A stretch of DNA of 64,000 bases from the NCBI RefSeq assembly GCF_002078015.1, contig NZ_LWBP01000190.1, positions 1 to 64,000 of the forward strand, read 5' to 3'. The position numbers and the translations under genes are program-made. Below, in pieces: positions 1-64,000 of this stretch (positions within the stretch are counted from its first letter, which is position 1; each line of letters begins with the position of its first letter). The stretch is from Niastella populi. GTDB taxonomy: Bacteria; Bacteroidota; Bacteroidia; Chitinophagales; Chitinophagaceae. The notes beneath the pieces were generated by a model, which saw nothing but the letters and a program-made list of their open reading frames with translations, searched no databases and was not told where the DNA came from.

Positions 1-789
1 CCAATTAGACCAAACTCAGATCTGTTTATGCCTTTCTTTTATTCGTTTATTGAGAGTTATCTTAACGGGAACTCAATCAGCAAGCCCATACGAAGATTTA
101 CTGACCTCTTATTATCAGCCAGTATTGTTTCATTTATATTTAATAGATTCATTTTTAAGTATGAATGGATTTCGATAACCGACTACAAAGCAGTGCTGGA
201 TTTCTTCATTCAAGGGCATTTTGTGGTACCAATAATCTTATTTACGATCGTACATATTGGACTGGCAAATATTTCTTCAATTATTTTTACAATCACTACG
301 CTGCATAAAAGCTCAAAATTTATCAAGCAAATAAAAAAATATCAGGTAAAAAAAAGGGACTATAAAGCATTTTTCAAAAAAATGAATAACAATGAAATCT
401 TCCAGCTACCTATTGAATTTAATGAAACAGTATTACTTAAAGCCTATTATCACCTGAAGAATAATATCAGTGAAGAAGAGTGGAAAAAGGCAGAGACCGA
501 AGGCAGCAAACTCAAGGAAAACCTTGAAAATGATTTTAATCTAACCGTTAAGGCAATAGTCGCCACCGCAATATACTTTTACAACTTGTCGTATTTTCGC
601 TTCGGGCTTTTCATTACTTCTCTAGCCATTCTTCTTCTAATTGCTATCGCACTTTGGTACTTTTATGTACTTGTTTACATTCTACCTTCAGTACTAAACA
701 AGATAGACACTGAATTTCAAAATTACATCGCAACCCAACAAGACCAAGGAAACATCACCCAAATAGATGAAAATTTGACTATTGAATAA
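1..789 (+). CDS. Multi-pass membrane protein of unknown function (5' end may lie outside window)
   Basis: I do not recognise a family. The frame is open from base 1, so the ATG at position 28 is only the first visible methionine and the gene may begin upstream. From that ATG (253 residues) hydrophobic segments lie at about residues 27-43, 65-90, 176-190 and 193-222. Between the second and third is a charged, Lys/Glu-rich cytoplasmic-looking stretch (about 95-175), and a short acidic tail follows the last segment. The layout is a four-helix membrane protein with a central soluble loop. The AlbA_2-type gene starts 47 bp downstream on the same strand, so the two are probably co-transcribed. The gene is AT-rich compared with the polysaccharide locus to the right, which fits acquired DNA. 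A membrane effector in a defence pair is possible, but nothing in the sequence proves it. Confidence 0.65.
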   Translation, partial: PIRPNSDLFMPFFYSFIESYLNGNSISKPIRRFTDLLLSASIVSFIFNRFIFKYEWISITDYKAVLDFFIQGHFVVPIILFTIVHIGLANISSIIFTITTLHKSSKFIKQIKKYQVKKRDYKAFFKKMNNNEIFQLPIEFNETVLLKAYYHLKNNISEEEWKKAETEGSKLKENLENDFNLTVKAIVATAIYFYNLSYFRFGLFITSLAILLLIAIALWYFYVLVYILPSVLNKIDTEFQNYIATQQDQGNITQIDENLTIE

Positions 790-836
790 TGCACGTGTTT
801 TTAAAAAGAGAAACCTAAAACTTAAAATTGCCTTTA

Positions 837-2057
837 ATGTATCTGCAAGGAAAATACATAAATGATATTACTGCTGAAGATATTGAAAACTTAATTAACA
901 ATAGCATAAAAGAGAACAAGGAACTTGATTACAAAAGGGAGCTAAATATAAATTCAGGAAAGGACACTGCTAAAAACAGAACTAATTTTATTGGTGATGT
1001 TTCCGGAATGTATAACACGGACGGAGGATGCATTATATATGGAATTGAAGAGAAAAAAGATAACGAAAATAAAAACACTGGCTATCCTAGCAAAATCGTT
1101 CCTCTAGAAATTGAAAATCAGGACAAGTTCTCTCAGTTAATCTATCAAATAATTGGTGCTCATACAGATCCTAAAATCACAACGATAGTGGCCAGGTTTA
1201 TTCTTGTTCAAGAAAAATTATTACTCATTATAGGAATACCTAAAAATTACGGATTGCCTTCAATGGTAACCCATGAAAGTACAAATAGATTTCTTAAACG
1301 AAATTCGGTTGGCAATTATCTAGTGTCAACTTCTGAATTAAATCAATTATTTTTAATGAATCAGTCGGTAAAAGAAAGGGCCAGCTCATTTAGATTAAAC
1401 CGAATAAAAGAAATTCAAGAAACTACCTTAGTGCCCATGATTGCGACTGCAGGTAGTTATTTTTTACATTTCATTCCCTATAGTTTCGCTGATGAAAAGC
1501 AATATGATTTAATTAAACTAACTGAACTTAAGAACATCTATCCTGTTCCAAAAGAAGAGTATTACAGCAGTAATTACCTGAAATTCAATTTTGATGGCTT
1601 ATACACATATCAACACGAACAAGGGCAAAATTTAGTTACTTCTCATATTCAATACTTCAGAAATGGTATTATTGAGATGTTTTCGCAAAGGTGCTGCACT
1701 ATGGCGTCCAATTTGAAAATATTCGAAGGTCATGTATTTATTACAAACTTATTACAGGGTATTCCGAATATTACAGAAGCATTTAAGAAATTACAGGTTG
1801 AACCGCCTATTATGCTTTTCGTAAGTATCTTAGATATAAAGGCTGCTTACCTACGGACAGTAGGGGATGTCACTTATCCAATTACATACAATAAGGACAA
1901 TTTATTCTTTCCTCCAATTGTATTAAATACATTTCCCTTAAGCAAAGATGAGATATTCGGTGAGTTAAAGCCAGCTTTTGATATATTATGGCAAACAGCA
2001 GGAGAAAAATCATGTCCTTCAATAGAAACCTTTATAAAGCTGCCGCCAAAAAAATGA
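837..2057 (+). CDS. AlbA_2/Schlafen-type putative nucleic-acid-binding protein
   Basis: The N-terminal ~130 residues match the AlbA_2 (Schlafen AlbA) pattern. There is a Glu/Lys pair in ELDYKREL (about residues 29-36), then a helix with FIGDVSGMYNTDGG and a strand CIIYGIEE (about 50-73), equivalent to the usual AN-x-x-GG-x-x-x-x-G signature. The following ~270 residues are not recognised and carry no predicted membrane segment. AlbA_2 domains occur in DNA/RNA-binding regulators and in many defence-associated proteins. A nuclease role as in eukaryotic Schlafens is not demonstrated for this branch. A TTG at 828 is in frame, but the ATG at 837 is the better start. The gene follows the membrane protein by 47 bp and is closed by a hairpin at 2119-2145. 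Confidence 0.7.
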   Translation: MYLQGKYINDITAEDIENLINNSIKENKELDYKRELNINSGKDTAKNRTNFIGDVSGMYNTDGGCIIYGIEEKKDNENKNTGYPSKIVPLEIENQDKFSQLIYQIIGAHTDPKITTIVARFILVQEKLLLIIGIPKNYGLPSMVTHESTNRFLKRNSVGNYLVSTSELNQLFLMNQSVKERASSFRLNRIKEIQETTLVPMIATAGSYFLHFIPYSFADEKQYDLIKLTELKNIYPVPKEEYYSSNYLKFNFDGLYTYQHEQGQNLVTSHIQYFRNGIIEMFSQRCCTMASNLKIFEGHVFITNLLQGIPNITEAFKKLQVEPPIMLFVSILDIKAAYLRTVGDVTYPITYNKDNLFFPPIVLNTFPLSKDEIFGELKPAFDILWQTAGEKSCPSIETFIKLPPKK

Positions 2058-2118
2058 TTCAACTAACACTTTGTCATTTTTCAACGTATTTTATTAACAT
2101 GCCAAATGGTGCTATATA

Positions 2119-2145
2119 AAAACCCATATATTTTATATGGGTTTT
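2119..2145. terminator. Bidirectional hairpin terminator between convergent genes
   Basis: AAAACCCATA pairs with TATGGGTTTT around a short AT loop, giving a 10 bp stem with A-run and T-run flanks that can act on both strands. It lies between the AlbA_2 gene (plus) and the HAD gene (minus), which converge here. Confidence 0.75.
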
Positions 2146-2165
2146 GAGTATTCTGGTCACTTTTC

Positions 2166-2675
2166 TCAATTTGTAAAGAACTGTTTAAAAAGAGGTATCA
2201 ATTCGTCGGGTTGCTGCGCAACAAATGACGGCGAAAGCTGAATAAGCGAATCTGGATCCGCAGCTCCCCATAAGCAGGCAACTGATTTTACTCCTGCGGC
2301 ATGTGAAGCCTGGATATCGATATTCCGATCACCCAAAGACAATGTTGATTCTGGAGTAGCCTTCATCATCGAAATTGCTTTAATGATGGGATCAGGATGC
2401 GGCTTTCGTCGCGCGGTATCGTGATAGCAGACCTTCTGATTACAGTTAATATTCCAATGGGCTATTACCCGATCGCAATACGTACCCGGACTTGAAGTCA
2501 CAATGCAAAATGGAACGGTATGAGCTTCTAAGTAGGCGATTGCCTCAATAATGCCTGGATAAAGCGAGAACTGGGGTATTAATTGATATACGTCCGACCA
2601 GTTTCTATTGGTGCGATGAGATTCTGCAATTGATGAATCAATTAACGTTTGATCCAAGTCGAACACTACTCCCAT
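2166..2675 (-). CDS. HAD-superfamily phosphatase, third gene of PRTase-DprA-HAD operon
   Basis: A small 169-residue haloacid-dehalogenase-like hydrolase. All four HAD motifs are visible: FDLDQT with nucleophile Asp6 and acid Asp8, Thr60 in IVTSS, Lys91 in RRKPHPDP, and GDRNID (Asp116/Asp120) for magnesium. The short insert between motifs I and II indicates a small helical cap, as in phosphoglycolate-phosphatase-like and nucleotide phosphatases. Its ATG overlaps the end of the DprA-like gene by 10 bp, so translation is probably coupled. A phosphomonoester product of the phosphoribosyltransferase or DprA-like protein is a reasonable substrate guess. That rests only on gene order. Confidence 0.85.
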   Translation of the reverse strand: MGVVFDLDQTLIDSSIAESHRTNRNWSDVYQLIPQFSLYPGIIEAIAYLEAHTVPFCIVTSSPGTYCDRVIAHWNINCNQKVCYHDTARRKPHPDPIIKAISMMKATPESTLSLGDRNIDIQASHAAGVKSVACLWGAADPDSLIQLSPSFVAQQPDELIPLFKQFFTN

Positions 2676-3970
2676 AAGCTGCCTTGTTTGGTATCCGTGT
2701 TGGATTGTTCTTTCTTTTCTGCATTACCATTCGCTGGGATTTCATCAACATGCTTTTTCAGCCCATGATAGATATGATCATAGAGCTGCAAATACAACTT
2801 ATTGTCCCTTTTTCCAAATCCGCTGATAAAATCCGCATAGCCAATTGAGTCTGAACGCTGCCATTTTCCGTCAATTGAACTAGCAACACTTATATCGTTC
2901 AAATATTCTTTTATGTGGGATGCTAAGACTATGGCGGTGTCGTCGAAATCACTGTAGGTTTTGCCTTCTATTACATTATGCTTGGATTCCCCGTCAGTAC
3001 AAATGACACCCAACAAGTCAGGATAGAAATATGTCGCTTCTGATCCGTTTATATCTGTAAAATCATTCAGCAGGATAAACATGAGGATATCGATCTCATC
3101 CTTTGAATAAACCGGCAAGGCCTTCCCTTCCCTGATAAGCATTTGATTGCCCTGCACCTTCGGTTCAGATCGATATTGCTGCGGGTGATTGAAGCAAACC
3201 AATTTCCGATTGTATTCGTTGCAATACTTTGCGGTATGCATTGTTCCGCCCTTCACGTCGGTTTCAACGATAACAACGGATTGCGATAACCCCGCTTGAA
3301 TCCTGTCGCGATCCACGAAATAGTTAGCCATTGGCCGTTGTTTGACAAAATATTCGGAAACCAACACTCCGTTTTTGTCTACGATCGTCTGCGCCAATTC
3401 CTTATTTTCCTTAGGATAGATATGATCGAGTCCGTGAGCCAGAACAGCCGCCGTTGTTCCATTGCCCTTAAGCGCACCCACATGGCCGGCTGTATCGCAC
3501 CCTAACGCAAGCCCTGAAACCACATTGAATTTGTGCGAGGCAAAGACTTCGCCGAGCCGTTCTCCTATCTTCACTCCGAAGTCAGTGGGCTCCCGCGTTC
3601 CGATAACTGCAATGTTCGGCTTCTCCGATAAGACCTTGATATTTCCCTTGTAGCTCAATGTAACGGGAGGATCCGGCGTTTCGCGAAGCTGCTTCGGGTA
3701 ATCTTCATCGAGGACACTAATTACGGATATGCCAGCTTTTTCTGATTGTTCCAAAATCTGTTCAGCATGGCCAAATGCAAGGTCATAAGCCGCAGCAGAA
3801 TACTCTGGGAGTCTCATGCTGCCCGCTTGTTCCTTCACATAGTCGATCAAGTCTTGCTTGTCCGAAACGCTATGATCCAAAGCCGTCAGTAATTTCAAAG
3901 CCGTTTTCCTGCCCACTTTCGGCAGTTGCAACAAGGAAACTATATTCTGCACGCTTATCTTCTGTCCCAT
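2666..3970 (-). CDS. Diverged DprA/Smf-like Rossmann (SLOG-superfamily) protein
   Basis: The 434-residue product starts with a helix-hairpin-helix (LPKVGRKTALKLL, about 16-28), then the DprA linker motif YPKQLRETPDPP (91-102). The DprA/Smf Rossmann core follows (about 118-285): IAVIGTREPTDFG, SGLALGCDTAGHVGAL (152-167), LAHGLDHIYP (177-186) and VVIVETDVKGGTMHTA (232-247). Genuine DprA loads RecA on incoming single-stranded DNA during transformation. Here the usual RNR before the AGLS motif reads RDR. The C-terminal ~145 residues are an unrecognised domain instead of the winged helix, with a low-complexity Lys/Glu/Asn tail. Family DprA is usually 360-380 residues. It is sandwiched in an operon with a ComF-like PRTase (5 bp upstream) and a HAD phosphatase (10 bp overlap), which is not the housekeeping dprA context. 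It is therefore probably a specialised paralogue in a mobile or defence module. Confidence 0.85.
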   Translation of the reverse strand: MGQKISVQNIVSLLQLPKVGRKTALKLLTALDHSVSDKQDLIDYVKEQAGSMRLPEYSAAAYDLAFGHAEQILEQSEKAGISVISVLDEDYPKQLRETPDPPVTLSYKGNIKVLSEKPNIAVIGTREPTDFGVKIGERLGEVFASHKFNVVSGLALGCDTAGHVGALKGNGTTAAVLAHGLDHIYPKENKELAQTIVDKNGVLVSEYFVKQRPMANYFVDRDRIQAGLSQSVVIVETDVKGGTMHTAKYCNEYNRKLVCFNHPQQYRSEPKVQGNQMLIREGKALPVYSKDEIDILMFILLNDFTDINGSEATYFYPDLLGVICTDGESKHNVIEGKTYSDFDDTAIVLASHIKEYLNDISVASSIDGKWQRSDSIGYADFISGFGKRDNKLYLQLYDHIYHGLKKHVDEIPANGNAEKKEQSNTDTKQGSLWE

Positions 3971-3975
3971 GCTAT

Positions 3976-4626
3976 CTAGTTAAAGTGACTCAAATTTATC
4001 GATTCATTCAATGCGCCATCGTATTCCGTTTTCCCTAGGCAGAAAAAATAATAGCGACCGTGGGGCCATTGCTGTTTTAACACCTCCAATATAGCAGAAA
4101 TGGTTGTATTGCTTGTAGTTACGTCATCAAGGATCAAGACATTCTTATTGTTCAGATCCTTTTCCTGATTTGCTACAAAATAAACATTTTCCATCATTTG
4201 CCTCCGCTCATCGCGCGTTCTTATGGTGTGCATCGGTGGCGTTTCCCTATGTTTGGCAAGAATCGTTGGCGAGTATTCACAGTTTAGCTGCTTCGCCAAT
4301 ACTGTTCCCAGTTTGTCCAACGCTTTTTGGCCTGACGGCCGCAGTTCCCTGCTGCCGAGCGCCCTGATAATGCAATCAAAGTTGATATCGGTTCCTGACA
4401 ATACGGTTGAAGCCCAGTTGCACCATTTATGAACCCATTGCTGGTTATTATCCTTGAATTGTATTACATAATAGGGCAACGTTCCATTCGTCTGCCGTTC
4501 CGCCGAAACGTAATAACACAGATGCCAGGCGCCATGCAGTCCGAGGGTTCTATACTTCCATTCGGTTAACAAGCTAATCATTAGATATTTTTTAAGGGGT
4601 GAGAAAATGGCGTTCCCTATACGCAA
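3976..4626 (-). CDS. ComF-like phosphoribosyltransferase, first gene of PRTase-DprA-HAD operon
   Basis: The C-terminal half is a type I phosphoribosyltransferase. The PRPP-binding loop reads LILDDVTTSNTT (about residues 164-175), preceded by a strand and followed by a helix. The segment RALGSRELRPSGQKALDKLG and later TRDERRQMMENVYFV resemble the ComFC arrangement (arginine-rich block, LA helix, ERxxN...F). The N-terminal ~80 residues are Trp-rich and unrecognised, without the four-cysteine zinc finger of full ComF. The longest frame begins at TTG 4626. An in-frame ATG at 4581 (MISLLTEWKYR) is an equally good start and would give 201 residues. It lies 5 bp before the DprA-like gene. ComFC and DprA are functional partners in natural transformation, but the HAD gene and the island setting suggest a different job. 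Confidence 0.8.
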   Translation of the reverse strand: MRIGNAIFSPLKKYLMISLLTEWKYRTLGLHGAWHLCYYVSAERQTNGTLPYYVIQFKDNNQQWVHKWCNWASTVLSGTDINFDCIIRALGSRELRPSGQKALDKLGTVLAKQLNCEYSPTILAKHRETPPMHTIRTRDERRQMMENVYFVANQEKDLNNKNVLILDDVTTSNTTISAILEVLKQQWPHGRYYFFCLGKTEYDGALNESINLSHFN

Positions 4627-4661
4627 AACACCGCAGGCAATAAAAATTACTACTCCGAGAT

Positions 4662-4683
4662 AAAAAAACCGTAAAAAATACGG
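4662..4683 (-). terminator. Hairpin terminator after XRE gene
   Basis: Read on the minus strand, CCGTA and TACGG form a short stem around a T-rich loop, followed at once by a run of seven T. It sits between the XRE gene end and the PRTase start and separates the regulator transcript from the three-gene operon. Confidence 0.5.
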
Positions 4684-4717
4684 GTATGCAGCGAGTATAG
4701 GCTATCCGTTAGGAGTC

Positions 4718-5092
4718 CTATGCCGTCACCAGCACTGGTTCCAGCTTTTCCAAAATACGCCGCCTTGGTTTCGTCTTATTGCCTTCGCAGTCGATAAGGG
4801 TTCCGTGATCGATCCCCAGGCGCCTCGCCAATGCGCTTTGGGTCAAGCCGTGCATATACCGGTATTTCTTGATTTTGCCGCCAAGTGTACTGGCATTGAT
4901 CTCCCACGGGAAAAAGCCTAAAAACTCGATAATCTTCGGATAGTACTTGATTTGCGGTTCGTGCCCTGTCATCTCCCAGTTGGTAATGGTTTGTTCGGTG
5001 GTGCCGATACGCTGGGCAACGTCCTTCTGCAGCAGTCCGAGCTTCAGGCGGCGGGCGCGCAAGTGATAGCCGAGCGTATCCGGATCAGGCAT
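4718..5092 (-). CDS. Double helix-turn-helix XRE-family regulator
   Basis: The 124-residue product carries two tandem XRE-like HTH segments: about residues 6-42 (HLRARRLKLGLLQKDVAQRI then TTEQTITNWE) and 70-105 (LGGKIKKYRYMHGLTQSALA then RRLGIDHGTLIDCEG). This small two-HTH architecture is common in accessory regions. The frame remains open to a TTG at 5146, but those extra 18 residues read into the junction with the yifB remnant, so the ATG at 5092 is preferred. It is transcribed towards the PRTase-DprA-HAD operon from the island edge and is the natural candidate for its regulator. No operator was identified. Confidence 0.75.
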   Translation of the reverse strand: MPDPDTLGYHLRARRLKLGLLQKDVAQRIGTTEQTITNWEMTGHEPQIKYYPKIIEFLGFFPWEINASTLGGKIKKYRYMHGLTQSALARRLGIDHGTLIDCEGNKTKPRRRILEKLEPVLVTA

Positions 5093-5152
5093 AACGCTGA
5101 CATTCAGGGGCTTCTCCACGCTCCGTTCGAGCCGGGAAAAAGGCAACGCATC

Positions 5153-5640
5153 AATGCCCCTGCGGCTTCTATAATCATCCCGAAAAAGAGTGCACCTGTG
5201 CGCCGGGCGCCGTTCACAAATACCTGAACAAAATATCGGGGCCGCTGCTCGATCGTATAGACCTGCATGTTGAAGTTACGCCGGTTCCATTTAGTGATCT
5301 GAGTATGCAAAAGAATGCGGAATCTTCAGAAGAAATCCGTATTAGAGTTATCAATGCCCGTGATCTGCAAACCCAGCGGTATAAAAACAATGCAGGCGTT
5401 TATTGCAATGCGCAAATGAGTAGTAAGCTGTTAAAACAAGTATGTGTGCTTGATATGGCGGGACAAACTTTATTAAAAACGGCTATGCACAAGCTCAATT
5501 TATCGGCCCGTGCTTATGACCGTATATTGAAGGTAAGCCGCACAATTGCCGATTTGGCTGCAAGTGAAACCATTTTACCGGAACATGTGGCGGAAGCTAT
5601 AACGTACAGGAATCTTGACAGAGATGGTTGGGGAGCGTGA
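5153..5640 (+). pseudogene. yifB: 3' remnant of yifB/comM (Mg-chelatase-like AAA+ protein)
   Basis: Plus-strand translation gives CPCGFYNHPEKECTCAPG at 5155-5208, followed by a conserved KISGPLLDRIDLHVEV segment (about 5227-5274). These are the characteristic cysteine motif and downstream arginine motif of YifB/ComM. The frame runs on to the C-terminal Mg_chelatase_C domain (ARAYDRILKVSRTIADLA, HVAEAITYRNLDRDGW) and a normal stop at 5640. Upstream of about 5150 homology stops abruptly: HQ replaces the expected MNP before CPCG, and preceding codons match nothing in the family. The N-terminal ~340 residues, including the Lon-like domain and Walker A, are missing here. The first ATG in the remnant (5305) would give 111 residues with no function. 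ComM is a branch-migration helicase used in natural transformation. The accessory genes to the left have either split or deleted it. Confidence 0.85.
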
Positions 5641-5705
5641 GCGGTTCGGTTAAGATCTGGGGCAAAGAATAGAAATGGGCAGGCAATCGTTGCGAACTAT
5701 TTAAA

Positions 5706-6464
5706 TTAGTTCTGTATCGTTTTATAAGAAGGTGTGTTCCACTCTTCTGCAGGTGTGTTCTGTTGCGTTTTTCCTTTAAAGATCCGGTTGAAAACTTCAC
5801 CTATGATCTGGGCGCCGGTCTTACGTACAATGCGAATATCTAACCAGAAGTTTGCATTACGAACATAAAAAGCATCGAACTGGTAGCGATGAAAAATGCT
5901 TTCAAAATCCTTTGTAGGACCGCGATAGCCTTTGATCTGTGCCAACCCTGTGATACCGGGTTTTACGAGGTTTCTGAATTTATATCCATTAACCGCATTG
6001 GCGAATTTATTACAGTCGGCATTCATATGTGGGCGGGGGCCTACAATGCTCATTTGTCCCATTAACACATTAAAGAACTGAGGGAATTCATCCAAACCGG
6101 TAACACGCAGGAACATACCGACCCTTGTGATGCGGGGATCATTATCAGTGGCCTGGCGAACATCTGCATCCCTATTAATGTACATAGTACGCAGCTTATA
6201 ACACCAGAACACACGGCCAAGGAACCCTACCCGTTTCTGTTTGAAGAATACCGGTCCTCTTGAGTCAAGTTTTATCAGAACCATTAAGATGGGGAGTAAC
6301 CATGATAACACCAGTGTAATGATCATTAACGAGGTCACAATATCAAAACACCGCTTTGCAACGAAGTATCCCTGCTTCCGCTCTAAATAGAGCCTGAGTG
6401 AAGGTGGATGCTCGGTAAAAAACTTTACTCTCTTATAAACTAAATTTTCAGGTTGCTCGATCAT
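5706..6464 (-). CDS. Priming sugar-phosphate transferase (bacterial sugar transferase, WcaJ/WbaP C-domain type)
   Basis: A monotopic phosphoglycosyl transferase that moves a sugar-1-phosphate from a nucleotide sugar to undecaprenyl phosphate, the first step of capsule or O-antigen repeat assembly. The 252-residue protein has one hydrophobic re-entrant helix (about 41-65), the family motif SRGPVFFKQKRVG (68-80), KLRTM (90-94), the catalytic Asp-Glu dyad in GLDEFPQFFN (D125/E126) and SIVGPRPH (139-146). The C-terminus holds KPGITGLAQI (168-177). It lacks the N-terminal four-helix domain of full WbaP, as is usual for short forms. It faces away from the rest of the cluster across a 460 bp intergenic region. 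The sugar cannot be read from sequence. Confidence 0.9.
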   Translation of the reverse strand: MIEQPENLVYKRVKFFTEHPPSLRLYLERKQGYFVAKRCFDIVTSLMIITLVLSWLLPILMVLIKLDSRGPVFFKQKRVGFLGRVFWCYKLRTMYINRDADVRQATDNDPRITRVGMFLRVTGLDEFPQFFNVLMGQMSIVGPRPHMNADCNKFANAVNGYKFRNLVKPGITGLAQIKGYRGPTKDFESIFHRYQFDAFYVRNANFWLDIRIVRKTGAQIIGEVFNRIFKGKTQQNTPAEEWNTPSYKTIQN

Positions 6465-6637
6465 AGCACAGGTATTTGGTTCTTCCAGGATTTCGTAAAC
6501 GAATTTAATGCCGTATTAGTACTTACGCTCTGTATTTACTACATTTTAACATCTAAAACATCAAAATCGCCTAAACCCTTAATAACTAAAAGTTAAAACA
6601 AATGTTTAAAAATTATAAAACCCATCCATTGACAATG

Positions 6638-6645
6638 CAAACTTA
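6638..6645 (-). promoter_or_regulatory. Putative Bacteroidota -7 element for the priming transferase
   Basis: Reads TAAGTTTG on the minus strand, an exact TAnnTTTG match. It would give a leader of roughly 170 nt before the ATG at 6464. No clear -33 TTTG at the standard distance, so the call is tentative. Confidence 0.35.
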
Positions 6646-6856
6646 AGAAAGGTTGCACCAAAAAAGGTTTAAAATAATTTTCACTTTTTAGTAAACATTT
6701 GACATTCACGAATTTTGTTCAAATCAACGCGCTTATGGGCTAAAACAGCACGGTTATTGCCACTTTAAACACTTTATTATTTTTTACAGTGGGGCTGAAG
6801 CAACGTTTTAAGGCATTTTTGCACTCCATTAAGACCTAAATGTTTGAAAATGCATT

Positions 6857-6864
6857 TACATTTG
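6857..6864 (+). promoter_or_regulatory. Putative Bacteroidota -7 element for the glycosyltransferase operon
   Basis: TACATTTG matches the TAnnTTTG consensus exactly and would give a leader of about 55 nt to the ATG at 6925. No well-spaced -33 motif is obvious. Confidence 0.4.
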
Positions 6865-6924
6865 CACTATTATTTAAAAACCACTGTTTTAAAGGTTAGA
6901 TTTCGCATAACCGTTAATTAGAAA

Positions 6925-7746
6925 ATGAGATCTTATCCCCCAACAATTGATTTTTATCTTTTAATACCCTTCTACAATAACTTACCGGGGCTGCTTCATT
7001 CGCTTAAAAGCGTTCACTATGATGCAGATAAATATACAGTGGTAATTGTTGATGATGGTAGCAGACAGCCTGTTGGCCTGGAAGATATATACAGGGAAAT
7101 TTCACGCGATATTTCTGTTGAAATAATACAATTGCCTTGTAATAAAGGCATTACAGTTGCATTAAACTCCGGCCTGGAGTGGATAAAAAAGCAAAACAAT
7201 GCAGCTTTTATTGCCCGGATCGATTGCGGCGATACCTGTTCGGACGACCGGTTCTATAAACAGGTAGCATTTTTAAAAGCGCACCCGTCGGTCGGCCTGG
7301 TAGGCAGTTGGTGCATTTTTAAAGATCATGTTTCAAATGTGGCTTACCGGTATATTACTCCTACCCGGCATAAAAAGATAAAAAGGGGTATGCATTTTAG
7401 AAATATTTTCATCCATCCTACCGTAATGTGGCGGTGCGATGCGATGAAAGACAATAAGCTTTATCCTGACACCTACCCCGATGCAGAAGACTACGGCTTT
7501 TTTTACCGCTTCTTGCAACAGGGCGAAACGGCTATCATTCCCGAATATCTGGTTACATGCGAAATAAACCACAAAGGTATTTCGCTGACTTCCAGGAGGA
7601 AACAGCTTAAAAGTCGTATTAAAGTGGTGCAGGAATACGGAAGAAACAGGGTTTTACGTTATTTGGGAGTTGTTAAGTTGAGATTGTTGCTTATTATACC
7701 ATATAATATCATTTTTTCCATAAAAAAGTCATTATACGGTGTATAA
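6925..7746 (+). CDS. Family 2 glycosyltransferase
   Basis: A 273-residue GT-A fold enzyme. The N-terminal strand YLLIPFYNN is followed by VVIVDDGS (Asp43/Asp44, nucleotide binding), NKGITVALNSGL (73-84) and the metal-binding DXD-like ARIDCGDTC (98-105). Further on are ALRs typical of GT2: PTVMWRCDAM and YPDAEDYGFFYR, the latter supplying the acidic acceptor-side ED motif. The C-terminal ~40 residues are basic and hydrophobic and could associate with the inner membrane. It is the first plus-strand gene of the polysaccharide cluster. Donor and acceptor are unknown. Confidence 0.88.
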   Translation: MRSYPPTIDFYLLIPFYNNLPGLLHSLKSVHYDADKYTVVIVDDGSRQPVGLEDIYREISRDISVEIIQLPCNKGITVALNSGLEWIKKQNNAAFIARIDCGDTCSDDRFYKQVAFLKAHPSVGLVGSWCIFKDHVSNVAYRYITPTRHKKIKRGMHFRNIFIHPTVMWRCDAMKDNKLYPDTYPDAEDYGFFYRFLQQGETAIIPEYLVTCEINHKGISLTSRRKQLKSRIKVVQEYGRNRVLRYLGVVKLRLLLIIPYNIIFSIKKSLYGV

Positions 7747-7848
7747 TCCGGTACTAATTAATGCCATATGATCAATATCAGGAATTTATTTAGTATAAGT
7801 TCCGTTATAGTATTGCAAATTTGCTGATTACCATTAAATCCATTTATT

Positions 7849-8976
7849 ATGAAAATTGTACATGTGGCGGAGGCTTTTGCGGGTGGGATCGTAGTTTTTG
7901 TAAAATCGCTGGTTGAGAACCTGCCTGAAGATGAGCATATTATTGTGCATGGAGAAAGAGCTCATGTAACAAGTTTTACTGATATAAGAAAAAAGTTTGC
8001 CCGAACCAATGCACGTTTCGTTCGCTGGCATTCAGCACAACGAAGCATTTCCCTTGTTAAGGACTGGTCGGCTTTCTGGGAATTATACCGCATCTTAAAA
8101 AGGCTGAAGAAACAACATAAGATCGATGCCGTTCACCTGCACTCTTCAAAAAGTGGATTCATTGGTCGCCTTGTATGTAAATTACTGGGCATCAACAATG
8201 TAATATATACTCCCAACGGCGCTCCCTTCCTGGTAGGTACCAGCAAATTTTCGAATTTCCTGTACAAACAACTGGAACGCCTCGGTTATGGCTTTGGCGG
8301 TCAGGTAGTTACCTGCTCCCCATCTGAACAGGAGGAGTATGAAAAGATCGGCATCCGGTCTATCACTATCAATAACGGCATTCCTTTCGACCGCGTAAGT
8401 GGTTTTGATATGGAGCCTTCCAGCAAGAAATTCCGTATTGTAACCAGCGGACGCATTATCAATCAAAAGAACCCCGCTCTCTTCAACAGCATTGCCAAAT
8501 ACTTCGAAGAGTTCAAACAATTCCAGTTTATCTGGATTGGCGATGGTCCTGAAAGAGAATTATTAACTTCTTCCAATATAACGATCACTGGCTGGCAATC
8601 TGGCGAAGAAGTAGCCCGCCTTATTTCCGCTGCTAACGTATATTTGTCTACCGCCAATTTCGAGGGTTTGCCATATGCGGTTCTGGAAGCCCTCGCTCTT
8701 AAAAAACCAGTACTTCTTACAGACAGCGTAGGGAACCGTGACCTTGTAAAATCATGTTTGAACGGCGACCTGTTTAAACATCATGCTGAAGCGATAGTCA
8801 AATTGTTGCAATACTTTAACAACAGCAGCATGCTCAACATTATGGGAGAATATTCTGCCATGCACGGAAAAGAGTCATTTAATGTAAATCATACCTTTGC
8901 CCGGTATAAGGATTTATACGGGGGCAATCATATTGAAAACGATAAATATTTGAAGCCTGCCCTCGTAAATGCTTAA
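7849..8976 (+). CDS. Family 4 glycosyltransferase (GT-B)
   Basis: 375 residues with a two-lobe GT-B layout. The N-lobe begins KIVHVAEAFAGGIVVFV, equivalent to the glycine-rich acceptor loop of GT4 enzymes. The C-lobe starts near residue 195 with FRIVTSGRIINQKNP. GDGPEREL (231-238) precedes the retaining-GT EX7E motif, Glu272 to Glu280 in NFEGLPYAVLEAL. It probably adds one sugar to a lipid-linked repeat unit on the cytoplasmic face. The downstream coiled-coil gene overlaps it by 8 bp. Confidence 0.9.
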   Translation: MKIVHVAEAFAGGIVVFVKSLVENLPEDEHIIVHGERAHVTSFTDIRKKFARTNARFVRWHSAQRSISLVKDWSAFWELYRILKRLKKQHKIDAVHLHSSKSGFIGRLVCKLLGINNVIYTPNGAPFLVGTSKFSNFLYKQLERLGYGFGGQVVTCSPSEQEEYEKIGIRSITINNGIPFDRVSGFDMEPSSKKFRIVTSGRIINQKNPALFNSIAKYFEEFKQFQFIWIGDGPERELLTSSNITITGWQSGEEVARLISAANVYLSTANFEGLPYAVLEALALKKPVLLTDSVGNRDLVKSCLNGDLFKHHAEAIVKLLQYFNNSSMLNIMGEYSAMHGKESFNVNHTFARYKDLYGGNHIENDKYLKPALVNA

Positions 8977-9343
8977 TAAAAATTTGTATACAACCATGGA
9001 GAAGCAACTCAACGGGGTGATGAGTCATGATATGATCAAACAGCAACTGGACCATATCAGAACCTTTATTGAACTTGAGCTCACAGAAAAGAAAGAGACC
9101 ATAAAAGAGCAGGCTGCAGAAATTGAAGAGTTGAAACAACTATTGCAGAAAAAAGAACTCGCCATCAGCATGTTTGAAGCCAATACCCAGCAGTTTCAGG
9201 AAACGGCCGAGGGCAACAGGCAACTGATCAATAAATTACTTGGAGATATAAGCAAGTTGCAAAACGAGATAGACTGGTATAAAAGGACTTATGAAAACAG
9301 AAGTTTTTTTGGTACGATAAAAGAGAAATTAAAAAGAAAATAG
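8969..9343 (+). CDS. Small coiled-coil protein
   Basis: 124 residues, almost wholly predicted coiled coil: about residues 25-110 are Glu/Lys/Gln/Leu-rich with heptad-like leucines and no membrane segment. It ends in a very basic tail (GTIKEKLKRK). The ATG at 8969 overlaps the preceding glycosyltransferase by 8 bp; a second ATG at 8996 is possible. A coiled-coil tail of the same flavour is fused to the GT32 protein at 13081-14064. That suggests a scaffold or chain-length ruler role for transferases here, by analogy with known coiled-coil-containing O-antigen enzymes (inference). Confidence 0.7.
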   Translation: MLNKNLYTTMEKQLNGVMSHDMIKQQLDHIRTFIELELTEKKETIKEQAAEIEELKQLLQKKELAISMFEANTQQFQETAEGNRQLINKLLGDISKLQNEIDWYKRTYENRSFFGTIKEKLKRK

Positions 9344-9669
9344 CTTTCGTTAGCCCTTGTCTTAATTAAAAAATATGTTCTTTTCACGTAGCGGATATTT
9401 CCAATATTTAGCTTCTCTTGTTAACTTCCATTATCTAACAGTGTTATTAAGTAATCGAATCCATTGTTGCAAGTTTACATTTGAACTTGTAGGCCTGATA
9501 TTAAGCATTCTTTTTTCACCTTTATTTATTTTTCAAAAAGAAACCTTTCGCATCAACTCATTGATAGCGATGGGCTCGTTGCTATGGCATTGTTTGCCTG
9601 AAGGCCGTTCCGCTGATACACCAGAAATTACGTTAACCGCCACTGGCAAATAAAATCAAAATAATATTA
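9344..9669. other. Gap without a supported gene
   Basis: A 92-codon frame at 9375-9653 is present (hydrophobic middle, about residues 35-55), but it has no recognisable family, an unusual composition and no ribosome site, so I do not call it. No hairpin or repeat was seen. Confidence 0.4.
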
Positions 9670-10386
9670 ATGAAAACGTTATCAGTCATTATCCCTGCTT
9701 ATAATGAAGGAAAGACCATACATCTTATTTTAAACAGAATCAAAGCTACCACGCTGATCAACGAAATATCCAAAGAGATAATAATTGTTAACGACTGCTC
9801 TACTGATAATACAGATGAATCAATACTATCCTATATCCAAAACAACCCCGACCTGAAGATATCATATTATAAACATGAAATAAATAAAGGTAAAGGCGCC
9901 GCTCTTCATACAGGCATTGCCAATGCCACCGGAGATTATATTATTATCCAGGATGCCGATCTTGAATACGACCCCGAAGAATATAACAGGCTTATAAGAC
10001 CGGTGTTCAAAGCATCGGCCGATGTAGTGTATGGATCGCGATTCATGGGCGGGTCTCCCCACAGGATTCTGTTCTTCTGGCATACAATAGGAAACAAATT
10101 TCTTACAGCGCTTTCAAACATGTTTACCAATCAGAACCTTACCGATATGGAAACCTGTTACAAACTTTTCAGGTCATCCATTCTTAAAAATATTCAATTG
10201 AGAGAACGCAGGTTCGGTTTTGAACCGGAAGTCACGGCTAAGATATCCAGGATACCAGATATTAAAATATACGAAGTTGGCATTTCTTATTACGGCCGAA
10301 CCTATGCAGAAGGGAAAAAAATAAACTGGAAAGATGGGTTCCGCGCCATTTTCTGCATTTTAAAATATGGATTGTTTAAATTATAA
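9670..10386 (+). CDS. Dolichol-phosphate-mannose-synthase-like family 2 glycosyltransferase
   Basis: 238 residues close to DPM1/Pgt-type polyprenyl-phosphate glycosyltransferases: [14 protein letters not shown] at the start, [12 protein letters not shown] (37-48), [14 protein letters not shown] (69-82), the metal site [12 protein letters not shown] (94-105, DAD at 95-97), YGSRFMGG and the [11 protein letters not shown] block. There is no C-terminal membrane domain. The usual role is to charge a polyprenyl phosphate with a sugar at the membrane for later use by GT-C enzymes. The large membrane protein immediately downstream (10495-12969) is a plausible GT-C partner. Confidence 0.9.
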
Positions 10387-10494
10387 CAATGCAAAGGCGA
10401 ATTTAATTATACAACCTGACGAACAATAAAGGTCCCCTGCCAGGTAATTGTAACGGTATACCATTTTTCATCGGCAAACAACCCCATAAATATA

Positions 10495-12969
10495 ATGTCC
10501 TCTGCATCTAAAACCATAATTAGATTGTTTATTTCGCTGCTATTGGCAGTGTACCTGTTATTGTTACTTAAATTGTATTACGACTTAAGCACACTGATGA
10601 ACTGTGTAACAGGGATTGTTGCGTTTACTTGTTGCTATATAATAACAGGCCGTATGCTTTTAAGGTTGCATAATAGGAAGCAGGTCATCCTGCTTTCTTT
10701 GGCCTCCGTGATATTTACTGCCATGGTTTGGATTGCAGCTCCCAGAAGTGTCAATCCTTTTACAAGCTCCCCGTATGTTGGCTATGTAAAGGTAACGGCC
10801 CTTGGCGAAAAGAATGACAGTGCGAGGGCGCCCGAGGTTTGGATCACCAGTATAAACAACAGTGAAACACAACAAAGCCTGAATGCCATATCACTGGCCA
10901 AAGGCTGGGAAAAAAATTACAATTATATCCTTTCGGCCAGAGACCAGCCTGCCACCCAGGAAATAAAAATCAGAAACTCCGGAAAGTATGAAATTGAATT
11001 CATAAGTCATTCATGGTCGGGCAAGGTAAAGATCGAAGATGGGAGCAATACGACGATAGTTGATCTTTTCAGAGAAGGTCCGGCAGGCAGCTACACATAT
11101 ACCGGTAGTTCAACGTTTCCGATCGTAAAAAAATTTAATGAGGCATATGCTACCCCAATTAGCATAATATCTTTTTTAGCTTTATTCGCATGCTCGTTTG
11201 TTTGTCTTGCCTTTGCTCAGTTAAAAAGCAATTATGCGTTGTTACTTTTTCCGCTTTCCCTATTTGCATTTATACTAACGGATCATTTCTTTTTGGACAC
11301 AACAGGTAAGTTATTGGTGCTTACATTTAGTATCGGCGGTTATATTTTGATCCGGAAGATTGCATATAAAGATTATCTGAACAATCTTACCACATGGGAG
11401 AAGGTCTTTTTTCCGCTTGTAGTCATCTATGGCAGCTTCGCTTTTGTAGGACATCAGTTGTTCCTGGCCGTATATCCCGTTAAACAGCTTATTCACAAAA
11501 TCTCATATTTCATATTATTCAGTGCCTGGCTGACATTAATGAGTATTGCCTTTTTACATGCTACGGAAATTATAAGAAAAAAGATAGGCCAAAAAGAATC
11601 CGTTGTACAGGCACGATCAATAAACCCTGTAAAGCTTTTCTTCACATTCATGGGTATTATGGTGGCATGCTGGTTGGTATATTTTATCGCTTTCTTTCCC
11701 GCAGTCATGTCGGCAGATTCTCTTGATCAATGGGCCCAGGCAACCCATTTTATACCACTGAATAACTGGCACCCGGTCTTTCACACCCTTTTTAACAAGC
11801 TGTTTATAACCATTTATAAAAGCCCTGCATCGATAGCGCTGGCGCAGATCGTTTTTATGGCAACCGTTTTATCGGCCTTCCTGTTAATGCTGGCGAAGAA
11901 AGGACTACCAGTTAAATGGCTGAAATGGATCGCATTAGGTATTGCATTGATACCTGCCAACGGAGTAATGGCGGTTACCCTTTGGAAAGATATTCCCTTT
12001 GCCATTTCCCTGGTTTGGTTAACATGCGTTTTGGCTAAAATTGTAACTGACGAAAATTATCTGAATAAGAAAACCAGCTGGCTCGAAATAACCTGCGCGT
12101 TAGTGGCAGCGGGATTGTTCAGACACAATGGTATTCCAGTTTACATTTTAGCTGTTATCGGCCTGATGGTATTATATTTCAAAACCAAAAACAAACGAAT
12201 ACTTGTCAGTTTGTCAATTTCTATTGCAGTAATGGCCGGGTACTTTCTTTATATATCCTCCCCTGAACGCGTTATACCCAATCCACCTTCGATAAAATTA
12301 GTGGCGCCAATTCATGGAATTGCCGCAGTAAAGTTCTACAACGGCAAACTGGCTAATGAAACAGTACAGGAAATGAGCAAAATTCTACCTGATTCCATCT
12401 GGAGAAGCCATTACCGGCCTTTCTCTGCTGACGAATACCTGTTCTTTACCAACAGGCCTTTTGTAAAGAATTTGGCAGAAATGTCTACGGGAAAAGTACT
12501 GCAGCTTTATCTTAACACATTAGCTAAAAATCCATATTTAGTTGTAAGGGACCGACTAAATGGCACAGAAATAGTATGGAATGTTTTTGAAGCAAACGGA
12601 TCGTTCAATTACCGGTATCATCATGATCTCGATGAGAATAAATTTGGTCTTTCAGCAAATCCAAATTTTTTAAAGAAAATCATTGAAAAGTATCTGGAAT
12701 ACTCGGCAAGCATAGCAGACCCCGTTTTATGGCGTGCGGGGGTTTATAATTTTTTGATTTTACTGTTAATGTTACCGATGGCAAAAAGAAGTAAACGGTT
12801 CCTGTTATTCTTTATTCCTGTAATAGGAACCAATATTTCGTTGTTGCTTTCCATGACCCTTCAAAACTTCAGATACGTATATTATGTGCCGATGATATTT
12901 GGAATTATCTGGTTACTGTCTATATCAAACATTATGGCAGAGAAAAAATTTAAACACGATAAAAAATGA
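10495..12969 (+). CDS. Large polytopic membrane protein (DUF6020-like, possible GT-C glycosyltransferase)
   Basis: 824 residues. Hydrophobic helices at about 8-28, 33-52 and 63-80 are followed by a soluble, presumably periplasmic domain (about 85-210). Roughly ten further transmembrane segments continue to the C-terminus. The conserved-looking motif SADSLDQWAQA near residue 405 and NWHPVFHTL near 422 lie just after a helix, where GT-C enzymes keep their catalytic acidic loop. This pattern recalls DUF6020-type proteins, but I am not certain of the family. It may transfer a sugar from a polyprenyl-phosphate donor, perhaps made by the DPM-like enzyme upstream. It could also be a polymerase or a modification enzyme. 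Confidence 0.7.
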   Translation: MSSASKTIIRLFISLLLAVYLLLLLKLYYDLSTLMNCVTGIVAFTCCYIITGRMLLRLHNRKQVILLSLASVIFTAMVWIAAPRSVNPFTSSPYVGYVKVTALGEKNDSARAPEVWITSINNSETQQSLNAISLAKGWEKNYNYILSARDQPATQEIKIRNSGKYEIEFISHSWSGKVKIEDGSNTTIVDLFREGPAGSYTYTGSSTFPIVKKFNEAYATPISIISFLALFACSFVCLAFAQLKSNYALLLFPLSLFAFILTDHFFLDTTGKLLVLTFSIGGYILIRKIAYKDYLNNLTTWEKVFFPLVVIYGSFAFVGHQLFLAVYPVKQLIHKISYFILFSAWLTLMSIAFLHATEIIRKKIGQKESVVQARSINPVKLFFTFMGIMVACWLVYFIAFFPAVMSADSLDQWAQATHFIPLNNWHPVFHTLFNKLFITIYKSPASIALAQIVFMATVLSAFLLMLAKKGLPVKWLKWIALGIALIPANGVMAVTLWKDIPFAISLVWLTCVLAKIVTDENYLNKKTSWLEITCALVAAGLFRHNGIPVYILAVIGLMVLYFKTKNKRILVSLSISIAVMAGYFLYISSPERVIPNPPSIKLVAPIHGIAAVKFYNGKLANETVQEMSKILPDSIWRSHYRPFSADEYLFFTNRPFVKNLAEMSTGKVLQLYLNTLAKNPYLVVRDRLNGTEIVWNVFEANGSFNYRYHHDLDENKFGLSANPNFLKKIIEKYLEYSASIADPVLWRAGVYNFLILLLMLPMAKRSKRFLLFFIPVIGTNISLLLSMTLQNFRYVYYVPMIFGIIWLLSISNIMAEKKFKHDKK

Positions 12970-13080
12970 ATTGTTAAAAATTGACCTGGTTGAAGGCTAT
13001 GACGAAAGCATACTGAAAGGCCGCTTTAGGTAGGGCATGCTTGTGCTAGTAATACAAATTTTTTATTCTAATAAAAACTG

Positions 13081-14064
13081 ATGTTACCAAAAATAATTCA
13101 TTACTGCTGGTTCGGCGGATCAGAGATACCTGATAATTATAAGAATTTGATTGCCGAATGGAAATCTCTTCACTCCGATTGGATAATTAAAAGATGGGAT
13201 GAATCCAATGCCCCAATGTCATTGCCTTACATTCAAAAGGCGATTAAGCATAACAATTGGGCGAATATCAGTAACTACGTCAGGTTATATGCTCTTCGTA
13301 GCGAAGGAGGTATATATCTTGACACAGATATGAAAGTTTTGCGACCATTGAATCAGTTGTTATCACATGAATGCTTTTTGGGCTTTGAGTCAGGGAACAC
13401 AGGATCGGCCGATTTCTGGGTGAATAATGCAATCATGGGAAGTACACCCAATCATCCTTTTGTTAACGAATGCGAACAAAACCTGCTTAGCCGGTTTGAT
13501 GGAACCGAACAGGCGAACCTGTCCTCGCCTCATTTGGTGACCAATATTCTCAAAACCCAATACGGCCTGAAAGAATATGGTCGCCAATTACTGAATAACA
13601 TTATGTTATATGAAAAGGAGGTCTTTTATCCAATTCCGGTTGATAAGGTTTATTTATTGAAGGAAGTAAATACTTACCCGTCACACACCATTGCTGTACA
13701 TTTATGGGGCAGAACCTGGTTTACAAATGAGATGCTGTTAGAGGAAATGGATAATCTTAGAAAATACACCCATGAACTCAACGAATATATTGAGAAAATG
13801 ACCAGGGATCTCAATCGTTCAAGGGAAGAGCTGGAAATGGCAAATACCAGGCTTACCGAAGTGCAAAATGAGAATGCCACTTTTAAGTTTCTGGCGACAG
13901 ATTTCCTGAAAAAGATTGAGGCAGGTCAGTTAACGCTCGAGAAATCTTCCACTGAAACCAACGGAAAGATCAATGAACTGATGAATGATATAAAAGCTAT
14001 ATCCAAACAGCAGGAAGTAATGAATCAAAAGCTTGATGCCCTGAAACTGGCATATAAAAAATAA
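13081..14064 (+). CDS. Family 32-type (DXD) glycosyltransferase with coiled-coil tail
   Basis: Residues 1-210 match GT32/capsular polysaccharide synthesis transferases: LPKIIHYCWFGG at the N-terminus, NYVRLYALRSEGGIYLDTD with the DXD at Asp81-Asp83, and AVHLWGRTWF near 205. Residues about 222-327 form a long coiled coil (Glu, Lys, Leu, Asn rich) that is not part of the catalytic family. The next gene starts directly after its stop codon (TAA then ATG), so the two are one operon. The tail resembles the stand-alone coiled-coil protein at 8969-9343. Confidence 0.88.
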   Translation: MLPKIIHYCWFGGSEIPDNYKNLIAEWKSLHSDWIIKRWDESNAPMSLPYIQKAIKHNNWANISNYVRLYALRSEGGIYLDTDMKVLRPLNQLLSHECFLGFESGNTGSADFWVNNAIMGSTPNHPFVNECEQNLLSRFDGTEQANLSSPHLVTNILKTQYGLKEYGRQLLNNIMLYEKEVFYPIPVDKVYLLKEVNTYPSHTIAVHLWGRTWFTNEMLLEEMDNLRKYTHELNEYIEKMTRDLNRSREELEMANTRLTEVQNENATFKFLATDFLKKIEAGQLTLEKSSTETNGKINELMNDIKAISKQQEVMNQKLDALKLAYKK

Positions 14065-16437
14065 ATGGATGATACGGATTGCGGTCAATTGTCAATGGAA
14101 TTTTTCAAATCTAAATACACATTAATGCACCCTTTATCCAAGGAGACTAACTTTAGCAACGGTATTAAAGCGACCTCCTATTTTTTTAACGAACATGCCA
14201 AAGAGCTTTTTCCTGAATCTGCCTTCGATTCCTTTCATACAGACGGCTCAGATCTGGCTATCTGCCTGCATAGCATTCGTGATGCAGCCGAAGTGATCGT
14301 ACTGCTGTCGTCCATTGAATACAACCTACCTGATTTTAAAGGATGTATTATACTTTCTACCGATAACCGGCTTTCGGAACAAACAATAAACGTGGAAGAG
14401 TACCTGAAAACAAGTGCGGTTCCGGTAAAAATATTAGAACAAAAAGAGAATGCTACTGTAGTTGACATTAAGAATACCATGGCCGCCAACGTGGATAATA
14501 ACTGGCTTCTTTTTATTGAACCCGGTATGCATTTTATAAAAGATCCGCTTGCGGCCATAAAGACAACTATTGAAGAACTGGGTGTTAACTTTATAAACTT
14601 ACCCATCGTTAACAACGAAAACGGGAGCATAAGTTCACTTGGGGGCGCTCTTTTGGCAAACCAGAATGACAACAATACTTACCTGGTTTCAGGCAGTTAT
14701 TTTGATTTTAAACCGGGTGTTGAGTTTACAGAGGTGAATATCCAAAGTCCCTTTTTATCAGATTACCTGTTTAGCAGTTCCTGTGTGGTAAACCGGAAAG
14801 CCTTCCTGCAGGAAGGCGGTTTTTCAAATAGTTCCAAAAATGGTTTGGATGACGTGGAGTTGTCCTTCCGCATTTATAAAAAAGGCATAAAAATAGGCAA
14901 TGTCAACGATTTTGTGCTGGGAGAAACCAAAGTATCGACAAATGTTCCCAACCCTGTAAGATCTGATAAAGACAATTCATTCAACAATCAGGAAATACAG
15001 AACGCCATACCCGGTAATATAACCGGCAACATTACCTATTCAGAAGATATCAAAGAAGAAATTAAAGGTGAAAGACAGAAAAAAAGGATTGCCCTGATCG
15101 TAGATATAAAGGAGTGGGCCTTCCATAACATTGCCAAAAATATTGAAACACATTTGTCAGATAAATACGATTTCACTATTTATTTCCAGGCCGATTTCAA
15201 GGGCGACAAATGGCTTGATCTCTTTGCTGTTCTGTACCATGAAAAGTTTGATATGATTTTGTGTTTCTGGCGGCTTGTCTTGAAGCAAATCTTCAGTTAT
15301 GAGAACAAGGAATATCTTATAAACAAATTTGGTATCAGTCAGGAACACTATGAGCAGTTCCTTAACGAAACTGTTCTGTTGACCGGCGTTTATGACCATT
15401 TATTTCTGAAGCCTGCAGAAATAAAAAACAACTTCGATATTTTTTCGAATCACGTTGACGGTTACTTCGTATCGTCCCATAAGCTTAAAAAAATCTACGA
15501 CCAGATAGAAGGTTATATCAAACCTTACACAGTTATTCAGGACGGAGTGGATATCGAAAATTTCAAAAGGAAAGAAAATATGACGTTTTCCGATTCATCG
15601 TCTCCCCTCGTCGTTGGCTGGGCCGGCAACAGCAAGTGGGGTATGCAGGAGGACGGTATCGATCATAAAGGTTTTGACACGATTATTAAACCTGCTGTTG
15701 CTGAGTTGATAAAGGAAGGTTATAATATTACGTTGGTTTATGCCGACAGGCATGAACCAAAGACACGTATTCCGAAATCTCAAATGAACGATTTCTACAA
15801 CAAACTGGATGTTTACATATGCGCCTCGGATATTGAAGGCACACCCAACCCGGTTTTGGAATCGATGGCCTGCGGAATAGGTATTATCACCACAGATGTA
15901 GGTATCGTAAAGGAAGTATTCGGCAAAGAACAACGCAAATTCATTCTTGAAGACCGCACGAAAGATTGTTTGAAAAGCAAGCTGATCACTTTGATAAACG
16001 ACAAAAGCATATTACTGAAACTGGCAAAAGAAAATCGTATCCGCATAAGTACATGGTCATGGAAAAGCAAATGTGAAAAATTTGAAAATTTATTTCAATA
16101 TTATTTTCACAAAAAAGATAACAAAAAACTTCATTTCAAGAAATTCCCATACGAAACCAATATTATAACGGAAGAAATAAATCTGGCATCAACCGGACAG
16201 AAAGAGGTAAATCTGTCAATATTCAATAAAATAGTTCAAATCGAGGCCAGAGAGTCAATCGGATTACAGGAAGAACTGACTTACTGGAAGCAAAACTTTA
16301 CCAACACGAAGAACTGGTATCTTAAAGAATACGAAGTATTGCCCCTTTGGTTTAAGCGATTGGGCCATATTATAAAGGTGTTCCAGGGGCACAGAAAATT
16401 AAGGTCATTATTACCGAAAAGTCAAAATCACAAATGA
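14065..16437 (+). CDS. Two-domain glycosyltransferase: degenerate GT2-like N-half plus GT4 C-half
   Basis: 790 residues. The first ~300 resemble a GT2 domain without its metal site: the strand WLLFIEPGMHF replaces the usual DxD, yet the late GT2 block SSCVVNRKAFLQEGGF...GLDDVELSFRIYKKG (about 232-275) is kept. Residues about 325-700 are a GT4 domain: IALIVDIKEWAFHNIAKNI, YTVIQDGVD, VVGWAGNSKWG and the EX7E pair Glu591-Glu599 in SDIEGTPNPVLESMACG. The last ~90 residues are basic with coiled-coil character. The ATG follows the GT32 stop directly and the TGA overlaps the next ATG, so translation is coupled on both sides. The N-half may now bind acceptor only. Confidence 0.82.
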   Translation: MDDTDCGQLSMEFFKSKYTLMHPLSKETNFSNGIKATSYFFNEHAKELFPESAFDSFHTDGSDLAICLHSIRDAAEVIVLLSSIEYNLPDFKGCIILSTDNRLSEQTINVEEYLKTSAVPVKILEQKENATVVDIKNTMAANVDNNWLLFIEPGMHFIKDPLAAIKTTIEELGVNFINLPIVNNENGSISSLGGALLANQNDNNTYLVSGSYFDFKPGVEFTEVNIQSPFLSDYLFSSSCVVNRKAFLQEGGFSNSSKNGLDDVELSFRIYKKGIKIGNVNDFVLGETKVSTNVPNPVRSDKDNSFNNQEIQNAIPGNITGNITYSEDIKEEIKGERQKKRIALIVDIKEWAFHNIAKNIETHLSDKYDFTIYFQADFKGDKWLDLFAVLYHEKFDMILCFWRLVLKQIFSYENKEYLINKFGISQEHYEQFLNETVLLTGVYDHLFLKPAEIKNNFDIFSNHVDGYFVSSHKLKKIYDQIEGYIKPYTVIQDGVDIENFKRKENMTFSDSSSPLVVGWAGNSKWGMQEDGIDHKGFDTIIKPAVAELIKEGYNITLVYADRHEPKTRIPKSQMNDFYNKLDVYICASDIEGTPNPVLESMACGIGIITTDVGIVKEVFGKEQRKFILEDRTKDCLKSKLITLINDKSILLKLAKENRIRISTWSWKSKCEKFENLFQYYFHKKDNKKLHFKKFPYETNIITEEINLASTGQKEVNLSIFNKIVQIEARESIGLQEELTYWKQNFTNTKNWYLKEYEVLPLWFKRLGHIIKVFQGHRKLRSLLPKSQNHK

Positions 16438-18101
16438 AATACTGGTTACTGACAACAGTGTATACTTCAGATGGCGATACAGATATCGGCATGTACGTTA
16501 AAGAACATGCCGATATTTTTGCTGCAAATGGCCATGAGGTTTTGATCATTCATGGCAGGAAAGAAAACACGGATAACGTAACCAATATTTCCGACAAAAT
16601 AAGACTATATACTTTTTCACTAAATGGCCGCGAATCAACGAAATTCATGGGACCTGATGCCGCATTGAGTTTTGAATTTGCCAATGAGGTGATAAAACTT
16701 TTAGCCGTAGATACCCCCGATGTAATTGAAACCCAGGAATACCTGGGTATAGGTTATTATCTTTTATTAAGGAAATATGCAGGAGAACCGCTTTTAAAAA
16801 ATATACCGGTGATCGTAACATCGCATATGCCTTCTTTCATCATACATGCACACAACCACAGCCCTGCCTTCCGGTTTCCGCAATACTGGACCGGGGAAAT
16901 GGAAAAGTTCAGTATACTGGCAGCCGATCTGCACATATCACCTAACAGGCTGCTGACTCAGTTATTAAAACAGCAAATGCCTGAAGCATACCTCAAACAA
17001 ACACATCATATCCCCTACCCGTTTCGCGCAACGTCGCACATCGCAACAATGCTCCCGTTGACGGAAGATGACATTTGTTCACCAGAAAATTTTTATTCAA
17101 CAAAATATAAGATCGTCACAGATCTTATTGCAACAAGTATTGCCAGTAAAGAATTACCCGTTCTCAGGCCGCAGCCCAAACATCTTCCTGTAAAGCCGGG
17201 TATGTTGGAAGATGGCCTTACTATTGTAATTCCATATTACAATATGGGGGCATTTGTCGGCGAGAGTGTAGAGTCGGTTCTGGCCAGTTCCTATAAAAAT
17301 ATAAAGATTATCATTATCGATGACGGCAGCACTGATGCTGAGAGTATCAAAATGTTAAAGAACATTCAGGAAAAATACCCGGCAATCGACATCATCCGCC
17401 AGTCAAACGGCGGCCTTTCCTCAGCCAGAAATACCGGTTTATCAAACGCCAAATCAAAATATATAATTTTCCTCGACCCCGATGATACGGTTCATCCCGA
17501 CTATTTCCAACGGTGTATATCCATACTGGATCGTTATGAAAATATAAGTTTTGTAAGTTGCTGGTTAAAGTATTTTGGTGCTGAAGAGGGTATCTGGCCG
17601 GCCCAAAATCCTGAAGTACCTTACCTGCTCTATCACAATACCGTGCACAGCGGCTGCCTGTTCAAAACGTTTGATATTCTGCAAACAGGAGGGTACGACA
17701 GATCTCTTGTTTACGGCATGGAAGACTATGAAATGGCTATAAATATGGTTTCAAAAGGGTATCATGGTTTCACGATACCGGAAGCACTTTACAATTACCG
17801 GATCAGGGAACAATCGATGGCAAGAGGTTTTACCGATGACAAAAAATTATACCTCTATTCTCTCATATCCCAAAAACACAAAACGCTTTTTGACAAATAC
17901 GGAGCTGAATGTGTCAATATTTTAAACGCCAACGGCCCCGGTTATATGCACGACAATCCCACATTCCCCAGCCGTTTTACAAAAAAATTTACTTCCCGCA
18001 CAGGTGTTGGAAGGGCCATCGTTGAAGCTGTATTCGATAAATATCCCCGGCTTCACAAACTGGCAATCGGCCTGAGAAGTAAAATGAGGAACGGCCAATA
18101 G
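16434..18101 (+). CDS. Fusion of a lone GT4 N-lobe with a family 2 glycosyltransferase
   Basis: 555 residues. Residues 1-190 align in layout with the N-lobe of the next gene (KYWLLTTVYT, TQEYLGIGYYLL, IPVIVTSHMPSF), but the GT4 glycine loop is lost (DGDTDIGMY where the neighbour has HGGGISTY). The whole donor-binding C-lobe with EX7E is absent. From about residue 260 a complete GT2 domain follows: LTIVIPYYNMG, IIIIDDGSTDAE (about 291-302), SNGGLSSARNTGLSNA, FLDPDDTVHPDY (about 344) and YGMEDYEMAI. It overlaps the previous stop by ATGA. It looks like a shortened paralogue of the 712-residue protein downstream in which only GT2 should remain active. Confidence 0.85.
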   Translation: MKYWLLTTVYTSDGDTDIGMYVKEHADIFAANGHEVLIIHGRKENTDNVTNISDKIRLYTFSLNGRESTKFMGPDAALSFEFANEVIKLLAVDTPDVIETQEYLGIGYYLLLRKYAGEPLLKNIPVIVTSHMPSFIIHAHNHSPAFRFPQYWTGEMEKFSILAADLHISPNRLLTQLLKQQMPEAYLKQTHHIPYPFRATSHIATMLPLTEDDICSPENFYSTKYKIVTDLIATSIASKELPVLRPQPKHLPVKPGMLEDGLTIVIPYYNMGAFVGESVESVLASSYKNIKIIIIDDGSTDAESIKMLKNIQEKYPAIDIIRQSNGGLSSARNTGLSNAKSKYIIFLDPDDTVHPDYFQRCISILDRYENISFVSCWLKYFGAEEGIWPAQNPEVPYLLYHNTVHSGCLFKTFDILQTGGYDRSLVYGMEDYEMAINMVSKGYHGFTIPEALYNYRIREQSMARGFTDDKKLYLYSLISQKHKTLFDKYGAECVNILNANGPGYMHDNPTFPSRFTKKFTSRTGVGRAIVEAVFDKYPRLHKLAIGLRSKMRNGQ

Positions 18102-18211
18102 CAAATATCCGTACCAAACATTGAAAAACAACATTTTAACTACACCTGAAAGGCGGCCATTGTTAAGCATATCGCATATTTCATTACATTGCAGCGATCA
18201 AAAATTTAAAT

Positions 18212-20350
18212 TTGAAATTCTGGCTACTGACAACTGAATATCCGCCATTTCACGGAGGAGGTATAAGCACATATTGCTACCAAACAGGCCGTATGTTCGC
18301 TGATTCTAAGATAGAAATGACCACTTTCATTCCCGACGACTCTGTTTCGGATTACAAAGTATACAACACCCCGGAAGGAAACCGCCTTATCAAATTCAAT
18401 ACAAACCGTACCAAAACAACAGAAGCTTTTGGTTTTGCCGCCCGCCTCAGTTACGAATTCGCCAACATTGTTCAACATATCATAAAAATGGAAGGCCGGC
18501 CCGATATCATTGAAGCACAGGATTACCTGGGCATTGCCTGGTACCTGTTGCAGTTCAAACACCTTCTTTACGAGGAGGTAAAAGATGTTCCGGTTGTAAT
18601 AACCCTGCATTCACCGGCCTTTTTATACCTCGAGTATAACCGGGTGCCTACCTACCGGTTTCCCGATTTCCATACCTGCGAAATGGAAAAAGAAACGCTG
18701 GTTATGGCCGACTGGCTGATAGCGCCTACCCAATATATGGTTGATGCCATTCAACCCTACGTTGACCTGACTGCGAAAAATAAAACAGTAATCCGCAACC
18801 CGTATATTACTCCCACCCACAAGGTGGCTCATACAATAAAAAGGAATAAAATCGTTTATTATGGCAAGCTCTCGGCCCAGAAAGGCAGCTTTGAACTGTT
18901 ATCCTATTTCAAAAAAATGTGGGATACCGGATTTAAACATTCGCTGCACGTTATCGGTGGTACCGATATAGTATTTCATCCAGAGCAGTTAACGATGGGG
19001 CAGATTGTCAGCAAACAATATGAACAATATCTCAAAAACGGTCAATTGCTGTTGCACGGCAAAATAAAACCTGAGTTTATTGAGCAGGAGCTGCATAGCG
19101 CCCATGTGATCATTGTGCCCAGTATAGTCGACAACCTGCCGTATGTGGTCATTGAAGCCATGGCCCTCGGCAAAGTGGTGCTGGCATCAGTACAGGGAGG
19201 CCAGCGCGAAATGATAGAACATGGCGTAAGCGGATTTTTGTTCGACCATACTATTGAAGGCGATTTTGAGGAAAAGCTTAAACTGGTTATTTCATTAACC
19301 GATGAGCAGATAGCCGCCATTGGCAAAGCAGCCAAAGCGCAGGTGGCCGCCATGTACGACCCTGCCGTGATCAAAGAACAAAAACTGCCATTACTAAACG
19401 ACATTATAAAAAATAAAAAGACTTCGACAACCTACCCATTTTTGTATCAGAATCAGTTCAAACCGGTTGCAGGAAACGGAAACCTGTTGAGCGTTGTTAT
19501 ACCATATTACAATATGGGCAAATACATAAAGGAGTGTGTGCAATCGGTAAAATCTTCTACCTGGCGCAACATCGAGATCCTGATCATCAACGACGGAAGC
19601 ACCGAGGCAGAAAGCCTGGACGTATTAAAAGAAATGGAAAAAACAGCCGGCGTTACGGTATTTCATAAACCAAATGAAGGGTTGGCCTTTACCCGCAATT
19701 ACGGGGCGGGAAAAGCGAACGGCGATTGGCTGGCATTCCTCGACGCCGATGACCTGGTAACACCCGAATATTATGAAAAAGCGTTGCGGGTACTTAAACA
19801 GTACGACAACGTGTTCTTTGCCGGAAGTTTTGTTCAGTATTTTGAAGATACCAACCGGAAATGGGCAACCTTTACCCCCCAGCCGCCCTATGCGCTGGTG
19901 CATAACCCGGTTAACAGCAGCGGCCTGGTTTATAAAAAAGCCGCCTTCCTGGCAGCAGGGCTGAATGATAAAACCGTAGACTACGGCCTGGAAGATTATG
20001 AAAGTGTAATCCATTTGTTGTCAGAAGGATATAACGGAGTTGTTTTGCCAGAGTTCCTTTTCCGTTACCGGGTGCGCGGCGACTCTATGATAAGAAAAAT
20101 AACGCGGGAAAAGCTCCTGTATTCTTATAAATACATCGCCGAGAAACATAGCTCTTATTATAGTACATTTGCAACCCAAATAAACAATTTATTGAATGCG
20201 AACGGTCCTGGTTTTCTTTTTGATAACCCAACCTTTGCGGTGAATGTGGTTACAAATGCCGAGAACAACAGCTGGTTATACAGGAAGGCCAAAGCGTTTG
20301 TAAAGAGGAATAAAACATTAAAAAAAATAGCCCTGCGCTTAAAAAAATAA
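18212..20350 (+). CDS. Bifunctional GT4-GT2 glycosyltransferase
   Basis: 712 residues with two full catalytic domains. GT4 (about 1-400) has EYPPFHGGGISTYCYQ, ITLHSPAFLYLEY, KIVYYGKLSAQKGSFELL and VDNLPYVVIEAMALGK, where Asp replaces the first Glu of EX7E. GT2 (about 425-712) has LSVVIPYYNMG, ILIINDGSTEAE, FLDADDLVTPEY (about 508) and YGLEDYESVIHL. The start is TTG at 18212: the encoded KFWLLTTEYP matches the ATG-initiated KYWLLTTVYT of the preceding paralogue, so the unusual start is well supported. Two domains in one chain probably add consecutive sugars. The ABC transporter follows 7 bp later. Confidence 0.88.
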   Translation: MKFWLLTTEYPPFHGGGISTYCYQTGRMFADSKIEMTTFIPDDSVSDYKVYNTPEGNRLIKFNTNRTKTTEAFGFAARLSYEFANIVQHIIKMEGRPDIIEAQDYLGIAWYLLQFKHLLYEEVKDVPVVITLHSPAFLYLEYNRVPTYRFPDFHTCEMEKETLVMADWLIAPTQYMVDAIQPYVDLTAKNKTVIRNPYITPTHKVAHTIKRNKIVYYGKLSAQKGSFELLSYFKKMWDTGFKHSLHVIGGTDIVFHPEQLTMGQIVSKQYEQYLKNGQLLLHGKIKPEFIEQELHSAHVIIVPSIVDNLPYVVIEAMALGKVVLASVQGGQREMIEHGVSGFLFDHTIEGDFEEKLKLVISLTDEQIAAIGKAAKAQVAAMYDPAVIKEQKLPLLNDIIKNKKTSTTYPFLYQNQFKPVAGNGNLLSVVIPYYNMGKYIKECVQSVKSSTWRNIEILIINDGSTEAESLDVLKEMEKTAGVTVFHKPNEGLAFTRNYGAGKANGDWLAFLDADDLVTPEYYEKALRVLKQYDNVFFAGSFVQYFEDTNRKWATFTPQPPYALVHNPVNSSGLVYKKAAFLAAGLNDKTVDYGLEDYESVIHLLSEGYNGVVLPEFLFRYRVRGDSMIRKITREKLLYSYKYIAEKHSSYYSTFATQINNLLNANGPGFLFDNPTFAVNVVTNAENNSWLYRKAKAFVKRNKTLKKIALRLKK

Positions 20351-20357
20351 ATAGTTA

Positions 20358-21155
20358 ATGATCGTATCAATTTTAACAGACTGGTTCAAACGATCAAACA
20401 AGTCGGAACGGCTTTGGTTGCTTGCCAAGATCGAGTTTAAACTAAGGTATTATGAAAACAAACTCGGTTTGTTCTGGGCGTTGATAAAGCCCCTGATGGA
20501 CATAGCTATTTATTATGTGGTGTTTCAGGTGATCATGAAACAAAACATTCCGGCTTTTGCTTCTTACCTGTTTATCGGGCTCATCATCTGGAACTTCTTT
20601 CTTGAATCAACCACCGGCACCGTTCAGATCCTGAACACAAAAAAATATTTGTACGAATACAGCAACATGAACAAGCTGGAAATTTATGTTTCCACGCTGT
20701 TGAGCAACTCCATTGGTTTCTTTTTCAACTTCATCATGTTCCTTTTATTCTTCAACTTTATTGAACGTGGAACATCCCACAGTAACCTGCAAACGCTTTG
20801 GATAATACCGCTGTTTATCAATCTATATATGCTGGCACTTGCCACTTCGCTCATCATTTCGAACATTTACGTTATTGCAAAAGACATTACGCAGATCTGG
20901 CAGGTATTTACACAGGTGTTGTTCTTTTTATCACCAATACTTTATAACCTCGATAAATTTAAAGAAGCTTTACCCACGTTCGATTACCTTAATCCTTTAG
21001 CGGGTATCATTATCAATGCCCGTAAAATAACCATGGAAGGAACCAGCCCCGATCTCAAATTATTCATGTTCGATTTCGGGTATGCTGTTTTATTATTAAT
21101 CTTCGGATTGTTCCTTTTAAACAAATTAGGATCAAAAGCTGCTGAAAAACTATAA
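20358..21155 (+). CDS. wzm: ABC-2 type polysaccharide exporter, membrane subunit (Wzm/KpsM-like)
   Basis: 265 residues with six predicted membrane helices and the family N-terminus: a cytoplasmic amphipathic stretch (LLAKIEFKLRYYENKLGLFWALIKPLMDI) leading into helix 1. The C-terminal part holds SPILYNLDKF and NPLAGIIINARK, typical of ABC2_membrane exporters of O-polysaccharide or teichoic acid. It partners the ATPase gene 2 bp downstream to move lipid-linked glycan across the inner membrane. Confidence 0.9.
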   Translation: MIVSILTDWFKRSNKSERLWLLAKIEFKLRYYENKLGLFWALIKPLMDIAIYYVVFQVIMKQNIPAFASYLFIGLIIWNFFLESTTGTVQILNTKKYLYEYSNMNKLEIYVSTLLSNSIGFFFNFIMFLLFFNFIERGTSHSNLQTLWIIPLFINLYMLALATSLIISNIYVIAKDITQIWQVFTQVLFFLSPILYNLDKFKEALPTFDYLNPLAGIIINARKITMEGTSPDLKLFMFDFGYAVLLLIFGLFLLNKLGSKAAEKL

Positions 21156-21157
21156 AC

Positions 21158-21895
21158 ATGACAAAGGCGTTGGCCATACAGGCTAAAGGGATCAGTAAAA
21201 CTTTTCACATTTCCGAAGACAGTCATAATACCGTAAAACACCGGTTATTCAACCTGTTCAACCCTCCCCGTTCGAAAAAAGTACCGGCCATAAAGCCCAT
21301 GGACTTTGAAATATACAAAGGCGAATGTATTGGTATACTGGGAAGAAATGGTTGCGGTAAATCAACCCTCATCAGGTTGCTGGCCGGCGTATTTCCCATT
21401 GATACCGGCGAAATAAACATTAACGGCACTACGCTGTTGATGAACCTCGGCGTAGGCATGAGCCATCAGCTAACCGCCCGTGAGAACATTTATGTATCAG
21501 CTTCCGTGCTGGGGTTAAAGATCAAAGAAATCGACGCTATTTTCGATACGATCGTAGACTTCGCAGAGCTTCGTGAATTTGTTGATACCAAGATCAAATA
21601 TTTTTCATCGGGGATGGTGGCAAGACTGGGATTCTCCATTGCCGTAAATGCAGGCGCCGATATCATGTTCCTCGATGAGATCTTCGCCGTGGGCGATATG
21701 AAGTTCCAGGAAAAAGCCATCAAAGTATTTGAATCGAGCTGGATCGAAGGAAAGACCGTCATCCTCGTGAGCCATAGCATGGATGTAGTACAGAAATATT
21801 GCAACCGCACCGCCTTTATGAAAAATGGCAGCCTGATATATTTTGGCGATACCGATAAAGCGATCCAGATGTATATTGACGATAATCATCAGTAG
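21158..21895 (+). CDS. wzt: ABC-type polysaccharide exporter ATPase (Wzt/KpsT/TagH-like)
   Basis: 245 residues. Walker A GRNGCGKST (62-70), a Q-loop-equivalent region near LGVGMSHQLTAREN, signature YFSSGMVARLGF (148-159), Walker B IMFLDEIFAVGD (169-180) and the switch histidine in LVSHSMD are all present. There is no C-terminal carbohydrate-binding domain of the kind used by E. coli O9a Wzt, so substrate recognition is probably not terminator-dependent. The last 7 bp overlap the convergent Wzy-like gene. Confidence 0.92.
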   Translation: MTKALAIQAKGISKTFHISEDSHNTVKHRLFNLFNPPRSKKVPAIKPMDFEIYKGECIGILGRNGCGKSTLIRLLAGVFPIDTGEININGTTLLMNLGVGMSHQLTARENIYVSASVLGLKIKEIDAIFDTIVDFAELREFVDTKIKYFSSGMVARLGFSIAVNAGADIMFLDEIFAVGDMKFQEKAIKVFESSWIEGKTVILVSHSMDVVQKYCNRTAFMKNGSLIYFGDTDKAIQMYIDDNHQ

Positions 21896-23196
21896 CCTTT
21901 ACGAACAGGCTCCCTGTAACTTATTATAAAAGCGATAAAGAAAGAGAACATCATATTACCCATACTGCGGTCGAAATAAGTTTCGGTGCTGAACGACAGC
22001 ATGAAAGCCGCTATCACAAACAATCCGAAGATATCTCTGGTCTTTATGCCCTGGCGAATAGGTTCAAATAAAAAACCGTAGAGGAATAACAACAAACCTA
22101 CCGTTCCAAAACTGGCCCATATATCGAGGTAATTGTTGTGCATATTGCGCCGGCTGTCGTAGGCAAAATCAAAATGCCGGGCCTTGTACACTTTCATCAG
22201 CTCGGGCACTTTATCGCCCAACTGCACACCAAATACCGGATGCTGTTTTATCACTTCCCAGCCACAACTCCACACCGCCAGCCTGATGTTGGCGCCATTC
22301 CACTGATCGGGCGTTACCTCATCTCTGTTAAAATGGCTTTCCTCCCCCTTGTGTGAATAGTCGAAACTGGTATAGGCCAGCTCCCTGAAACGGTTCACTG
22401 TTTTTGGAAAGAAATTCACAAACAGGAACAAAGCGGCCGCTATTGAAACGGCAATTACTCCTAACTGTAAACCCTTTTTCTTTTGAATGGCACGCCACAC
22501 CGCCACTAAAATAATACTGCCATATAAAGTGGTGATGGCCATACGGCTGGCCATTAAAAAATTCCCCACCAGCAAAACAAAAAAGCAGGCATAGATCCAC
22601 CCTTTTTTACTCACCAGGGCAGACTTTATACTGATCAAATAACCAAAGGAAAAAACAGCCAGGTTCACCAGCAAAGCAATATAAACTGATTGTTTATCGA
22701 TGAGGTAAGTAAGGTTATCATTATATAACAACGAAGCATCCTGTAAAGAGATACTTTGATAACCCGCATAAATAATACAGAGCAGCACGGTGATCGTTGT
22801 GATCACGGCATACGAAAACAGTATCCTTTCTTTCAGCGCCTGTTTTATGAACACCAGTCCCAGTGAAACCGGGAACACAAACAACGGCATACGCACCACG
22901 GCCCAGGAAAATCCTTCCTCCTGATCTTTCGAAAGGAACGCACTGACAATATGCAGCACGTAGAACAGGGCCATGGCAATGGCTTCCGGCCGCCGGCGCA
23001 TCAACCGCTTTTTTTCGCGGAAAGAATTATAAACAAAAAAGCAGTATACCGACAAAAGGACCAACGCCGTAACATTTACCGATGGGATATGAGCAGGGTA
23101 AAAGGTGATAAGAAATATGCCCACCAGCACATATAAGATTTTATCCTTTACAGTCAATAAACCAGCCTGGTCATCCATCAAAAACAGGGATCGCAT
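21889..23196 (-). CDS. O-antigen ligase/polymerase-like membrane protein (Wzy/WaaL superfamily)
   Basis: 435 residues with 10-12 hydrophobic helices and one large periplasmic loop (about 255-345). That loop carries an arginine/histidine-containing WSCGWEVIKQHPVFGVQLGD and RHFDFAYDSRRNMHNNYLDIWASFG, the hallmark of Wzy_C/O-antigen ligase proteins (HNxYLxxxxxxG). A TTG at 23220 is in frame, but the ATG at 23196 is preceded by AAGGAG at proper spacing and is chosen. It either polymerises repeat units or joins glycan to lipid or protein in the periplasm. Two other members of this superfamily lie at 25761 and 29199. Confidence 0.85.
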   Translation of the reverse strand: MRSLFLMDDQAGLLTVKDKILYVLVGIFLITFYPAHIPSVNVTALVLLSVYCFFVYNSFREKKRLMRRRPEAIAMALFYVLHIVSAFLSKDQEEGFSWAVVRMPLFVFPVSLGLVFIKQALKERILFSYAVITTITVLLCIIYAGYQSISLQDASLLYNDNLTYLIDKQSVYIALLVNLAVFSFGYLISIKSALVSKKGWIYACFFVLLVGNFLMASRMAITTLYGSIILVAVWRAIQKKKGLQLGVIAVSIAAALFLFVNFFPKTVNRFRELAYTSFDYSHKGEESHFNRDEVTPDQWNGANIRLAVWSCGWEVIKQHPVFGVQLGDKVPELMKVYKARHFDFAYDSRRNMHNNYLDIWASFGTVGLLLFLYGFLFEPIRQGIKTRDIFGLFVIAAFMLSFSTETYFDRSMGNMMFSFFIAFIISYREPVRKGY

Positions 23197-23370
23197 ATAG
23201 GGTATCTCCTTTACGGGCAAAAATACAGTTACCCGGTTATTTACAGCAATTATATACCGCTATTTAACGAATTCATGATGCCTGTGTTGCCCCCCACTGC
23301 CGCCAAAATAAAATTTACCACAGGCAACTCTACCGCAGTTTACTACGAATTATAGAATAAGAAAGGCATC

Positions 23371-24450
23371 ATGAAAGTCGCGCTCATTACCAGGTCAACT
23401 TTATATTCCGTAAAAGGGGGAGATACCTTTCAGATCATCAATACAGCCCGGGAATTAAAGCGGCTGGGAATAGCCGCCGACATTACATTAACCAATCAAC
23501 CTGTTCAATACCGGCAATACGATCTGCTGCACTTTTTCAATATCGTGCGGCCGGCAGATATCGTGTGCCATATTACCCGGTCGAAAAAGCCATTTGTGGT
23601 TTCGCCTAACCTGGTCAACTATCATGAATATGACCAGTTGTACCGAAAAGGAATCGCCGGTTCGTTGTTCCGTTTTCTGCCAAAGAATAGTATCGAGTAC
23701 ATAAAAACAATCGCCCGCTGGGCGCAGGGCAATGATGTATTGATGAGCAGGTCGTATTTATGGAAGGGGCATAAACAAAGCATTCAAAAAATATTGCAAC
23801 AGGCAGCCCGCATCCTGCCCAACACGAAACTGGAATACGACCAGTTGGCCGGGTTCAATGTACAGCTGCCTGGTTACACCCTTGTTCCCAATGGCATTGA
23901 CCCGGCTTTATTTACGTTGAAGAACGATCGGCCCAAAGACCCCGCACTGGTATTATGCGTGGCAAGAATAGAAGGCCTCAAAAACCAGCTGAACCTGATA
24001 AAAGCGCTTAACAATACCAGGTACCGGCTGGTGATCATTGGCAACCCTGCCCCTAATCAGTTACCCTATTATTTCGAATGCCGCAAACAGGCAGCAGCCA
24101 ATATTTCCTTTATAAATCACCTGCCACAGGACGCCTTGACCGACTGGTACCAGCTGGCCGGTATTCATATTTTACCAAGCTGGTTCGAAACCTGCGGCCT
24201 TTCTACCCTTGAAGCAGCCGCTATGGGTTGCAGGGTAGTGATAACCGATAAAGGATATACCCGCGAATACTTCGGGGATGAAGCCGTGTATTGCGACCCC
24301 GCATCGCCCGAAAGTATTTTTGCCGCGGTAGAAAAAGCGGCATCAGCACCGGCAACCGATACGCTCAGCAACAAAATAATGGCCCAATACACCTGGCAAC
24401 AGGCAGCATCGCAAACGGCAATCGCATATAAACAAGTACTACAACTATGA
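23371..24450 (+). CDS. Family 4 glycosyltransferase
   Basis: 359 residues, GT-B fold. The N-lobe begins KVALITRSTLYSVKGGDTFQI (glycine loop), the C-lobe begins near LVLCVARIEGLKNQLNLI, and the EX7E-type site is in SWFETCGLSTLEAAAMGC. The short connecting segment YTLVPNGIDPALF is standard for GT4. The stop overlaps the next start by ATGA, so the two transferases are co-translated. Confidence 0.9.
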   Translation: MKVALITRSTLYSVKGGDTFQIINTARELKRLGIAADITLTNQPVQYRQYDLLHFFNIVRPADIVCHITRSKKPFVVSPNLVNYHEYDQLYRKGIAGSLFRFLPKNSIEYIKTIARWAQGNDVLMSRSYLWKGHKQSIQKILQQAARILPNTKLEYDQLAGFNVQLPGYTLVPNGIDPALFTLKNDRPKDPALVLCVARIEGLKNQLNLIKALNNTRYRLVIIGNPAPNQLPYYFECRKQAAANISFINHLPQDALTDWYQLAGIHILPSWFETCGLSTLEAAAMGCRVVITDKGYTREYFGDEAVYCDPASPESIFAAVEKAASAPATDTLSNKIMAQYTWQQAASQTAIAYKQVLQL

Positions 24451-25586
24451 CACTACGGATAGGCATATTAGGTACCCGGGGCATCCCCAATCACTACGGC
24501 GGATTTGAACAGTTTGCCGAATACCTGTCAACAGGTTTGGTGGCAAAAGGACATGAGGTTTTTGTATACAATTCCCACAACCACCCTTACAATAGCAGTA
24601 CCTGGAACGATGTTCAGCTTATTCACTGTTATGATCCCGAATACCAGTTGGGCAGTTTTGGGCAATTCATCTATGACTTCAACTGCATCATCGATGCCAG
24701 GCGGCGTAATTTCGACGTGATCCTGATGCTGGGTTTCACCAGCAGTTCGGCCTGGGGCTGGTTCTACCCCCAACAAAGCACGCTCATCTTCAATATGGAC
24801 GGGCTTGAATGGAAGCGCACCAAGTATTCAAAACCGGTGCAGAAGTTCCTGATGCTGGCCGAAAAGCTGGCTGTTCGGTTCAGCCATTATCATATTGCCG
24901 ACTCCATAGTTATTCAATCATACCTGAAAAGCAAATATGCCATCAGCAGCGAACATATTCCCTATGGTGCAGAAATACTCGACAATGAAGATGAAAGCCT
25001 GTTACAGGAATATGGCGTAAAAAAACACGGGTATTATATCCTGATGGCCCGCATGGCCGCTGAGAACAATATCGAAATGATACTCGATGGGTTTCATGCC
25101 AGCAATAGCACAAAACAATTCCTGGTAATTGGTTCGGTCGACAATAAACTGGGCCGGCAACTGGTTCAGAAATTCAAACACGATAAACGGATCGTTTTCA
25201 CCGGCGGCATTTACAATCATCCGCAAAAGATCCACACACTCAAATACTACTCCAACCTGTATTTCCACGGCCACAGTGTAGGCGGAACCAACCCATCGTT
25301 ACTGGAAGCCATGGCCAGCCGGGCGCTGGTAGCGGCGCATGAGAATGCCTTTAACCGCTCGGTATTACAGGACGATGCATTTTATTTTTCTTCGCCTTAC
25401 GAAGTAAAAGGGCTTATTGAAAACATCAGCCGCGGCGAAGAGCAGTCGTGTATGATCGATCGCAACCTGCAAAAAATAAAGGAACAGTTCAACTGGGAAA
25501 CGGTGATAAAGAAATATGAGGACTTTTTACAAAGGTGTGTAGTAGAGAAAATGAGCCGCTCGTTGAAAGAGAAACCTACTATGTAA
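24447..25586 (+). CDS. DUF1972-containing family 4 glycosyltransferase
   Basis: 379 residues. The N-terminal RIGILGTRGIPNHYGGFEQF motif is the signature of DUF1972, found in rhamnosyltransferase-like GT4 proteins of O-antigen and EPS loci. The C-lobe has YYILMARMAAENNIEMIL, HGHSVGGTNPSLLEAMAS with the distal catalytic-site Glu, and a helical C-terminus. It is translationally coupled (ATGA) to the upstream GT4. Rhamnose as donor sugar is a family tendency, not something visible here. Confidence 0.88.
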   Translation: MTLRIGILGTRGIPNHYGGFEQFAEYLSTGLVAKGHEVFVYNSHNHPYNSSTWNDVQLIHCYDPEYQLGSFGQFIYDFNCIIDARRRNFDVILMLGFTSSSAWGWFYPQQSTLIFNMDGLEWKRTKYSKPVQKFLMLAEKLAVRFSHYHIADSIVIQSYLKSKYAISSEHIPYGAEILDNEDESLLQEYGVKKHGYYILMARMAAENNIEMILDGFHASNSTKQFLVIGSVDNKLGRQLVQKFKHDKRIVFTGGIYNHPQKIHTLKYYSNLYFHGHSVGGTNPSLLEAMASRALVAAHENAFNRSVLQDDAFYFSSPYEVKGLIENISRGEEQSCMIDRNLQKIKEQFNWETVIKKYEDFLQRCVVEKMSRSLKEKPTM

Positions 25587-25587
25587 A

Positions 25588-25781
25588 GTTGACGAGTTAA
25601 CGGGTTGACGGGTTAACGGGTTGACGAGTTAAGGGGTTGATAAAGGTGATAGAGATGATAAAGGAAATGCGGTTAGCATGCTAAGGAATGTAGGGTAGCG
25701 AGGCAAACCTAAAGTAGTAAACTATGAAGCAGGAGCCTTTCACGTTTGCCGTTTCACGATTCACGATTGCCGTTTCACGAC
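25588..25781. repeat. Short tandem repeats (8 bp GGGTTGAC/GGGTTAAC type and 7 bp CACGATT type)
   Basis: Directly after the DUF1972 gene, 25588-25641 consists of six or seven 8 bp units alternating GGGTTGAC, GGGTTAAC and GAGTTAAC. At 25738-25781 a second block of TTCACGATT/GCCGTTTCACG units runs into the 3' end of the convergent membrane gene. No ORF or terminator hairpin is seen between them. Confidence 0.75.
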
Positions 25782-26960
25782 ATCATACTCCTTAAACACC
25801 GGCGTAAAAACAATCACCCAGATAACATACTCCGCCACATTTGTAATAAAACTCCCCGTAAACTGGTAAATAAAAATAAAGGCGAACAAAAGCAGCCGGT
25901 AATAATTACGCCATACCCTGGTATACACAAATAAAAACCATTCCGTTAGTATTCTTACAATAAAACCAACCCAGCCAAACAACGCCAGGGTTTCAGCGGC
26001 CGCGTTGGGAATAGCCACCCGCACGGTATCGTAACTATACCCATAATAATCGCGAATGAGATCAAAACCCAGGATCTTGATCTGTCCCGCACCAATGCCC
26101 CACCAGTAACTCTTTTTTTCAAGCAACTGACCGGCCAGCCAGAATGCTTCAAACGTTCTGCCCCGGCCCGACGAATCTTTTCCCGAAAGCACATTACCGA
26201 TACGAACAAACAGGATATTCTCAGGAAAGAAAATAAAGCCGGCCATTACCGCCGCCATGCCGGTCACTATTGCTATTCCGGCAAGGTTCACGAACCGTTT
26301 ATTGCGGATAAACGTTCTGAAGTAAACCACCGATGTAATAACCAGCGCCATTACCAGTGAACCGATAACCCCTAATGAAAACGACAGTGCCAGCGGCAGC
26401 AGCAACATCACCAGCAATAACCAGCCATTGATCCTGTTCCGGTAAAAGATGAGCTGCAGCAAAAAATAACAAAACAAAGGGGTGAACAATAAGGCATAGT
26501 ATGAAGGCTCATACGTCAGCAGGCTCAACCGCTGTACAGCTTCTACCCCGGTAGTGATCAATTGTTCCGTCCACAGGAGGTGCGAATACGGCGTAAAGAA
26601 CAACGGTATGGCTATCAGGCAGCAAACAAAATTGATGATCAGCAGCTGATGAAGTATTTCGCCCGGGTGTTCGCACTTTATAAAGAAGGTATATGCTGCC
26701 CGGCAGAAAATATACACCAGCGTTATGTTCAACAGGGAAATGAAATAACTTTTTTCATCTACACCGAGGCTGAGATGAATAAGCACCACCGGCGCCAGCG
26801 CAAGCAGAAACGGCCACAATATTTCCTGGCGGCGCGTTATTACTACCCACACATACAGGAGCGGACTTAACAACGCCGTATAAGTCAATCCAAACGGCAA
26901 CCCGAATGAATTAATAAAGAAGTATATAAAGGCAACAGGAAAATATTTACTGAATCGCAT
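25761..26960 (-). CDS. Polytopic membrane protein, probable Wzy-like polysaccharide polymerase
   Basis: 399 residues with about 11 hydrophobic helices. A periplasmic loop around residues 265-325 contains SGRGRTFEAFWLAGQLLEKKSYWWGIGAGQ and AETLALFGWVG, resembling the G-hG-h-G/N-x-x-L-x-x-x-G loop of Wzy-type polymerases. Earlier, RLSLLTYEPSYYALLFTP includes the EPSxYA motif common in such proteins. GTG at 26966 is in frame, but the ATG at 26960, 7 bp after AAGG, is preferred. The flippase gene lies 18 bp upstream on the same strand, a normal wzx-wzy pairing. Confidence 0.75.
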   Translation of the reverse strand: MRFSKYFPVAFIYFFINSFGLPFGLTYTALLSPLLYVWVVITRRQEILWPFLLALAPVVLIHLSLGVDEKSYFISLLNITLVYIFCRAAYTFFIKCEHPGEILHQLLIINFVCCLIAIPLFFTPYSHLLWTEQLITTGVEAVQRLSLLTYEPSYYALLFTPLFCYFLLQLIFYRNRINGWLLLVMLLLPLALSFSLGVIGSLVMALVITSVVYFRTFIRNKRFVNLAGIAIVTGMAAVMAGFIFFPENILFVRIGNVLSGKDSSGRGRTFEAFWLAGQLLEKKSYWWGIGAGQIKILGFDLIRDYYGYSYDTVRVAIPNAAAETLALFGWVGFIVRILTEWFLFVYTRVWRNYYRLLLFAFIFIYQFTGSFITNVAEYVIWVIVFTPVFKEYDVVKRQS

Positions 26961-26978
26961 GCCCACCCTTGTATTGAT

Positions 26979-28247
26979 TTAGTTCGCGCCGGCGCTCAGG
27001 TAACCGGCCAGTTTGTTTTTATAAAGCGCCCGGTTAAAGCCCACGGTTATAAACAGTTCGGTCAGCAGAACGGTAACAGTTGTGCCCACCGGGCCCCAAA
27101 CCTGTACCAGCAGCAGGTTACCAATCATATTCAGCATGGCGCCGGCGGTTAACACCCGCAGGTAACTTTTCTTTTGATTGGCCGCCATCAGCAACTGGCT
27201 GGCCGGAATATGCAAACAAACGATCAACGGCCCAAAGCAAAACAACCGAAGCAACAGTACCGCATTTCCACTATCGGCTCCCAGGAACAACGAAATAATA
27301 AATGGCGCAAAACCGAATAACAGTAAGCCCGCCAGCAGCATCAGCAATAAAAAAGGTATGTATACCGACCTGAAAAAACTTTGGGTTGACATTTTTCCTT
27401 TTTGCATCAACTGGCACAACGGCGGGTAAACCGCCTGCGAAAACATGACCGGCAACTGGCGGGCAGCCAGGAATATTTTCTCCGCCACACTGTAATAACC
27501 GGCTATCAGGTCATTGGTAAACAATCGTAAAATAAATACATTGATGCTGAGAAAAGTGTTGATGGAAATATTGGACATCATTACCGGCCAGCCTTCTTTA
27601 AGTTCGTGTTTTATATCGCTCCATACCGGGCGTATCACCGGCAGCTCACAAAGCCTGATGGCTTTGACAATGCTAAAGATACCTGCCACCATACTTCCCG
27701 CCCCCATAAATAAAATAAAGAACCGGTAATCTGCGCGCTCCCTGATAAATATAAACACCAGCACTACGAACAGTGATCTTGCCAGCAGGGTGTAAATAGT
27801 GATGTATTTCATTTTCTCTACCCCCTGAAAGAACCAGCTCACCAAAAGCGCCTGGCCAACTACCCAGGAAAACCCGAAAAGGTATAACTGAAAATGCGCC
27901 TTGAAAAAAGGAACAAAGGTGATCAGCAGCAGCAACAGCAGGAACAAAGCAATACAGATAACCATTTTGGTCCCCAGAACGGTAAAGAACAATCGGGCAT
28001 TTTTGGCGGCATCGTTGCGGTGCATGGCCAGTTCCCGTGTTGCCGTTAAATTAAACCCGTAATCACATACCGTCGAAAACATCAGCATCACTACCTGGGC
28101 AACGGCCACCACGCCATACCCATCGGCCCCTATTTTTCTAATTACAAAAGGCATTACCAGTACAGGCAGCAAAAAGTTGGCGCCCTGTAAAATGCCGAGG
28201 GCTATAAAATTCGAAAAAACCCGGTTGCGTCTACTGGTACTTTCCAT
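26979..28247 (-). CDS. wzx: Wzx-type polysaccharide flippase (MOP superfamily)
   Basis: 422 residues with 12-14 predicted helices. The N-terminus (FIALGILQGANFLLPVLVMPFVIRKIGADGYGVVAVAQVV) is the typical first two helices of Polysacc_synt proteins, including the ...P...R.lG...YG signature. The central loops are basic, and the FSQAVYPPLCQL segment near residue 275 is common to the family. It would flip lipid-linked repeat units to the periplasm. It shares a transcript with the Wzy-like gene at 25761. Its presence beside a Wzm/Wzt exporter is noted as unusual. Confidence 0.9.
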   Translation of the reverse strand: MESTSRRNRVFSNFIALGILQGANFLLPVLVMPFVIRKIGADGYGVVAVAQVVMLMFSTVCDYGFNLTATRELAMHRNDAAKNARLFFTVLGTKMVICIALFLLLLLLITFVPFFKAHFQLYLFGFSWVVGQALLVSWFFQGVEKMKYITIYTLLARSLFVVLVFIFIRERADYRFFILFMGAGSMVAGIFSIVKAIRLCELPVIRPVWSDIKHELKEGWPVMMSNISINTFLSINVFILRLFTNDLIAGYYSVAEKIFLAARQLPVMFSQAVYPPLCQLMQKGKMSTQSFFRSVYIPFLLLMLLAGLLLFGFAPFIISLFLGADSGNAVLLLRLFCFGPLIVCLHIPASQLLMAANQKKSYLRVLTAGAMLNMIGNLLLVQVWGPVGTTVTVLLTELFITVGFNRALYKNKLAGYLSAGAN

Positions 28248-28328
28248 ATTTACGATTCAGGCAATAGTAATGGTCAAATTATAACAATTAACGCAACCCT
28301 CGCCTGTTATTTTCCGTAATCGATATTG

Positions 28329-29168
28329 ATGAAACAGGTTAAACTGGTACAACACCCCGCCGATGAACTGGATGTAGTGGCGCTTTTAAAGAATGCCCTT
28401 TCCTTCTTCAGGCATTACGGAAAATTATTGCTGATAGTTGCCTTAACGGGAATGCTGGCCGGCGGCATCCGGTTCCTGACCACTCCCAACCTGTATTCTT
28501 CATCGCTGGTTCTGAAACCAACACTCCTCAGCGATCCTGAACAACTGGAGCTCATCAATAGCTGGAGTAACCTGCTAAAGAAAAAAGAACTGCCGGTACT
28601 GGCGCGGGAATTCAATATAGCAGAAGGCCTTTTAAAAAAGGTAATATCCATTAAGACAGAAGAACTGCAAAAATCTGTTTCGCCCAATAATTTCACCGCC
28701 TTCACACTTACCGTGTTGGTTACCGACACCGGTGTGCTGCGGCCCTTACAAAAAGGCATAATGTATGCGCTCGATAACAGCGAATATGTAAAAGACAAAC
28801 TGGCTGCCCGTAAAACCATCCTGCGTTCCATGATACAGACGGTACAACAGGAGATCACCCGGCTGTCGGCCATACAGGGCGCGGTTGAAAGCAGTTTACA
28901 ACAGAACAGCTCCGGCAGCGCGCGTTTTTTGGTAAGTGTTTCAGATATCAGCAGCCAACTGGCCAGTTTGCAGGAAAAGAAACTCAACTATGAAGAAAAT
29001 CTTTCCTTTACTTCGGGCGTGTATGTGTTACAAAATTTTTATACTCCATCAAAACCAGCGCACCCCCAATTGATAAAGTTATTGGTGATCGGCTTTGGCG
29101 GCGGGCTGTTCCTCGGTGGCCTTCTTGCATTGTATTTATACATTAAACGTAAACTGGCCGAAACATAA
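28329..29168 (+). CDS. Short Wzz-like chain-length determinant/co-polymerase
   Basis: 279 residues with the Wzz topology: N-terminal helix at about 33-52 (LLLIVALTGMLAGGIRFL), a periplasmic helical region (about 55-250) with coiled-coil character, and a C-terminal helix (about 252-272) preceded by PSKPAHPQLIKLL, the proline-rich motif before TM2. There is no cytoplasmic tyrosine kinase domain. A TTG directly before the ATG is ignored. It probably sets modal chain length together with a Wzy protein. The O-antigen-ligase-like gene follows 30 bp later. Confidence 0.82.
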   Translation: MKQVKLVQHPADELDVVALLKNALSFFRHYGKLLLIVALTGMLAGGIRFLTTPNLYSSSLVLKPTLLSDPEQLELINSWSNLLKKKELPVLAREFNIAEGLLKKVISIKTEELQKSVSPNNFTAFTLTVLVTDTGVLRPLQKGIMYALDNSEYVKDKLAARKTILRSMIQTVQQEITRLSAIQGAVESSLQQNSSGSARFLVSVSDISSQLASLQEKKLNYEENLSFTSGVYVLQNFYTPSKPAHPQLIKLLVIGFGGGLFLGGLLALYLYIKRKLAET

Positions 29169-29198
29169 CCCACATTTGTAACCTGTATCGTTGGCACG

Positions 29199-30467
29199 AT
29201 GGAAAAAAGCAACCTGATCAATAACCTACTGCACCTTTTTTACCTGTGTTTTCTCGCCAGCGCGATAGGCGGCTTCAGAGCCATCAGCAGTATTGCCATC
29301 GCATTGATACTGGTAACCGGGTTTATAAAAAATAAAGTTGATACCGGCTCCTGGTTCAGCCCTGCATTACGCAACAGGTTCCTGCTTTTTTGCAGCCTGT
29401 TTTTTCTATTACAACTGAGCTGGCTGCCGTTTTCGAATAATTTTTATGAGGGCTGGAAACATGTACAGGTAAAAAGCGCCTTACTGTTCATTCCACTTGC
29501 ATTTTACTGCTGTCCGTTTATAGACAAAAACCGGTTCCGTTCATTAATGATGGTTTATGTTATAACGGCTGCCATTATGCTTACCTGGTGTTTGGGCGTG
29601 GCGTTTATACACTACCGGTTTTATCAGGCGCCTGTAACCGTTTTTTTTTATCACCAGTTGGTAAGCAACCTTGGGCACCATGCCGTGCAGTTTTCCATTT
29701 TTGTATTTGCCGCATTGGTGTGGTTATTACAAGCAGCTTCACAGGGGAGTTATATCAATAACAGAAGTATTCACTTTCTGCTTGCCGCTTATTTCATTAC
29801 CGGCATTTTCTTATTATCATCCAAACTGGTGATCGTTTTTTTACTGGTTTACCTGGCTGTATTTGGCTTTACCCGGTTACAAAATAAATTCAATACCCGG
29901 TGGGCTGTTGTCATAGTAGTGATGGCCACCACGCTTTGCAGTTGCAGTTTATTATTTACGCAGAACCCGGTAAGCCGCCGTTTCAATGAGGTAATGCATG
30001 GCGATGTGAGAATAGTAACACAAACTTCATTTACACCCGGGCATTATTTCAACGGGATTCAGTTCAGGTTGCTGCAATGGCGGTTTGTAAAAGAGATCAT
30101 GCAGGAGAACCGGGCCTGGTTGTTGGGGGTGTCTCCGGCGAAGGCGCAGAAGTTGCTGAATCAAAAATATTTATCAACCCATATGTATACCGGTGTGCCG
30201 GGAACCGCCAGTCATGGTTTTTTAGGGTATAATACCCACAACCAGTTTTTAGAGGCGCTGTTACAAACCGGTATTATTGGACTTATATGTTTTTTAGCCA
30301 TTTGTGTTGAGCTGGTGAGCATGGCGGTGCGAAATAAAAACAATATGCTCACCGCCCTGGTGATCCTCTTGCTGACCTATACGTTCAGTGATGCGGTACT
30401 TGAAACGCAATACGGACTGGTGCTGTTTATTTTTCTGCCTTTGTTCTTTCATCGTTATTCCAAATGA
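29199..30467 (+). CDS. O-antigen ligase-like membrane protein
   Basis: 422 residues, about 11 predicted helices. The large periplasmic loop (about 265-350) has RLLQWRFVKEIMQENRAWLLGVSPAK and HGFLGYNTHNQFLEALLQTGIIG, a clear match to the HNxxLxxxxxxGxxG motif of the Wzy_C/WaaL superfamily. It is the third such protein in the locus and follows the Wzz-like gene, suggesting a polymerase/co-polymerase pair. The stop overlaps an ATG at 30464 (ATGA), which opens a 27-codon frame cut short by the repeat array. Confidence 0.85.
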   Translation: MEKSNLINNLLHLFYLCFLASAIGGFRAISSIAIALILVTGFIKNKVDTGSWFSPALRNRFLLFCSLFFLLQLSWLPFSNNFYEGWKHVQVKSALLFIPLAFYCCPFIDKNRFRSLMMVYVITAAIMLTWCLGVAFIHYRFYQAPVTVFFYHQLVSNLGHHAVQFSIFVFAALVWLLQAASQGSYINNRSIHFLLAAYFITGIFLLSSKLVIVFLLVYLAVFGFTRLQNKFNTRWAVVIVVMATTLCSCSLLFTQNPVSRRFNEVMHGDVRIVTQTSFTPGHYFNGIQFRLLQWRFVKEIMQENRAWLLGVSPAKAQKLLNQKYLSTHMYTGVPGTASHGFLGYNTHNQFLEALLQTGIIGLICFLAICVELVSMAVRNKNNMLTALVILLLTYTFSDAVLETQYGLVLFIFLPLFFHRYSK

Positions 30468-30547
30468 AGATTTTATACACCCATCCTCCGGTAGCCGGCA
30501 TGTGGCATAGCAAGATTTTCATAAGAAAACAGGGTATTTTCATATGA
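30464..30547 (+). pseudogene. Short orphan frame truncated by the 21 bp array
   Basis: An ATG overlapping the stop of the ligase-like gene (ATGA) starts a 27-codon frame beginning MKILYTHPPVAGMWHSK, which ends in the second unit of the repeat array. The start looks like the first strand of a GT4 N-lobe and the overlap mimics coupled operon genes. It may be the stump of a lost transferase. It could also be chance. Confidence 0.3.
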
Positions 30548-30768
30548 CAGCGCATCATTTTCATATGAAAACAGGGTATTTTCATATGACAGCGCATCAT
30601 TTTCATATGAAAACAGGGTATTTTCATATGACAGGGCACCATTTTCATATGAAAACATGGCATTTTCATATGACAGCGCACCATTTTCATATGACAGGGC
30701 ACCATTTTCATATGAAAACAGGGTATTTTCATATGACAGAGCACCATTTTCATATGAAAATGGGGTAA
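30516..30768. repeat. Array of 12 direct 21 bp repeats centred on CATATG
   Basis: Eleven CATATG sites occur at 30541, 30562, 30583, 30604, 30625, 30646, 30667, 30688, 30709, 30730 and 30751, exactly 21 bp apart. A degenerate CATAAG at 30520 keeps the same phase. Each is flanked by TTTT on the left. Two unit types alternate: CATATGAAAACAGGGTATTT and CATATGACAGCGCATCATTT (or ACAGGGCACCA variants); one position breaks the alternation (30667 and 30688 are both the second type). Every unit carries the palindromic core TCATATGA. There are no unique spacers, so this is not CRISPR. Since 21 is a multiple of 3, frames stay open on both strands across it. Confidence 0.95.
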
Positions 30769-31087
30769 AATAATATGATGAAATACCGCTTTTTTATTGA
30801 GGATCAGGCAGAAAAGCGCTGCACATATTGTAAATCTGCTGTAGCGCCGGCGTAGGCGGCACTTAAATATGCCCGGCCCGAACCATCGAACTTAAAAACA
30901 CGTTATTCAAACCAAACTGCGAATTAATGCTTCCCTTTAGCAGCTGGTGGTTTTGGATTGCACTTTTCCCGGATTTACCTGCACTCTTCCCAGTGAACGG
31001 GGCTTTTTTGACAGTTTTCTATAAATTGTACTGTAATTCCTTAGGCCCTATATAAACATTCAGGTTAGTAATCTGTTAATTGCAATT
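30769..31087. other. Intergenic region upstream of the ABC exporter
   Basis: I see no gene in these ~320 bp. The 3' part (about 31005-31045) has a TTTTTTGAC...TATAAATTG arrangement that could be a weak promoter for the exporter, but it departs from the TAnnTTTG consensus. Confidence 0.35.
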
Positions 31088-32875
31088 ATGAAGATTTTAT
31101 TACGCTATCTCAAACCATACAAATGGTTGGTAGTATTGACGCTATTTCTGGCAGCCGTTAATACCGCCTTTTCTCTGATCGATCCCATCATCTTAGGTAA
31201 GCTGGTGCGGCTGGCCGGCGATTACAATAAAACACCCAAAGACCAACGGCCAGTTACTGAATTCTTCAACTCCTCGTTTTTTAACGGGGTTATCCTGCTG
31301 CTGCTGGCATCCATTGGCGTAGCTATGGTAAGCCGCATTGCGAAAAACTTCCAGGACTACTTCCTGAACGTGATCGTTCAAAAGTTTGGCGCCAAAGTGT
31401 TTACCGATGGGTTGAAACACGCGATGCGTTTACCTTATCAGGAATTTGAGGACCAGCGAAGCGGTGAAACCCTGAGCGTACTTACCAAGGTAAGGGCCGA
31501 CACGGAGAAGTTCATGAACTACTTCATCAACATCATGTTCGGCGTACTGGTAAGCGTAACCTTCGTTATGGTATATGCCTCCATCTTTATCAGCTGGTAT
31601 ATAGCTGTTGCCTATGTGGTAGGCATATTCCTGCTAACCACCATCACCAACCTGCTGAGTAAGAAAATAAAAAGCATTCAAAAGAATATTGTAGGGCAAA
31701 CCACCGCTCTTGCCGGCGCTACTACCGAATCGTTGCGCAATATTGAACTGGTAAAAAGCCTCGGCCTTACCAATCAGGAAGTAGGCAGATTGAACAAAAA
31801 CACCTACAAGATCCTTGGGCTGGAATTAACCAAGGTGAAACGCGTACGCAGTATTGCGTTCGTACAGGGCACTTTTGTAAACACCCTGCGCCAGGTGATC
31901 CTTTTCATTTTAATGTACCTGATCTTTCATGATCAAATGGATTTCGGTGACCTGGTCACCATGCAGATCTTCTCGTTCTTTGTATTCGGGCCGCTACAGG
32001 AGATCAGCAATATCATTATTTCATACCGCGAAGCGGAGGCATCACTGAATAATTTTCACAACCTGATGCAGAAGTCACCCGAGCGCATGCCCGATCACCC
32101 GAAACATCTCGGTGATATTCAAACGCTCGATTTTCAGACAGTGGTTTTCAAACACCAGACAGCCCAGCAACGCGCTATCGATGATATCAGCTTTTCAGTA
32201 AAAACGGGTGAAACCATTGCCTTTGTAGGCCCTTCCGGTTCGGGTAAATCTACCCTCATGAAACTGCTGGTAGGTTTGTACCGTCCGCAGGAAGGCAAGA
32301 TCGTGTATAACGGCATCGATGAAACCGACATCAACTTTGAAGACCTCCGTAACCAGATCGGTTTTGTAACGCAGGACACGCAATTGTTCTCTGGCACCAT
32401 CAAGGAAAACCTGATGTTTGTGAACCCCGCCGCCACCGAAGAAGACCTGATGGACGCTCTTAAAAAAGCAGCCTGCATCAACCTGCTGGCACGCGCCGAA
32501 AAAGGTCTCGATACCATGATCGGTGAAGGCGGCCTTAAATTATCAGGCGGCGAAAAACAACGGTTATCCATTGCCCGCGCCCTGTTACGTAAACCGCGGT
32601 TGCTGATCTTCGACGAAGCCACGTCTTCGCTCGACTCACTCACCGAAGAGGATATCACCAATACGATAAAAGAAATTAGCTCAAAACGAAATCAGATCAC
32701 CATCCTCATCGCCCACCGCTTGTCGACCATCATGCATGCCGACCGCATATATGTGCTCGAAAAAGGCGACATAGTGGAAACAGGCAGCCACGAAAGCCTG
32801 TTGGACGAAAAAGGCTTGTATTACGCCATGTGGCGCCAGCAGATAGGGGAACGGAAAAAAGTTCTTAGTTTATAG
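31088..32875 (+). CDS. ABC exporter, fused membrane and ATPase domains (MsbA-like)
   Basis: 595 residues: a type IV exporter transmembrane domain (six helices, about 15-315) fused to a nucleotide-binding domain (about 345-585). Motifs are Walker A GPSGSGKST, Q-loop FVTQDTQLFSG, signature LSGGEKQRLSIARALL, Walker B LLIFDEATSSLD and switch His in IAHRLSTI. The family exports lipids, glycolipids or peptides as a homodimer. The position next to the polysaccharide locus hints at a lipid-linked substrate, but it has its own upstream region. The last codons (VLSL, TAG) already lie in the heptad repeat that follows. Confidence 0.9.
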   Translation: MKILLRYLKPYKWLVVLTLFLAAVNTAFSLIDPIILGKLVRLAGDYNKTPKDQRPVTEFFNSSFFNGVILLLLASIGVAMVSRIAKNFQDYFLNVIVQKFGAKVFTDGLKHAMRLPYQEFEDQRSGETLSVLTKVRADTEKFMNYFINIMFGVLVSVTFVMVYASIFISWYIAVAYVVGIFLLTTITNLLSKKIKSIQKNIVGQTTALAGATTESLRNIELVKSLGLTNQEVGRLNKNTYKILGLELTKVKRVRSIAFVQGTFVNTLRQVILFILMYLIFHDQMDFGDLVTMQIFSFFVFGPLQEISNIIISYREAEASLNNFHNLMQKSPERMPDHPKHLGDIQTLDFQTVVFKHQTAQQRAIDDISFSVKTGETIAFVGPSGSGKSTLMKLLVGLYRPQEGKIVYNGIDETDINFEDLRNQIGFVTQDTQLFSGTIKENLMFVNPAATEEDLMDALKKAACINLLARAEKGLDTMIGEGGLKLSGGEKQRLSIARALLRKPRLLIFDEATSSLDSLTEEDITNTIKEISSKRNQITILIAHRLSTIMHADRIYVLEKGDIVETGSHESLLDEKGLYYAMWRQQIGERKKVLSL

Positions 32876-32919
32876 TTCATAGTTCACAGTTCACAGTTTA
32901 TAATCCATAGTTTATATAT
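32867..32919. repeat. AGTTCAY-type heptanucleotide tandem repeat
   Basis: About seven 7 bp units (AGTTTAT, AGTTCAT, AGTTCAC, AGTTCAC, AGTTTAT, AATCCAT, AGTTTAT). The first unit supplies the last codon and part of the stop of the ABC exporter. Confidence 0.8.
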
Positions 32920-32923
32920 AGTG

Positions 32924-32958
32924 AAGTTCCCGGGCAAAAAACCCGGGAACTTTTTTTG
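32924..32958 (+). terminator. Strong hairpin terminator after the ABC exporter
   Basis: AAGTTCCCGGG (32924-32934) pairs perfectly with CCCGGGAACTT (32942-32952) over a 7 nt A-rich loop, and a run of T follows. This is the best intrinsic terminator in the window. Confidence 0.92.
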
Positions 32959-32984
32959 GCTACCCTGCCTCCAGGCCATTTAGG

Positions 32985-33255
32985 CTTTCGCCTGTATTCC
33001 GTATTTGCTTTCGCTTACAGCTTACAGCTTGAAGCTTGCAGCTGTATTCCGTATTTGCTTTCGCTTACAGCTTACAGCTTGAAGCTTGCAGCTGTATTCT
33101 GTATTCGCCTTTGCCTTTAGCCTTTCGCCTGTATTCGCTTTCAGCTTGAAGCTTGCAGCTTGCAGCTGTATTCTGTATTCGCCTTTGCCTTTAGCCTTTC
33201 GCCTGTATTCGCTTTCAGCTTGAAGCTTGCAGCTGTATTCGCTTTCCCCCTTGCA
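32985..33255. repeat. Nested tandem repeats (50 bp x2, about 75 bp x2) built from 6-7 bp words
   Basis: A unit starting TGTATTCCGTATTTGCTTTC recurs at 32993 and 33043 (50 bp period). A longer unit with TGTATTCTGTATTCGCCTTT recurs at 33093 and 33168 (75 bp period). Inside them, heptads AGCTTAC, AGCTTGA and AGCTTGC and hexads GCCTTT repeat. There is no ORF or CRISPR-like spacer structure. This fills the gap between the exporter terminator and the DUF983 promoter. Confidence 0.85.
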
Positions 33256-33267
33256 GCTATTTTTTCG

Positions 33268-33275
33268 TACCTTTG
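33268..33275 (+). promoter_or_regulatory. Bacteroidota -7 promoter element for the DUF983 gene
   Basis: TACCTTTG is a perfect TAnnTTTG in the common TTTTTCGTACCTTTGCGG context. Transcription would begin around 33280, leaving a leader of about 20 nt before the ATG at 33300. Confidence 0.7.
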
Positions 33276-33299
33276 CGGTTCATCAATAAAGAGCCCTTA

Positions 33300-33722
33300 A
33301 TGCCTGCATCCAAACCCAATTTCCTCTGGAGCATGTTAACCATGAAATGCCCCCGCTGTCGCAGAGGACCTATGTTCAATACCGCCAATCACTGGAATCT
33401 GAAAAAAGTGTTCGACATGCCCACGCATTGCCCTGAATGCGGACAGAAATTTGAACTGGAAGTAGGCTTTTGGTACGGCACCGGTTATGTGAGCTACGCT
33501 TTATCAGTGGCATTATCCGTAGCCTCCTTTGTTGCCTGGTATGTGCTCATTGGCATGAGCACCAAAGACAACCGTTTCTTCTGGTGGCTTGGCATCAACA
33601 TTGGCCTGCTCATTGTGTTACAACCCTGGCTAATGCGCCTTAGCCGTGTTATCTATTTATACTTCTTTGTGCGCTATGACGCTAACTACAAAACAAAGTC
33701 GCCCACTAAATTCGATTACTAA
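33300..33722 (+). CDS. DUF983 membrane protein
   Basis: 140 residues. The N-terminus carries two CxxC-like pairs (MKCPRCRRGPMF and THCPECGQKFE), then two hydrophobic helices (about 65-88 and 96-115) and a basic C-terminus. This is the DUF983 architecture common in Bacteroidota and alphaproteobacteria; the function is unknown, and metal binding by the cysteines is likely. A longer frame from TTG 33273 overlaps the promoter and is rejected in favour of the ATG at 33300. Confidence 0.85.
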   Translation: MPASKPNFLWSMLTMKCPRCRRGPMFNTANHWNLKKVFDMPTHCPECGQKFELEVGFWYGTGYVSYALSVALSVASFVAWYVLIGMSTKDNRFFWWLGINIGLLIVLQPWLMRLSRVIYLYFFVRYDANYKTKSPTKFDY

Positions 33723-33807
33723 ACAGGTTTCTATTTCAAAGGTGATGTATCGCTAAAACCGCTGCAGGCCTCAGGTTATGCCCTGCAGGCAATGGCGGCA
33801 GCCAGAA

Positions 33808-33865
33808 CCTGAACTATGACCTATGAACTATGAACTATGAACCATGAACTATGAACAGTGAACTA
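33808..33865. repeat. CTATGAA-type heptanucleotide tandem repeat
   Basis: About eight 7 bp units (CTATGAA with CCATGAA and CAGTGAA variants). The array runs up to and into the stop codon of the convergent response-regulator gene (33863-33865). Confidence 0.85.
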
Positions 33866-34564
33866 TTCTTCAACCTGAAAAATAAACCCAACGCCATAAA
33901 CACTGTTTATGGCTATTTTTTTTGAGGAGTTTAAATGTTTTCTCAACCGCGAGATAAACACATCGAGGCTGCGCCCAAGAAAATAATCATTCTCACCCCA
34001 CAGGTTCTCCAGTATTTCTTCCCGCTTCAATATTTTATTCTTATTCTGAAAAAGGTAATCGAGCAATTCAAACTCCCGTTGGGTAAGCGTAACATGTTTG
34101 CTATTGGCGATACTTATTTTAAACTGCTCTTTATGCATCACCATATCGCCACATGTTGTAATACCAATAAGCTGCCTGTTCTTTTCTGTAACATGATGAC
34201 GGCGCAGGATGTTCTTAATGCGCAATACCAGTTCATCGATATCGAATGGCTTGCTGATGTAATCATCTGCACCCAGCTTCAATCCATACAGGCGGTCTTT
34301 CTTTTCGTTACGGGCGGTTAAAAAAAGAAAGGGAATATCGCTATTGATGCGGTTGATGCGTTCGGCCAGTTCAAAACCATCCATGCCCGGTAATTGAATA
34401 TCAATTACAAGCAGGCTGAACTCATGTGCTTTTTCCTTAAAAACGTTCAGGGCAGTGGCGCCATTTGTGCACCATTCTATTTCGAAATCCATAACCTCTA
34501 GGTATTGCTTAATAACATTCCCCAGGTCTGGTTCGTCTTCTACAAACAGGACCTTATGTTTCAT
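33863..34564 (-). CDS. OmpR-family response regulator
   Basis: 233 residues: receiver domain (1-120) with acidic pocket VEDE, phospho-acceptor Asp55 in LLVIDIQLPGMDG, Thr in FLTARN and Lys in YISKPFD, then a winged-helix DNA-binding domain (about 135-233, LTQREFELLDYLFQNK...RSLDVFISRLRKHL). The frame extends to a GTG at 34633 inside the kinase gene, but the ATG at 34564 begins exactly at the receiver domain. The kinase ends 34 bp upstream, so the two are one operon. The adjacent divergent susC makes the SusCD locus a plausible target. Confidence 0.93.
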   Translation of the reverse strand: MKHKVLFVEDEPDLGNVIKQYLEVMDFEIEWCTNGATALNVFKEKAHEFSLLVIDIQLPGMDGFELAERINRINSDIPFLFLTARNEKKDRLYGLKLGADDYISKPFDIDELVLRIKNILRRHHVTEKNRQLIGITTCGDMVMHKEQFKISIANSKHVTLTQREFELLDYLFQNKNKILKREEILENLWGENDYFLGRSLDVFISRLRKHLNSSKKIAINSVYGVGFIFQVEE

Positions 34565-34598
34565 CGATGACGATGATTGATTTCTGGTTTTATATTTC

Positions 34599-36035
34599 TT
34601 AATGTTGACAGGGAATAAAAATAATGAACTCACTCCCTTCCCCGGGTTTGCTTTTTACATCCAGCTTCCAGTTATGTGCTTCAACACATTGCCGGGCATA
34701 ATGCAAACCAAGGCCCAATCCCTGTATGGGTTCTTTTTTCCAATTTGGTGCACGATAAAACTTATCGAATATGCGCCGGGTGATGGCATCCGACATACCA
34801 ATACCGTTGTCCTTTATACTCAGCAAAACATGTTCATCGGTATTGGTTGTTGAAACGGTTATCATCTTGGGCGCGCTGTTATTATATTTTATGCCATTGT
34901 CGATGATGTTTTGCAGCATGGTCGTAAAATAAAAAACATCTACCGCTACCTGGTCATACGTGGTATGATTTTCAAAGTCAAGCTGCACACTGCTATCAGA
35001 AATATTCAACCGGTAATCGAGTAAAACATCTTCGAGCAGATCGTTCAGCGAAAGGGTTGTTTTGTTCAACTTTACCATTCGTCCCACACTAACATCAATT
35101 ACCTGTCCTATCAGCTTTTTAAGGCGGTCCGACTGACGGCCGATAACCCCTGTCAATGATGATACATTCTCTTTCTTCTCCGTTAACTTTTCATTCTGCA
35201 AACTTTTATTCGCCACCATGATAGCCGATAGCGGTGTATGAAATTCATGCGTAATATTATTGATGAAATCGGTTTGCATATCGGCCAGCTTCTTTTGCTT
35301 AAGCCAGTTCCTGAACGTGATATAAAAAATAACCAGTACGCTGAATATAGAGAATAAGGAAAGCATGAATACCCGCATCATTTTTTTGATAACGCCCCAC
35401 ACCCGGTCGGGGGTGTCGATGTGCAAGGCAAAATCCATCTTATAACTGCGGGCGAGCGGACTGCTCACCACCAGGCTGCTGATGGTGTTCTTTCCATTGA
35501 TATCTTTCAGGACGCCCGAAATACGAATGCCGGAACGATCCTGAATGGCCGGGTTAATGAGCGGGTATTTATGCCCACGGGTGTAAACAGGAATATATTT
35601 CCGGGCTTCAAAAGCGAAATCGATGTTCCCGATTAGGAGGCAATACTGCAGGCTATCAGTAATTCCAAGTTGTTTTTTCATGTCCTGCACAAGGCTGTCG
35701 CCGCAACTTTTAGCCCGCAGTTCGGCAAACATGCTATCGCACATCAGCTGCCGCAGGGTATCAAATGCCCTGAACTGTTTACGTTCATACAGCATACCCA
35801 GCGTATCTATATACTTATATACATGCTTATCGATGATCTGCACCGCGCCGGGGTATAACTTGTCGTTCCTGATAACAGGTTCATACACATCGTGCAGCTT
35901 TTGCTTTTCAATAGCATAATAATGCTCGTCTTCCATCCTGTACATGTTGAATAACAGGAAGAACTGCACTGAGGCCAGCACTACGAAAGCAATAACAGCC
36001 ACAACCTTATAAATAACAATGGGGTGCTTCATCAT
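34599..36035 (-). CDS. Sensor histidine kinase
   Basis: 478 residues from the ATG at 36035: a first membrane helix (about 9-28), a periplasmic sensor region (about 30-225), a second helix (about 238-262), a HisKA domain with the phospho-acceptor His in FINNITHEFHTPLSAI, and an HATPase domain with N-box QNIIDNGIKYNN, G1 IKDNGIGM, F-box FDKFYR and G2 GLGLGLHYARQ. A TTG at 36116 is in frame but would place extra residues before the signal-anchor helix. It pairs with the OmpR-type regulator just downstream and is divergent from susC with about 150 bp between starts. Confidence 0.9.
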   Translation of the reverse strand: MMKHPIVIYKVVAVIAFVVLASVQFFLLFNMYRMEDEHYYAIEKQKLHDVYEPVIRNDKLYPGAVQIIDKHVYKYIDTLGMLYERKQFRAFDTLRQLMCDSMFAELRAKSCGDSLVQDMKKQLGITDSLQYCLLIGNIDFAFEARKYIPVYTRGHKYPLINPAIQDRSGIRISGVLKDINGKNTISSLVVSSPLARSYKMDFALHIDTPDRVWGVIKKMMRVFMLSLFSIFSVLVIFYITFRNWLKQKKLADMQTDFINNITHEFHTPLSAIMVANKSLQNEKLTEKKENVSSLTGVIGRQSDRLKKLIGQVIDVSVGRMVKLNKTTLSLNDLLEDVLLDYRLNISDSSVQLDFENHTTYDQVAVDVFYFTTMLQNIIDNGIKYNNSAPKMITVSTTNTDEHVLLSIKDNGIGMSDAITRRIFDKFYRAPNWKKEPIQGLGLGLHYARQCVEAHNWKLDVKSKPGEGSEFIIFIPCQH

Positions 36036-36188
36036 AAACCAGATCCTGCTCAGGAAGGTAATCAGGATTGATGAATTAATGCTACTGCCGGCGGACCGTT
36101 TAATTTCCGTTAACAATTAGTTTGGTTTCTGTTGACAACAATATACTTCAAAGGAAATTATTTTGTTGCCAATTTTCAACCAAAACTA

Positions 36189-39100
36189 ATGCTTACTATG
36201 AGATGGAAATCCTATCGCAGGATCAGCCGGTACCTGCTTTTATTGCTATTGCCGGCCATTTCAGCTACTCATGCGCAAACGGACCGCTCCGCGAATAATG
36301 AAGTTCCGGTTTCAGGTACCGTTAAAGACAAACTCGGCGCTCCTATTGCCGGGGTTTCAATCACTGTTTTCGGCAAGTCGGGCCGGGGCAGCAGTTCCGA
36401 TGAACAGGGGCGATTCACCATTCAGGCCAGCGCCAAGGCCACCCTTGTGTTTTCGCACATCAATTACACCGAACAATCAGTTCCCGTAAACAACACCATT
36501 GTACTTGACGTAGTGATGGAAGCCAGAGAAGGCAACCAGAACGAAGTAGTGGTGGTGGGTTATGGTAAATCGAAAAGGATCAGCCTGGTAGGTGCGCAAA
36601 CATCTGTAAACGTTGCAGAACTAAAGCAGCCGGTTGCCAACATCAGCACCATGCTTGCCGGCCGTATTGCAGGTATTGTGGGTGTTCAACGTACAGGTGA
36701 ACCGGGTATGGATGGCGCCGATATCTGGATCAGGGGTATCACTACCTTCAACGGCAATAACAATGCAAAACCGCTGGTATTGATCGATGGAATTGAAAGA
36801 GACATCAACAGCCTTGACCCTGAAGACATTGAATCTTTTTCGATCCTGAAAGACGCCAGCGCCACTGCCGTTTATGGCGTACGCGGCGCAAATGGCGTAA
36901 TACTTATGAAAACAAAAAGCGGTAAAGCCGGTAAACCCTCTTTCACCGTCAATTACAACCAGGGTATTACCTCCTTCACCAAAGCGCCTGAACTGGCCGA
37001 TGGCATCACCTACATGCAGCTCACTAACGAAGCCATGCTGGCTAGCGGTCAAACGCCTAAGTATTCACAGGACTATATCGACAAAACAGCTGCCGGTACC
37101 GATCCCTATGTTTATCCCAATGTCGACTGGATGGATGAGGTATTCAACAAAACCGGCGAGAACCGCCGCTTCAATGCAAGCGCCCGGGGCGGATCGGCCA
37201 ATGCCAATTACTATGTATCGGTGGCTTATTATGATGAAAAGGGTTTCCTGAAAACCGATGGACTAAGCTCTTATGATGCCGGCGGCAGGTTCAAACGGTA
37301 CAACTTCACCAGCAACCTGAATTTAACCCTTACCCCAACCACCAAATTTGAACTGGGCGTACAGGGCTATATTACCAATACCAATCACCCTGCCATTTCA
37401 TCGCAGGATGCGTTCATACAGGCCATGCAAATAACACCGGTATCGTACCCGGTTATGTATCCCGGCAATTTTGTACCCGGCCAAAGCAGCAATGGCGATC
37501 AGCGTAATCCCTATGCCGATGTTACGCAACGCGGCTTCTGGACCATCGCCAACAACCAGTTGTACACCAACGGACGTCTTACGCAACAACTTGATTTTAT
37601 CACGAAAGGGCTTTCTGCAACGGTGCTGTATTCGTTCGACGCTTACCGCAGCAATACACTTAGCCGCTCCCGGCGCCGCAGTACGTATTATGTCGATGCC
37701 AACAATCCCCGTCTGCCCGATGGCAGCCTGAACCTGATACGTACCTGGGTGGGCAGCGATGAGTTGGGCTATTCCAATAGCAACATAAGCAACCACCGGT
37801 ATTATACCGAGTCGTCGATCAACTATGACCGCGATTTCGGCCCGCACCACGTAGGCGCCATGTTATTGTATAACCAAAATGATTATACCTATGAATCAGC
37901 CGGCGACCTGGTAGGTTCACTCCCCTACCGGTCGCGCGGTTTGGCCGGCAGAACAACTTACTCTTTACATAACCGGTATTTTATAGAAGGCAACTTTGGT
38001 TACAATGGCTCCGAAAACTTTGCACCCGAAGCACGTTCCGGTTTCTTTCCTTCCATTGGTATCGGCTGGGTAGCTTCCTCTGAAAAATTCTTTGAACCAA
38101 TAAAGAATGCTATTTCCTTTTTGAAATTCCGCTATTCCGATGGTTTGGTGGGCGCCAACAGTTCGGTAAACGAACAGAGCAATGTTACCCGTTTCCTTTA
38201 CCAGACCTGGGTAACCAATGGTCCTGGTTATTCATTCGGGTTGAACTGGAACGACGCCCGCAACGGTATAGCCATTGCGAACTATGGCGTTGACGTTACC
38301 TGGTCTGAAAGCCGCAAACAGGACCTTGGTATAGAAATTAAAACCCTGAACGATAAATTATCACTGACCGTCGATTTCTTTAAAGAACATCGCACCGGTA
38401 TATTTATCGGCCGGGGCGGCGTAGCCGGATTTGCCGGCATCGCTACGGCTATCTACGGCAACCTCGGCGTAGTAGACAATAGAGGAATTGACGCCACACT
38501 GGAAACAAACCCGCTACGCGTAGGAAATACTTACTGGAACTTTCGCGGAAGCTTTACCTATAATAAAGACAAGGTGATCGAAAACGATCAGCCCGCGCAA
38601 AAGTTCCCTTACATGGACCGCAGGGGGCAGAACCTGCTCTCTGTTTATGGCCTTACCGCCATTGGCCTTTTCGAAAGCCAGGATGAGATCAACAAAAGCC
38701 CACAGCAAAGTTTCGGCGCACCCCGTGTTGGCGATATTAAATATGCCGACTGGAACGGCGACAATGTAATTGACAACTTCGATGCCCATCGCATTGGCAA
38801 TGGCGATGTACCGAACATGGTGTATGGCTTTGGCTTCAATACTACCTGGAAGAATTTCAACTTCGGCGTTTTCTTTCAGGGCACCAGCGGGGCCGACCGT
38901 ATCATTTCCGGCGATGGCATTATACCTTTCAATAACAGCACCGGCGCCGACCGCAGCAACCTGTATGCTATTGCCACCGACCGCTGGACGGTCGACAATC
39001 CCAGGCAGGATGCCTTCTACCCGCGCCTTGCCTACGGCAATACCGCCAACGTCAACAACGCTCAAACCAGCACCTGGTGGTTAAAGGATATCGACTTCAT

Positions 39101-39311
39101 TCGCCTGAAGACCCTCGACCTGGGTTACTCATTCCCTAAAAAGATCTTACCGAAATGGGGTGTAAAAAATGTACGTGCTTATGTGAATGCCGTGAACCTG
39201 CTTACGTTCAGCAAGTTCAAATTGTGGGATCCCGAACTGAACACCTCTAACGGAACAAGATACCCGAATGTACGCACCATCTCCCTTGGCCTTATCGTAA
39301 ACCTTCAGTAA
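36189..39311 (+). CDS. susC: SusC/RagA-family TonB-dependent outer-membrane transporter
   Basis: 1040 residues. Signal peptide (RRISRYLLLLLLPAISATHAQ), CarboxypepD_reg-like domain (VSGTVKDKLGAPIAGVSITVFG, then FSHINYTEQSV), the SusC hallmark VVVVGYGKSKR with plug domain (MLAGRIAGIVG, DGADIWIRGI, VLIDGIERDI, LKDASATAVYGVRGANGVILMKTK), and a beta-barrel ending in an aromatic-rich strand (RTISLGLIVNLQ). The DGIxRD motif and terminal barrel strand are intact, so it looks functional. It imports oligosaccharides or peptides delivered by SusD. The ATG at 36189 is chosen over a TTG at 36132. susD follows 13 bp later. No anti-sigma/ECF gene is adjacent; the divergent two-component system is the likely regulator. 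Confidence 0.95.
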   Translation: MLTMRWKSYRRISRYLLLLLLPAISATHAQTDRSANNEVPVSGTVKDKLGAPIAGVSITVFGKSGRGSSSDEQGRFTIQASAKATLVFSHINYTEQSVPVNNTIVLDVVMEAREGNQNEVVVVGYGKSKRISLVGAQTSVNVAELKQPVANISTMLAGRIAGIVGVQRTGEPGMDGADIWIRGITTFNGNNNAKPLVLIDGIERDINSLDPEDIESFSILKDASATAVYGVRGANGVILMKTKSGKAGKPSFTVNYNQGITSFTKAPELADGITYMQLTNEAMLASGQTPKYSQDYIDKTAAGTDPYVYPNVDWMDEVFNKTGENRRFNASARGGSANANYYVSVAYYDEKGFLKTDGLSSYDAGGRFKRYNFTSNLNLTLTPTTKFELGVQGYITNTNHPAISSQDAFIQAMQITPVSYPVMYPGNFVPGQSSNGDQRNPYADVTQRGFWTIANNQLYTNGRLTQQLDFITKGLSATVLYSFDAYRSNTLSRSRRRSTYYVDANNPRLPDGSLNLIRTWVGSDELGYSNSNISNHRYYTESSINYDRDFGPHHVGAMLLYNQNDYTYESAGDLVGSLPYRSRGLAGRTTYSLHNRYFIEGNFGYNGSENFAPEARSGFFPSIGIGWVASSEKFFEPIKNAISFLKFRYSDGLVGANSSVNEQSNVTRFLYQTWVTNGPGYSFGLNWNDARNGIAIANYGVDVTWSESRKQDLGIEIKTLNDKLSLTVDFFKEHRTGIFIGRGGVAGFAGIATAIYGNLGVVDNRGIDATLETNPLRVGNTYWNFRGSFTYNKDKVIENDQPAQKFPYMDRRGQNLLSVYGLTAIGLFESQDEINKSPQQSFGAPRVGDIKYADWNGDNVIDNFDAHRIGNGDVPNMVYGFGFNTTWKNFNFGVFFQGTSGADRIISGDGIIPFNNSTGADRSNLYAIATDRWTVDNPRQDAFYPRLAYGNTANVNNAQTSTWWLKDIDFIRLKTLDLGYSFPKKILPKWGVKNVRAYVNAVNLLTFSKFKLWDPELNTSNGTRYPNVRTISLGLIVNLQ

Positions 39312-39324
39312 CCACCCACAAAAA

Positions 39325-41178
39325 ATGATTATGCTGTATAAACAACTTCTACATAAAACAGGAATTACCACCCTGGCAGTTATATGCGCATTGAGCGCCT
39401 GCAAAAAAGGATTTCTTGACCAGGTGCCCGACGACCGGCTCACTACCGACAAAATATTTAAAACCAGAGAGAATACGCTCAACTACCTTTCAGGTGTTTA
39501 TAGTCGCGTACCCGATGAAAGCTACGACCGTTTTGTAGGCGACCGCAACTGCGGTCCCTGGACGGCCGCTTCAGATGAAGCCAAATATACCTGGAGCTTC
39601 GTGGGCAGTAACTTCTTCAATTTAGGAACAACCGTACCTACCCAGGGTTATTTTTCCGGCCCCTGGAGCAGGTATTACCAGGGCATTCGCGATGCGGCCT
39701 ACTTTATGAAGAATGTTGACCTGTGCCCCGAGCTCACCGCAGAGCAGATAACCCAGTACAAAGCGGAAGCAAGGGCCATCAGGGCAATCTATTACTACTA
39801 TCTTATTCGCATGTTCGGCCCGGTGGTACTTACAGGCGATGAACCAATTCCACCCGACGCTTCTTTTGAATCGATCCAGTTGCCGCGCAATACCATGGAT
39901 GATTGCGTTGAGTATATCGTAAGTGAACTCGACAAGGCAGCGGCAGATCTTAAATTCATTACCCGCAGCGTTTACAATAACGCCAACGCCCACGAATATG
40001 GCCGCGTAACAAAAGGTATTGCCCTTGCGTTCAAGGCGCAAACCCTGTTACTGGCAGCCAGTCCGCTCTTCAATGGAAATACCGATTACGCAACGCTCAG
40101 GAATCCTGACGGCACTCAACTGATTGCACAAAACTATGATGCCGGTAAATGGAAACGGGCGGCCGATGCCTACAAAGCATTCCTGACCCAGTTCGTTCCC
40201 GGCGTATATGAATTGTATAAAGAAAATGATGCGCAGGGAAGTTTTAGTCCCTACCTCAGTTGCCGCAACGTCATGCTCACCAACTGGAACAGTGAATGGA
40301 TCTGGGGACGGCCCACTGCCGGCATCTCGGTAATGCAATATGCCCGTACCCCTTATCATTCCGGCTTTGCCAATGAAATAAAAGGCGGCGGCGGTTTGGG
40401 CGTTACACAAACCATGGTGGATGCTTATTTCATGGCGAACGGCTTGCCAATCACACATCCGGCCTCGGGTTATGTAAATGCAGGTTTCTCCCAGTTCAAA
40501 GCCCCCGGCGATGTTGCCGATCGTTCAACATTCAATCAATGGGTGAACCGCGAACCCCGCTTTTATGTAGGCGTTACCTACGATGGCAGTCACTGGCTGA
40601 ACACTTCTTTCAGCGGTGATGTAATCACCAGCACACAATTCTCCGGCAACTCGGGTAAAAAGTCAGCAGGCAGCGATTTCAGTCCAACCGGCTATATCGT
40701 AAGAAAGAACATGTCGACCGGCAGATGGGCCGATGATGCGCGCCACATGGTATTGATGCGGCTGGCGCAGGTATACCTCGACTATGCAGAAGCGTTAAAC
40801 GAAAGCGAACCCGGCAACCCCGATATCCTGAAATACCTCAATCTCATTCGCGAAAGAGCAGGTGTTCCGCAATATGGCACCAGTACCGATCTGGCAGTGC
40901 CCGCAAACCAGGATGCCATGCGCCAGGCTATCAGAATGGAGCGCCGGGTTGAACTGGCTTTTGAGTGTGTACGGTATTTTGATACCCGCCGCTGGAAGAT
41001 CGCCGAACAAACAGATGCCGGTGCTTTCTACGGATTGAACATAGACCTCGACGGCGCCGGTTTCTATACCCAAAAACAGTTTGAAACCCGCGTGTTCAAT
41101 AAAAAACATTACCTGTTTCCCATACCGCAGGTTGAGTTGGATAAAGACAAACAACTTGTTCAGAATTCAGGCTGGTAG
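39325..41178 (+). CDS. susD: SusD/RagB-family nutrient-binding outer-membrane lipoprotein
   Basis: 617 residues with a lipoprotein signal (lipobox LSAC, Cys26 followed by KKGFLDQVPDDRLT, the classic SusD N-terminus). SusD-like TPR helices follow (YLSGVYSRVP, AEARAIRAIYYYYLIRMFGPVVLT) and the RagB C-terminal domain (LMRLAQVYLDYAEALNE, YLNLIRERAGVPQY, RMERRVELAFECVRYFDTRRW, FPIPQVELDKDKQLVQNSGW). It caps the SusC barrel and binds the glycan or glycopeptide. It is slightly longer than average for the family. Confidence 0.95.
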   Translation: MIMLYKQLLHKTGITTLAVICALSACKKGFLDQVPDDRLTTDKIFKTRENTLNYLSGVYSRVPDESYDRFVGDRNCGPWTAASDEAKYTWSFVGSNFFNLGTTVPTQGYFSGPWSRYYQGIRDAAYFMKNVDLCPELTAEQITQYKAEARAIRAIYYYYLIRMFGPVVLTGDEPIPPDASFESIQLPRNTMDDCVEYIVSELDKAAADLKFITRSVYNNANAHEYGRVTKGIALAFKAQTLLLAASPLFNGNTDYATLRNPDGTQLIAQNYDAGKWKRAADAYKAFLTQFVPGVYELYKENDAQGSFSPYLSCRNVMLTNWNSEWIWGRPTAGISVMQYARTPYHSGFANEIKGGGGLGVTQTMVDAYFMANGLPITHPASGYVNAGFSQFKAPGDVADRSTFNQWVNREPRFYVGVTYDGSHWLNTSFSGDVITSTQFSGNSGKKSAGSDFSPTGYIVRKNMSTGRWADDARHMVLMRLAQVYLDYAEALNESEPGNPDILKYLNLIRERAGVPQYGTSTDLAVPANQDAMRQAIRMERRVELAFECVRYFDTRRWKIAEQTDAGAFYGLNIDLDGAGFYTQKQFETRVFNKKHYLFPIPQVELDKDKQLVQNSGW

Positions 41179-41352
41179 AATCAATCGGCAATAGACAATG
41201 GCAATATGCCAGGTGCGTGAAACAGCAGGGAATAAAGCGGCTTGCCAGGTATCTACCGATCCTGGCGCCCTTTTCAACCTGTTAACTCATCAATGTTATC
41301 AACTATACGCCAATATTCGTTCAGCCACTTTAAAAATTAAACGGATCCAGCA

Positions 41353-44040
41353 ATGAACATCTCTATAAAACACCTTGGCATAAGCCTGCTTTTATTCAGC
41401 GGTTTTGCCATCACCTCGCAGGCACAGGACCTCATTTCAACGGTAGGCGGTGCACTATACACCAATTACGAATGGTACTATTACCGGAATGGCGGAACTA
41501 CCACCGAATATTCCGGGAAACTGGTAGATAATAGCACGGCCAGCAAATGGTTCCTGTACAACCCCGATGATTTCTCAACACTTCCCATTCAGGTAACCTA
41601 CAAACTGAACACGGCATCTGTTGTAGCCCAATATACCATAACCTCAGCCAATGACGCTTCGGAAAGAGACCCGAAGACCTGGACCTTACAGGGCTCAAAC
41701 GACAGTACATCCTGGACAGTGCTCGATACCCGCACCAATGAAACCTTTGCCAGCCGCATACAAACAAAAATTTATGACGTGGCCACCACCGGAACTTATT
41801 TGTATTACCGGTGGAATATAACCGCAGTAAACGGCACCAGCCATTTTCAATGTGCCGAATGGCGGCTGGTAGGGCCCGCAGCACCCAATGCTCCCACCAG
41901 CTTAAACGGTACTGCCACCAGCGGCGCCGAGATCAATCTTAGCTGGACCGACAATTCAGCCAACGAAAACAGTTTTGTGATCGAACGTTCCATCGACGGC
42001 ACCAACTACACACAAATAGGCAGCGTTCCGGTGAACACCACATCCTATACCGATAACGCCGGTTTACAGATCAACACGTTGTATTACTACCGCGTAAAAG
42101 CAGTAAGCAACACCTTAGGCAGCAGTTCCTACGCATCAACCAATTTAAAAACCCTCAACCTGAGCGGGGCCATCGTTGATGTAACCGATGACGGCGGCAG
42201 TTTAACGGTATTGGTTGAGAACAGCGGCGGCGCTACCGCCGGTGAAGGATCAACAAAACTCATCGACAACAACTACGGCACCAAGTACCTTGCTTTTGGT
42301 AATGTACCTGCCGGTGGCTACTGGATGTTGTATAAAGCGAAGTTTTCCTATGTGGTAACCAGTTATACCCTCACAACTGCCAATGACGCCGCGGGCCGCG
42401 ATCCAAAGGCCTGGCAATTCCAGGGTTCGAACGACAGCCTCAACTGGACGGTGCTCGATACAAGGGCTAACATTTCAACCCCCATACGCGGCACCAAATA
42501 CAAATACAGTTTTGGCAACACCTCAGCCTTTACCTACTACCGGTTGCTGGTAACTGAAAAGAACGGTTCAACCGACGGCGTAATGACGCAAATAGGCGAA
42601 TGGGAAATATGGGGTATGAACGCAGCAGCGCCACTGGTACCAACTGCGCTTACCATCACCAATACAACATTCAATACGGTTGCCTTGAGTTGGACAAATA
42701 ATTCGACCAACGAAACCAGTTTTCAGATCGAACGTTCAGAAGACAATCTCAGCTTTGCCGCCGTAGGTACCGCAGCCGCCAACGCAACCACCTTTACCGA
42801 CGTGAACCTGTATGGCGGTACCCAGTACTTTTACCGCGTACGCGCCATCAGCAGTACGGCCGGTGCATCCATTCCATCGAACGTGGCCACCACCACTACC
42901 CTGTGGGACCCCAACCTGCCGTTCTCACCCCGTAATTTGAAAGCGACCGCTATTTCAACATCAGAGATCGAACTGGTTTGGGAAGACAGGTCGGCGAACG
43001 AAACAGGGTTTAAAATAGAACGCTCGACAGACGGCGTAGCCTTTACTCAGATTGCAACGGTAGGCGCCGATATAACAACATACGTGAACACCGGCCTCAC
43101 TAAAGCCAGCATGTATTATTACCGCGTAATTGCACACAACACCATGGGCTCTTCTTATTACAGCAATATAAGCTCAGCTGTAACCCAGGGTGTAAATGCG
43201 GCGCCAACCTTTACGTTTGTCAGCGACACAACAGCCTGCACCGCGGCCTTTGCCTACAAAGTGCTGGTCACCGGCATATCTGCAGGCACCGCGGAAAGCT
43301 ACCAGAAAGTGACCATGGGCGCAGTAAGCAGTAATGCCAAACTGTTCGCAACCTTATCCTTCTCTGCCGTTTCGAACGACAGCGCATGGCTTACCTTCCA
43401 GGCACAGGGCGAAGTAAAAGACAGCGCTGTTATCACCATTACCGCAATGGACGACGGCGGCACTTTCAACAACGGTACAGATAAATTCACCAGAACATTT
43501 AAAGTAGTTTATAACCCGCTTACCATCGCTATTGCCTCTTTGGAAGGCGTTGCCATTGCCCCCTACCAAACCGCGCACTTAACTGCTTATGGCGACCGGG
43601 TAACCGATTACCGCTGGACGGATACGGTTGGTATCGTAAGCGGTTCGCTGACCACCAATAAACTCGAAGTAAAGCCAACGTACCATACCAAGTATACTGT
43701 TACCGGCACCAATAAACAGGGCTGCTCCGTTTCAAGCAGCATTACTATTGGTTTCAACGGCAACGTACTGCCCAACCCGGTGAATGTGATCACGCCGAAC
43801 GGCGATGGCAAGAACGACAAATGGGTTATCTGGAACATCAACCGCTATCCCGATAACACCGTAACCGTATTCGACCGCGCCGGCCGCACCGTGTTCTACA
43901 AAAAGAATTATTCCAACGACTGGGATGGCACCCTGAACGGCCGGCCCCTCGAAGAAGGTTCTTACCTGTATGTAATAACCATTGGCCCGGGCATCGAACC
44001 TGTAAAAGGTGTGGTAGTCATCATTCGCGATCACAAATAA
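41353..44040 (+). CDS. Secreted fibronectin type III protein with CHU_C T9SS sorting domain
   Basis: 895 residues: signal peptide ending at about residue 24 (ITSQAQ), a discoidin-like beta-sandwich (about 25-175, with SANDASERDPKTWTLQGSND), FN3 (about 177-270), a second discoidin-like domain (about 280-425, with TANDAAGRDPKAWQFQGSND), two more FN3 domains (about 430-615), an Ig-like region (about 620-790), and a C-terminal gliding-motility-type CHU_C tail (NVITPNGDGKNDKWVIWNI, TVFDRAGRTVFYKKNY, WDGTLNGRPLEEGSYLYVI). The CHU_C tail directs type B sorting through T9SS. The discoidin-like domains suggest carbohydrate binding. It is followed by a PorP/SprF gene, its usual membrane partner. Confidence 0.88.
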   Translation: MNISIKHLGISLLLFSGFAITSQAQDLISTVGGALYTNYEWYYYRNGGTTTEYSGKLVDNSTASKWFLYNPDDFSTLPIQVTYKLNTASVVAQYTITSANDASERDPKTWTLQGSNDSTSWTVLDTRTNETFASRIQTKIYDVATTGTYLYYRWNITAVNGTSHFQCAEWRLVGPAAPNAPTSLNGTATSGAEINLSWTDNSANENSFVIERSIDGTNYTQIGSVPVNTTSYTDNAGLQINTLYYYRVKAVSNTLGSSSYASTNLKTLNLSGAIVDVTDDGGSLTVLVENSGGATAGEGSTKLIDNNYGTKYLAFGNVPAGGYWMLYKAKFSYVVTSYTLTTANDAAGRDPKAWQFQGSNDSLNWTVLDTRANISTPIRGTKYKYSFGNTSAFTYYRLLVTEKNGSTDGVMTQIGEWEIWGMNAAAPLVPTALTITNTTFNTVALSWTNNSTNETSFQIERSEDNLSFAAVGTAAANATTFTDVNLYGGTQYFYRVRAISSTAGASIPSNVATTTTLWDPNLPFSPRNLKATAISTSEIELVWEDRSANETGFKIERSTDGVAFTQIATVGADITTYVNTGLTKASMYYYRVIAHNTMGSSYYSNISSAVTQGVNAAPTFTFVSDTTACTAAFAYKVLVTGISAGTAESYQKVTMGAVSSNAKLFATLSFSAVSNDSAWLTFQAQGEVKDSAVITITAMDDGGTFNNGTDKFTRTFKVVYNPLTIAIASLEGVAIAPYQTAHLTAYGDRVTDYRWTDTVGIVSGSLTTNKLEVKPTYHTKYTVTGTNKQGCSVSSSITIGFNGNVLPNPVNVITPNGDGKNDKWVIWNINRYPDNTVTVFDRAGRTVFYKKNYSNDWDGTLNGRPLEEGSYLYVITIGPGIEPVKGVVVIIRDHK

Positions 44041-44073
44041 CCAATTACGTAACCATCATTAACGTATTGAAAC

Positions 44074-44985
44074 ATGAAACAATTCACTCACTATAAAAAG
44101 CTGATACCGGCAATTGCCTGTATCTGCCTCGCCACAACTGCCAAAAGCCAGCTAAACACTTTCGGCAGCGGTTATTACCAGAACCGTTACCTGCTGAACC
44201 CCGCCATGAGCGGGTTACAGCAACAACTGATCATCAATGCCGCTTACAAAAAAGATCAGTTGTCGTTTACCGAAAGTCCAACCAACCAATACCTCACCGC
44301 CGACTATGGCCTTAGCGAAAAAACCGGTGTAGGCGCATACGTGGTGACCAACCAGGCGGGCCCTCTAAAACAGATAAACGCTATGGGTACTTACTCGTAC
44401 CACATCGCTTTTTCTGAAACAAACAAACTGCACATGGGCATTTCACTGGGCATAAACAATAACCGCCTCGATATTTCTAAAACAAATGGCGAAGCAGATG
44501 ATCCGGCGTTGTTGAATTATAACAGCAAAGGCACCAGGTTTGAAGCGGGGTTTGGCGCCGCATACGCTTATGGAAATTTACTGGTACAGGCTTCGCTGCC
44601 GCAACTGGGCAGCCAGTTCAAAAAAGAAGAAAAAAACCAGGCCAACCGCCCGCTGGCATTTGCATCGGTTTCTTACAAAATAAAGATCAGCGAAGAAGCA
44701 GAAGGCATTTACGCCGAGCCCATGCTTTGTGTAAGGGCCATTAAAGATGCCGACAACATCATCGATGCCGGTTCAAATTTTACCTTCCTCAACAACCGCC
44801 TGAACATAATGGCCGTGTACCATACCAACAAAAGCATTACTGCCGGTGTGGGCCTGCAGGTAATTGACCAGGTTCTGGTGAACGCGCTTTACCATTCTGT
44901 TACCGGCGGTTTAAAAACATTCTCCGATGGCGGCCTTGAAGTTGGATTAAGAATTAACCTCTCAGGCATTTCTAAAAAGCAATAA
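44074..44985 (+). CDS. PorP/SprF-family type IX secretion membrane protein
   Basis: 303 residues with signal peptide (IACICLATTAKSQ) and the family start TFGSGYYQNRYLLNPAMSGLQQQLIINAAYKKDQ. The body is a predicted outer-membrane beta-barrel ending in GGLEVGLRINLSG. Members are typically encoded next to a CHU_C-tailed substrate and anchor or secrete it; here the FN3 protein lies 33 bp upstream. Confidence 0.9.
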   Translation: MKQFTHYKKLIPAIACICLATTAKSQLNTFGSGYYQNRYLLNPAMSGLQQQLIINAAYKKDQLSFTESPTNQYLTADYGLSEKTGVGAYVVTNQAGPLKQINAMGTYSYHIAFSETNKLHMGISLGINNNRLDISKTNGEADDPALLNYNSKGTRFEAGFGAAYAYGNLLVQASLPQLGSQFKKEEKNQANRPLAFASVSYKIKISEEAEGIYAEPMLCVRAIKDADNIIDAGSNFTFLNNRLNIMAVYHTNKSITAGVGLQVIDQVLVNALYHSVTGGLKTFSDGGLEVGLRINLSGISKKQ

Positions 44986-44995
44986 AACGGCACAC

Positions 44996-45958
44996 ATGAA
45001 CTATTCAAAATATTATCCATTATCACTCATAGCGCTGATCTTCTTTTTCGGATCGGCCTCCAACAGCTGCAGTAAGTCAACCAAAACAGGCCCTGCAGAA
45101 ATACCGGTTTCCAGCCTCGACACCATTACGCCCACAGGCGGTGTACCGCCCCTCTTCTGGCAGGAGCGCTGGTTAGATCACCGGCAGTATTTAACCCGGG
45201 TTGCTTATAACGAGCACGTAGCGGTTTATTACGATAACAATATGGAGCGTACCATTACCTGGCCGTTGGATTTTATGACCGATGTATGGAAATATACCAA
45301 ATCGGTATATGGCGATTTTGGCAATGAAAACCGCCTTTATTGTGTGTTTCACCGCAGGAATTATAGCGGCGGCCGCACCGGTAACATCTTTGATGAAGCC
45401 GATGATTACCGTAGCCTGGCCGATGTAGCTACAGACGGCAGTTTTGAAAAACCCGAAGGCTGGAACATCGACGCCATTGTACATGAAGTTGCCCACGTAG
45501 TGGAAGGCTCTGCCTATGGCGTGCACGAATCACCGGCATATACCGTTTGGGGCGACAGCAAATGGGCCGAGATCTATCAATACGATGTGTATATGGGCAT
45601 TGGCAAAACCGCAGAAGCTGAAAGAATGAAATCGCTTTATATGGAACAGGCCGACAATTTTCCCGTTGAAGGCACCAAATGGTTTAAGAACTGGTTCTGG
45701 CCCATTTACAACAATTATGGGAAAAGCAAAGTACTGGCCAATTACTTCAAATTGTTATCGATCCACTTTCCAAAGAAAAACATTCCCTCGGGTGTTGAAT
45801 ACACCCGCCGGATGAACCTCGGCGAGTTCATTCATTTTTATAGCGGCGCAGCTGGCGTTAACCTGAAAGCTCAGGCCACTACCGCTTTCGGCTGGTCATC
45901 AACCACCGATGCCCAATTCAACAAAGCCCGTCAGGATTTTCCCGGCATCACCTATTAA
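44996..45958 (+). CDS. Predicted lipoprotein metallopeptidase (HExxH)
   Basis: 320 residues with a lipoprotein-type signal (SNSCSKS, Cys25). The zinc-binding helix WNIDAIVHEVAHVVEG has HEVAH at 163-167, with WAEIYQYDVYMG downstream as a candidate third-ligand region. The family was not identified with confidence; the pattern (HExxH then a WF.nWFWPIYNNYG segment) recalls plant-basic-secretory-protein-like peptidases such as the next gene. It probably acts at the cell surface. Spacing of 10 bp to the PorP gene puts it in the same operon. Confidence 0.75.
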   Translation: MNYSKYYPLSLIALIFFFGSASNSCSKSTKTGPAEIPVSSLDTITPTGGVPPLFWQERWLDHRQYLTRVAYNEHVAVYYDNNMERTITWPLDFMTDVWKYTKSVYGDFGNENRLYCVFHRRNYSGGRTGNIFDEADDYRSLADVATDGSFEKPEGWNIDAIVHEVAHVVEGSAYGVHESPAYTVWGDSKWAEIYQYDVYMGIGKTAEAERMKSLYMEQADNFPVEGTKWFKNWFWPIYNNYGKSKVLANYFKLLSIHFPKKNIPSGVEYTRRMNLGEFIHFYSGAAGVNLKAQATTAFGWSSTTDAQFNKARQDFPGITY

Positions 45959-46085
45959 CAAAATGACCTGTAAGGCAGGCTTACGTTTCCCGAACTGGTG
46001 GAGGCTAAAAGGCTACCTTGCAGGTCTTTACCTTAAACCCTGCATTTTTCATGTAACAAAACCACAAATATTAAAAGAAAAATCA

Positions 46086-46823
46086 ATGAAGCGAGTATTT
46101 CTCACCGTTGTAGCTTGTAGCTGTTTTGGTATAGCCATTTCTCAAACCGGTACCAGCAAAAAAAATAGTAAACGTTACGACTGGAACGACCGTAACAACA
46201 ACACCATTTACCGGAGCGACTCCCTCACCAAAAAAGGGTTTACACTCATTTTCCTCGTACAGGATTCCACCTTCAATTCCGAAACCCAGCAAAAACTAAC
46301 CGAAGCATTTTTTACCGTATATCCGCAGGAAGTAAAACGCTTTAACCGGGATGCGCACAAAAAAGTGGTCTTTATTATTGACCCCTCCTACGACGGGGTG
46401 GCCGCCGCCAGCAACGGCATCATCCGCTGCAACCCCGAATGGATGAAGAAACATCCCGAAGATATCGATGTGATCACCCATGAAGCCATGCACATCGTTC
46501 AGGCTTATCATAAAGGCCATACACCCGGCTGGCTTACAGAAGGTATTGCCGATTATGTTCGCTATAAATACGGCGTAAACAATGAAAAAGGCGGCTGGCA
46601 GTTAACGCCTTTCAAACCCGACCATCACTATACCAATGCGTATAGAATTACTGCCCGTTTTTTGGTTTGGATAGAAGAGAATGTAAACAAGAAGATCGTT
46701 GACAAAATGAACGCCGCCGCTTATAAAGGGGAGTATAAAGACACCCTTTGGATGGAATATACCGGCAAAACAGTTGACCAGTTATGGGAAATGTATGCGC
46801 AGGCGCAGGAAGCTAAACAATAG
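46086..46823 (+). CDS. Secreted basic-secretory-protein family metallopeptidase
   Basis: 245 residues: signal peptide (FLTVVACSCFGIAISQ), then a BSP (PF04450-like) domain with LIFLVQDSTFNSETQQKLTEAF, VVFIIDPSYDGVAAASNGIIRCN and the catalytic VITHEAMHIVQAY (HEAMH 132-136), followed by PGWLTEGIADYVRYKYG and YRITARFLVWIEENV, all family features. The frame extends upstream to 45909, overlapping the previous gene, but the signal peptide fixes the start at 46086. The enzyme is presumed to cleave proteins or glycoproteins outside the cell. Confidence 0.88.
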   Translation: MKRVFLTVVACSCFGIAISQTGTSKKNSKRYDWNDRNNNTIYRSDSLTKKGFTLIFLVQDSTFNSETQQKLTEAFFTVYPQEVKRFNRDAHKKVVFIIDPSYDGVAAASNGIIRCNPEWMKKHPEDIDVITHEAMHIVQAYHKGHTPGWLTEGIADYVRYKYGVNNEKGGWQLTPFKPDHHYTNAYRITARFLVWIEENVNKKIVDKMNAAAYKGEYKDTLWMEYTGKTVDQLWEMYAQAQEAKQ

Positions 46824-46852
46824 CTAAACCCAGCACTACAACAATTTAGCAT

Positions 46853-46860
46853 TAGATTTG
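46853..46860 (+). promoter_or_regulatory. Putative -7 promoter element for GH92 gene
   Basis: TAGATTTG matches TAnnTTTG and lies 41 bp before the ATG at 46902. It suggests the mannosidase has its own promoter. Confidence 0.5.
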
Positions 46861-46901
46861 TAGCCTCCCATCTTTCTCATTAAAAAAAGAAATATATAGA
46901 A

Positions 46902-49184
46902 ATGAACAAATGGTCATTGTTGTTATGGGTGTTACCCTTATCCGTTTTCGCTCAACAAAAAAACGTAGTTCAATATGTAAACCCATTGATCGGTACCCAG
47001 CGCATGGGGCATACCTACCCCGGCGCCACGGTTCCGTTCGGCATGGTACAACTAAGTCCCGATACCGATACCCTGCCCTATGAAATGAATGGGAAATACA
47101 ATCCTGATGTTTACAAATATTGCGCTGGTTACCAGTATGACGATAAAACCATTGTAGGTTTTAGCCATACTCATTTCAGCGGTACCGGCCATAGCGACCT
47201 GGGCGATTTCCTGGTTATGCCAACCGTTGGCGCATTGCAACTGAACCCGGGCGTGGCCACCGATACAAAAACCGGTTTCCGTTCGGCCTTTTCACATGCC
47301 AGGGAAAAAGCAGAAGCGGGGTATTACAAAGTGCAGCTCGACGATGACAACATCACCGCCGAGTTAACCGCTTCTACCCGTACCGGCTTTCATCAGTACA
47401 CCTTCCCCAAGACCAGTGATGCACATATCATTTTCGATCTGATGCATGGCATTTACAATTACGATGATAAAAACGTATGGACCTTTGTTCGCGTTGAGAA
47501 CGATACGCTGATCACCGGATACCGGCAAACCAACGGCTGGGCCCGTACGCGCACCGTTTATTTTGCCATGACCTTTTCAAAACCTTTTAAAGAATACGGT
47601 TGTAAGGACTTCAGCAAAAAACAGGTATACCGTGGTTTCTGGCGCAAGTTCGACCAGTCGAAGAACTTCCCCGACCTTGCCGGCAGGCAGTTGCGGATGT
47701 TCTTCAATTTCGACACCGACGCGGGTGAAAAAATAAAACTCAAACTGGCCTTATCATCGGTAAGTACCGAAGGCGCCCTGTTGAACCTGCGCACCGAAGT
47801 TCCGCATTGGGATTTCGAAAAAACAAGATCGGAAGCGCAGGCCGCCTGGAACACGGAGCTTACAAAAATTGCGGTTGAAGCGCCGGAACCGGAAAAACAG
47901 AATTTCTATACGGCCATGTACCATGCATTTCTGGGACCTACCGTATATATGGATGTTGACCGTAAATACAAGGGGCTCGATCAGAATATTCACACGGCAA
48001 ATAATTTCACCAACTACACCACCTTTTCGTTGTGGGATACCTACAGGGCATTGCATCCTTTTTTCAATGTAATACAACCCGCGCGTAACAGCGACATGAT
48101 CAACAGCATGCTGGCTCATTATGATCAAAGTGTGCTGAAGATGCTGCCTATCTGGAGCCATTACAACAACGACAACTGGTGTATGAGTGGTTATCACAGT
48201 GTATCGGTCATTGCCGATGCGCTTGTCAAAAGCAGCACATCGGTTGATGCAGCGCATGCGCTGGAAGCCTGTGTAACCACAGCCAACCGCAGGAATTATG
48301 AAGGGATTGGCAGTTATATTGAAAAAGGATTTATTCCCGATGAAAAACTGGGCACTTCCGCTTCCACTACACTGGAGTATGCATATGACGACTGGTGTAT
48401 TGCGCAGCTGGCGCAAAAGCAGGGCCGTTCAGATATTTATGATGCGTTCATAAAACGGTCGGCCAATTATAAAAACCAGTACGATGCGTCGGTTGGTTTT
48501 ATGCGCGCCCGCAAAGAAGACGGCAGTTTTAAAAAGGAGTTTGATCCGTTGAGCACACATGGCCAGGGTTATATTGAAGGCAATAGCTGGAACTATAGCT
48601 TTTTTGTTCCGCACAACCCCGATGATCTTATCAACCTGATGGGTGGTAAAAAGAAATTCGGCGCCCGCCTCGATACGTTGTTTACCATGTACCTGCCCGA
48701 TAAATATTTTGCCGAAACCGAAGATATTACCCGCGATGGCATTATCGGCAACTATGTACATGGCAATGAACCGGCGCATCACGTAGCGTATCTGTACAAT
48801 TATGCCGGTCAGCCCTGGAAAACCCAACAGCGGGTAAGGATGATCCTCAAAAATCAGTACAAGCCTTCGCCTGACGGCCTTGGCGGAAATGACGACTGTG
48901 GTCAAATGAGCGCCTGGTATTTATTTTCTACCCTCGGCTTTTACCCCGTAGCGCCCGGTTCTCCCCTTTATCAATTGGGAAGCCCCGCCATCAACAAAGC
49001 GGTGATCAAACTCGAGAATGGCAACTCGTTCACCATAGAGGCCAATAACCAAAGCGACAAAAATGTGTACGTGCAGAAAGTGTTGCTGAATGGCAAACAA
49101 CTGGAGCAGCCGGTTATCAGCCATGAGGACGTCATGAAAGGCGGCTCGCTGGTTTTCTTTATGAGCAATAAGCCGAAGAAATAG
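46902..49184 (+). CDS. Family GH92 alpha-mannosidase
   Basis: 760 residues. Signal peptide (LLLWVLPLSVFAQ), N-terminal beta-sandwich (VNPLIGTQRMGHTYPGATVPFGMVQLSPDT, FSHTHFSGTGHSDLGDFLVMP) and (alpha/alpha)6 domain. Diagnostic GH92 blocks are FTNYTTFSLWDTYRALHP, YIEGNSWNYSFFVPHN with the proposed general-acid Glu, YVHGNEPAHHVAYLYNYAG and GNDDCGQMSAWYLFSTLGFYP with the acidic catalytic region. GH92 enzymes are calcium-dependent inverting exo-mannosidases for alpha-1,2/1,3/1,4/1,6 links. Linkage choice cannot be told from sequence by eye. No lipobox, so periplasmic or secreted. With the SusCD pair and the two peptidases it suggests mannosylated glycoprotein use. Confidence 0.95.
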   Translation: MNKWSLLLWVLPLSVFAQQKNVVQYVNPLIGTQRMGHTYPGATVPFGMVQLSPDTDTLPYEMNGKYNPDVYKYCAGYQYDDKTIVGFSHTHFSGTGHSDLGDFLVMPTVGALQLNPGVATDTKTGFRSAFSHAREKAEAGYYKVQLDDDNITAELTASTRTGFHQYTFPKTSDAHIIFDLMHGIYNYDDKNVWTFVRVENDTLITGYRQTNGWARTRTVYFAMTFSKPFKEYGCKDFSKKQVYRGFWRKFDQSKNFPDLAGRQLRMFFNFDTDAGEKIKLKLALSSVSTEGALLNLRTEVPHWDFEKTRSEAQAAWNTELTKIAVEAPEPEKQNFYTAMYHAFLGPTVYMDVDRKYKGLDQNIHTANNFTNYTTFSLWDTYRALHPFFNVIQPARNSDMINSMLAHYDQSVLKMLPIWSHYNNDNWCMSGYHSVSVIADALVKSSTSVDAAHALEACVTTANRRNYEGIGSYIEKGFIPDEKLGTSASTTLEYAYDDWCIAQLAQKQGRSDIYDAFIKRSANYKNQYDASVGFMRARKEDGSFKKEFDPLSTHGQGYIEGNSWNYSFFVPHNPDDLINLMGGKKKFGARLDTLFTMYLPDKYFAETEDITRDGIIGNYVHGNEPAHHVAYLYNYAGQPWKTQQRVRMILKNQYKPSPDGLGGNDDCGQMSAWYLFSTLGFYPVAPGSPLYQLGSPAINKAVIKLENGNSFTIEANNQSDKNVYVQKVLLNGKQLEQPVISHEDVMKGGSLVFFMSNKPKK

Positions 49185-49192
49185 TTACGGTA

Positions 49193-49642
49193 CTATTTCT
49201 CTTTATTATCATCTGCAGGTCGCAACAAATTGAACAAATTGGTTTTCGTTAACTCTTCCATATCACTCAGGGCCACTTCGAGGGCCCTGGTGCTAAGGAA
49301 GATCTCCAGCAGCGATAACACCAGCGAAACCACAAATGAAATAATGCTTAAAGCAAAGATGATATAAGCCGCCGCATTCCAGTTTTTAAAGATGCAGAAC
49401 ATACACACCACACAAAAGATAAAACTTACCACCCCGAATAACTGCATCGATTTTATAAGCCTGATACGATCGCGCAGGTTCTGGATCTGATGTACTATGT
49501 TCTTTTGCCGGGTGTCGGATTGGTATTTATCGTACAGCGACCTGATGAGCGTAGCTATGGCAAGGAACCGGTTGGTATAAGCCAGCATCAACAGGGAGAT
49601 GGCCGGGAACAATAAAGCCGGCGTGGTTATAGACAGATCCAT
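49193..49642 (-). CDS. DUF2721 membrane protein
   Basis: 149 residues. The N-terminal helix (TTPALLFPAISLLMLAYTNRFLAIATLIR) and two close central helices (about 72-88 and 91-115) around a short charged region match DUF2721, whose function is unknown. It is convergent with GH92 (8 bp between stops). The ATG at 49642 gives the expected family length. Confidence 0.85.
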   Translation of the reverse strand: MDLSITTPALLFPAISLLMLAYTNRFLAIATLIRSLYDKYQSDTRQKNIVHQIQNLRDRIRLIKSMQLFGVVSFIFCVVCMFCIFKNWNAAAYIIFALSIISFVVSLVLSLLEIFLSTRALEVALSDMEELTKTNLFNLLRPADDNKEK

Positions 49643-49952
49643 AAAATCGATATTTTGAATTTGGTTGATCAGGATTTACAAGCCAGGAACATTCAATTGT
49701 GTAGTGAATATAATAAGTATTCCAAAATAAAAGTCCTCCGAAGTGTCGGAGGACTTTATCATTTATGTACATGGGTTAGTAAGTAATTATCTTAAACGTT
49801 AAAGTACAAAATTTATTATAATTAAGAAAATTCAATCTTTACTGGCCGAGACCGGCAATGTGCAATTATGCCTGAGACCTTAGCGCCTGTATTCTTGTAT
49901 TCTGTATTCCACTATCACATTATCACATTAGCTAATTATCACATTGTTCCTG
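49643..49952. other. Intergenic region with terminator and short repeats
   Basis: Besides the hairpin at 49729-49757 it holds an AT-rich leader for DUF2721 and, at about 49908-49945, repeated ATCACATT words next to the histidine-kinase stop. No gene is visible. Confidence 0.5.
49729..49757 (-). terminator. Hairpin terminator downstream of the TPR histidine kinase
   Basis: AAAGTCCTCCGA pairs perfectly with TCGGAGGACTTT over a 4 nt loop, followed on the minus strand by a T-rich tract. Confidence 0.85.
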
Positions 49953-51791
49953 CTACTTTTTCAGCAAAACTGTGAATAACGACCCCTTTCCAACTTCGCT
50001 TTCACAGGTTATTCTTCCGTTTATTTCTTCAACGATCCTTTTTACGATCGAAAGGCCTAAACCATTGGAGGCTTCGCCATCGGTAGGGCGTGAAGACAAC
50101 TTGCTATACTTCGAGAACAGATAAGGCAGTTCTTCTTTGTCGATGCCTACCCCTTCATCACGCACCCTGATGCAAATACCATCCTGCTCTTCGCTTATGT
50201 GCAACCATACGTTTTTGCCCCGGGGAGTGTACTTAATAGCATTCGATAACAGGTTCTCACAAATACGGCTTACCAGGTACCGGTCGCTTAAGATAAATAA
50301 TTTTTTACCGCTGGTTTCGGTGTGCAGGGCAATTTTCTTCCGTTCGGCCATCGGCCTGAAGTTATCGGCCATTTCTTCTGTAAATGCCCGCAGGTCGAAT
50401 TTTTCCAGTTGCATTTTATGATTACCGATATCGGCGCGCTCTACATCGAGGATCTGCCTTATCAGCCGCTCACCATATGCACCCGCCTGTAAAATACGGT
50501 TCATGGCCTTTTGCTGTTCTTCCGTAAGGTTAGCGTCGTTTTGCAATACCTGCCCCCAGATCTGAATGGTAGCGAACGGCGTGTTCAGATCGTGTGATAC
50601 GATACTTATAAGCGAGTTCTTTTCAAAATTCAGCTCCGATAACTTTTCGTTCTGCTGTATTATAAGATCGTTGGTTGCTTTCAACCGCCGGTGCGCATTT
50701 CGTTTAATTACAAAACCGATGGCTATCAGCAGTCCGATAATGCCAAGTGCTGCGGCCACCAGAGTGAGCTCTCTCGAACGAAGGGTTTCCTTTTCGATCT
50801 TTTCCTGCAGCAGTTTATTTTCCGCTTCGCGTTCGCTTGCATGAAAACGTTCCTGCAGTGCGGCAATGGTTTTATAGGTGTCGCTATGCAGGATAGCCGT
50901 ATCGAGCGAATACCATTTTTTTATGTACGCGTAGGCTTTGCTGTAGTTGCCGCGGTACTCGGCCAGTTTTGCCAGTATGGAATAACTATCGGCCTCCTTG
51001 CTTTTTGATTCCAGCCGTTCGGCCAGTTTCATCGCACCTTCTGCATAAATCGTTGCCGAATCGAACTGTTTCTTTTCTATAAATACATCGGCGAGGTTTA
51101 GTTTGGCCACCCAAAGCGCACTCAGGTCGCTGTCGTTGTTATGCCTTACCAGGTTCTGGCGAAAATACGGAAGGGCTTCCTCATACTTTTTTTCCTTGAA
51201 ATATAAATTACCCAGGTTGTTATAGGTGCTTGATAAACTAATGCGCCCCTGCCGTTCAAGCGGCTGGCCCAACTGCACCGCCTTCTCCAGTAAAAGATGT
51301 GAGCTGTCGTATTGTTTCAGTTGCGTATAAATAACGGCGAGGTTATTATAGGTATTGATAAGAGAAGGAATTTTGCCGTCCGACTCGGTCATGCGGGCGC
51401 ATTGTAAATAGAACTGTTTGGCCTTTTCGGGTTCCCTGATAGAGAAATAAGCAATGGCCAGATCGCTCAATGCAGCAAGTTCATACTCCTGCGCCCTGAT
51501 ATTACGGGCTGCCTGCAATGATTGCAGGTAATATTCGATAGCCTTTTCATAGTTATTGCTCAGGTCTTCATAAATGCCTTTCAGCCGTAACGATAAAACG
51601 CTGCCGCGATTATACTTCAATAAGTCAGCTTCTTTGGAAATGTAGTCGGCATAGTAACGAATGGAGTCGATCTTGTCCTCAGAGAAATCGAGACAACGAT
51701 CGTACAATCTTTTCAAATGAGTTGTATCGACCTGTTGTGCAAATGAATGTACGCATATAATCAAAGCCCCTAAAAGCAGATAGTATTTCAA
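49953..51791 (-). CDS. TPR-containing sensor histidine kinase
   Basis: 612 residues: signal peptide (LLLGALIICVHSFAQ), five to six tetratricopeptide repeats in the presumed periplasm (about 60-310, e.g. NNYEKAIEYYLQSLQAARN, NNLGNLYFKEKKYEEALPYF), a membrane helix (about 342-363), a HisKA domain with phospho-acceptor His in LISIVSHDLNTPFATI, and an HATPase domain (LLSNAIKYTPRG, VRDEGVGI, GLGLSIVKRI). The start is TTG at 51791: no ATG precedes the signal peptide in frame. The LuxR-type regulator lies 227 bp upstream on the same strand and is the probable partner. Confidence 0.9.
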   Translation of the reverse strand: MKYYLLLGALIICVHSFAQQVDTTHLKRLYDRCLDFSEDKIDSIRYYADYISKEADLLKYNRGSVLSLRLKGIYEDLSNNYEKAIEYYLQSLQAARNIRAQEYELAALSDLAIAYFSIREPEKAKQFYLQCARMTESDGKIPSLINTYNNLAVIYTQLKQYDSSHLLLEKAVQLGQPLERQGRISLSSTYNNLGNLYFKEKKYEEALPYFRQNLVRHNNDSDLSALWVAKLNLADVFIEKKQFDSATIYAEGAMKLAERLESKSKEADSYSILAKLAEYRGNYSKAYAYIKKWYSLDTAILHSDTYKTIAALQERFHASEREAENKLLQEKIEKETLRSRELTLVAAALGIIGLLIAIGFVIKRNAHRRLKATNDLIIQQNEKLSELNFEKNSLISIVSHDLNTPFATIQIWGQVLQNDANLTEEQQKAMNRILQAGAYGERLIRQILDVERADIGNHKMQLEKFDLRAFTEEMADNFRPMAERKKIALHTETSGKKLFILSDRYLVSRICENLLSNAIKYTPRGKNVWLHISEEQDGICIRVRDEGVGIDKEELPYLFSKYSKLSSRPTDGEASNGLGLSIVKRIVEEINGRITCESEVGKGSLFTVLLKK

Positions 51792-52018
51792 CGGTAATGC
51801 CGAATTGTACTACCAAATTAAGAGTTTTTACTTATTAATCAAGTAACTGGGTACTTTTGTAGTTATATAAAACGGATATAATGAATAAATGTATGAAAGA
51901 CAGTGTAATACTATTTCTCTTGTCATAGTCCGGTACCCAGGCTTTGCAACAGGGAGCGGCGCCGGTTTTGTTTTCCCGGTTAACCATTCAATGAACCAGC
52001 AAAAAAAGGAGTGTAATA

Positions 52019-52663
52019 TTATTCAATAAGCCTGTTCTTTAAAGCAAACTTCACCAACCCTACTGTATTGTTCACACCCAGTTTGGCGATCAGGTTTTTG
52101 CGATGGGTTTCAACCGTACTTACGCTAAGGAAAAGTTTTTTGGCAATTTCAGAATTACTGTATTCTTTACAAATAAGCGTTAGCACTTCTATTTCCCTTT
52201 TCGACAAAATTTCATCGACCTTCTTATCTTCTATGGTAACCGTATTCCTGAAATCCTGGTTGGTATCAAGGATGTTGATTTCCTTACTAAAGTATTTATT
52301 GCCTTCAGATACTGTTTCCAAAGCTTTGGTAAGCTCGGCGATATTGGTGTTCTTCAACAGGTAACCCTGTATATCATATTTGAGCAGCTTGTGAATATAG
52401 CGGGTGCCCCGCATGATCGTAAGGTAAAGTATCTTCAGCGCCGGTTGTATTTCGCGGATCTTCAACAGCAACTCTTCTTCACCGATGTCTGGAAGGTGTA
52501 CATCGAGCAGAAGGATATCAATGTCTTTGTTTGGCAACTGGCTCAACAGGCTTTCGCCGGTGAATGCGGAACCTATTACCTCAATACCCGGTTGTTTGTT
52601 CAACAACAGAACCAGGCCTTCAAGGTATAATTCATGGTCATCTGTAATAAATACCTTCAGCAT
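52019..52663 (-). CDS. NarL/LuxR-family response regulator
   Basis: 214 residues: receiver domain with acidic pair ITDDHE, phospho-acceptor Asp54 in LLLDVHLPD, and Lys in GYLLKNTN, then a LuxR HTH (about 148-214, LSKREIEVLTLICKEYSNSEIAKKL, STVETHRKNLIAKLGVNNTVGLVKFAL). The ATG at 52663 is preferred over a TTG two codons earlier. It is transcribed in the same direction as, and upstream of, the TPR kinase. Confidence 0.92.
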   Translation of the reverse strand: MLKVFITDDHELYLEGLVLLLNKQPGIEVIGSAFTGESLLSQLPNKDIDILLLDVHLPDIGEEELLLKIREIQPALKILYLTIMRGTRYIHKLLKYDIQGYLLKNTNIAELTKALETVSEGNKYFSKEINILDTNQDFRNTVTIEDKKVDEILSKREIEVLTLICKEYSNSEIAKKLFLSVSTVETHRKNLIAKLGVNNTVGLVKFALKNRLIE

Positions 52664-52888
52664 ATTCAAAATTATAGATCGGTTAGTTTGTAGGATTAAT
52701 GGTTATTGTACCGATCCAAAGCAAATTAAAACTATTTAATGCATGCTGCAAAAAACAGAGCTGCCCGATCATTGAAAATTCCTTTTTGCGCAAAGGTTAT
52801 GGGCTGCATATGCTGCCGGTTACTTACAGTCGTTCGCTTTAGCAGGCTTTAGCACAACATTGAAACTACGGTGAAAGCGGGCGCACAT

Positions 52889-52920
52889 AAAAAAAGCTCC
52901 CCGACAGAAGTCAGGGAGCT
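52889..52920 (-). terminator. Hairpin terminator after the DUF1501 gene
   Basis: AGCTCCCCGAC (52895-52905) pairs with GTCAGGGAGCT (52910-52920) with one mismatch; on the minus strand a run of T follows (52888-52894). Confidence 0.88.
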
Positions 52921-52948
52921 CCCAATTATACGGATTAAATTTTCTACG

Positions 52949-54538
52949 TCATCGCGTTTTCAGCATGGGCCGTACCTGTTGAACGGTGCCGTTTTGAAAA
53001 CGGGCATAATAAACGCCCAACGGAAGCCCATACCCATCGAAGGTTACAGTATAGGTACCGGATGTGTATACTTTGTCGGTAACGGTTTTTATCACTCTTC
53101 CCATGGTGTCTAACACCTGAACCAGTGTATGTCCGCCGCCTGTTTTGAAGGTTATCGACGTTCTTTCAACAAACGGGTTCGGATAGTTAATGACCAGTTG
53201 TTCGCCATCGTTCCTGTTCACATCATCGAGGCCGGTAGCGCCGCAGGCTGCATTCACACACAATGGAATGTTCGGGAAGTCTTTTAACATAACGGTCTGC
53301 AAATCGCCATCTTTTACACAGAACCATTGCCTTAACAAAGAAGCATAAATGCTTCTGAAATCGTATTGATAAGGTACGTTACCATTGCCGCCTCCACCGG
53401 AAGGAATGTCTGGATTGGTACCGATAATACCACCGCGAACATTCTTTCCGAATACGAACACCGGTGCAGCTGCACCATGGTCGGTACCAAAACTTCCATT
53501 TGATTTAATACGACGGCCAAACTCCGAAAAGGTCATACCAACTACACGGTCATCAACACCCAGCCCTTTCAGGTCGTCCATAAAACATTTGATGGCATCC
53601 GATACACGCGCCATCAGCCTGGCGTGTGTACCTACCGAAGTGTCAGCCGCTTCGGCCTGGCTTGAATGGGTATCGAAACCACCCGTACCAACCATATAGA
53701 TGCGGGTCTTTAACCCGCCCTTAACCAGCCTTGCTACAATACGCAATTGTTGCGCGAGGTCGTTATTACCCGGGTAGGAACCCTGTGAGGTAACTTTTGC
53801 AGCCGCTGCCCTTATTACGTTTGAATACTGCTCCGTTTGCCCCATGATCATGCGAATGTAGGTCAGTTCCTTTGCCCAGGGCGTATTTGGTAAAGGGTCG
53901 GTTACATTATCGAGGAAGTCGTAAAAACTATTGGGGTCGCTGATGGTCATACCCATCGGGAACGACGGTCCCTGCAATGCCAGCGAGGCTACCGAACCGA
54001 TCTGAATTGCCAGGGGATCGGGCATTTGCGCTGTAGGGTACCCGTTGGGAAAGTTCGGGAACTCATTGTTCAGGTACCGGCCAATCCAGCCGCTGTTTAC
54101 CACCTGGTCAGAATCGGAAGCCGACATCCAGATATCCGTGGCCCTGAAGTGAGAGAAGTTGGGTGAAGGATACCCAACCGCCTGTATAATGGTTAATTTG
54201 TCTTCGTTATAAAGGTTCTGCAAACCGGTCATACTGGGGTGCAAACCTGTTTTGGCAGTGCCTTTGAGTGGAAGGATCTTATTTTGTTTGATGGCAATAT
54301 TTGCCCGGGCGTTATAATAATTGGAATATGTTTCAATAGGTATTACCATGTTCAGGCCGTCGTTACCGCCGTTCAGTTGAATGAGCACCAGTACCTTGTC
54401 GGTATCGGTGGCGGTACCCATAAGGGCCTGTACCAGTGGTGATGCATTTGTAAAGGCCTTAACGGAAAAACCATTCAATAATGCGGGCAACGTTACAGAT
54501 GCAGGTAATGTTTGTTTGAAGAAGTCTCTGCGCTTCAT
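52949..54538 (-). CDS. DUF1501 secreted protein with Tat-like signal and T9SS type A tail
   Basis: 529 residues. The N-terminus KRRDFFKQTLPASVTLPALL is a twin-arginine-type signal. The DUF1501 body (sulfatase-like alkaline-phosphatase fold) shows VLVLIQLNGGNDGLNMVIP, GLHPSMTGLQNLYNEDKL, GTGGFDTHSSQ and FSEFGRRIKSNGSFGTDHGAA, the latter three carrying conserved metal-type His/Asp residues. The last ~85 residues are a type A T9SS sorting domain (NYPNPFVERTSITF, GRVIKTVTDK, GLPLGVYYARF). It lies 16 bp after the DUF1800 gene. The two form a conserved pair of unknown function, often in Bacteroidota and Planctomycetota. Confidence 0.92.
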   Translation of the reverse strand: MKRRDFFKQTLPASVTLPALLNGFSVKAFTNASPLVQALMGTATDTDKVLVLIQLNGGNDGLNMVIPIETYSNYYNARANIAIKQNKILPLKGTAKTGLHPSMTGLQNLYNEDKLTIIQAVGYPSPNFSHFRATDIWMSASDSDQVVNSGWIGRYLNNEFPNFPNGYPTAQMPDPLAIQIGSVASLALQGPSFPMGMTISDPNSFYDFLDNVTDPLPNTPWAKELTYIRMIMGQTEQYSNVIRAAAAKVTSQGSYPGNNDLAQQLRIVARLVKGGLKTRIYMVGTGGFDTHSSQAEAADTSVGTHARLMARVSDAIKCFMDDLKGLGVDDRVVGMTFSEFGRRIKSNGSFGTDHGAAAPVFVFGKNVRGGIIGTNPDIPSGGGGNGNVPYQYDFRSIYASLLRQWFCVKDGDLQTVMLKDFPNIPLCVNAACGATGLDDVNRNDGEQLVINYPNPFVERTSITFKTGGGHTLVQVLDTMGRVIKTVTDKVYTSGTYTVTFDGYGLPLGVYYARFQNGTVQQVRPMLKTR

Positions 54539-54554
54539 AAGATCGGTTTGATTG

Positions 54555-56261
54555 TTAAGCTAAATGATACTCGGCAAGGCCAGTTAAATAACTGTATAGT
54601 GGTTGCAAACGGTTGTATACTGTCTGGTAGGCAGCCATATCTGACGGGGTGCCAACATGGGCATTCCAGTAATTGGTCCAGTAAATATCATCCGTTTGTC
54701 CGTAAAGCAGGGTATCTGCTTTGAGTTTCGCCTTACGTGCGTCTGATAACGGCACCCTGTACAAAATATCCACCGCATCGTTGATCAATGCATTTGGATC
54801 CATTGGATTGGGCAGCAGCCTTGTAAACGCAACCGGATCTATGATCAACGTTGTATTGTTGCGCATATAGCCGGTAGTCATCAGCTGTTCAATTAACCTA
54901 TGGCGCTTTATAATGGTATCGTGGTTGATCCACATTTCATAGTACGCTGGTAACTGGTGGTAAGCAGGCCATCCCGATACGCTCGGCGGATCGCAAATGT
55001 TCTGCTGCATCAGTTCCGACTGGTTGCGCAGGTAATCCCACATATCGTATTGAGCGGCATAATTCGATGCATCGGGAAATGCCACATCGAACTCCCTTAC
55101 CATGCCTACAATCATTTCGAGAGGACTTTTGATCAAACATCCCTGGCTAAGCACATCGAAGAAATGTTCGCTTTTCAGCAGGGTTGCCAGCACCGGTTTT
55201 ATTTCCCAGCCGCCATCGCGGAACTGCTGGGCCAGGGGCTTTATAACGTTGGTGAGTGTATCGGGTTCAATAGTGTAATAAACAAACCATGTGTACAGTC
55301 TTTTTACAATGAATTCAGAAACCTCAACCTGCTTTGCAAAGATCATGTTCAACAGATCATCGAGCTCAGCTTCGCCGCCGGTAGCATCGCTGCGGCCGGC
55401 TATTACGGTTCCGTTATAGAAAGAAGAGAATGTTTTACTGTTCTTGTCATGCGCTTCAGGCCTGAAGAATACCGATTCATCATCGGGTTTTATACGCCAG
55501 CCGGTCAATACCCGGGCTGCTGCCACCACATCATCTTCCGTGTAGTTGGGATTGTTTTCCTTTCCCAATGTAAACAGCTCCTGTAACTCACGGGCGTAGT
55601 TCTCATCAGGCGCGGTATAAGTATTCAGGTACCCATTGAGGTAACGCAGCATAGCCACGTTGAGGGTCATGTCCTTTACCAGTGTTTTGAAATTGCCGAC
55701 CGCGCTTTGCGTCAACAGCACGTTGTATTTATAACCATAGGTAGCGGTTTCATACATCGACAATTCGGTTGTAAAATGATTATGCCAGAACAGCACCATC
55801 TTTTCGCGAATGCTTCTGTCCTGGTTGATCATGTTACCGATCCACCATGCTTTCAGTGAACCTGCCCTTTTGCTGTTGGCTGTACCATCAGTAGATACCG
55901 TATTCACCCAGGTAGATCCCTGCGCTACCGTTGTATCGGGATCGGCGGCATCGATGTCGGTATTGTCGTAATTTTTTAAAGGAGGTGCGGGCAAACCGGT
56001 TGGTACGTTCAACAATTCATCAACCGCCGCTGAAGGTGACATTGCAAGAAAATGATTGATGTCTGCTACTTTCGCCCCGAACATGGTACGTTTAAGTAAG
56101 TGCGCTACTTCCTTTCTTGTCCAGGCGCCGGTGTAAGGTGCTAAGCCGGAATAAATTTGACGCAAGCCTGCATAGGGCATTGGAGAAGGAGCCTTCGATC
56201 TCCTTTTCAGCGTGAAGAATTCTCTTCTATCCATAAGGTTGATTTTGGTGGATTGCTTCAT
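54555..56261 (-). CDS. DUF1800 protein
   Basis: 568 residues from the ATG at 56261, which has AAGG 9 bp upstream. Family blocks include EVAHLLKRTMFGAKVADI, MVLFWHNHFTTELSMYE, ENYARELQELFTLGKENNPNYTEDDVVAAARVLTGWRI, FIVKRLYTWFVYY and DPPSVSGWPAYHQ. The basic RREFFTLKRRS near the start recalls a Tat-type motif, but no long hydrophobic stretch follows. A longer frame to 56363 adds an improbable N-terminus. It is translated just before the DUF1501 partner. Confidence 0.9.
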   Translation of the reverse strand: MKQSTKINLMDRREFFTLKRRSKAPSPMPYAGLRQIYSGLAPYTGAWTRKEVAHLLKRTMFGAKVADINHFLAMSPSAAVDELLNVPTGLPAPPLKNYDNTDIDAADPDTTVAQGSTWVNTVSTDGTANSKRAGSLKAWWIGNMINQDRSIREKMVLFWHNHFTTELSMYETATYGYKYNVLLTQSAVGNFKTLVKDMTLNVAMLRYLNGYLNTYTAPDENYARELQELFTLGKENNPNYTEDDVVAAARVLTGWRIKPDDESVFFRPEAHDKNSKTFSSFYNGTVIAGRSDATGGEAELDDLLNMIFAKQVEVSEFIVKRLYTWFVYYTIEPDTLTNVIKPLAQQFRDGGWEIKPVLATLLKSEHFFDVLSQGCLIKSPLEMIVGMVREFDVAFPDASNYAAQYDMWDYLRNQSELMQQNICDPPSVSGWPAYHQLPAYYEMWINHDTIIKRHRLIEQLMTTGYMRNNTTLIIDPVAFTRLLPNPMDPNALINDAVDILYRVPLSDARKAKLKADTLLYGQTDDIYWTNYWNAHVGTPSDMAAYQTVYNRLQPLYSYLTGLAEYHLA

Positions 56262-56387
56262 ATGGTCGGCCTTTTGACTACATGATGACAATCCAATTAT
56301 GGCTGTGCTTGAACAAAAATGTTGCCACTTGATGATTTGGGGATAAGTGACGTACATTTTCATATAACGCTAGTACAAGTACGAACA

Positions 56388-56422
56388 TAAAAAAAGCTGC
56401 CTCTCAATGAGAAGCAGCTTTC
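56388..56422 (-). terminator. Hairpin terminator after the thiolase gene
   Basis: AAGCTGCCTCTC (56394-56405) pairs with GAGAAGCAGCTT (56409-56420) over a 3 nt loop with one mismatch; the minus strand continues with a T run. Confidence 0.88.
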
Positions 56423-56441
56423 TATATAGTAACTATTTTTA

Positions 56442-57617
56442 CTAATTAATATTTTCTATAATTCCTGCAATCCCCTGTCCGCCGCCAACACATGCCGTAA
56501 CAATACCATACTTCTTATTAAGGCGCTTCATATCATGAGTAATTTGTATAGTTAGCTTACAACCGGTACAACCTAAAGGATGACCCAATGCAATAGCCCC
56601 ACCGTTTATATTTACTATTTCAGGATTTATTCCTAACGTACGGATAACCGCTAAGGCCTGTGATGCAAACGCCTCGTTCAATTCAACCAGGTCTATCTGG
56701 CCGAGGCTCATCGATGCCTGCTTCAATACTTTTGGAACCGCTTCAACCGGACCAATACCCATAACACGGGGATGCACGCCCGCAGAAGCACAGGCAACCA
56801 ATCGGGCAATAGGTTTCAAACCCAGCTCGTTCACCATTCTTTCACTCATTACAATTACGAAGGCGGCGCCATCGCTCGTTTGTGATGAGTTACCCGCGGT
56901 TACCGTTCCATTGGCGGCAAATACGGGCTTCAGTTTATTCAGCACTTCTATGCTGGTGTCTTTGCGCGGGCCTTCATCGGTATCAACCACAAAACTGCGG
57001 GTCTTCTTTTTATTCTTTTCATCGAGGTAAACCTCTTCAACCGTAACGGGCAAAATGCCGTTCTTGAAATAACCGTTTGTAATGGCGTTGATGGCTTTCT
57101 GATGCGATTGGTAAGAAAATACATCCTGATCTTCGCGGCTTACATTATACTCTTTGGCAACTGCTTCGGCAGTTAAACCCATACTTAAGTAATAGTCGGG
57201 TTCGTCTTTGGCAATGGAATAAGCCGGTACGGTTTTCCAGCCTGCCGTGGGCACCAGGCTCATGCTTTCAGTACCACCGGCAATGATACATTCGGCCATA
57301 CCGCTGCGGATCTTGGCGGTAGCAATGGCGATGGTTTCGAGGCCCGATGCACAATACCGGTTCACGGTAGCGCCCGGCGTATCGAAACCAATGGCGCGGG
57401 CAGCGATGATCCTGCCAACCTGCAAACCCTGTTCGGCTTCGGGAACGGCATTTCCTACAAGCACATCGTCGACCCGCTTAGGGTCGAGCTGCGGAACAGA
57501 AGCCATCAGTCCTTTGATCACATCAACGGCCAGGTCATCGGGCCGGTAAAATCTGAATCCACCTCTTTTGGCTTTGCCAACCGCAGTGCGGTAACCAGCT
57601 ACTATATACGCTTCCAT
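56442..57617 (-). CDS. Acetyl-CoA C-acyltransferase (thiolase)
   Basis: 391 residues. Nucleophile Cys89 in TVNRYCASGLETIA, the NEAFASQALAVIR block, base His in NGGAIALGHPLGCTG and the C-terminal acid/base Cys in VTACVGGGQGIA complete the thiolase catalytic set. It cleaves or condenses beta-ketoacyl-CoA in fatty acid beta-oxidation or acetoacetyl-CoA metabolism. It most resembles the FadA/FadI type by the RxYCASGLxT motif. No fadB-like gene is next to it, so a stand-alone promoter is assumed. Confidence 0.93.
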   Translation of the reverse strand: MEAYIVAGYRTAVGKAKRGGFRFYRPDDLAVDVIKGLMASVPQLDPKRVDDVLVGNAVPEAEQGLQVGRIIAARAIGFDTPGATVNRYCASGLETIAIATAKIRSGMAECIIAGGTESMSLVPTAGWKTVPAYSIAKDEPDYYLSMGLTAEAVAKEYNVSREDQDVFSYQSHQKAINAITNGYFKNGILPVTVEEVYLDEKNKKKTRSFVVDTDEGPRKDTSIEVLNKLKPVFAANGTVTAGNSSQTSDGAAFVIVMSERMVNELGLKPIARLVACASAGVHPRVMGIGPVEAVPKVLKQASMSLGQIDLVELNEAFASQALAVIRTLGINPEIVNINGGAIALGHPLGCTGCKLTIQITHDMKRLNKKYGIVTACVGGGQGIAGIIENIN

Positions 57618-57937
57618 ATATAAAGTTTAATAATTAGCTAATTTGATAATTCGATAATTTGATAATGAAATACAGTTTGTTGTTCCCGGCGCCGGTACAC
57701 CTCCCCTGCTGCTGTTGCGTCGCACGCTTCATCGTTCCGCGCCCTGCTCATCAATCCACTAGTTGTTTATGCAACCTTCTATCTCAAAGATAAGGATTGG
57801 CAGCAGGAAAACCAAAATGCACTGCGCTCCACAGCGCCCGGTTGAAAGTCAGGATTTCACTTGCAAATGCGCTTTAATTTGTTAAATTTTGCCTCGCATA
57901 GTAACTTACTTAATCCTGTACTTTTCAATCAATTATA
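57618..57937. other. Divergent intergenic region, thiolase / DUF4424-like gene
   Basis: 320 bp without a gene. Just upstream of thiolase, 57628-57666 has repeated TTGATAATT/TCGATAATT words. Upstream of 57938 an AT-rich stretch (TTTAATTTGTTAAATTTTGCC, about 57872-57892) is a possible promoter but not a clean consensus. Confidence 0.45.
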
Positions 57938-59080
57938 ATGTTTATCAAGAAGCTCCCCGGCATCTTTTTGTCACTGCTGTTTTTGCTATCCGTATCAGTA
58001 TGCTTCGCAAACGACGGCGCTTTTAGAACAGCGGGCAATCAGTTAATTCCGATGTATGAAACGGATATTACCGTTAAAAAAGAGATCCTTACCATCAACA
58101 GATCAGGTTCGGGCAAGGCGTCAATTACCGTTTATTATGAATTCTTCAATCCTAAAGCAACTAAAGAACTGGAAGTAGGTTTTGAGGCGGTATCACCTTA
58201 TGGCGATGTCACTGTTCAACCCGTGAACGGCCAACATCCATACATTACGAAGTTCACTGTAAATATGAATGAAGAAGCAATTCCATTTAAGGTGGCAATC
58301 GTTAGCGACAGCCTGTATTACCGTAACGGAAAATTCAAATCAAAAACACTTGCGCAGGCCTTAAAGGAAAGCGACGAAAATGATGTAGTCGATTTTTTTT
58401 ATGTGTATCATTTCAAGGCGCTATTCAGGCCCGGAATAAATATCATAAAACATACGTATACTGTCGATCTTTCCACCTCCGTTATTGAGCACTATACACT
58501 GAAATATATACTTACAGCTGCGGGGCGATGGGCAAACCGCCAGATTGATGATTTCACCTTACAGATAAATATGGGTGGGCTGCAGGATATCTGGATAACG
58601 AATACTTTCTTTTCCAATATTTCTGAATGGCAGTTGCCGGAAACGGTAAAAGGAATTCACTTAAAAAAGAATAAGAAGGATAAGGGGATAACCGATACTT
58701 CGCAATTTGTTGTACGCAACGGAACGTTGACATTTCAAAAGCTGAATTTCAAACCCGTAGGGGAGCTTTATATAGAATCATACACAAACTGGTTTTATTA
58801 TGGTTTTCAGGATGAGAAAATGAGAGATGATTATTTTAACTGCAAACGCGACCGTTTGCCGTTTTCCATTGAGGACCAGGATTACATAAAGAAGCCTTCT
58901 GATGAGCTGTCAAAAAGGATCTTGAAAAACCTGCCCTTTGCCAGGCGGGGCTATATCTTTAAATCGCCTGAATTACAGTCTTATTTTGAAAGGCAACGCT
59001 GGTATAAAAAAGACGAAACCTATCAACCCGTACTTGCCGGCTTAACCCAAAAAGAACAGGCCTGGCTAAACAGGCTGTGA
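57938..59080 (+). CDS. Secreted DUF4424-like protein
   Basis: 380 residues with a signal peptide (LSLLFLLSVSVCFA). After cleavage, NDGAFRTAGNQLIPMYETDITVKKEILTI resembles the start of DUF4424 proteins (NDGA...GNQLIP...E...I...KE), followed by a beta-rich domain with ASITVYYEFFNP. The remainder is not recognised. Likely periplasmic or surface. Function unknown. Its TGA stop is the first three bases of a heptad repeat array. Confidence 0.65.
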   Translation: MFIKKLPGIFLSLLFLLSVSVCFANDGAFRTAGNQLIPMYETDITVKKEILTINRSGSGKASITVYYEFFNPKATKELEVGFEAVSPYGDVTVQPVNGQHPYITKFTVNMNEEAIPFKVAIVSDSLYYRNGKFKSKTLAQALKESDENDVVDFFYVYHFKALFRPGINIIKHTYTVDLSTSVIEHYTLKYILTAAGRWANRQIDDFTLQINMGGLQDIWITNTFFSNISEWQLPETVKGIHLKKNKKDKGITDTSQFVVRNGTLTFQKLNFKPVGELYIESYTNWFYYGFQDEKMRDDYFNCKRDRLPFSIEDQDYIKKPSDELSKRILKNLPFARRGYIFKSPELQSYFERQRWYKKDETYQPVLAGLTQKEQAWLNRL

Positions 59081-59182
59081 ACCGGGAACTGAGAACTGAG
59101 AACTGTGAACTATGAACTGTGAACTGGGAACTATGAACTATGAACAGTGAACAGAGAACTGTGAACTGGGAACTATGAATTA
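59078..59182. repeat. TGAACTR-type heptanucleotide tandem repeat
   Basis: About fifteen 7 bp units: TGAACTA, TGAACTG, GGAACTG, AGAACTG and TGAACAG variants. The array starts in the stop codon of the DUF4424-like gene and stops 16 bp before the pyrD ATG, occupying the entire intergenic region. Confidence 0.9.
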
Positions 59183-59197
59183 TCTTCGCACCGAATT

Positions 59198-60286
59198 ATG
59201 TATAACTTACTTCGCCGCCTGTTGTTTTGCTTTCCGACCGAACCGGTCCATTATTTTTCAATGAACATGATGAAAATGGGCTGTTCCTCGGGGTTCATCC
59301 GCAAAAGCATTTCCGCCCAATTCACCCCCAACAAAGGAGAATTGTCAAAAGAACTCTTTGGCCTCAGGTTTAAAAACCCGGTAGGATTGGCAGCCGGTTT
59401 CGACAAAAACGCCCTGTACCTTACCGAGCTGGAAGCCCTGGGTTTTGGCTTTGTTGAAATTGGCACCGTAACGCCCAAACCCCAGGCCGGTAATGACAAA
59501 CCACGCCTGTTCCGCTTACCTAAGGACAAAGCGCTTATCAATCGCATGGGTTTTAACAATGACGGGGTGAATGTAGTAGTACAACGGTTGAAAGATTGGA
59601 AAGACAAACAGTTGGCAATGGGCAAAGGCTCCCCTTCTACCCCCGGTCACCCGCGCCTCATCATTGGTGGTAACATTGGGAAGAACAAGGTCACTCCTAA
59701 CGAAGACGCCTGGAAAGATTACGAGATCTGCTTCCGCGCACTGTTCGATTGTGTTGATTACTTTGTGGTGAACGTAAGCTCGCCCAACACCCCCGGCCTG
59801 CGCGAATTACAGGAAAAAGATTCGCTGCGGAAGATCCTTTCGCATTTACAAACCATCAACCAGCAGGAAAGCGGCCCCGAAAGTGACCGCAAACCCAAAC
59901 CGATCTTATTAAAGATAGCGCCCGACCTCACACCGCAGCAAATTGACGATGTGATCGACCTGGCCATGGAAATAAAACTCGATGGACTGGTTGCTTCCAA
60001 CACTACCATCAGCCGCGAACAGCTGCACACCACCGGGCAGGAACTGGAAGCCATTGGCGCGGGTGGCTTAAGCGGCGCACCCGTTCGCCGGCGCTCTACC
60101 GAAATAGTAAAATACATTCATCAAAAAACAAAGGGCCAGTTACCCGTTATTGCTTCCGGCGGTATTTTCACTGCTGCCGATGCTAAAGAAAAACTCGCCG
60201 CCGGCGCTGCCCTGGTACAGGTATGGACGGGTTTTGTTTATGAAGGGCCATCGATTGTAAAGAACATTTGCAACGGGCTGTCCTGA
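59198..60286 (+). CDS. pyrD: Dihydroorotate dehydrogenase (quinone), class 2
   Basis: 362 residues. The N-terminal helix pair (about 1-30, LLRRLLFCFPTEPVHYF) is the membrane/quinone tunnel segment of class 2 enzymes. Then come GLAAGFDKNA (FMN phosphate side), FVEIGTVTPKPQ, NRMGFNNDG, VNVSSPNTPGLRELQ with the serine base of class 2, LLKIAPDLT, DGLVASNTTI, GGLSGAPVR and VIASGGIFTAADA. It oxidises dihydroorotate to orotate in pyrimidine synthesis, passing electrons to menaquinone. No other pyr genes are adjacent. Confidence 0.95.
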   Translation: MYNLLRRLLFCFPTEPVHYFSMNMMKMGCSSGFIRKSISAQFTPNKGELSKELFGLRFKNPVGLAAGFDKNALYLTELEALGFGFVEIGTVTPKPQAGNDKPRLFRLPKDKALINRMGFNNDGVNVVVQRLKDWKDKQLAMGKGSPSTPGHPRLIIGGNIGKNKVTPNEDAWKDYEICFRALFDCVDYFVVNVSSPNTPGLRELQEKDSLRKILSHLQTINQQESGPESDRKPKPILLKIAPDLTPQQIDDVIDLAMEIKLDGLVASNTTISREQLHTTGQELEAIGAGGLSGAPVRRRSTEIVKYIHQKTKGQLPVIASGGIFTAADAKEKLAAGAALVQVWTGFVYEGPSIVKNICNGLS

Positions 60287-60541
60287 CCGTACTTAATAAA
60301 AACTTCTTTCCGGTTGAAACATTCGGGCATCAGCTCCTACTAATAGGATACTTTGGTGCAAACCTCAGGCACAGCCTCGCCTAAGACTATATACGGTATA
60401 TTAAACCGCTATATATGGCAATCTTACCGGTTCAACCCGAAAAAGTATTAGCATTACTCTTTACGTTGGCCGACCGCCGTAACCTGTTTTATGCGGGTTT
60501 TCGCATTGACAATTGCTAATTGCCAAATGGCCCGGCCGCCT

Positions 60542-60549
60542 TATTTTTG
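60542..60549 (+). promoter_or_regulatory. -7 promoter element for the TerC-family gene
   Basis: TATTTTTG fits TAnnTTTG, with a TTG about 18 bp upstream (60521-60523) as possible -33. The leader would be about 20 nt to the ATG at 60576. Confidence 0.6.
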
Positions 60550-60575
60550 CCCATCATTTTTATTACCCAACCATC

Positions 60576-61370
60576 ATGCAAGAACTATTTACTTTAGATG
60601 CACTTGTCAGTTTACTGACCCTTACCGTACTTGAAGTCGTGTTAGGTATCGACAACGTTATCTTCGTGTCTATATTAATGGGCCGCCTTGATAAAAAGCA
60701 ACAACTGAAAGCCCGCCGCATCTGGATGATTGCCGGTATTGCCGTGCGTATCTGTTTACTGATGGGTATTGGCTGGCTGGTAAAAAATGGTAATTCGGAA
60801 CTGTTTGGTTTCAATTTCAATGATCAGCACTTTGCCTTTACCCTGCGTAACCTCATCATGCTTGCCGGTGGTTTGTTCCTGTTATATAAAACAGTTAAAG
60901 AAATTCACCATAAGCTGGAAGGGGAAGATGAAAAGTATGAGAGCAACCCCCGGAAAATGTCTTTTGGCGCGGTGATGGCCCAGATCATTGTTATCGATAT
61001 GGTGTTCTCGTTCGACAGTATCATTACTGCCGTTGGCCTGGCCCGTATCGTTAAGATCATGATCATTGCCGTGATCATAGCCATGGTCATCATGTTCTTT
61101 TTCTCTGATAAGATCGCCGATTTCATACACAAACATCCTACCCTCAAAATGCTGGCCCTGGCCTTCCTGTTGATGGTTGGTTTCAGCCTGTTCTTTGAAG
61201 GTCTTGAACCTGTTCACGGAAGCCATATTCAGAAGGGTTATATTTATTTCGCCATGGCCTTCTCGTTTGGCGTTGAAATGCTGAACATGTATATGCGTAA
61301 AAAGGCAAGAGGAAAAGCGGTTGAGCTGTACGAACCAATCGTAAAGAAAGAAGAACAAAATACTGTCTAA
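60576..61370 (+). CDS. TerC-family integral membrane protein
   Basis: 264 residues, seven hydrophobic helices. Conserved TerC acidic sites are in LEVVLGIDNVIFVSIL (near the N-terminus) and VIDMVFSFDSIITAVGLA (about 145-165). Family members (TerC, YkoY, Alx/MntP-type) are linked to manganese efflux and co-translocational metal loading of secreted enzymes. A TTG 63 bp upstream extends the frame across the promoter and is rejected. Confidence 0.92.
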   Translation: MQELFTLDALVSLLTLTVLEVVLGIDNVIFVSILMGRLDKKQQLKARRIWMIAGIAVRICLLMGIGWLVKNGNSELFGFNFNDQHFAFTLRNLIMLAGGLFLLYKTVKEIHHKLEGEDEKYESNPRKMSFGAVMAQIIVIDMVFSFDSIITAVGLARIVKIMIIAVIIAMVIMFFFSDKIADFIHKHPTLKMLALAFLLMVGFSLFFEGLEPVHGSHIQKGYIYFAMAFSFGVEMLNMYMRKKARGKAVELYEPIVKKEEQNTV

Positions 61371-61376
61371 ATACCG

Positions 61377-61529
61377 TTTGTTGTTTGTGGTTTGTTGTTT
61401 GTGGTTTGTTGTTTGTGGTTTGTGGTTGTTCGTTTTACAGCTTTTAATTACTGGCGTACCGCATTGCAAGCTGTATAAACGCCTGAAGGCTGCTGCAATC
61501 AAAGAACCACAAACAACAAACCATAAACT
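61377..61529. repeat. TTTGTKG-type heptanucleotide repeat with inverted copy
   Basis: Eight 7 bp units alternate TTTGTTG and TTTGTGG at 61377-61432, directly after the TerC-family stop. At 61503-61526 the reverse complement appears (CCACAAACAACAAACC), next to the stop of the convergent rsmE. The two arms could pair in RNA as a long hairpin across the convergent junction. Confidence 0.85.
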
Positions 61530-62241
61530 ATAAGCTTAAGATTACCGCTGCTGCCATGCCTGCAGTTTCACTGCGCAGCCTCGTTTCGCCCAACGATACC
61601 GGAATAAAATAATGGTCAGTGGCAAAACTTATTTCCTCGTTGGTAAAATCACCTTCCGGCCCAATTAAAATGATCTGCGAGGGAAGCGATGCATTTACCA
61701 TTTCAGCCAGGCTTTGTTTCGAACCGGGCACGCAATGGGCTATAAATTTTTGGGTGGTATCTATTACATCTTCCTGTTTCAGCAGTTGCCCAAACCCAAC
61801 GGGCTGGTGCAATACGGGCAGCCATGCCTGTTGTGACTGCAACATGGCGCTTACCAGAATATTCTGCATCCGGTCGAACCGGAAATGTTGTTTTTCGGTT
61901 CTGTCGCACAGGAGCGGAATGATCTCAGTAATGCCCAGTTCCGTTGCTTTTTCAAGGAACCATTCGAAGCGGCTGTTGTTTTTCAGCAATGAGATAGCGA
62001 TACTGGTTTTGCGCCCTTTTCTTTGGGTAAATTCCCCGTTCAGCACGGTTACCCGGCATCGCTTTTTATGATCGTCTATAATAGAAGTAAGCAGCAGGGT
62101 GCCTTTTCCATCGGTCAAATGAAGTTGTTGGCCTTTTTTCATGCGCAGCACATTCACCACATGCTTCGAGGTATCTTCATCCAGTTCTATCTCTGGCTGG
62201 CCGGTAACATTATCCGAAATATAAAACCGTGGCAGATTCAT
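61528..62241 (-). CDS. rsmE: 16S rRNA (uracil-1498-N3)-methyltransferase RsmE
   Basis: 237 residues from the ATG at 62241, the usual length. N-terminal PUA-like domain (PRFYISDNV, HVVNVLRMKKGQQLHLTDGKG), then the SPOUT methyltransferase: SIALLKNNSRFEWFLEKATELGITEIIPL with the family EKATELG motif, the SAM-binding knot IILIGPEGDFTNEEISF, and VSLGETRLRSETAGMAA. It methylates U1498 of 16S rRNA. The longer frame to 62292 has no family homology. Confidence 0.95.
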   Translation of the reverse strand: MNLPRFYISDNVTGQPEIELDEDTSKHVVNVLRMKKGQQLHLTDGKGTLLLTSIIDDHKKRCRVTVLNGEFTQRKGRKTSIAISLLKNNSRFEWFLEKATELGITEIIPLLCDRTEKQHFRFDRMQNILVSAMLQSQQAWLPVLHQPVGFGQLLKQEDVIDTTQKFIAHCVPGSKQSLAEMVNASLPSQIILIGPEGDFTNEEISFATDHYFIPVSLGETRLRSETAGMAAAVILSL

Positions 62242-62299
62242 TCTTTGTTCTTTGATGCAAAATAATACATCCATGCATTTTATATACCACATGGCAGGT

Positions 62300-62335
62300 A
62301 AAACAAAAAAGTCCCGACTGTATCGTCAGAACTTT
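62300..62335 (-). terminator. Weak hairpin downstream of dnaB
   Basis: On the minus strand AAAGT..GAC pairs with GTC..ACTTT around a central bulge, followed by six T. The imperfect stem makes this a modest call. Confidence 0.45.
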
Positions 62336-62454
62336 CAGGATTAATTTTACAACCTTGATCGAATTAGAAGGATATTATACGCTAAAACGATGAACGCAAA
62401 ACGCTCTCCCCGCTCTTCATAATGTTCCAGATTATTCTGGAAAAACGCTTTTCA

Positions 62455-62495
62455 GAATACAGCGTTGAGCGTTAAGCGTTCGGCCTTTAGCGTTA
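62455..62495. repeat. AACGCTN-type heptanucleotide repeat at dnaB stop
   Basis: Read on the minus strand the dnaB TAA stop opens a set of 7 bp units AACGCTA, AAGGCCG, AACGCTT, AACGCTC and AACGCT. Only five units, but in the same position relative to the stop as at other loci in this window. Confidence 0.65.
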
Positions 62496-64000
62496 AAACG
62501 GGGCTTCATCATCGTCCCCGAACGGCATATCGTTCATCTTACTGCCGGCCTGTATATATAGCTTGGCGCCATCATCGCCACCCGCGCCGGCGCCACTTCC
62601 ACCGCCGCCATCGGGCACCGGTTTCCAGTTGCCGCCGCCCATACCCAAACCACTGAAATCATCTTCTTCAAACTCAACAAACTTCTGAATATGCAGTTGC
62701 GCTTTCAGCCTGATGGTTTCCAGCGAACCGTTACGGTGTTTGGCTATACGTACGTGGGTTTCCCCTTTATTGCTTTCTCCCATTTCATTGGAAGTGATAT
62801 CATAATACTCGGGGCGGTAAATGAACATTACCATGTCGGCATCCTGCTCAATGGCACCCGATTCACGAAGGTCACTCAACTGCGGCATCTTGTTACCATC
62901 TTTACGCGTTTCAACCGCACGGCTTAACTGCGACAGGGCAATAATGGGAGTCATCAACTCCTTGGCCAGCATTTTCAGGTTACGTGAAATGGTACTGATC
63001 TCCTGCTCACGGTTGGTGTTTTTGCCGTTACCCGCGCCGCTCATCAGCTGTAAGTAGTCGATGATGATAAGGCCGATGTTGTGTTTGGTTTTCAAACGGC
63101 GGCATTTCGCACGCAGCTCAAAAACGTTCAGGGCCGCGGTATCGTCGATAAATATGGGCGCCTGCGCCAGCCGTTGAATACCCTTTGCATACAACTGCTT
63201 CATTTCATAATCTTCCATCTTACCACGCGAGATCTTCTCGAGCCAAACCTCACTTTCGGCGCTCAGGATACGGGTAACCAGCTGCGCCGAGCTCATTTCA
63301 AGGCTGAAGAATACGATGGGGGTTGGCCGTGTACTGCTCAATGCGGCATTACGCGCAAGATTAAGGGCGAACGCCGTTTTACCCACGGCAGGCCGCGCAG
63401 CCAAAATGATCAGATCCGAATTCTGCCATCCGTAGGTCACTTTATCGAGTGAAGGAAAACCACTTGGCACCCCGGTAATATCTTCGGTACGGTGCCGCAT
63501 ATCCTCGATACGTTGTACGGTTTGCACCAGTACGGTATCGATACTGTCGTAGTTCTTCTTCATGTGGTTATTGGTGATCTCGAACAGCTTTGCCTCAGCT
63601 TCATCGAGCAGGTCGAACACATCGGCGCTGTCTTCATACGCGTCACCAATAATTTCACCACTGATACGGATAAGCTCGCGTTGAATGAATTTCTGTAAAA
63701 TGATCTTTGAGTGCGCTTCTATATTGGCAGAAGAAACAACTGAATTCGTTAAACGGGTTACGTAATAGGGGCCTCCCACCATTTCCAGTTCCTCTTTGCT
63801 GCGCAATTCTTCCACCACCGTTAAAATATCGATGGGCTGGCTTTTTTGCTGCAAACTTTGCATGGAACGGTAAATACGCTGGTGGGCGTCTACATAAAAA
63901 CACTCGGGTTTTAAGATCTCTACAACCACGTCGAAAGCTGATTTCTCAAGCATCACGGCGCCAAGTACCGCTTCTTCCAGGTCTTTTGCCTGGGGCGGAA
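62493..64000 (-). CDS. dnaB: Replicative DNA helicase DnaB (5' end outside window)
   Basis: The frame continues to the window edge (PPQAKDLEEAVLGAVM precedes the first in-frame Met), so the N-terminus is cut. Visible are most of the N-terminal DnaB helical domain, the linker, and the RecA-like motor: LAARPAVGKTAFAL (Walker A), FFSLEMSSAQLVTRI, RLKTKHNIGLIIIDYLQLM (Walker B), ISRNLKMLAKEL, ALSQLSRAVETR and DLRESGAIEQDADMVMFIYR. It unwinds DNA at the fork as a hexamer. The C-terminal ~60 residues are an extra glycine-rich, disordered tail ending in PFGDDDEAPF, resembling the acidic tip of SSB proteins. Confidence 0.96.
   Translation of the reverse strand, partial: PPQAKDLEEAVLGAVMLEKSAFDVVVEILKPECFYVDAHQRIYRSMQSLQQKSQPIDILTVVEELRSKEELEMVGGPYYVTRLTNSVVSSANIEAHSKIILQKFIQRELIRISGEIIGDAYEDSADVFDLLDEAEAKLFEITNNHMKKNYDSIDTVLVQTVQRIEDMRHRTEDITGVPSGFPSLDKVTYGWQNSDLIILAARPAVGKTAFALNLARNAALSSTRPTPIVFFSLEMSSAQLVTRILSAESEVWLEKISRGKMEDYEMKQLYAKGIQRLAQAPIFIDDTAALNVFELRAKCRRLKTKHNIGLIIIDYLQLMSGAGNGKNTNREQEISTISRNLKMLAKELMTPIIALSQLSRAVETRKDGNKMPQLSDLRESGAIEQDADMVMFIYRPEYYDITSNEMGESNKGETHVRIAKHRNGSLETIRLKAQLHIQKFVEFEEDDFSGLGMGGGNWKPVPDGGGGSGAGAGGDDGAKLYIQAGSKMNDMPFGDDDEAPF

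What the first reader, a model, noticed from the sequence alone, without database searches (positions are those of the whole stretch)
2166..4626. Compact PRTase / DprA-like / HAD operon: candidate uncharacterised nucleotide-centred system
Seen: three minus-strand genes (ComF-like phosphoribosyltransferase, diverged DprA-like Rossmann protein with a novel C-terminal domain replacing the winged helix, HAD phosphatase) are packed with 5 bp spacing and a 10 bp overlap. A double-HTH regulator lies upstream. Known: DprA belongs to the SLOG superfamily, which recurs in nucleotide-signalling conflict systems. PRTase and HAD enzymes make and dephosphorylate nucleotide-like metabolites. ComFC and DprA are partners in transformation. 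Inference: the trio may make, sense or hydrolyse a nucleoside-type signal or process incoming DNA as a defence module. It is unlikely to be the housekeeping DprA.
Basis: partly seen in the sequence, partly recalled or inferred. Interest (0 to 1): 0.78.

Follow-up and report, generated by a model that had tools for sequence, protein, structure and literature searches.

The report
Three-gene ShosTA-type phage-defence toxin–antitoxin operon
Three packed bacterial genes turn out to be a version of a known anti-phage toxin–antitoxin system (ShosTA) in which the phosphatase part of the toxin is a gene of its own, apparently riding on a mobile island inserted into a competence gene.

Summary
The operon is real and at the stated coordinates, but it is not an uncharacterised signalling system: it is ShosTA-type. 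PADLOC names ShosA and ShosT, and the top three PDB matches of the window PRTase model are ShosT. The DprA-like protein falls outside the clade of 48 housekeeping DprAs, and the genome has its own dprA elsewhere.

The variant feature is the third gene. A HAD phosphatase, fused to the PRTase in known ShosT-like toxins, is here a separate, active-site-intact gene overlapping the antitoxin gene. In a HAD-seeded scan, 46 of 51 close HAD loci carry both partners against 1 of 25 remote ones, in several bacterial phyla and archaea. The scan pattern requires an intact HAD motif I, so degenerate forms, such as E. coli P2-phage ShosT, are invisible to it.

A split comM with a serine-recombinase gene at the break indicates an island. 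Of 60 ShosA tails 36 end in a clamp-like motif by a post hoc pattern, 12 of 59 by the published consensus.

The window PRTase lacks the PRPP-loop glycine that 52 of 55 keep, so this copy may be altered. HAD function remains open.

The parts
3976..4626 (-). ShosT-type phosphoribosyltransferase (toxin catalytic subunit); probable true start ATG at 4581
   Evidence: PADLOC ShosT E 3e-10, PsyrT 8e-8; AF2 model, top three Foldseek PDB matches are ShosT 8zvb/8zvc/8zvd at 12% identity; D167, D168, T171 invariant in 28 sequences; loop Gly is Asn here
2666..3970 (-). ShosA-type DprA-like antitoxin, 434 aa
   Evidence: Pfam DNA_processg_A 5.5e-63; PADLOC ShosA 1.5e-76; outside the clade of 48 housekeeping DprAs, support 1.0; Foldseek rank 1 an ordinary DprA (3maj), rank 2 ShosA 8zva
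3119..3742 (-). DprA Rossmann (SLOG-type) core, residues 77-284, with family signature D222, Q225, H245
   Evidence: for the extent; for the signature residues
2669..3091 (-). unconserved C-terminal extension, residues 294-434, no winged helix
2672..2686 (-). C-terminal QGSLW, sliding-clamp-motif-like by my own loose and strict patterns, not by the published revised consensus
2166..2675 (-). HAD phosphatase, separate third subunit; catalytic D6, D8, T60, K91, D116, D120 intact
   Evidence: Pfam HAD_2 5.4e-21; these residues invariant in the six-sequence alignment A2; 59-sequence motif table
4718..5146 (-). double Cro/C1 HTH gene (probable ATG at 5092, my reading); possible regulator, not conserved with the system
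5155..5640 (+). 3' part of comM (Mg-chelatase-like AAA) at the inferred island edge; junction at 5154/5155

Best explanation
A ShosTA-type anti-phage toxin-antitoxin operon carried on a serine-recombinase island in comM. The PRTase (ShosT) is the toxin. It uses PRPP and disturbs purine nucleotide pools and DNA integrity when released (taken from work on relatives; inferred here). The DprA-like ShosA is the DNA-bound antitoxin that restrains the toxin or repairs its damage (inferred from relatives). The separate HAD phosphatase is the other half of the toxin activity: it removes pyrophosphate or the 5'-phosphate of the PRTase product and so drives the reaction (inferred). Shown here: the architecture, family membership, intact HAD active site, distribution, and a comM gene split at the operon's side. 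Not shown: toxicity, phage defence, substrates, and whether this copy is active.
For: PADLOC ShosA and ShosT hits. Predicted folds: PRTase ranks 1-3 are ShosT, rank 4 ComF; DprA-like rank 2 is ShosA after an ordinary DprA. Tree and signature residues. A HAD-PRTase protein next to DprA in Pf phage PfAC02a, annotated ShosT/ShosA by its depositors, and in E. coli and Klebsiella plasmids. Separate trio in 42 and fused form in 4 of 51 non-seed close HAD loci. HAD residues intact. The HAD resembles phosphoglycolate phosphatase, PpaX pyrophosphatase (3.9e-19) and BT2121 diphosphatase (1.2e-9) models, all far below their curated cut-offs. Literature passages: PRTase domain needed for RqlH toxicity but not sufficient alone, and RqlI likely binds it (PMC4670107); ShosT as PRTase and pyrophosphatase, ShosA DNA binding (review PMC12593503); a DprA+PRTase pair protects against T7 and lambda (PMC9122126).
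Against: The PADLOC ShosA profile also hits the housekeeping DprA (9e-65), so that hit alone does not discriminate. The window PRTase is remote from E. coli ShosT (12% identity, TMq 0.51-0.56). The PRPP-loop Gly is Asn here and Arg in the sister L138, against Gly in 52 of 55, so activity may be altered or lost. The P2-phage ShosT, the form with solved structures, has a degenerate HAD, so HAD catalysis is not needed everywhere; and the HAD scan could not see degenerate forms (its pattern demands motif I). ShosA-like genes without detected partners occur in G184, G373, G392 and G515.
Confidence: 0.6

Rival explanations
1. Same ShosTA membership, but the HAD is a second antitoxin or reset enzyme: it dephosphorylates or clears the PRTase product so that leaky toxin does no harm.
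For: In the window the HAD gene overlaps the antitoxin gene, not the toxin gene. In 44 of 46 separate-trio loci the HAD directly follows DprA on the same strand.
Against: Where domains are fused, the HAD is fused to the PRTase (toxin), not to DprA: 5 of 81 loci, PfAC02a and the E. coli plasmid frame.
Confidence: 0.25
2. A decayed or repurposed ShosTA relative: this subclade has lost canonical PRPP use and is retained as island cargo with another role, or is inactive.
For: PRPP-loop glycine missing in window (N) and L138 (R); unique DprA tail.
Against: All three frames are intact, window and L138 proteins are 48% (PRTase) and 49% (HAD) identical, and catalytic DD and HAD residues are kept.
Confidence: 0.15
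3. A competence/transformation module (ComFC-like PRTase plus DprA) processing incoming DNA.
For: ComF is the first non-ShosT structural match; comM is interrupted beside the operon.
Against: A separate housekeeping dprA exists; the DprA-like protein lies outside the housekeeping clade; no winged helix; no ShosA-level match in 9 other congeners, one of them only 61% complete and one (G677) with an unclassified second DprA-like frame at 2.9e-22.
Confidence: 0.04
4. A nucleoside-signal defence system in which the PRTase makes, the SLOG-like protein senses and the HAD hydrolyses a signal.
For: Foldseek finds LOG and ThsA SLOG structures at low rank; Ter-type PRTase+HAD systems are proposed to make nucleotide signals (PMC7824862 passage).
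Against: None of the window's three other neighbours tested (HTH, AlbA, membrane protein) recurs beside the trios, so no shared effector was seen, though other shared neighbours were not sought; relatives act as toxin-antitoxin (passages).
Confidence: 0.07

Closest known systems
ShosTA of E. coli P2-like phage / APEC O1 (PDB 8zvb-d, 9w2p, 9w2q, 8zva, 9vzo)
   Same: PRTase toxin and DprA-like antitoxin as neighbours; both predicted folds match
   Different: Window has HAD as a separate, intact gene after the antitoxin; the P2-phage ShosT is one protein whose HAD has Ser for the nucleophile Asp
ShosTA of Pseudomonas phage PfAC02a (OR790968)
   Same: Intact HAD plus PRTase plus ShosA
   Different: HAD and PRTase fused, with a C-terminal zinc ribbon; order toxin then antitoxin
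PsyrTA / RqlHI
   Same: PRTase toxin restrained by a DprA homologue (PMC4670107 passages); PsyrT hit 8e-8
   Different: Toxin PRTase fused to a RecQ-like helicase; window has none
HAD-PRTase-helicase frames on E. coli and Klebsiella plasmids (L033)
   Same: DprA next to HAD and PRTase stretches; PRTase 35% identical
   Different: HAD, PRTase, DUF559 and DEAD helicase in one 1110-aa frame
Housekeeping DprA
   Same: DprA core
   Different: The 48 housekeeping copies have N222, mostly V/I225 and I245; window has D, Q, H; no winged helix in the window

Membership tests
ShosTA | PRTase matching ShosT | tested here: met
   PADLOC 3e-10; Foldseek PDB ranks 1-3 are ShosT, 12% identity
ShosTA | Adjacent DprA-like protein distinct from housekeeping DprA | tested here: met
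   5 bp gap; 48 of 48 housekeeping DprAs in one clade without it, support 1.0; the 48 were what was left after I set aside nine ShosA-like rows and a fragment
ShosTA | PRPP-binding DD..T.G loop | tested here: inconclusive
   DD..T kept, Gly replaced by Asn; Gly in 52 of 55
ShosTA | HAD domain with the PRTase | tested here: met
   Present as a separate gene rather than a fusion
ShosTA | Toxin neutralised by antitoxin; phage protection | not testable with these tools
   needs experiment
PsyrTA / RqlHI | RecQ-like helicase fused to the PRTase | tested here: not met
   PRTase is 201-216 aa with no helicase match
Housekeeping DprA | C-terminal winged helix and position in the housekeeping clade | tested here: not met
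ComFC-DprA transformation | Sole or core dprA of the species | tested here: not met
   second dprA on C45; no ShosA-level match in 9 other congeners, with the caveats given
Retron PRTase effector | Reverse transcriptase and msr/msd RNA nearby | tested here: inconclusive
   no Rfam match at gathering score in window 1-7000; no reverse transcriptase among the seven proteins scanned; the rest of the window was not scanned

The most novel reading that the evidence does not exclude
A widespread form of ShosTA is a three-protein, replication-fork-tethered system: ShosA docks on the sliding clamp through a C-terminal QxxL(x)F tail, and the catalytic HAD is an essential partner of the PRTase. This would be a layer missing from the E. 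coli model, whose HAD is degenerate.
Probability: 0.22. Interest if true: 0.72.

Novelty: new variant of a known kind. Interest (0 to 1): 0.48.

Why it matters
The solved ShosT structures are of a P2-phage E. coli protein whose HAD domain has lost its nucleophile. If many ShosTA systems carry a separate active HAD, as the scan suggests for at least ten groups of organisms, the chemistry of the toxin may be only half described, and HAD phosphatases, whose role in defence is called unknown (PMC13092281 passage), gain a testable home. A clamp-like tail on ShosA would suggest how an antitoxin watches DNA replication. Serine-recombinase islands that split comM beside such operons, in the window genome and in G622, link defence islands to a competence gene.

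Tried and rejected
Novel C-terminal domain in the DprA-like protein: rejected as a conserved feature.

Housekeeping or competence DprA: rejected.

PRTase homology search across the phylum: 97 of 395 genomes matched, best non-self E 1.4e-10. Of the 29 non-self loci fetched (short flanks), only L017 also had a DprA match. The rest are probably ComF-like, so this search was not used for counting.

PADLOC scan of nearest neighbours: 83 trio neighbours matched 134 models at 1e-10, against 11 models for 82 control neighbours. One protein can hit many models and the number of matching proteins is not shown, so this is suggestive only.

HAD conservation: the scan pattern itself demands both motif-I aspartates, so their conservation in the fetched loci is built in. 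K91, D116 and D120 are outside the pattern. The pattern also hides degenerate HADs, so I cannot say how common they are. After this check I lowered the novel-case probability from 0.25 to 0.22 and the best-explanation confidence from 0.62 to 0.60.

Clamp motif: my loose and strict patterns were chosen after looking at the tails. Loose 36 of 60 against shuffle mean 1.6 (max 7); strict 29 of 60 against 0.3 (max 3). The published revised consensus gives 12 of 59 against 0.4 (max 4), and loose matches occur in 16 of 1255 body 14-mers. The window's QGSLW fits my patterns but not the revised consensus. Housekeeping DprAs carry the strict form in the linker in 19 of 48 and the loose form at the C-terminus in 0 of 48, so the motif is not unique to ShosA. 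PRTase C-termini gave 0 of 55, but several of these are cut domain pieces.

Promoter and terminator scan near the shuffled expectation; repeats uninformative; Rfam none.

Literature: ten searches, several with capped lists; two searches were flooded by unrelated words. In the listings and passages seen, none described the three-gene form with a separate HAD or a DprA/ShosA clamp motif. Pu et al. 2025 and Kimelman et al. 2012 are not held, so I cannot say that they do not.
Full report
What is there. One search confirms three minus-strand genes: PRTase 3976-4626, DprA-like 2666-3970, HAD 2166-2675, with 5 bp between the first two and a 10 bp overlap between the last two. Pfam gives DNA_processg_A (5.5e-63) and HAD_2 (5.4e-21); the PRTase matches Pribosyltran only below its cut-off (7.3e-5). 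The PRTase start is probably ATG 4581.

What it is. PADLOC names the DprA-like protein ShosA (1.5e-76) and the PRTase ShosT (3e-10). The ShosA profile also hits the genome's housekeeping DprA on contig C45 (9e-65), so I tested further. In a tree of 116 DprA sequences I took as housekeeping the 48 left from the 58 nearest DprA-like matches in Bacteroidota genomes (own copy included), after dropping one fragment and setting aside nine that fell with the ShosA-type proteins: five with PRTase and HAD beside them, four without. All 48 form one clade, support 1.0; the window protein is outside it, paired with Chitinophaga sp. CF418 (L138, 0.988). The deeper node joining the window with the Pf-phage ShosA has only 0.56 support. 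Three residues separate the 59 ShosA-type from the 48: D222 (58 of 59; N in 48 of 48), Q225 (59 of 59; V, I or A in the 48), H245 (58 of 59; I, Q or L in the 48). AlphaFold models have confident cores. For the DprA-like model Foldseek ranks an ordinary DprA (3maj) first and ShosA 8zva second, so the fold alone does not discriminate. For the PRTase, ranks one to three are ShosT 8zvb, 8zvc and 8zvd, and rank four is ComF.

The HAD gene. In Pseudomonas phage PfAC02a the depositors name a 478-aa HAD/PRTase protein ShosT and its neighbour ShosA. On E. coli and Klebsiella plasmids DprA precedes a frame with HAD and PRTase stretches, in the E. coli record continuing into a helicase. So the HAD belongs with the ShosT toxin and is here a gene of its own. 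I scanned genome contigs (one genome for each of 84,980 species) with a HAD alignment. The tool used one peptide pattern, FD[LF]D[QL][TV]L[IV]D, and kept 80 of 82 confirmed relatives; viral contigs gave 1 more. Then I looked for DprA and PRTase anywhere in each locus of up to about 10 kb. Of 81 loci, 46 have separate PRTase, DprA and HAD, 5 a HAD-PRTase fusion plus DprA, 4 DprA+HAD only, 1 PRTase+HAD only, 25 neither. Four loci repeat alignment seeds. Without them, 48 of 51 loci in rows L137-L191 have DprA and 46 of 51 both partners; in rows L192-L216, 2 of 25 have DprA and 1 of 25 both. In some loci the counted PRTase lies up to a few kb away. The window's order is found in 28 of the 46.

HAD active site. 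Over 59 HADs, D6, D8 and D120 together are kept in 55; the exceptions are three partial frames and the E. coli P2-phage ShosT, whose nucleophile Asp is Ser. D116 is kept in 57, K91 in 59. The scan pattern demands D6 and D8, so only D116, D120 and K91 are independent evidence, and degenerate HADs could not be found by it. The P2-phage ShosA is identical over residues 22-349 to PDB 9vzo, and its ShosT matches 8zvb over its full length at 7e-294.

Against uniformity: ShosA-like genes without detected partners occur in G184, G373, G392 and G515 (the last with a stop inside the match), and G216 ends at a contig edge; trios were found in G640, G415, G270 and G215 and a divergent form in G622.

Where it sits. 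The genome's comM is in two pieces: 5' part on C13, 3' part at window 5155-5640. Intact comM of congener G590 aligns to C13 up to one base and to the window from the base before it, a 2-bp overlap (TG), and stays colinear beyond comM. A large serine recombinase gene abuts the C13 junction. Of 10 genomes of the genus (self included) 9 gave a match: 7 have an intact 517-aa frame; this genome and G677 are interrupted at the same site, and G677 has a recombinase-like frame there (judged by similarity, not scanned). The contigs are not joined, so one island is an inference. In 9 other congeners no match reached ShosA level (best 3e-39, as for housekeeping DprA); G676 is only 61% complete, and G677 has a second DprA-like frame at 2.9e-22 that I did not classify. 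In the single-contig genome G622, comM is split elsewhere by another serine-recombinase island with a C5 methylase, HindVP endonuclease, OLD-like ATPase and a ShosA/HAD/PRTase set. comM was not usual beside trios: 1 of 81 loci had a comM stretch, at its edge. DprA-like matches at 1e-30 are on 44 plasmid records, not classified further. That islands elsewhere use comM (AbaR in Acinetobacter) is recalled, not looked up.

How it most likely works. For RqlHI, passages say that the PRTase domain is needed for toxicity, that changes in its PRPP pocket remove most of it, that the PRTase domain alone is not enough, and that RqlI likely binds this domain (PMC4670107). For ShosTA, a review passage says ShosT is a PRTase and pyrophosphatase that disturbs purine pools and DNA, that ShosA binds DNA and counters it, and that T7 Gp0.7 triggers it (PMC12593503; the original is not held). 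A DprA+PRTase pair protects against T7 and lambda (PMC9122126, passage). By inference the window operon does the same, with the HAD supplying (pyro)phosphatase activity. Its nearest named models include pyrophosphatases, all well below cut-off. The HAD step is my inference, and the degenerate HAD of the P2-phage ShosT speaks against its being universal.

Doubts about this copy. The PRPP-loop glycine present in 52 of 55 PRTases is Asn here and Arg in L138. The 142-residue DprA tail is unlike the other tails seen, has no convincing homologue in the searches made and is modelled poorly.

A lead. ShosA tails, otherwise unalike, often end in QxxL(x)F/W: 36 of 60 by a loose pattern chosen after seeing them, against a shuffle mean of 1.6 and maximum of 7; 12 of 59 against 0.4 (maximum 4) by the revised clamp-binding consensus quoted in PMC13254535 (passages). 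At one representative per 55% identity, 19 of 34 loose and 8 of 34 revised. Loose matches in the protein bodies: 16 of 1255 14-mers. Housekeeping DprAs have the strict form in the linker in 19 of 48. The window's QGSLW fits my patterns, not the revised consensus. A search for DprA with sliding-clamp terms (20 of 230 papers listed) and passages of one review showed no report of DprA-clamp binding.

Verdict. A known kind, ShosTA, in a widespread three-gene variant. The separate active HAD and the clamp-like tail are worth testing.

Noticed in passing
window 5154/5155 with G000:C13:21753: comM is interrupted with a 2-bp overlap and a serine recombinase gene at the break; of 9 matched genomes of the genus 7 have it intact and G677 is interrupted at the same site.
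   Followed up: yes
L136 (G622:C1:549000-563500): A different serine-recombinase island inside comM holds a C5 methylase, HindVP endonuclease, OLD-like ATPase and a divergent ShosA / HAD-PRTase set.
   Followed up: partly
L143, L147, L152, L153: Prevotella-type loci carry two or three PRTase genes before ShosA and HAD.
   Followed up: no
L160:4938-7790: A 951-aa frame with HAD, 19 MORN stretches and PRTase, next to DprA: a toxin fusion with a repeat spacer.
   Followed up: partly
L101:5223-6245, L106:5725-6705, L146:5846-6664: Some PRTases of the trio begin with a hydrophobic, membrane-like segment (read by eye).
   Followed up: no
window 828-2057 and 28-789: Schlafen AlbA_2-domain protein and a membrane-like protein of low G+C (0.33) next to the operon at the contig end, possibly another cargo module.
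   Followed up: no
housekeeping DprA of Bacteroidota, e.g. L105: QxxLF motif in the linker between the Rossmann core and the winged helix in 19 of 48 housekeeping DprAs, resembling a clamp-binding motif.
   Followed up: partly
L130 (G515:C6): comM C-terminal frame is only 233 aa, so comM may be interrupted there too.
   Followed up: no
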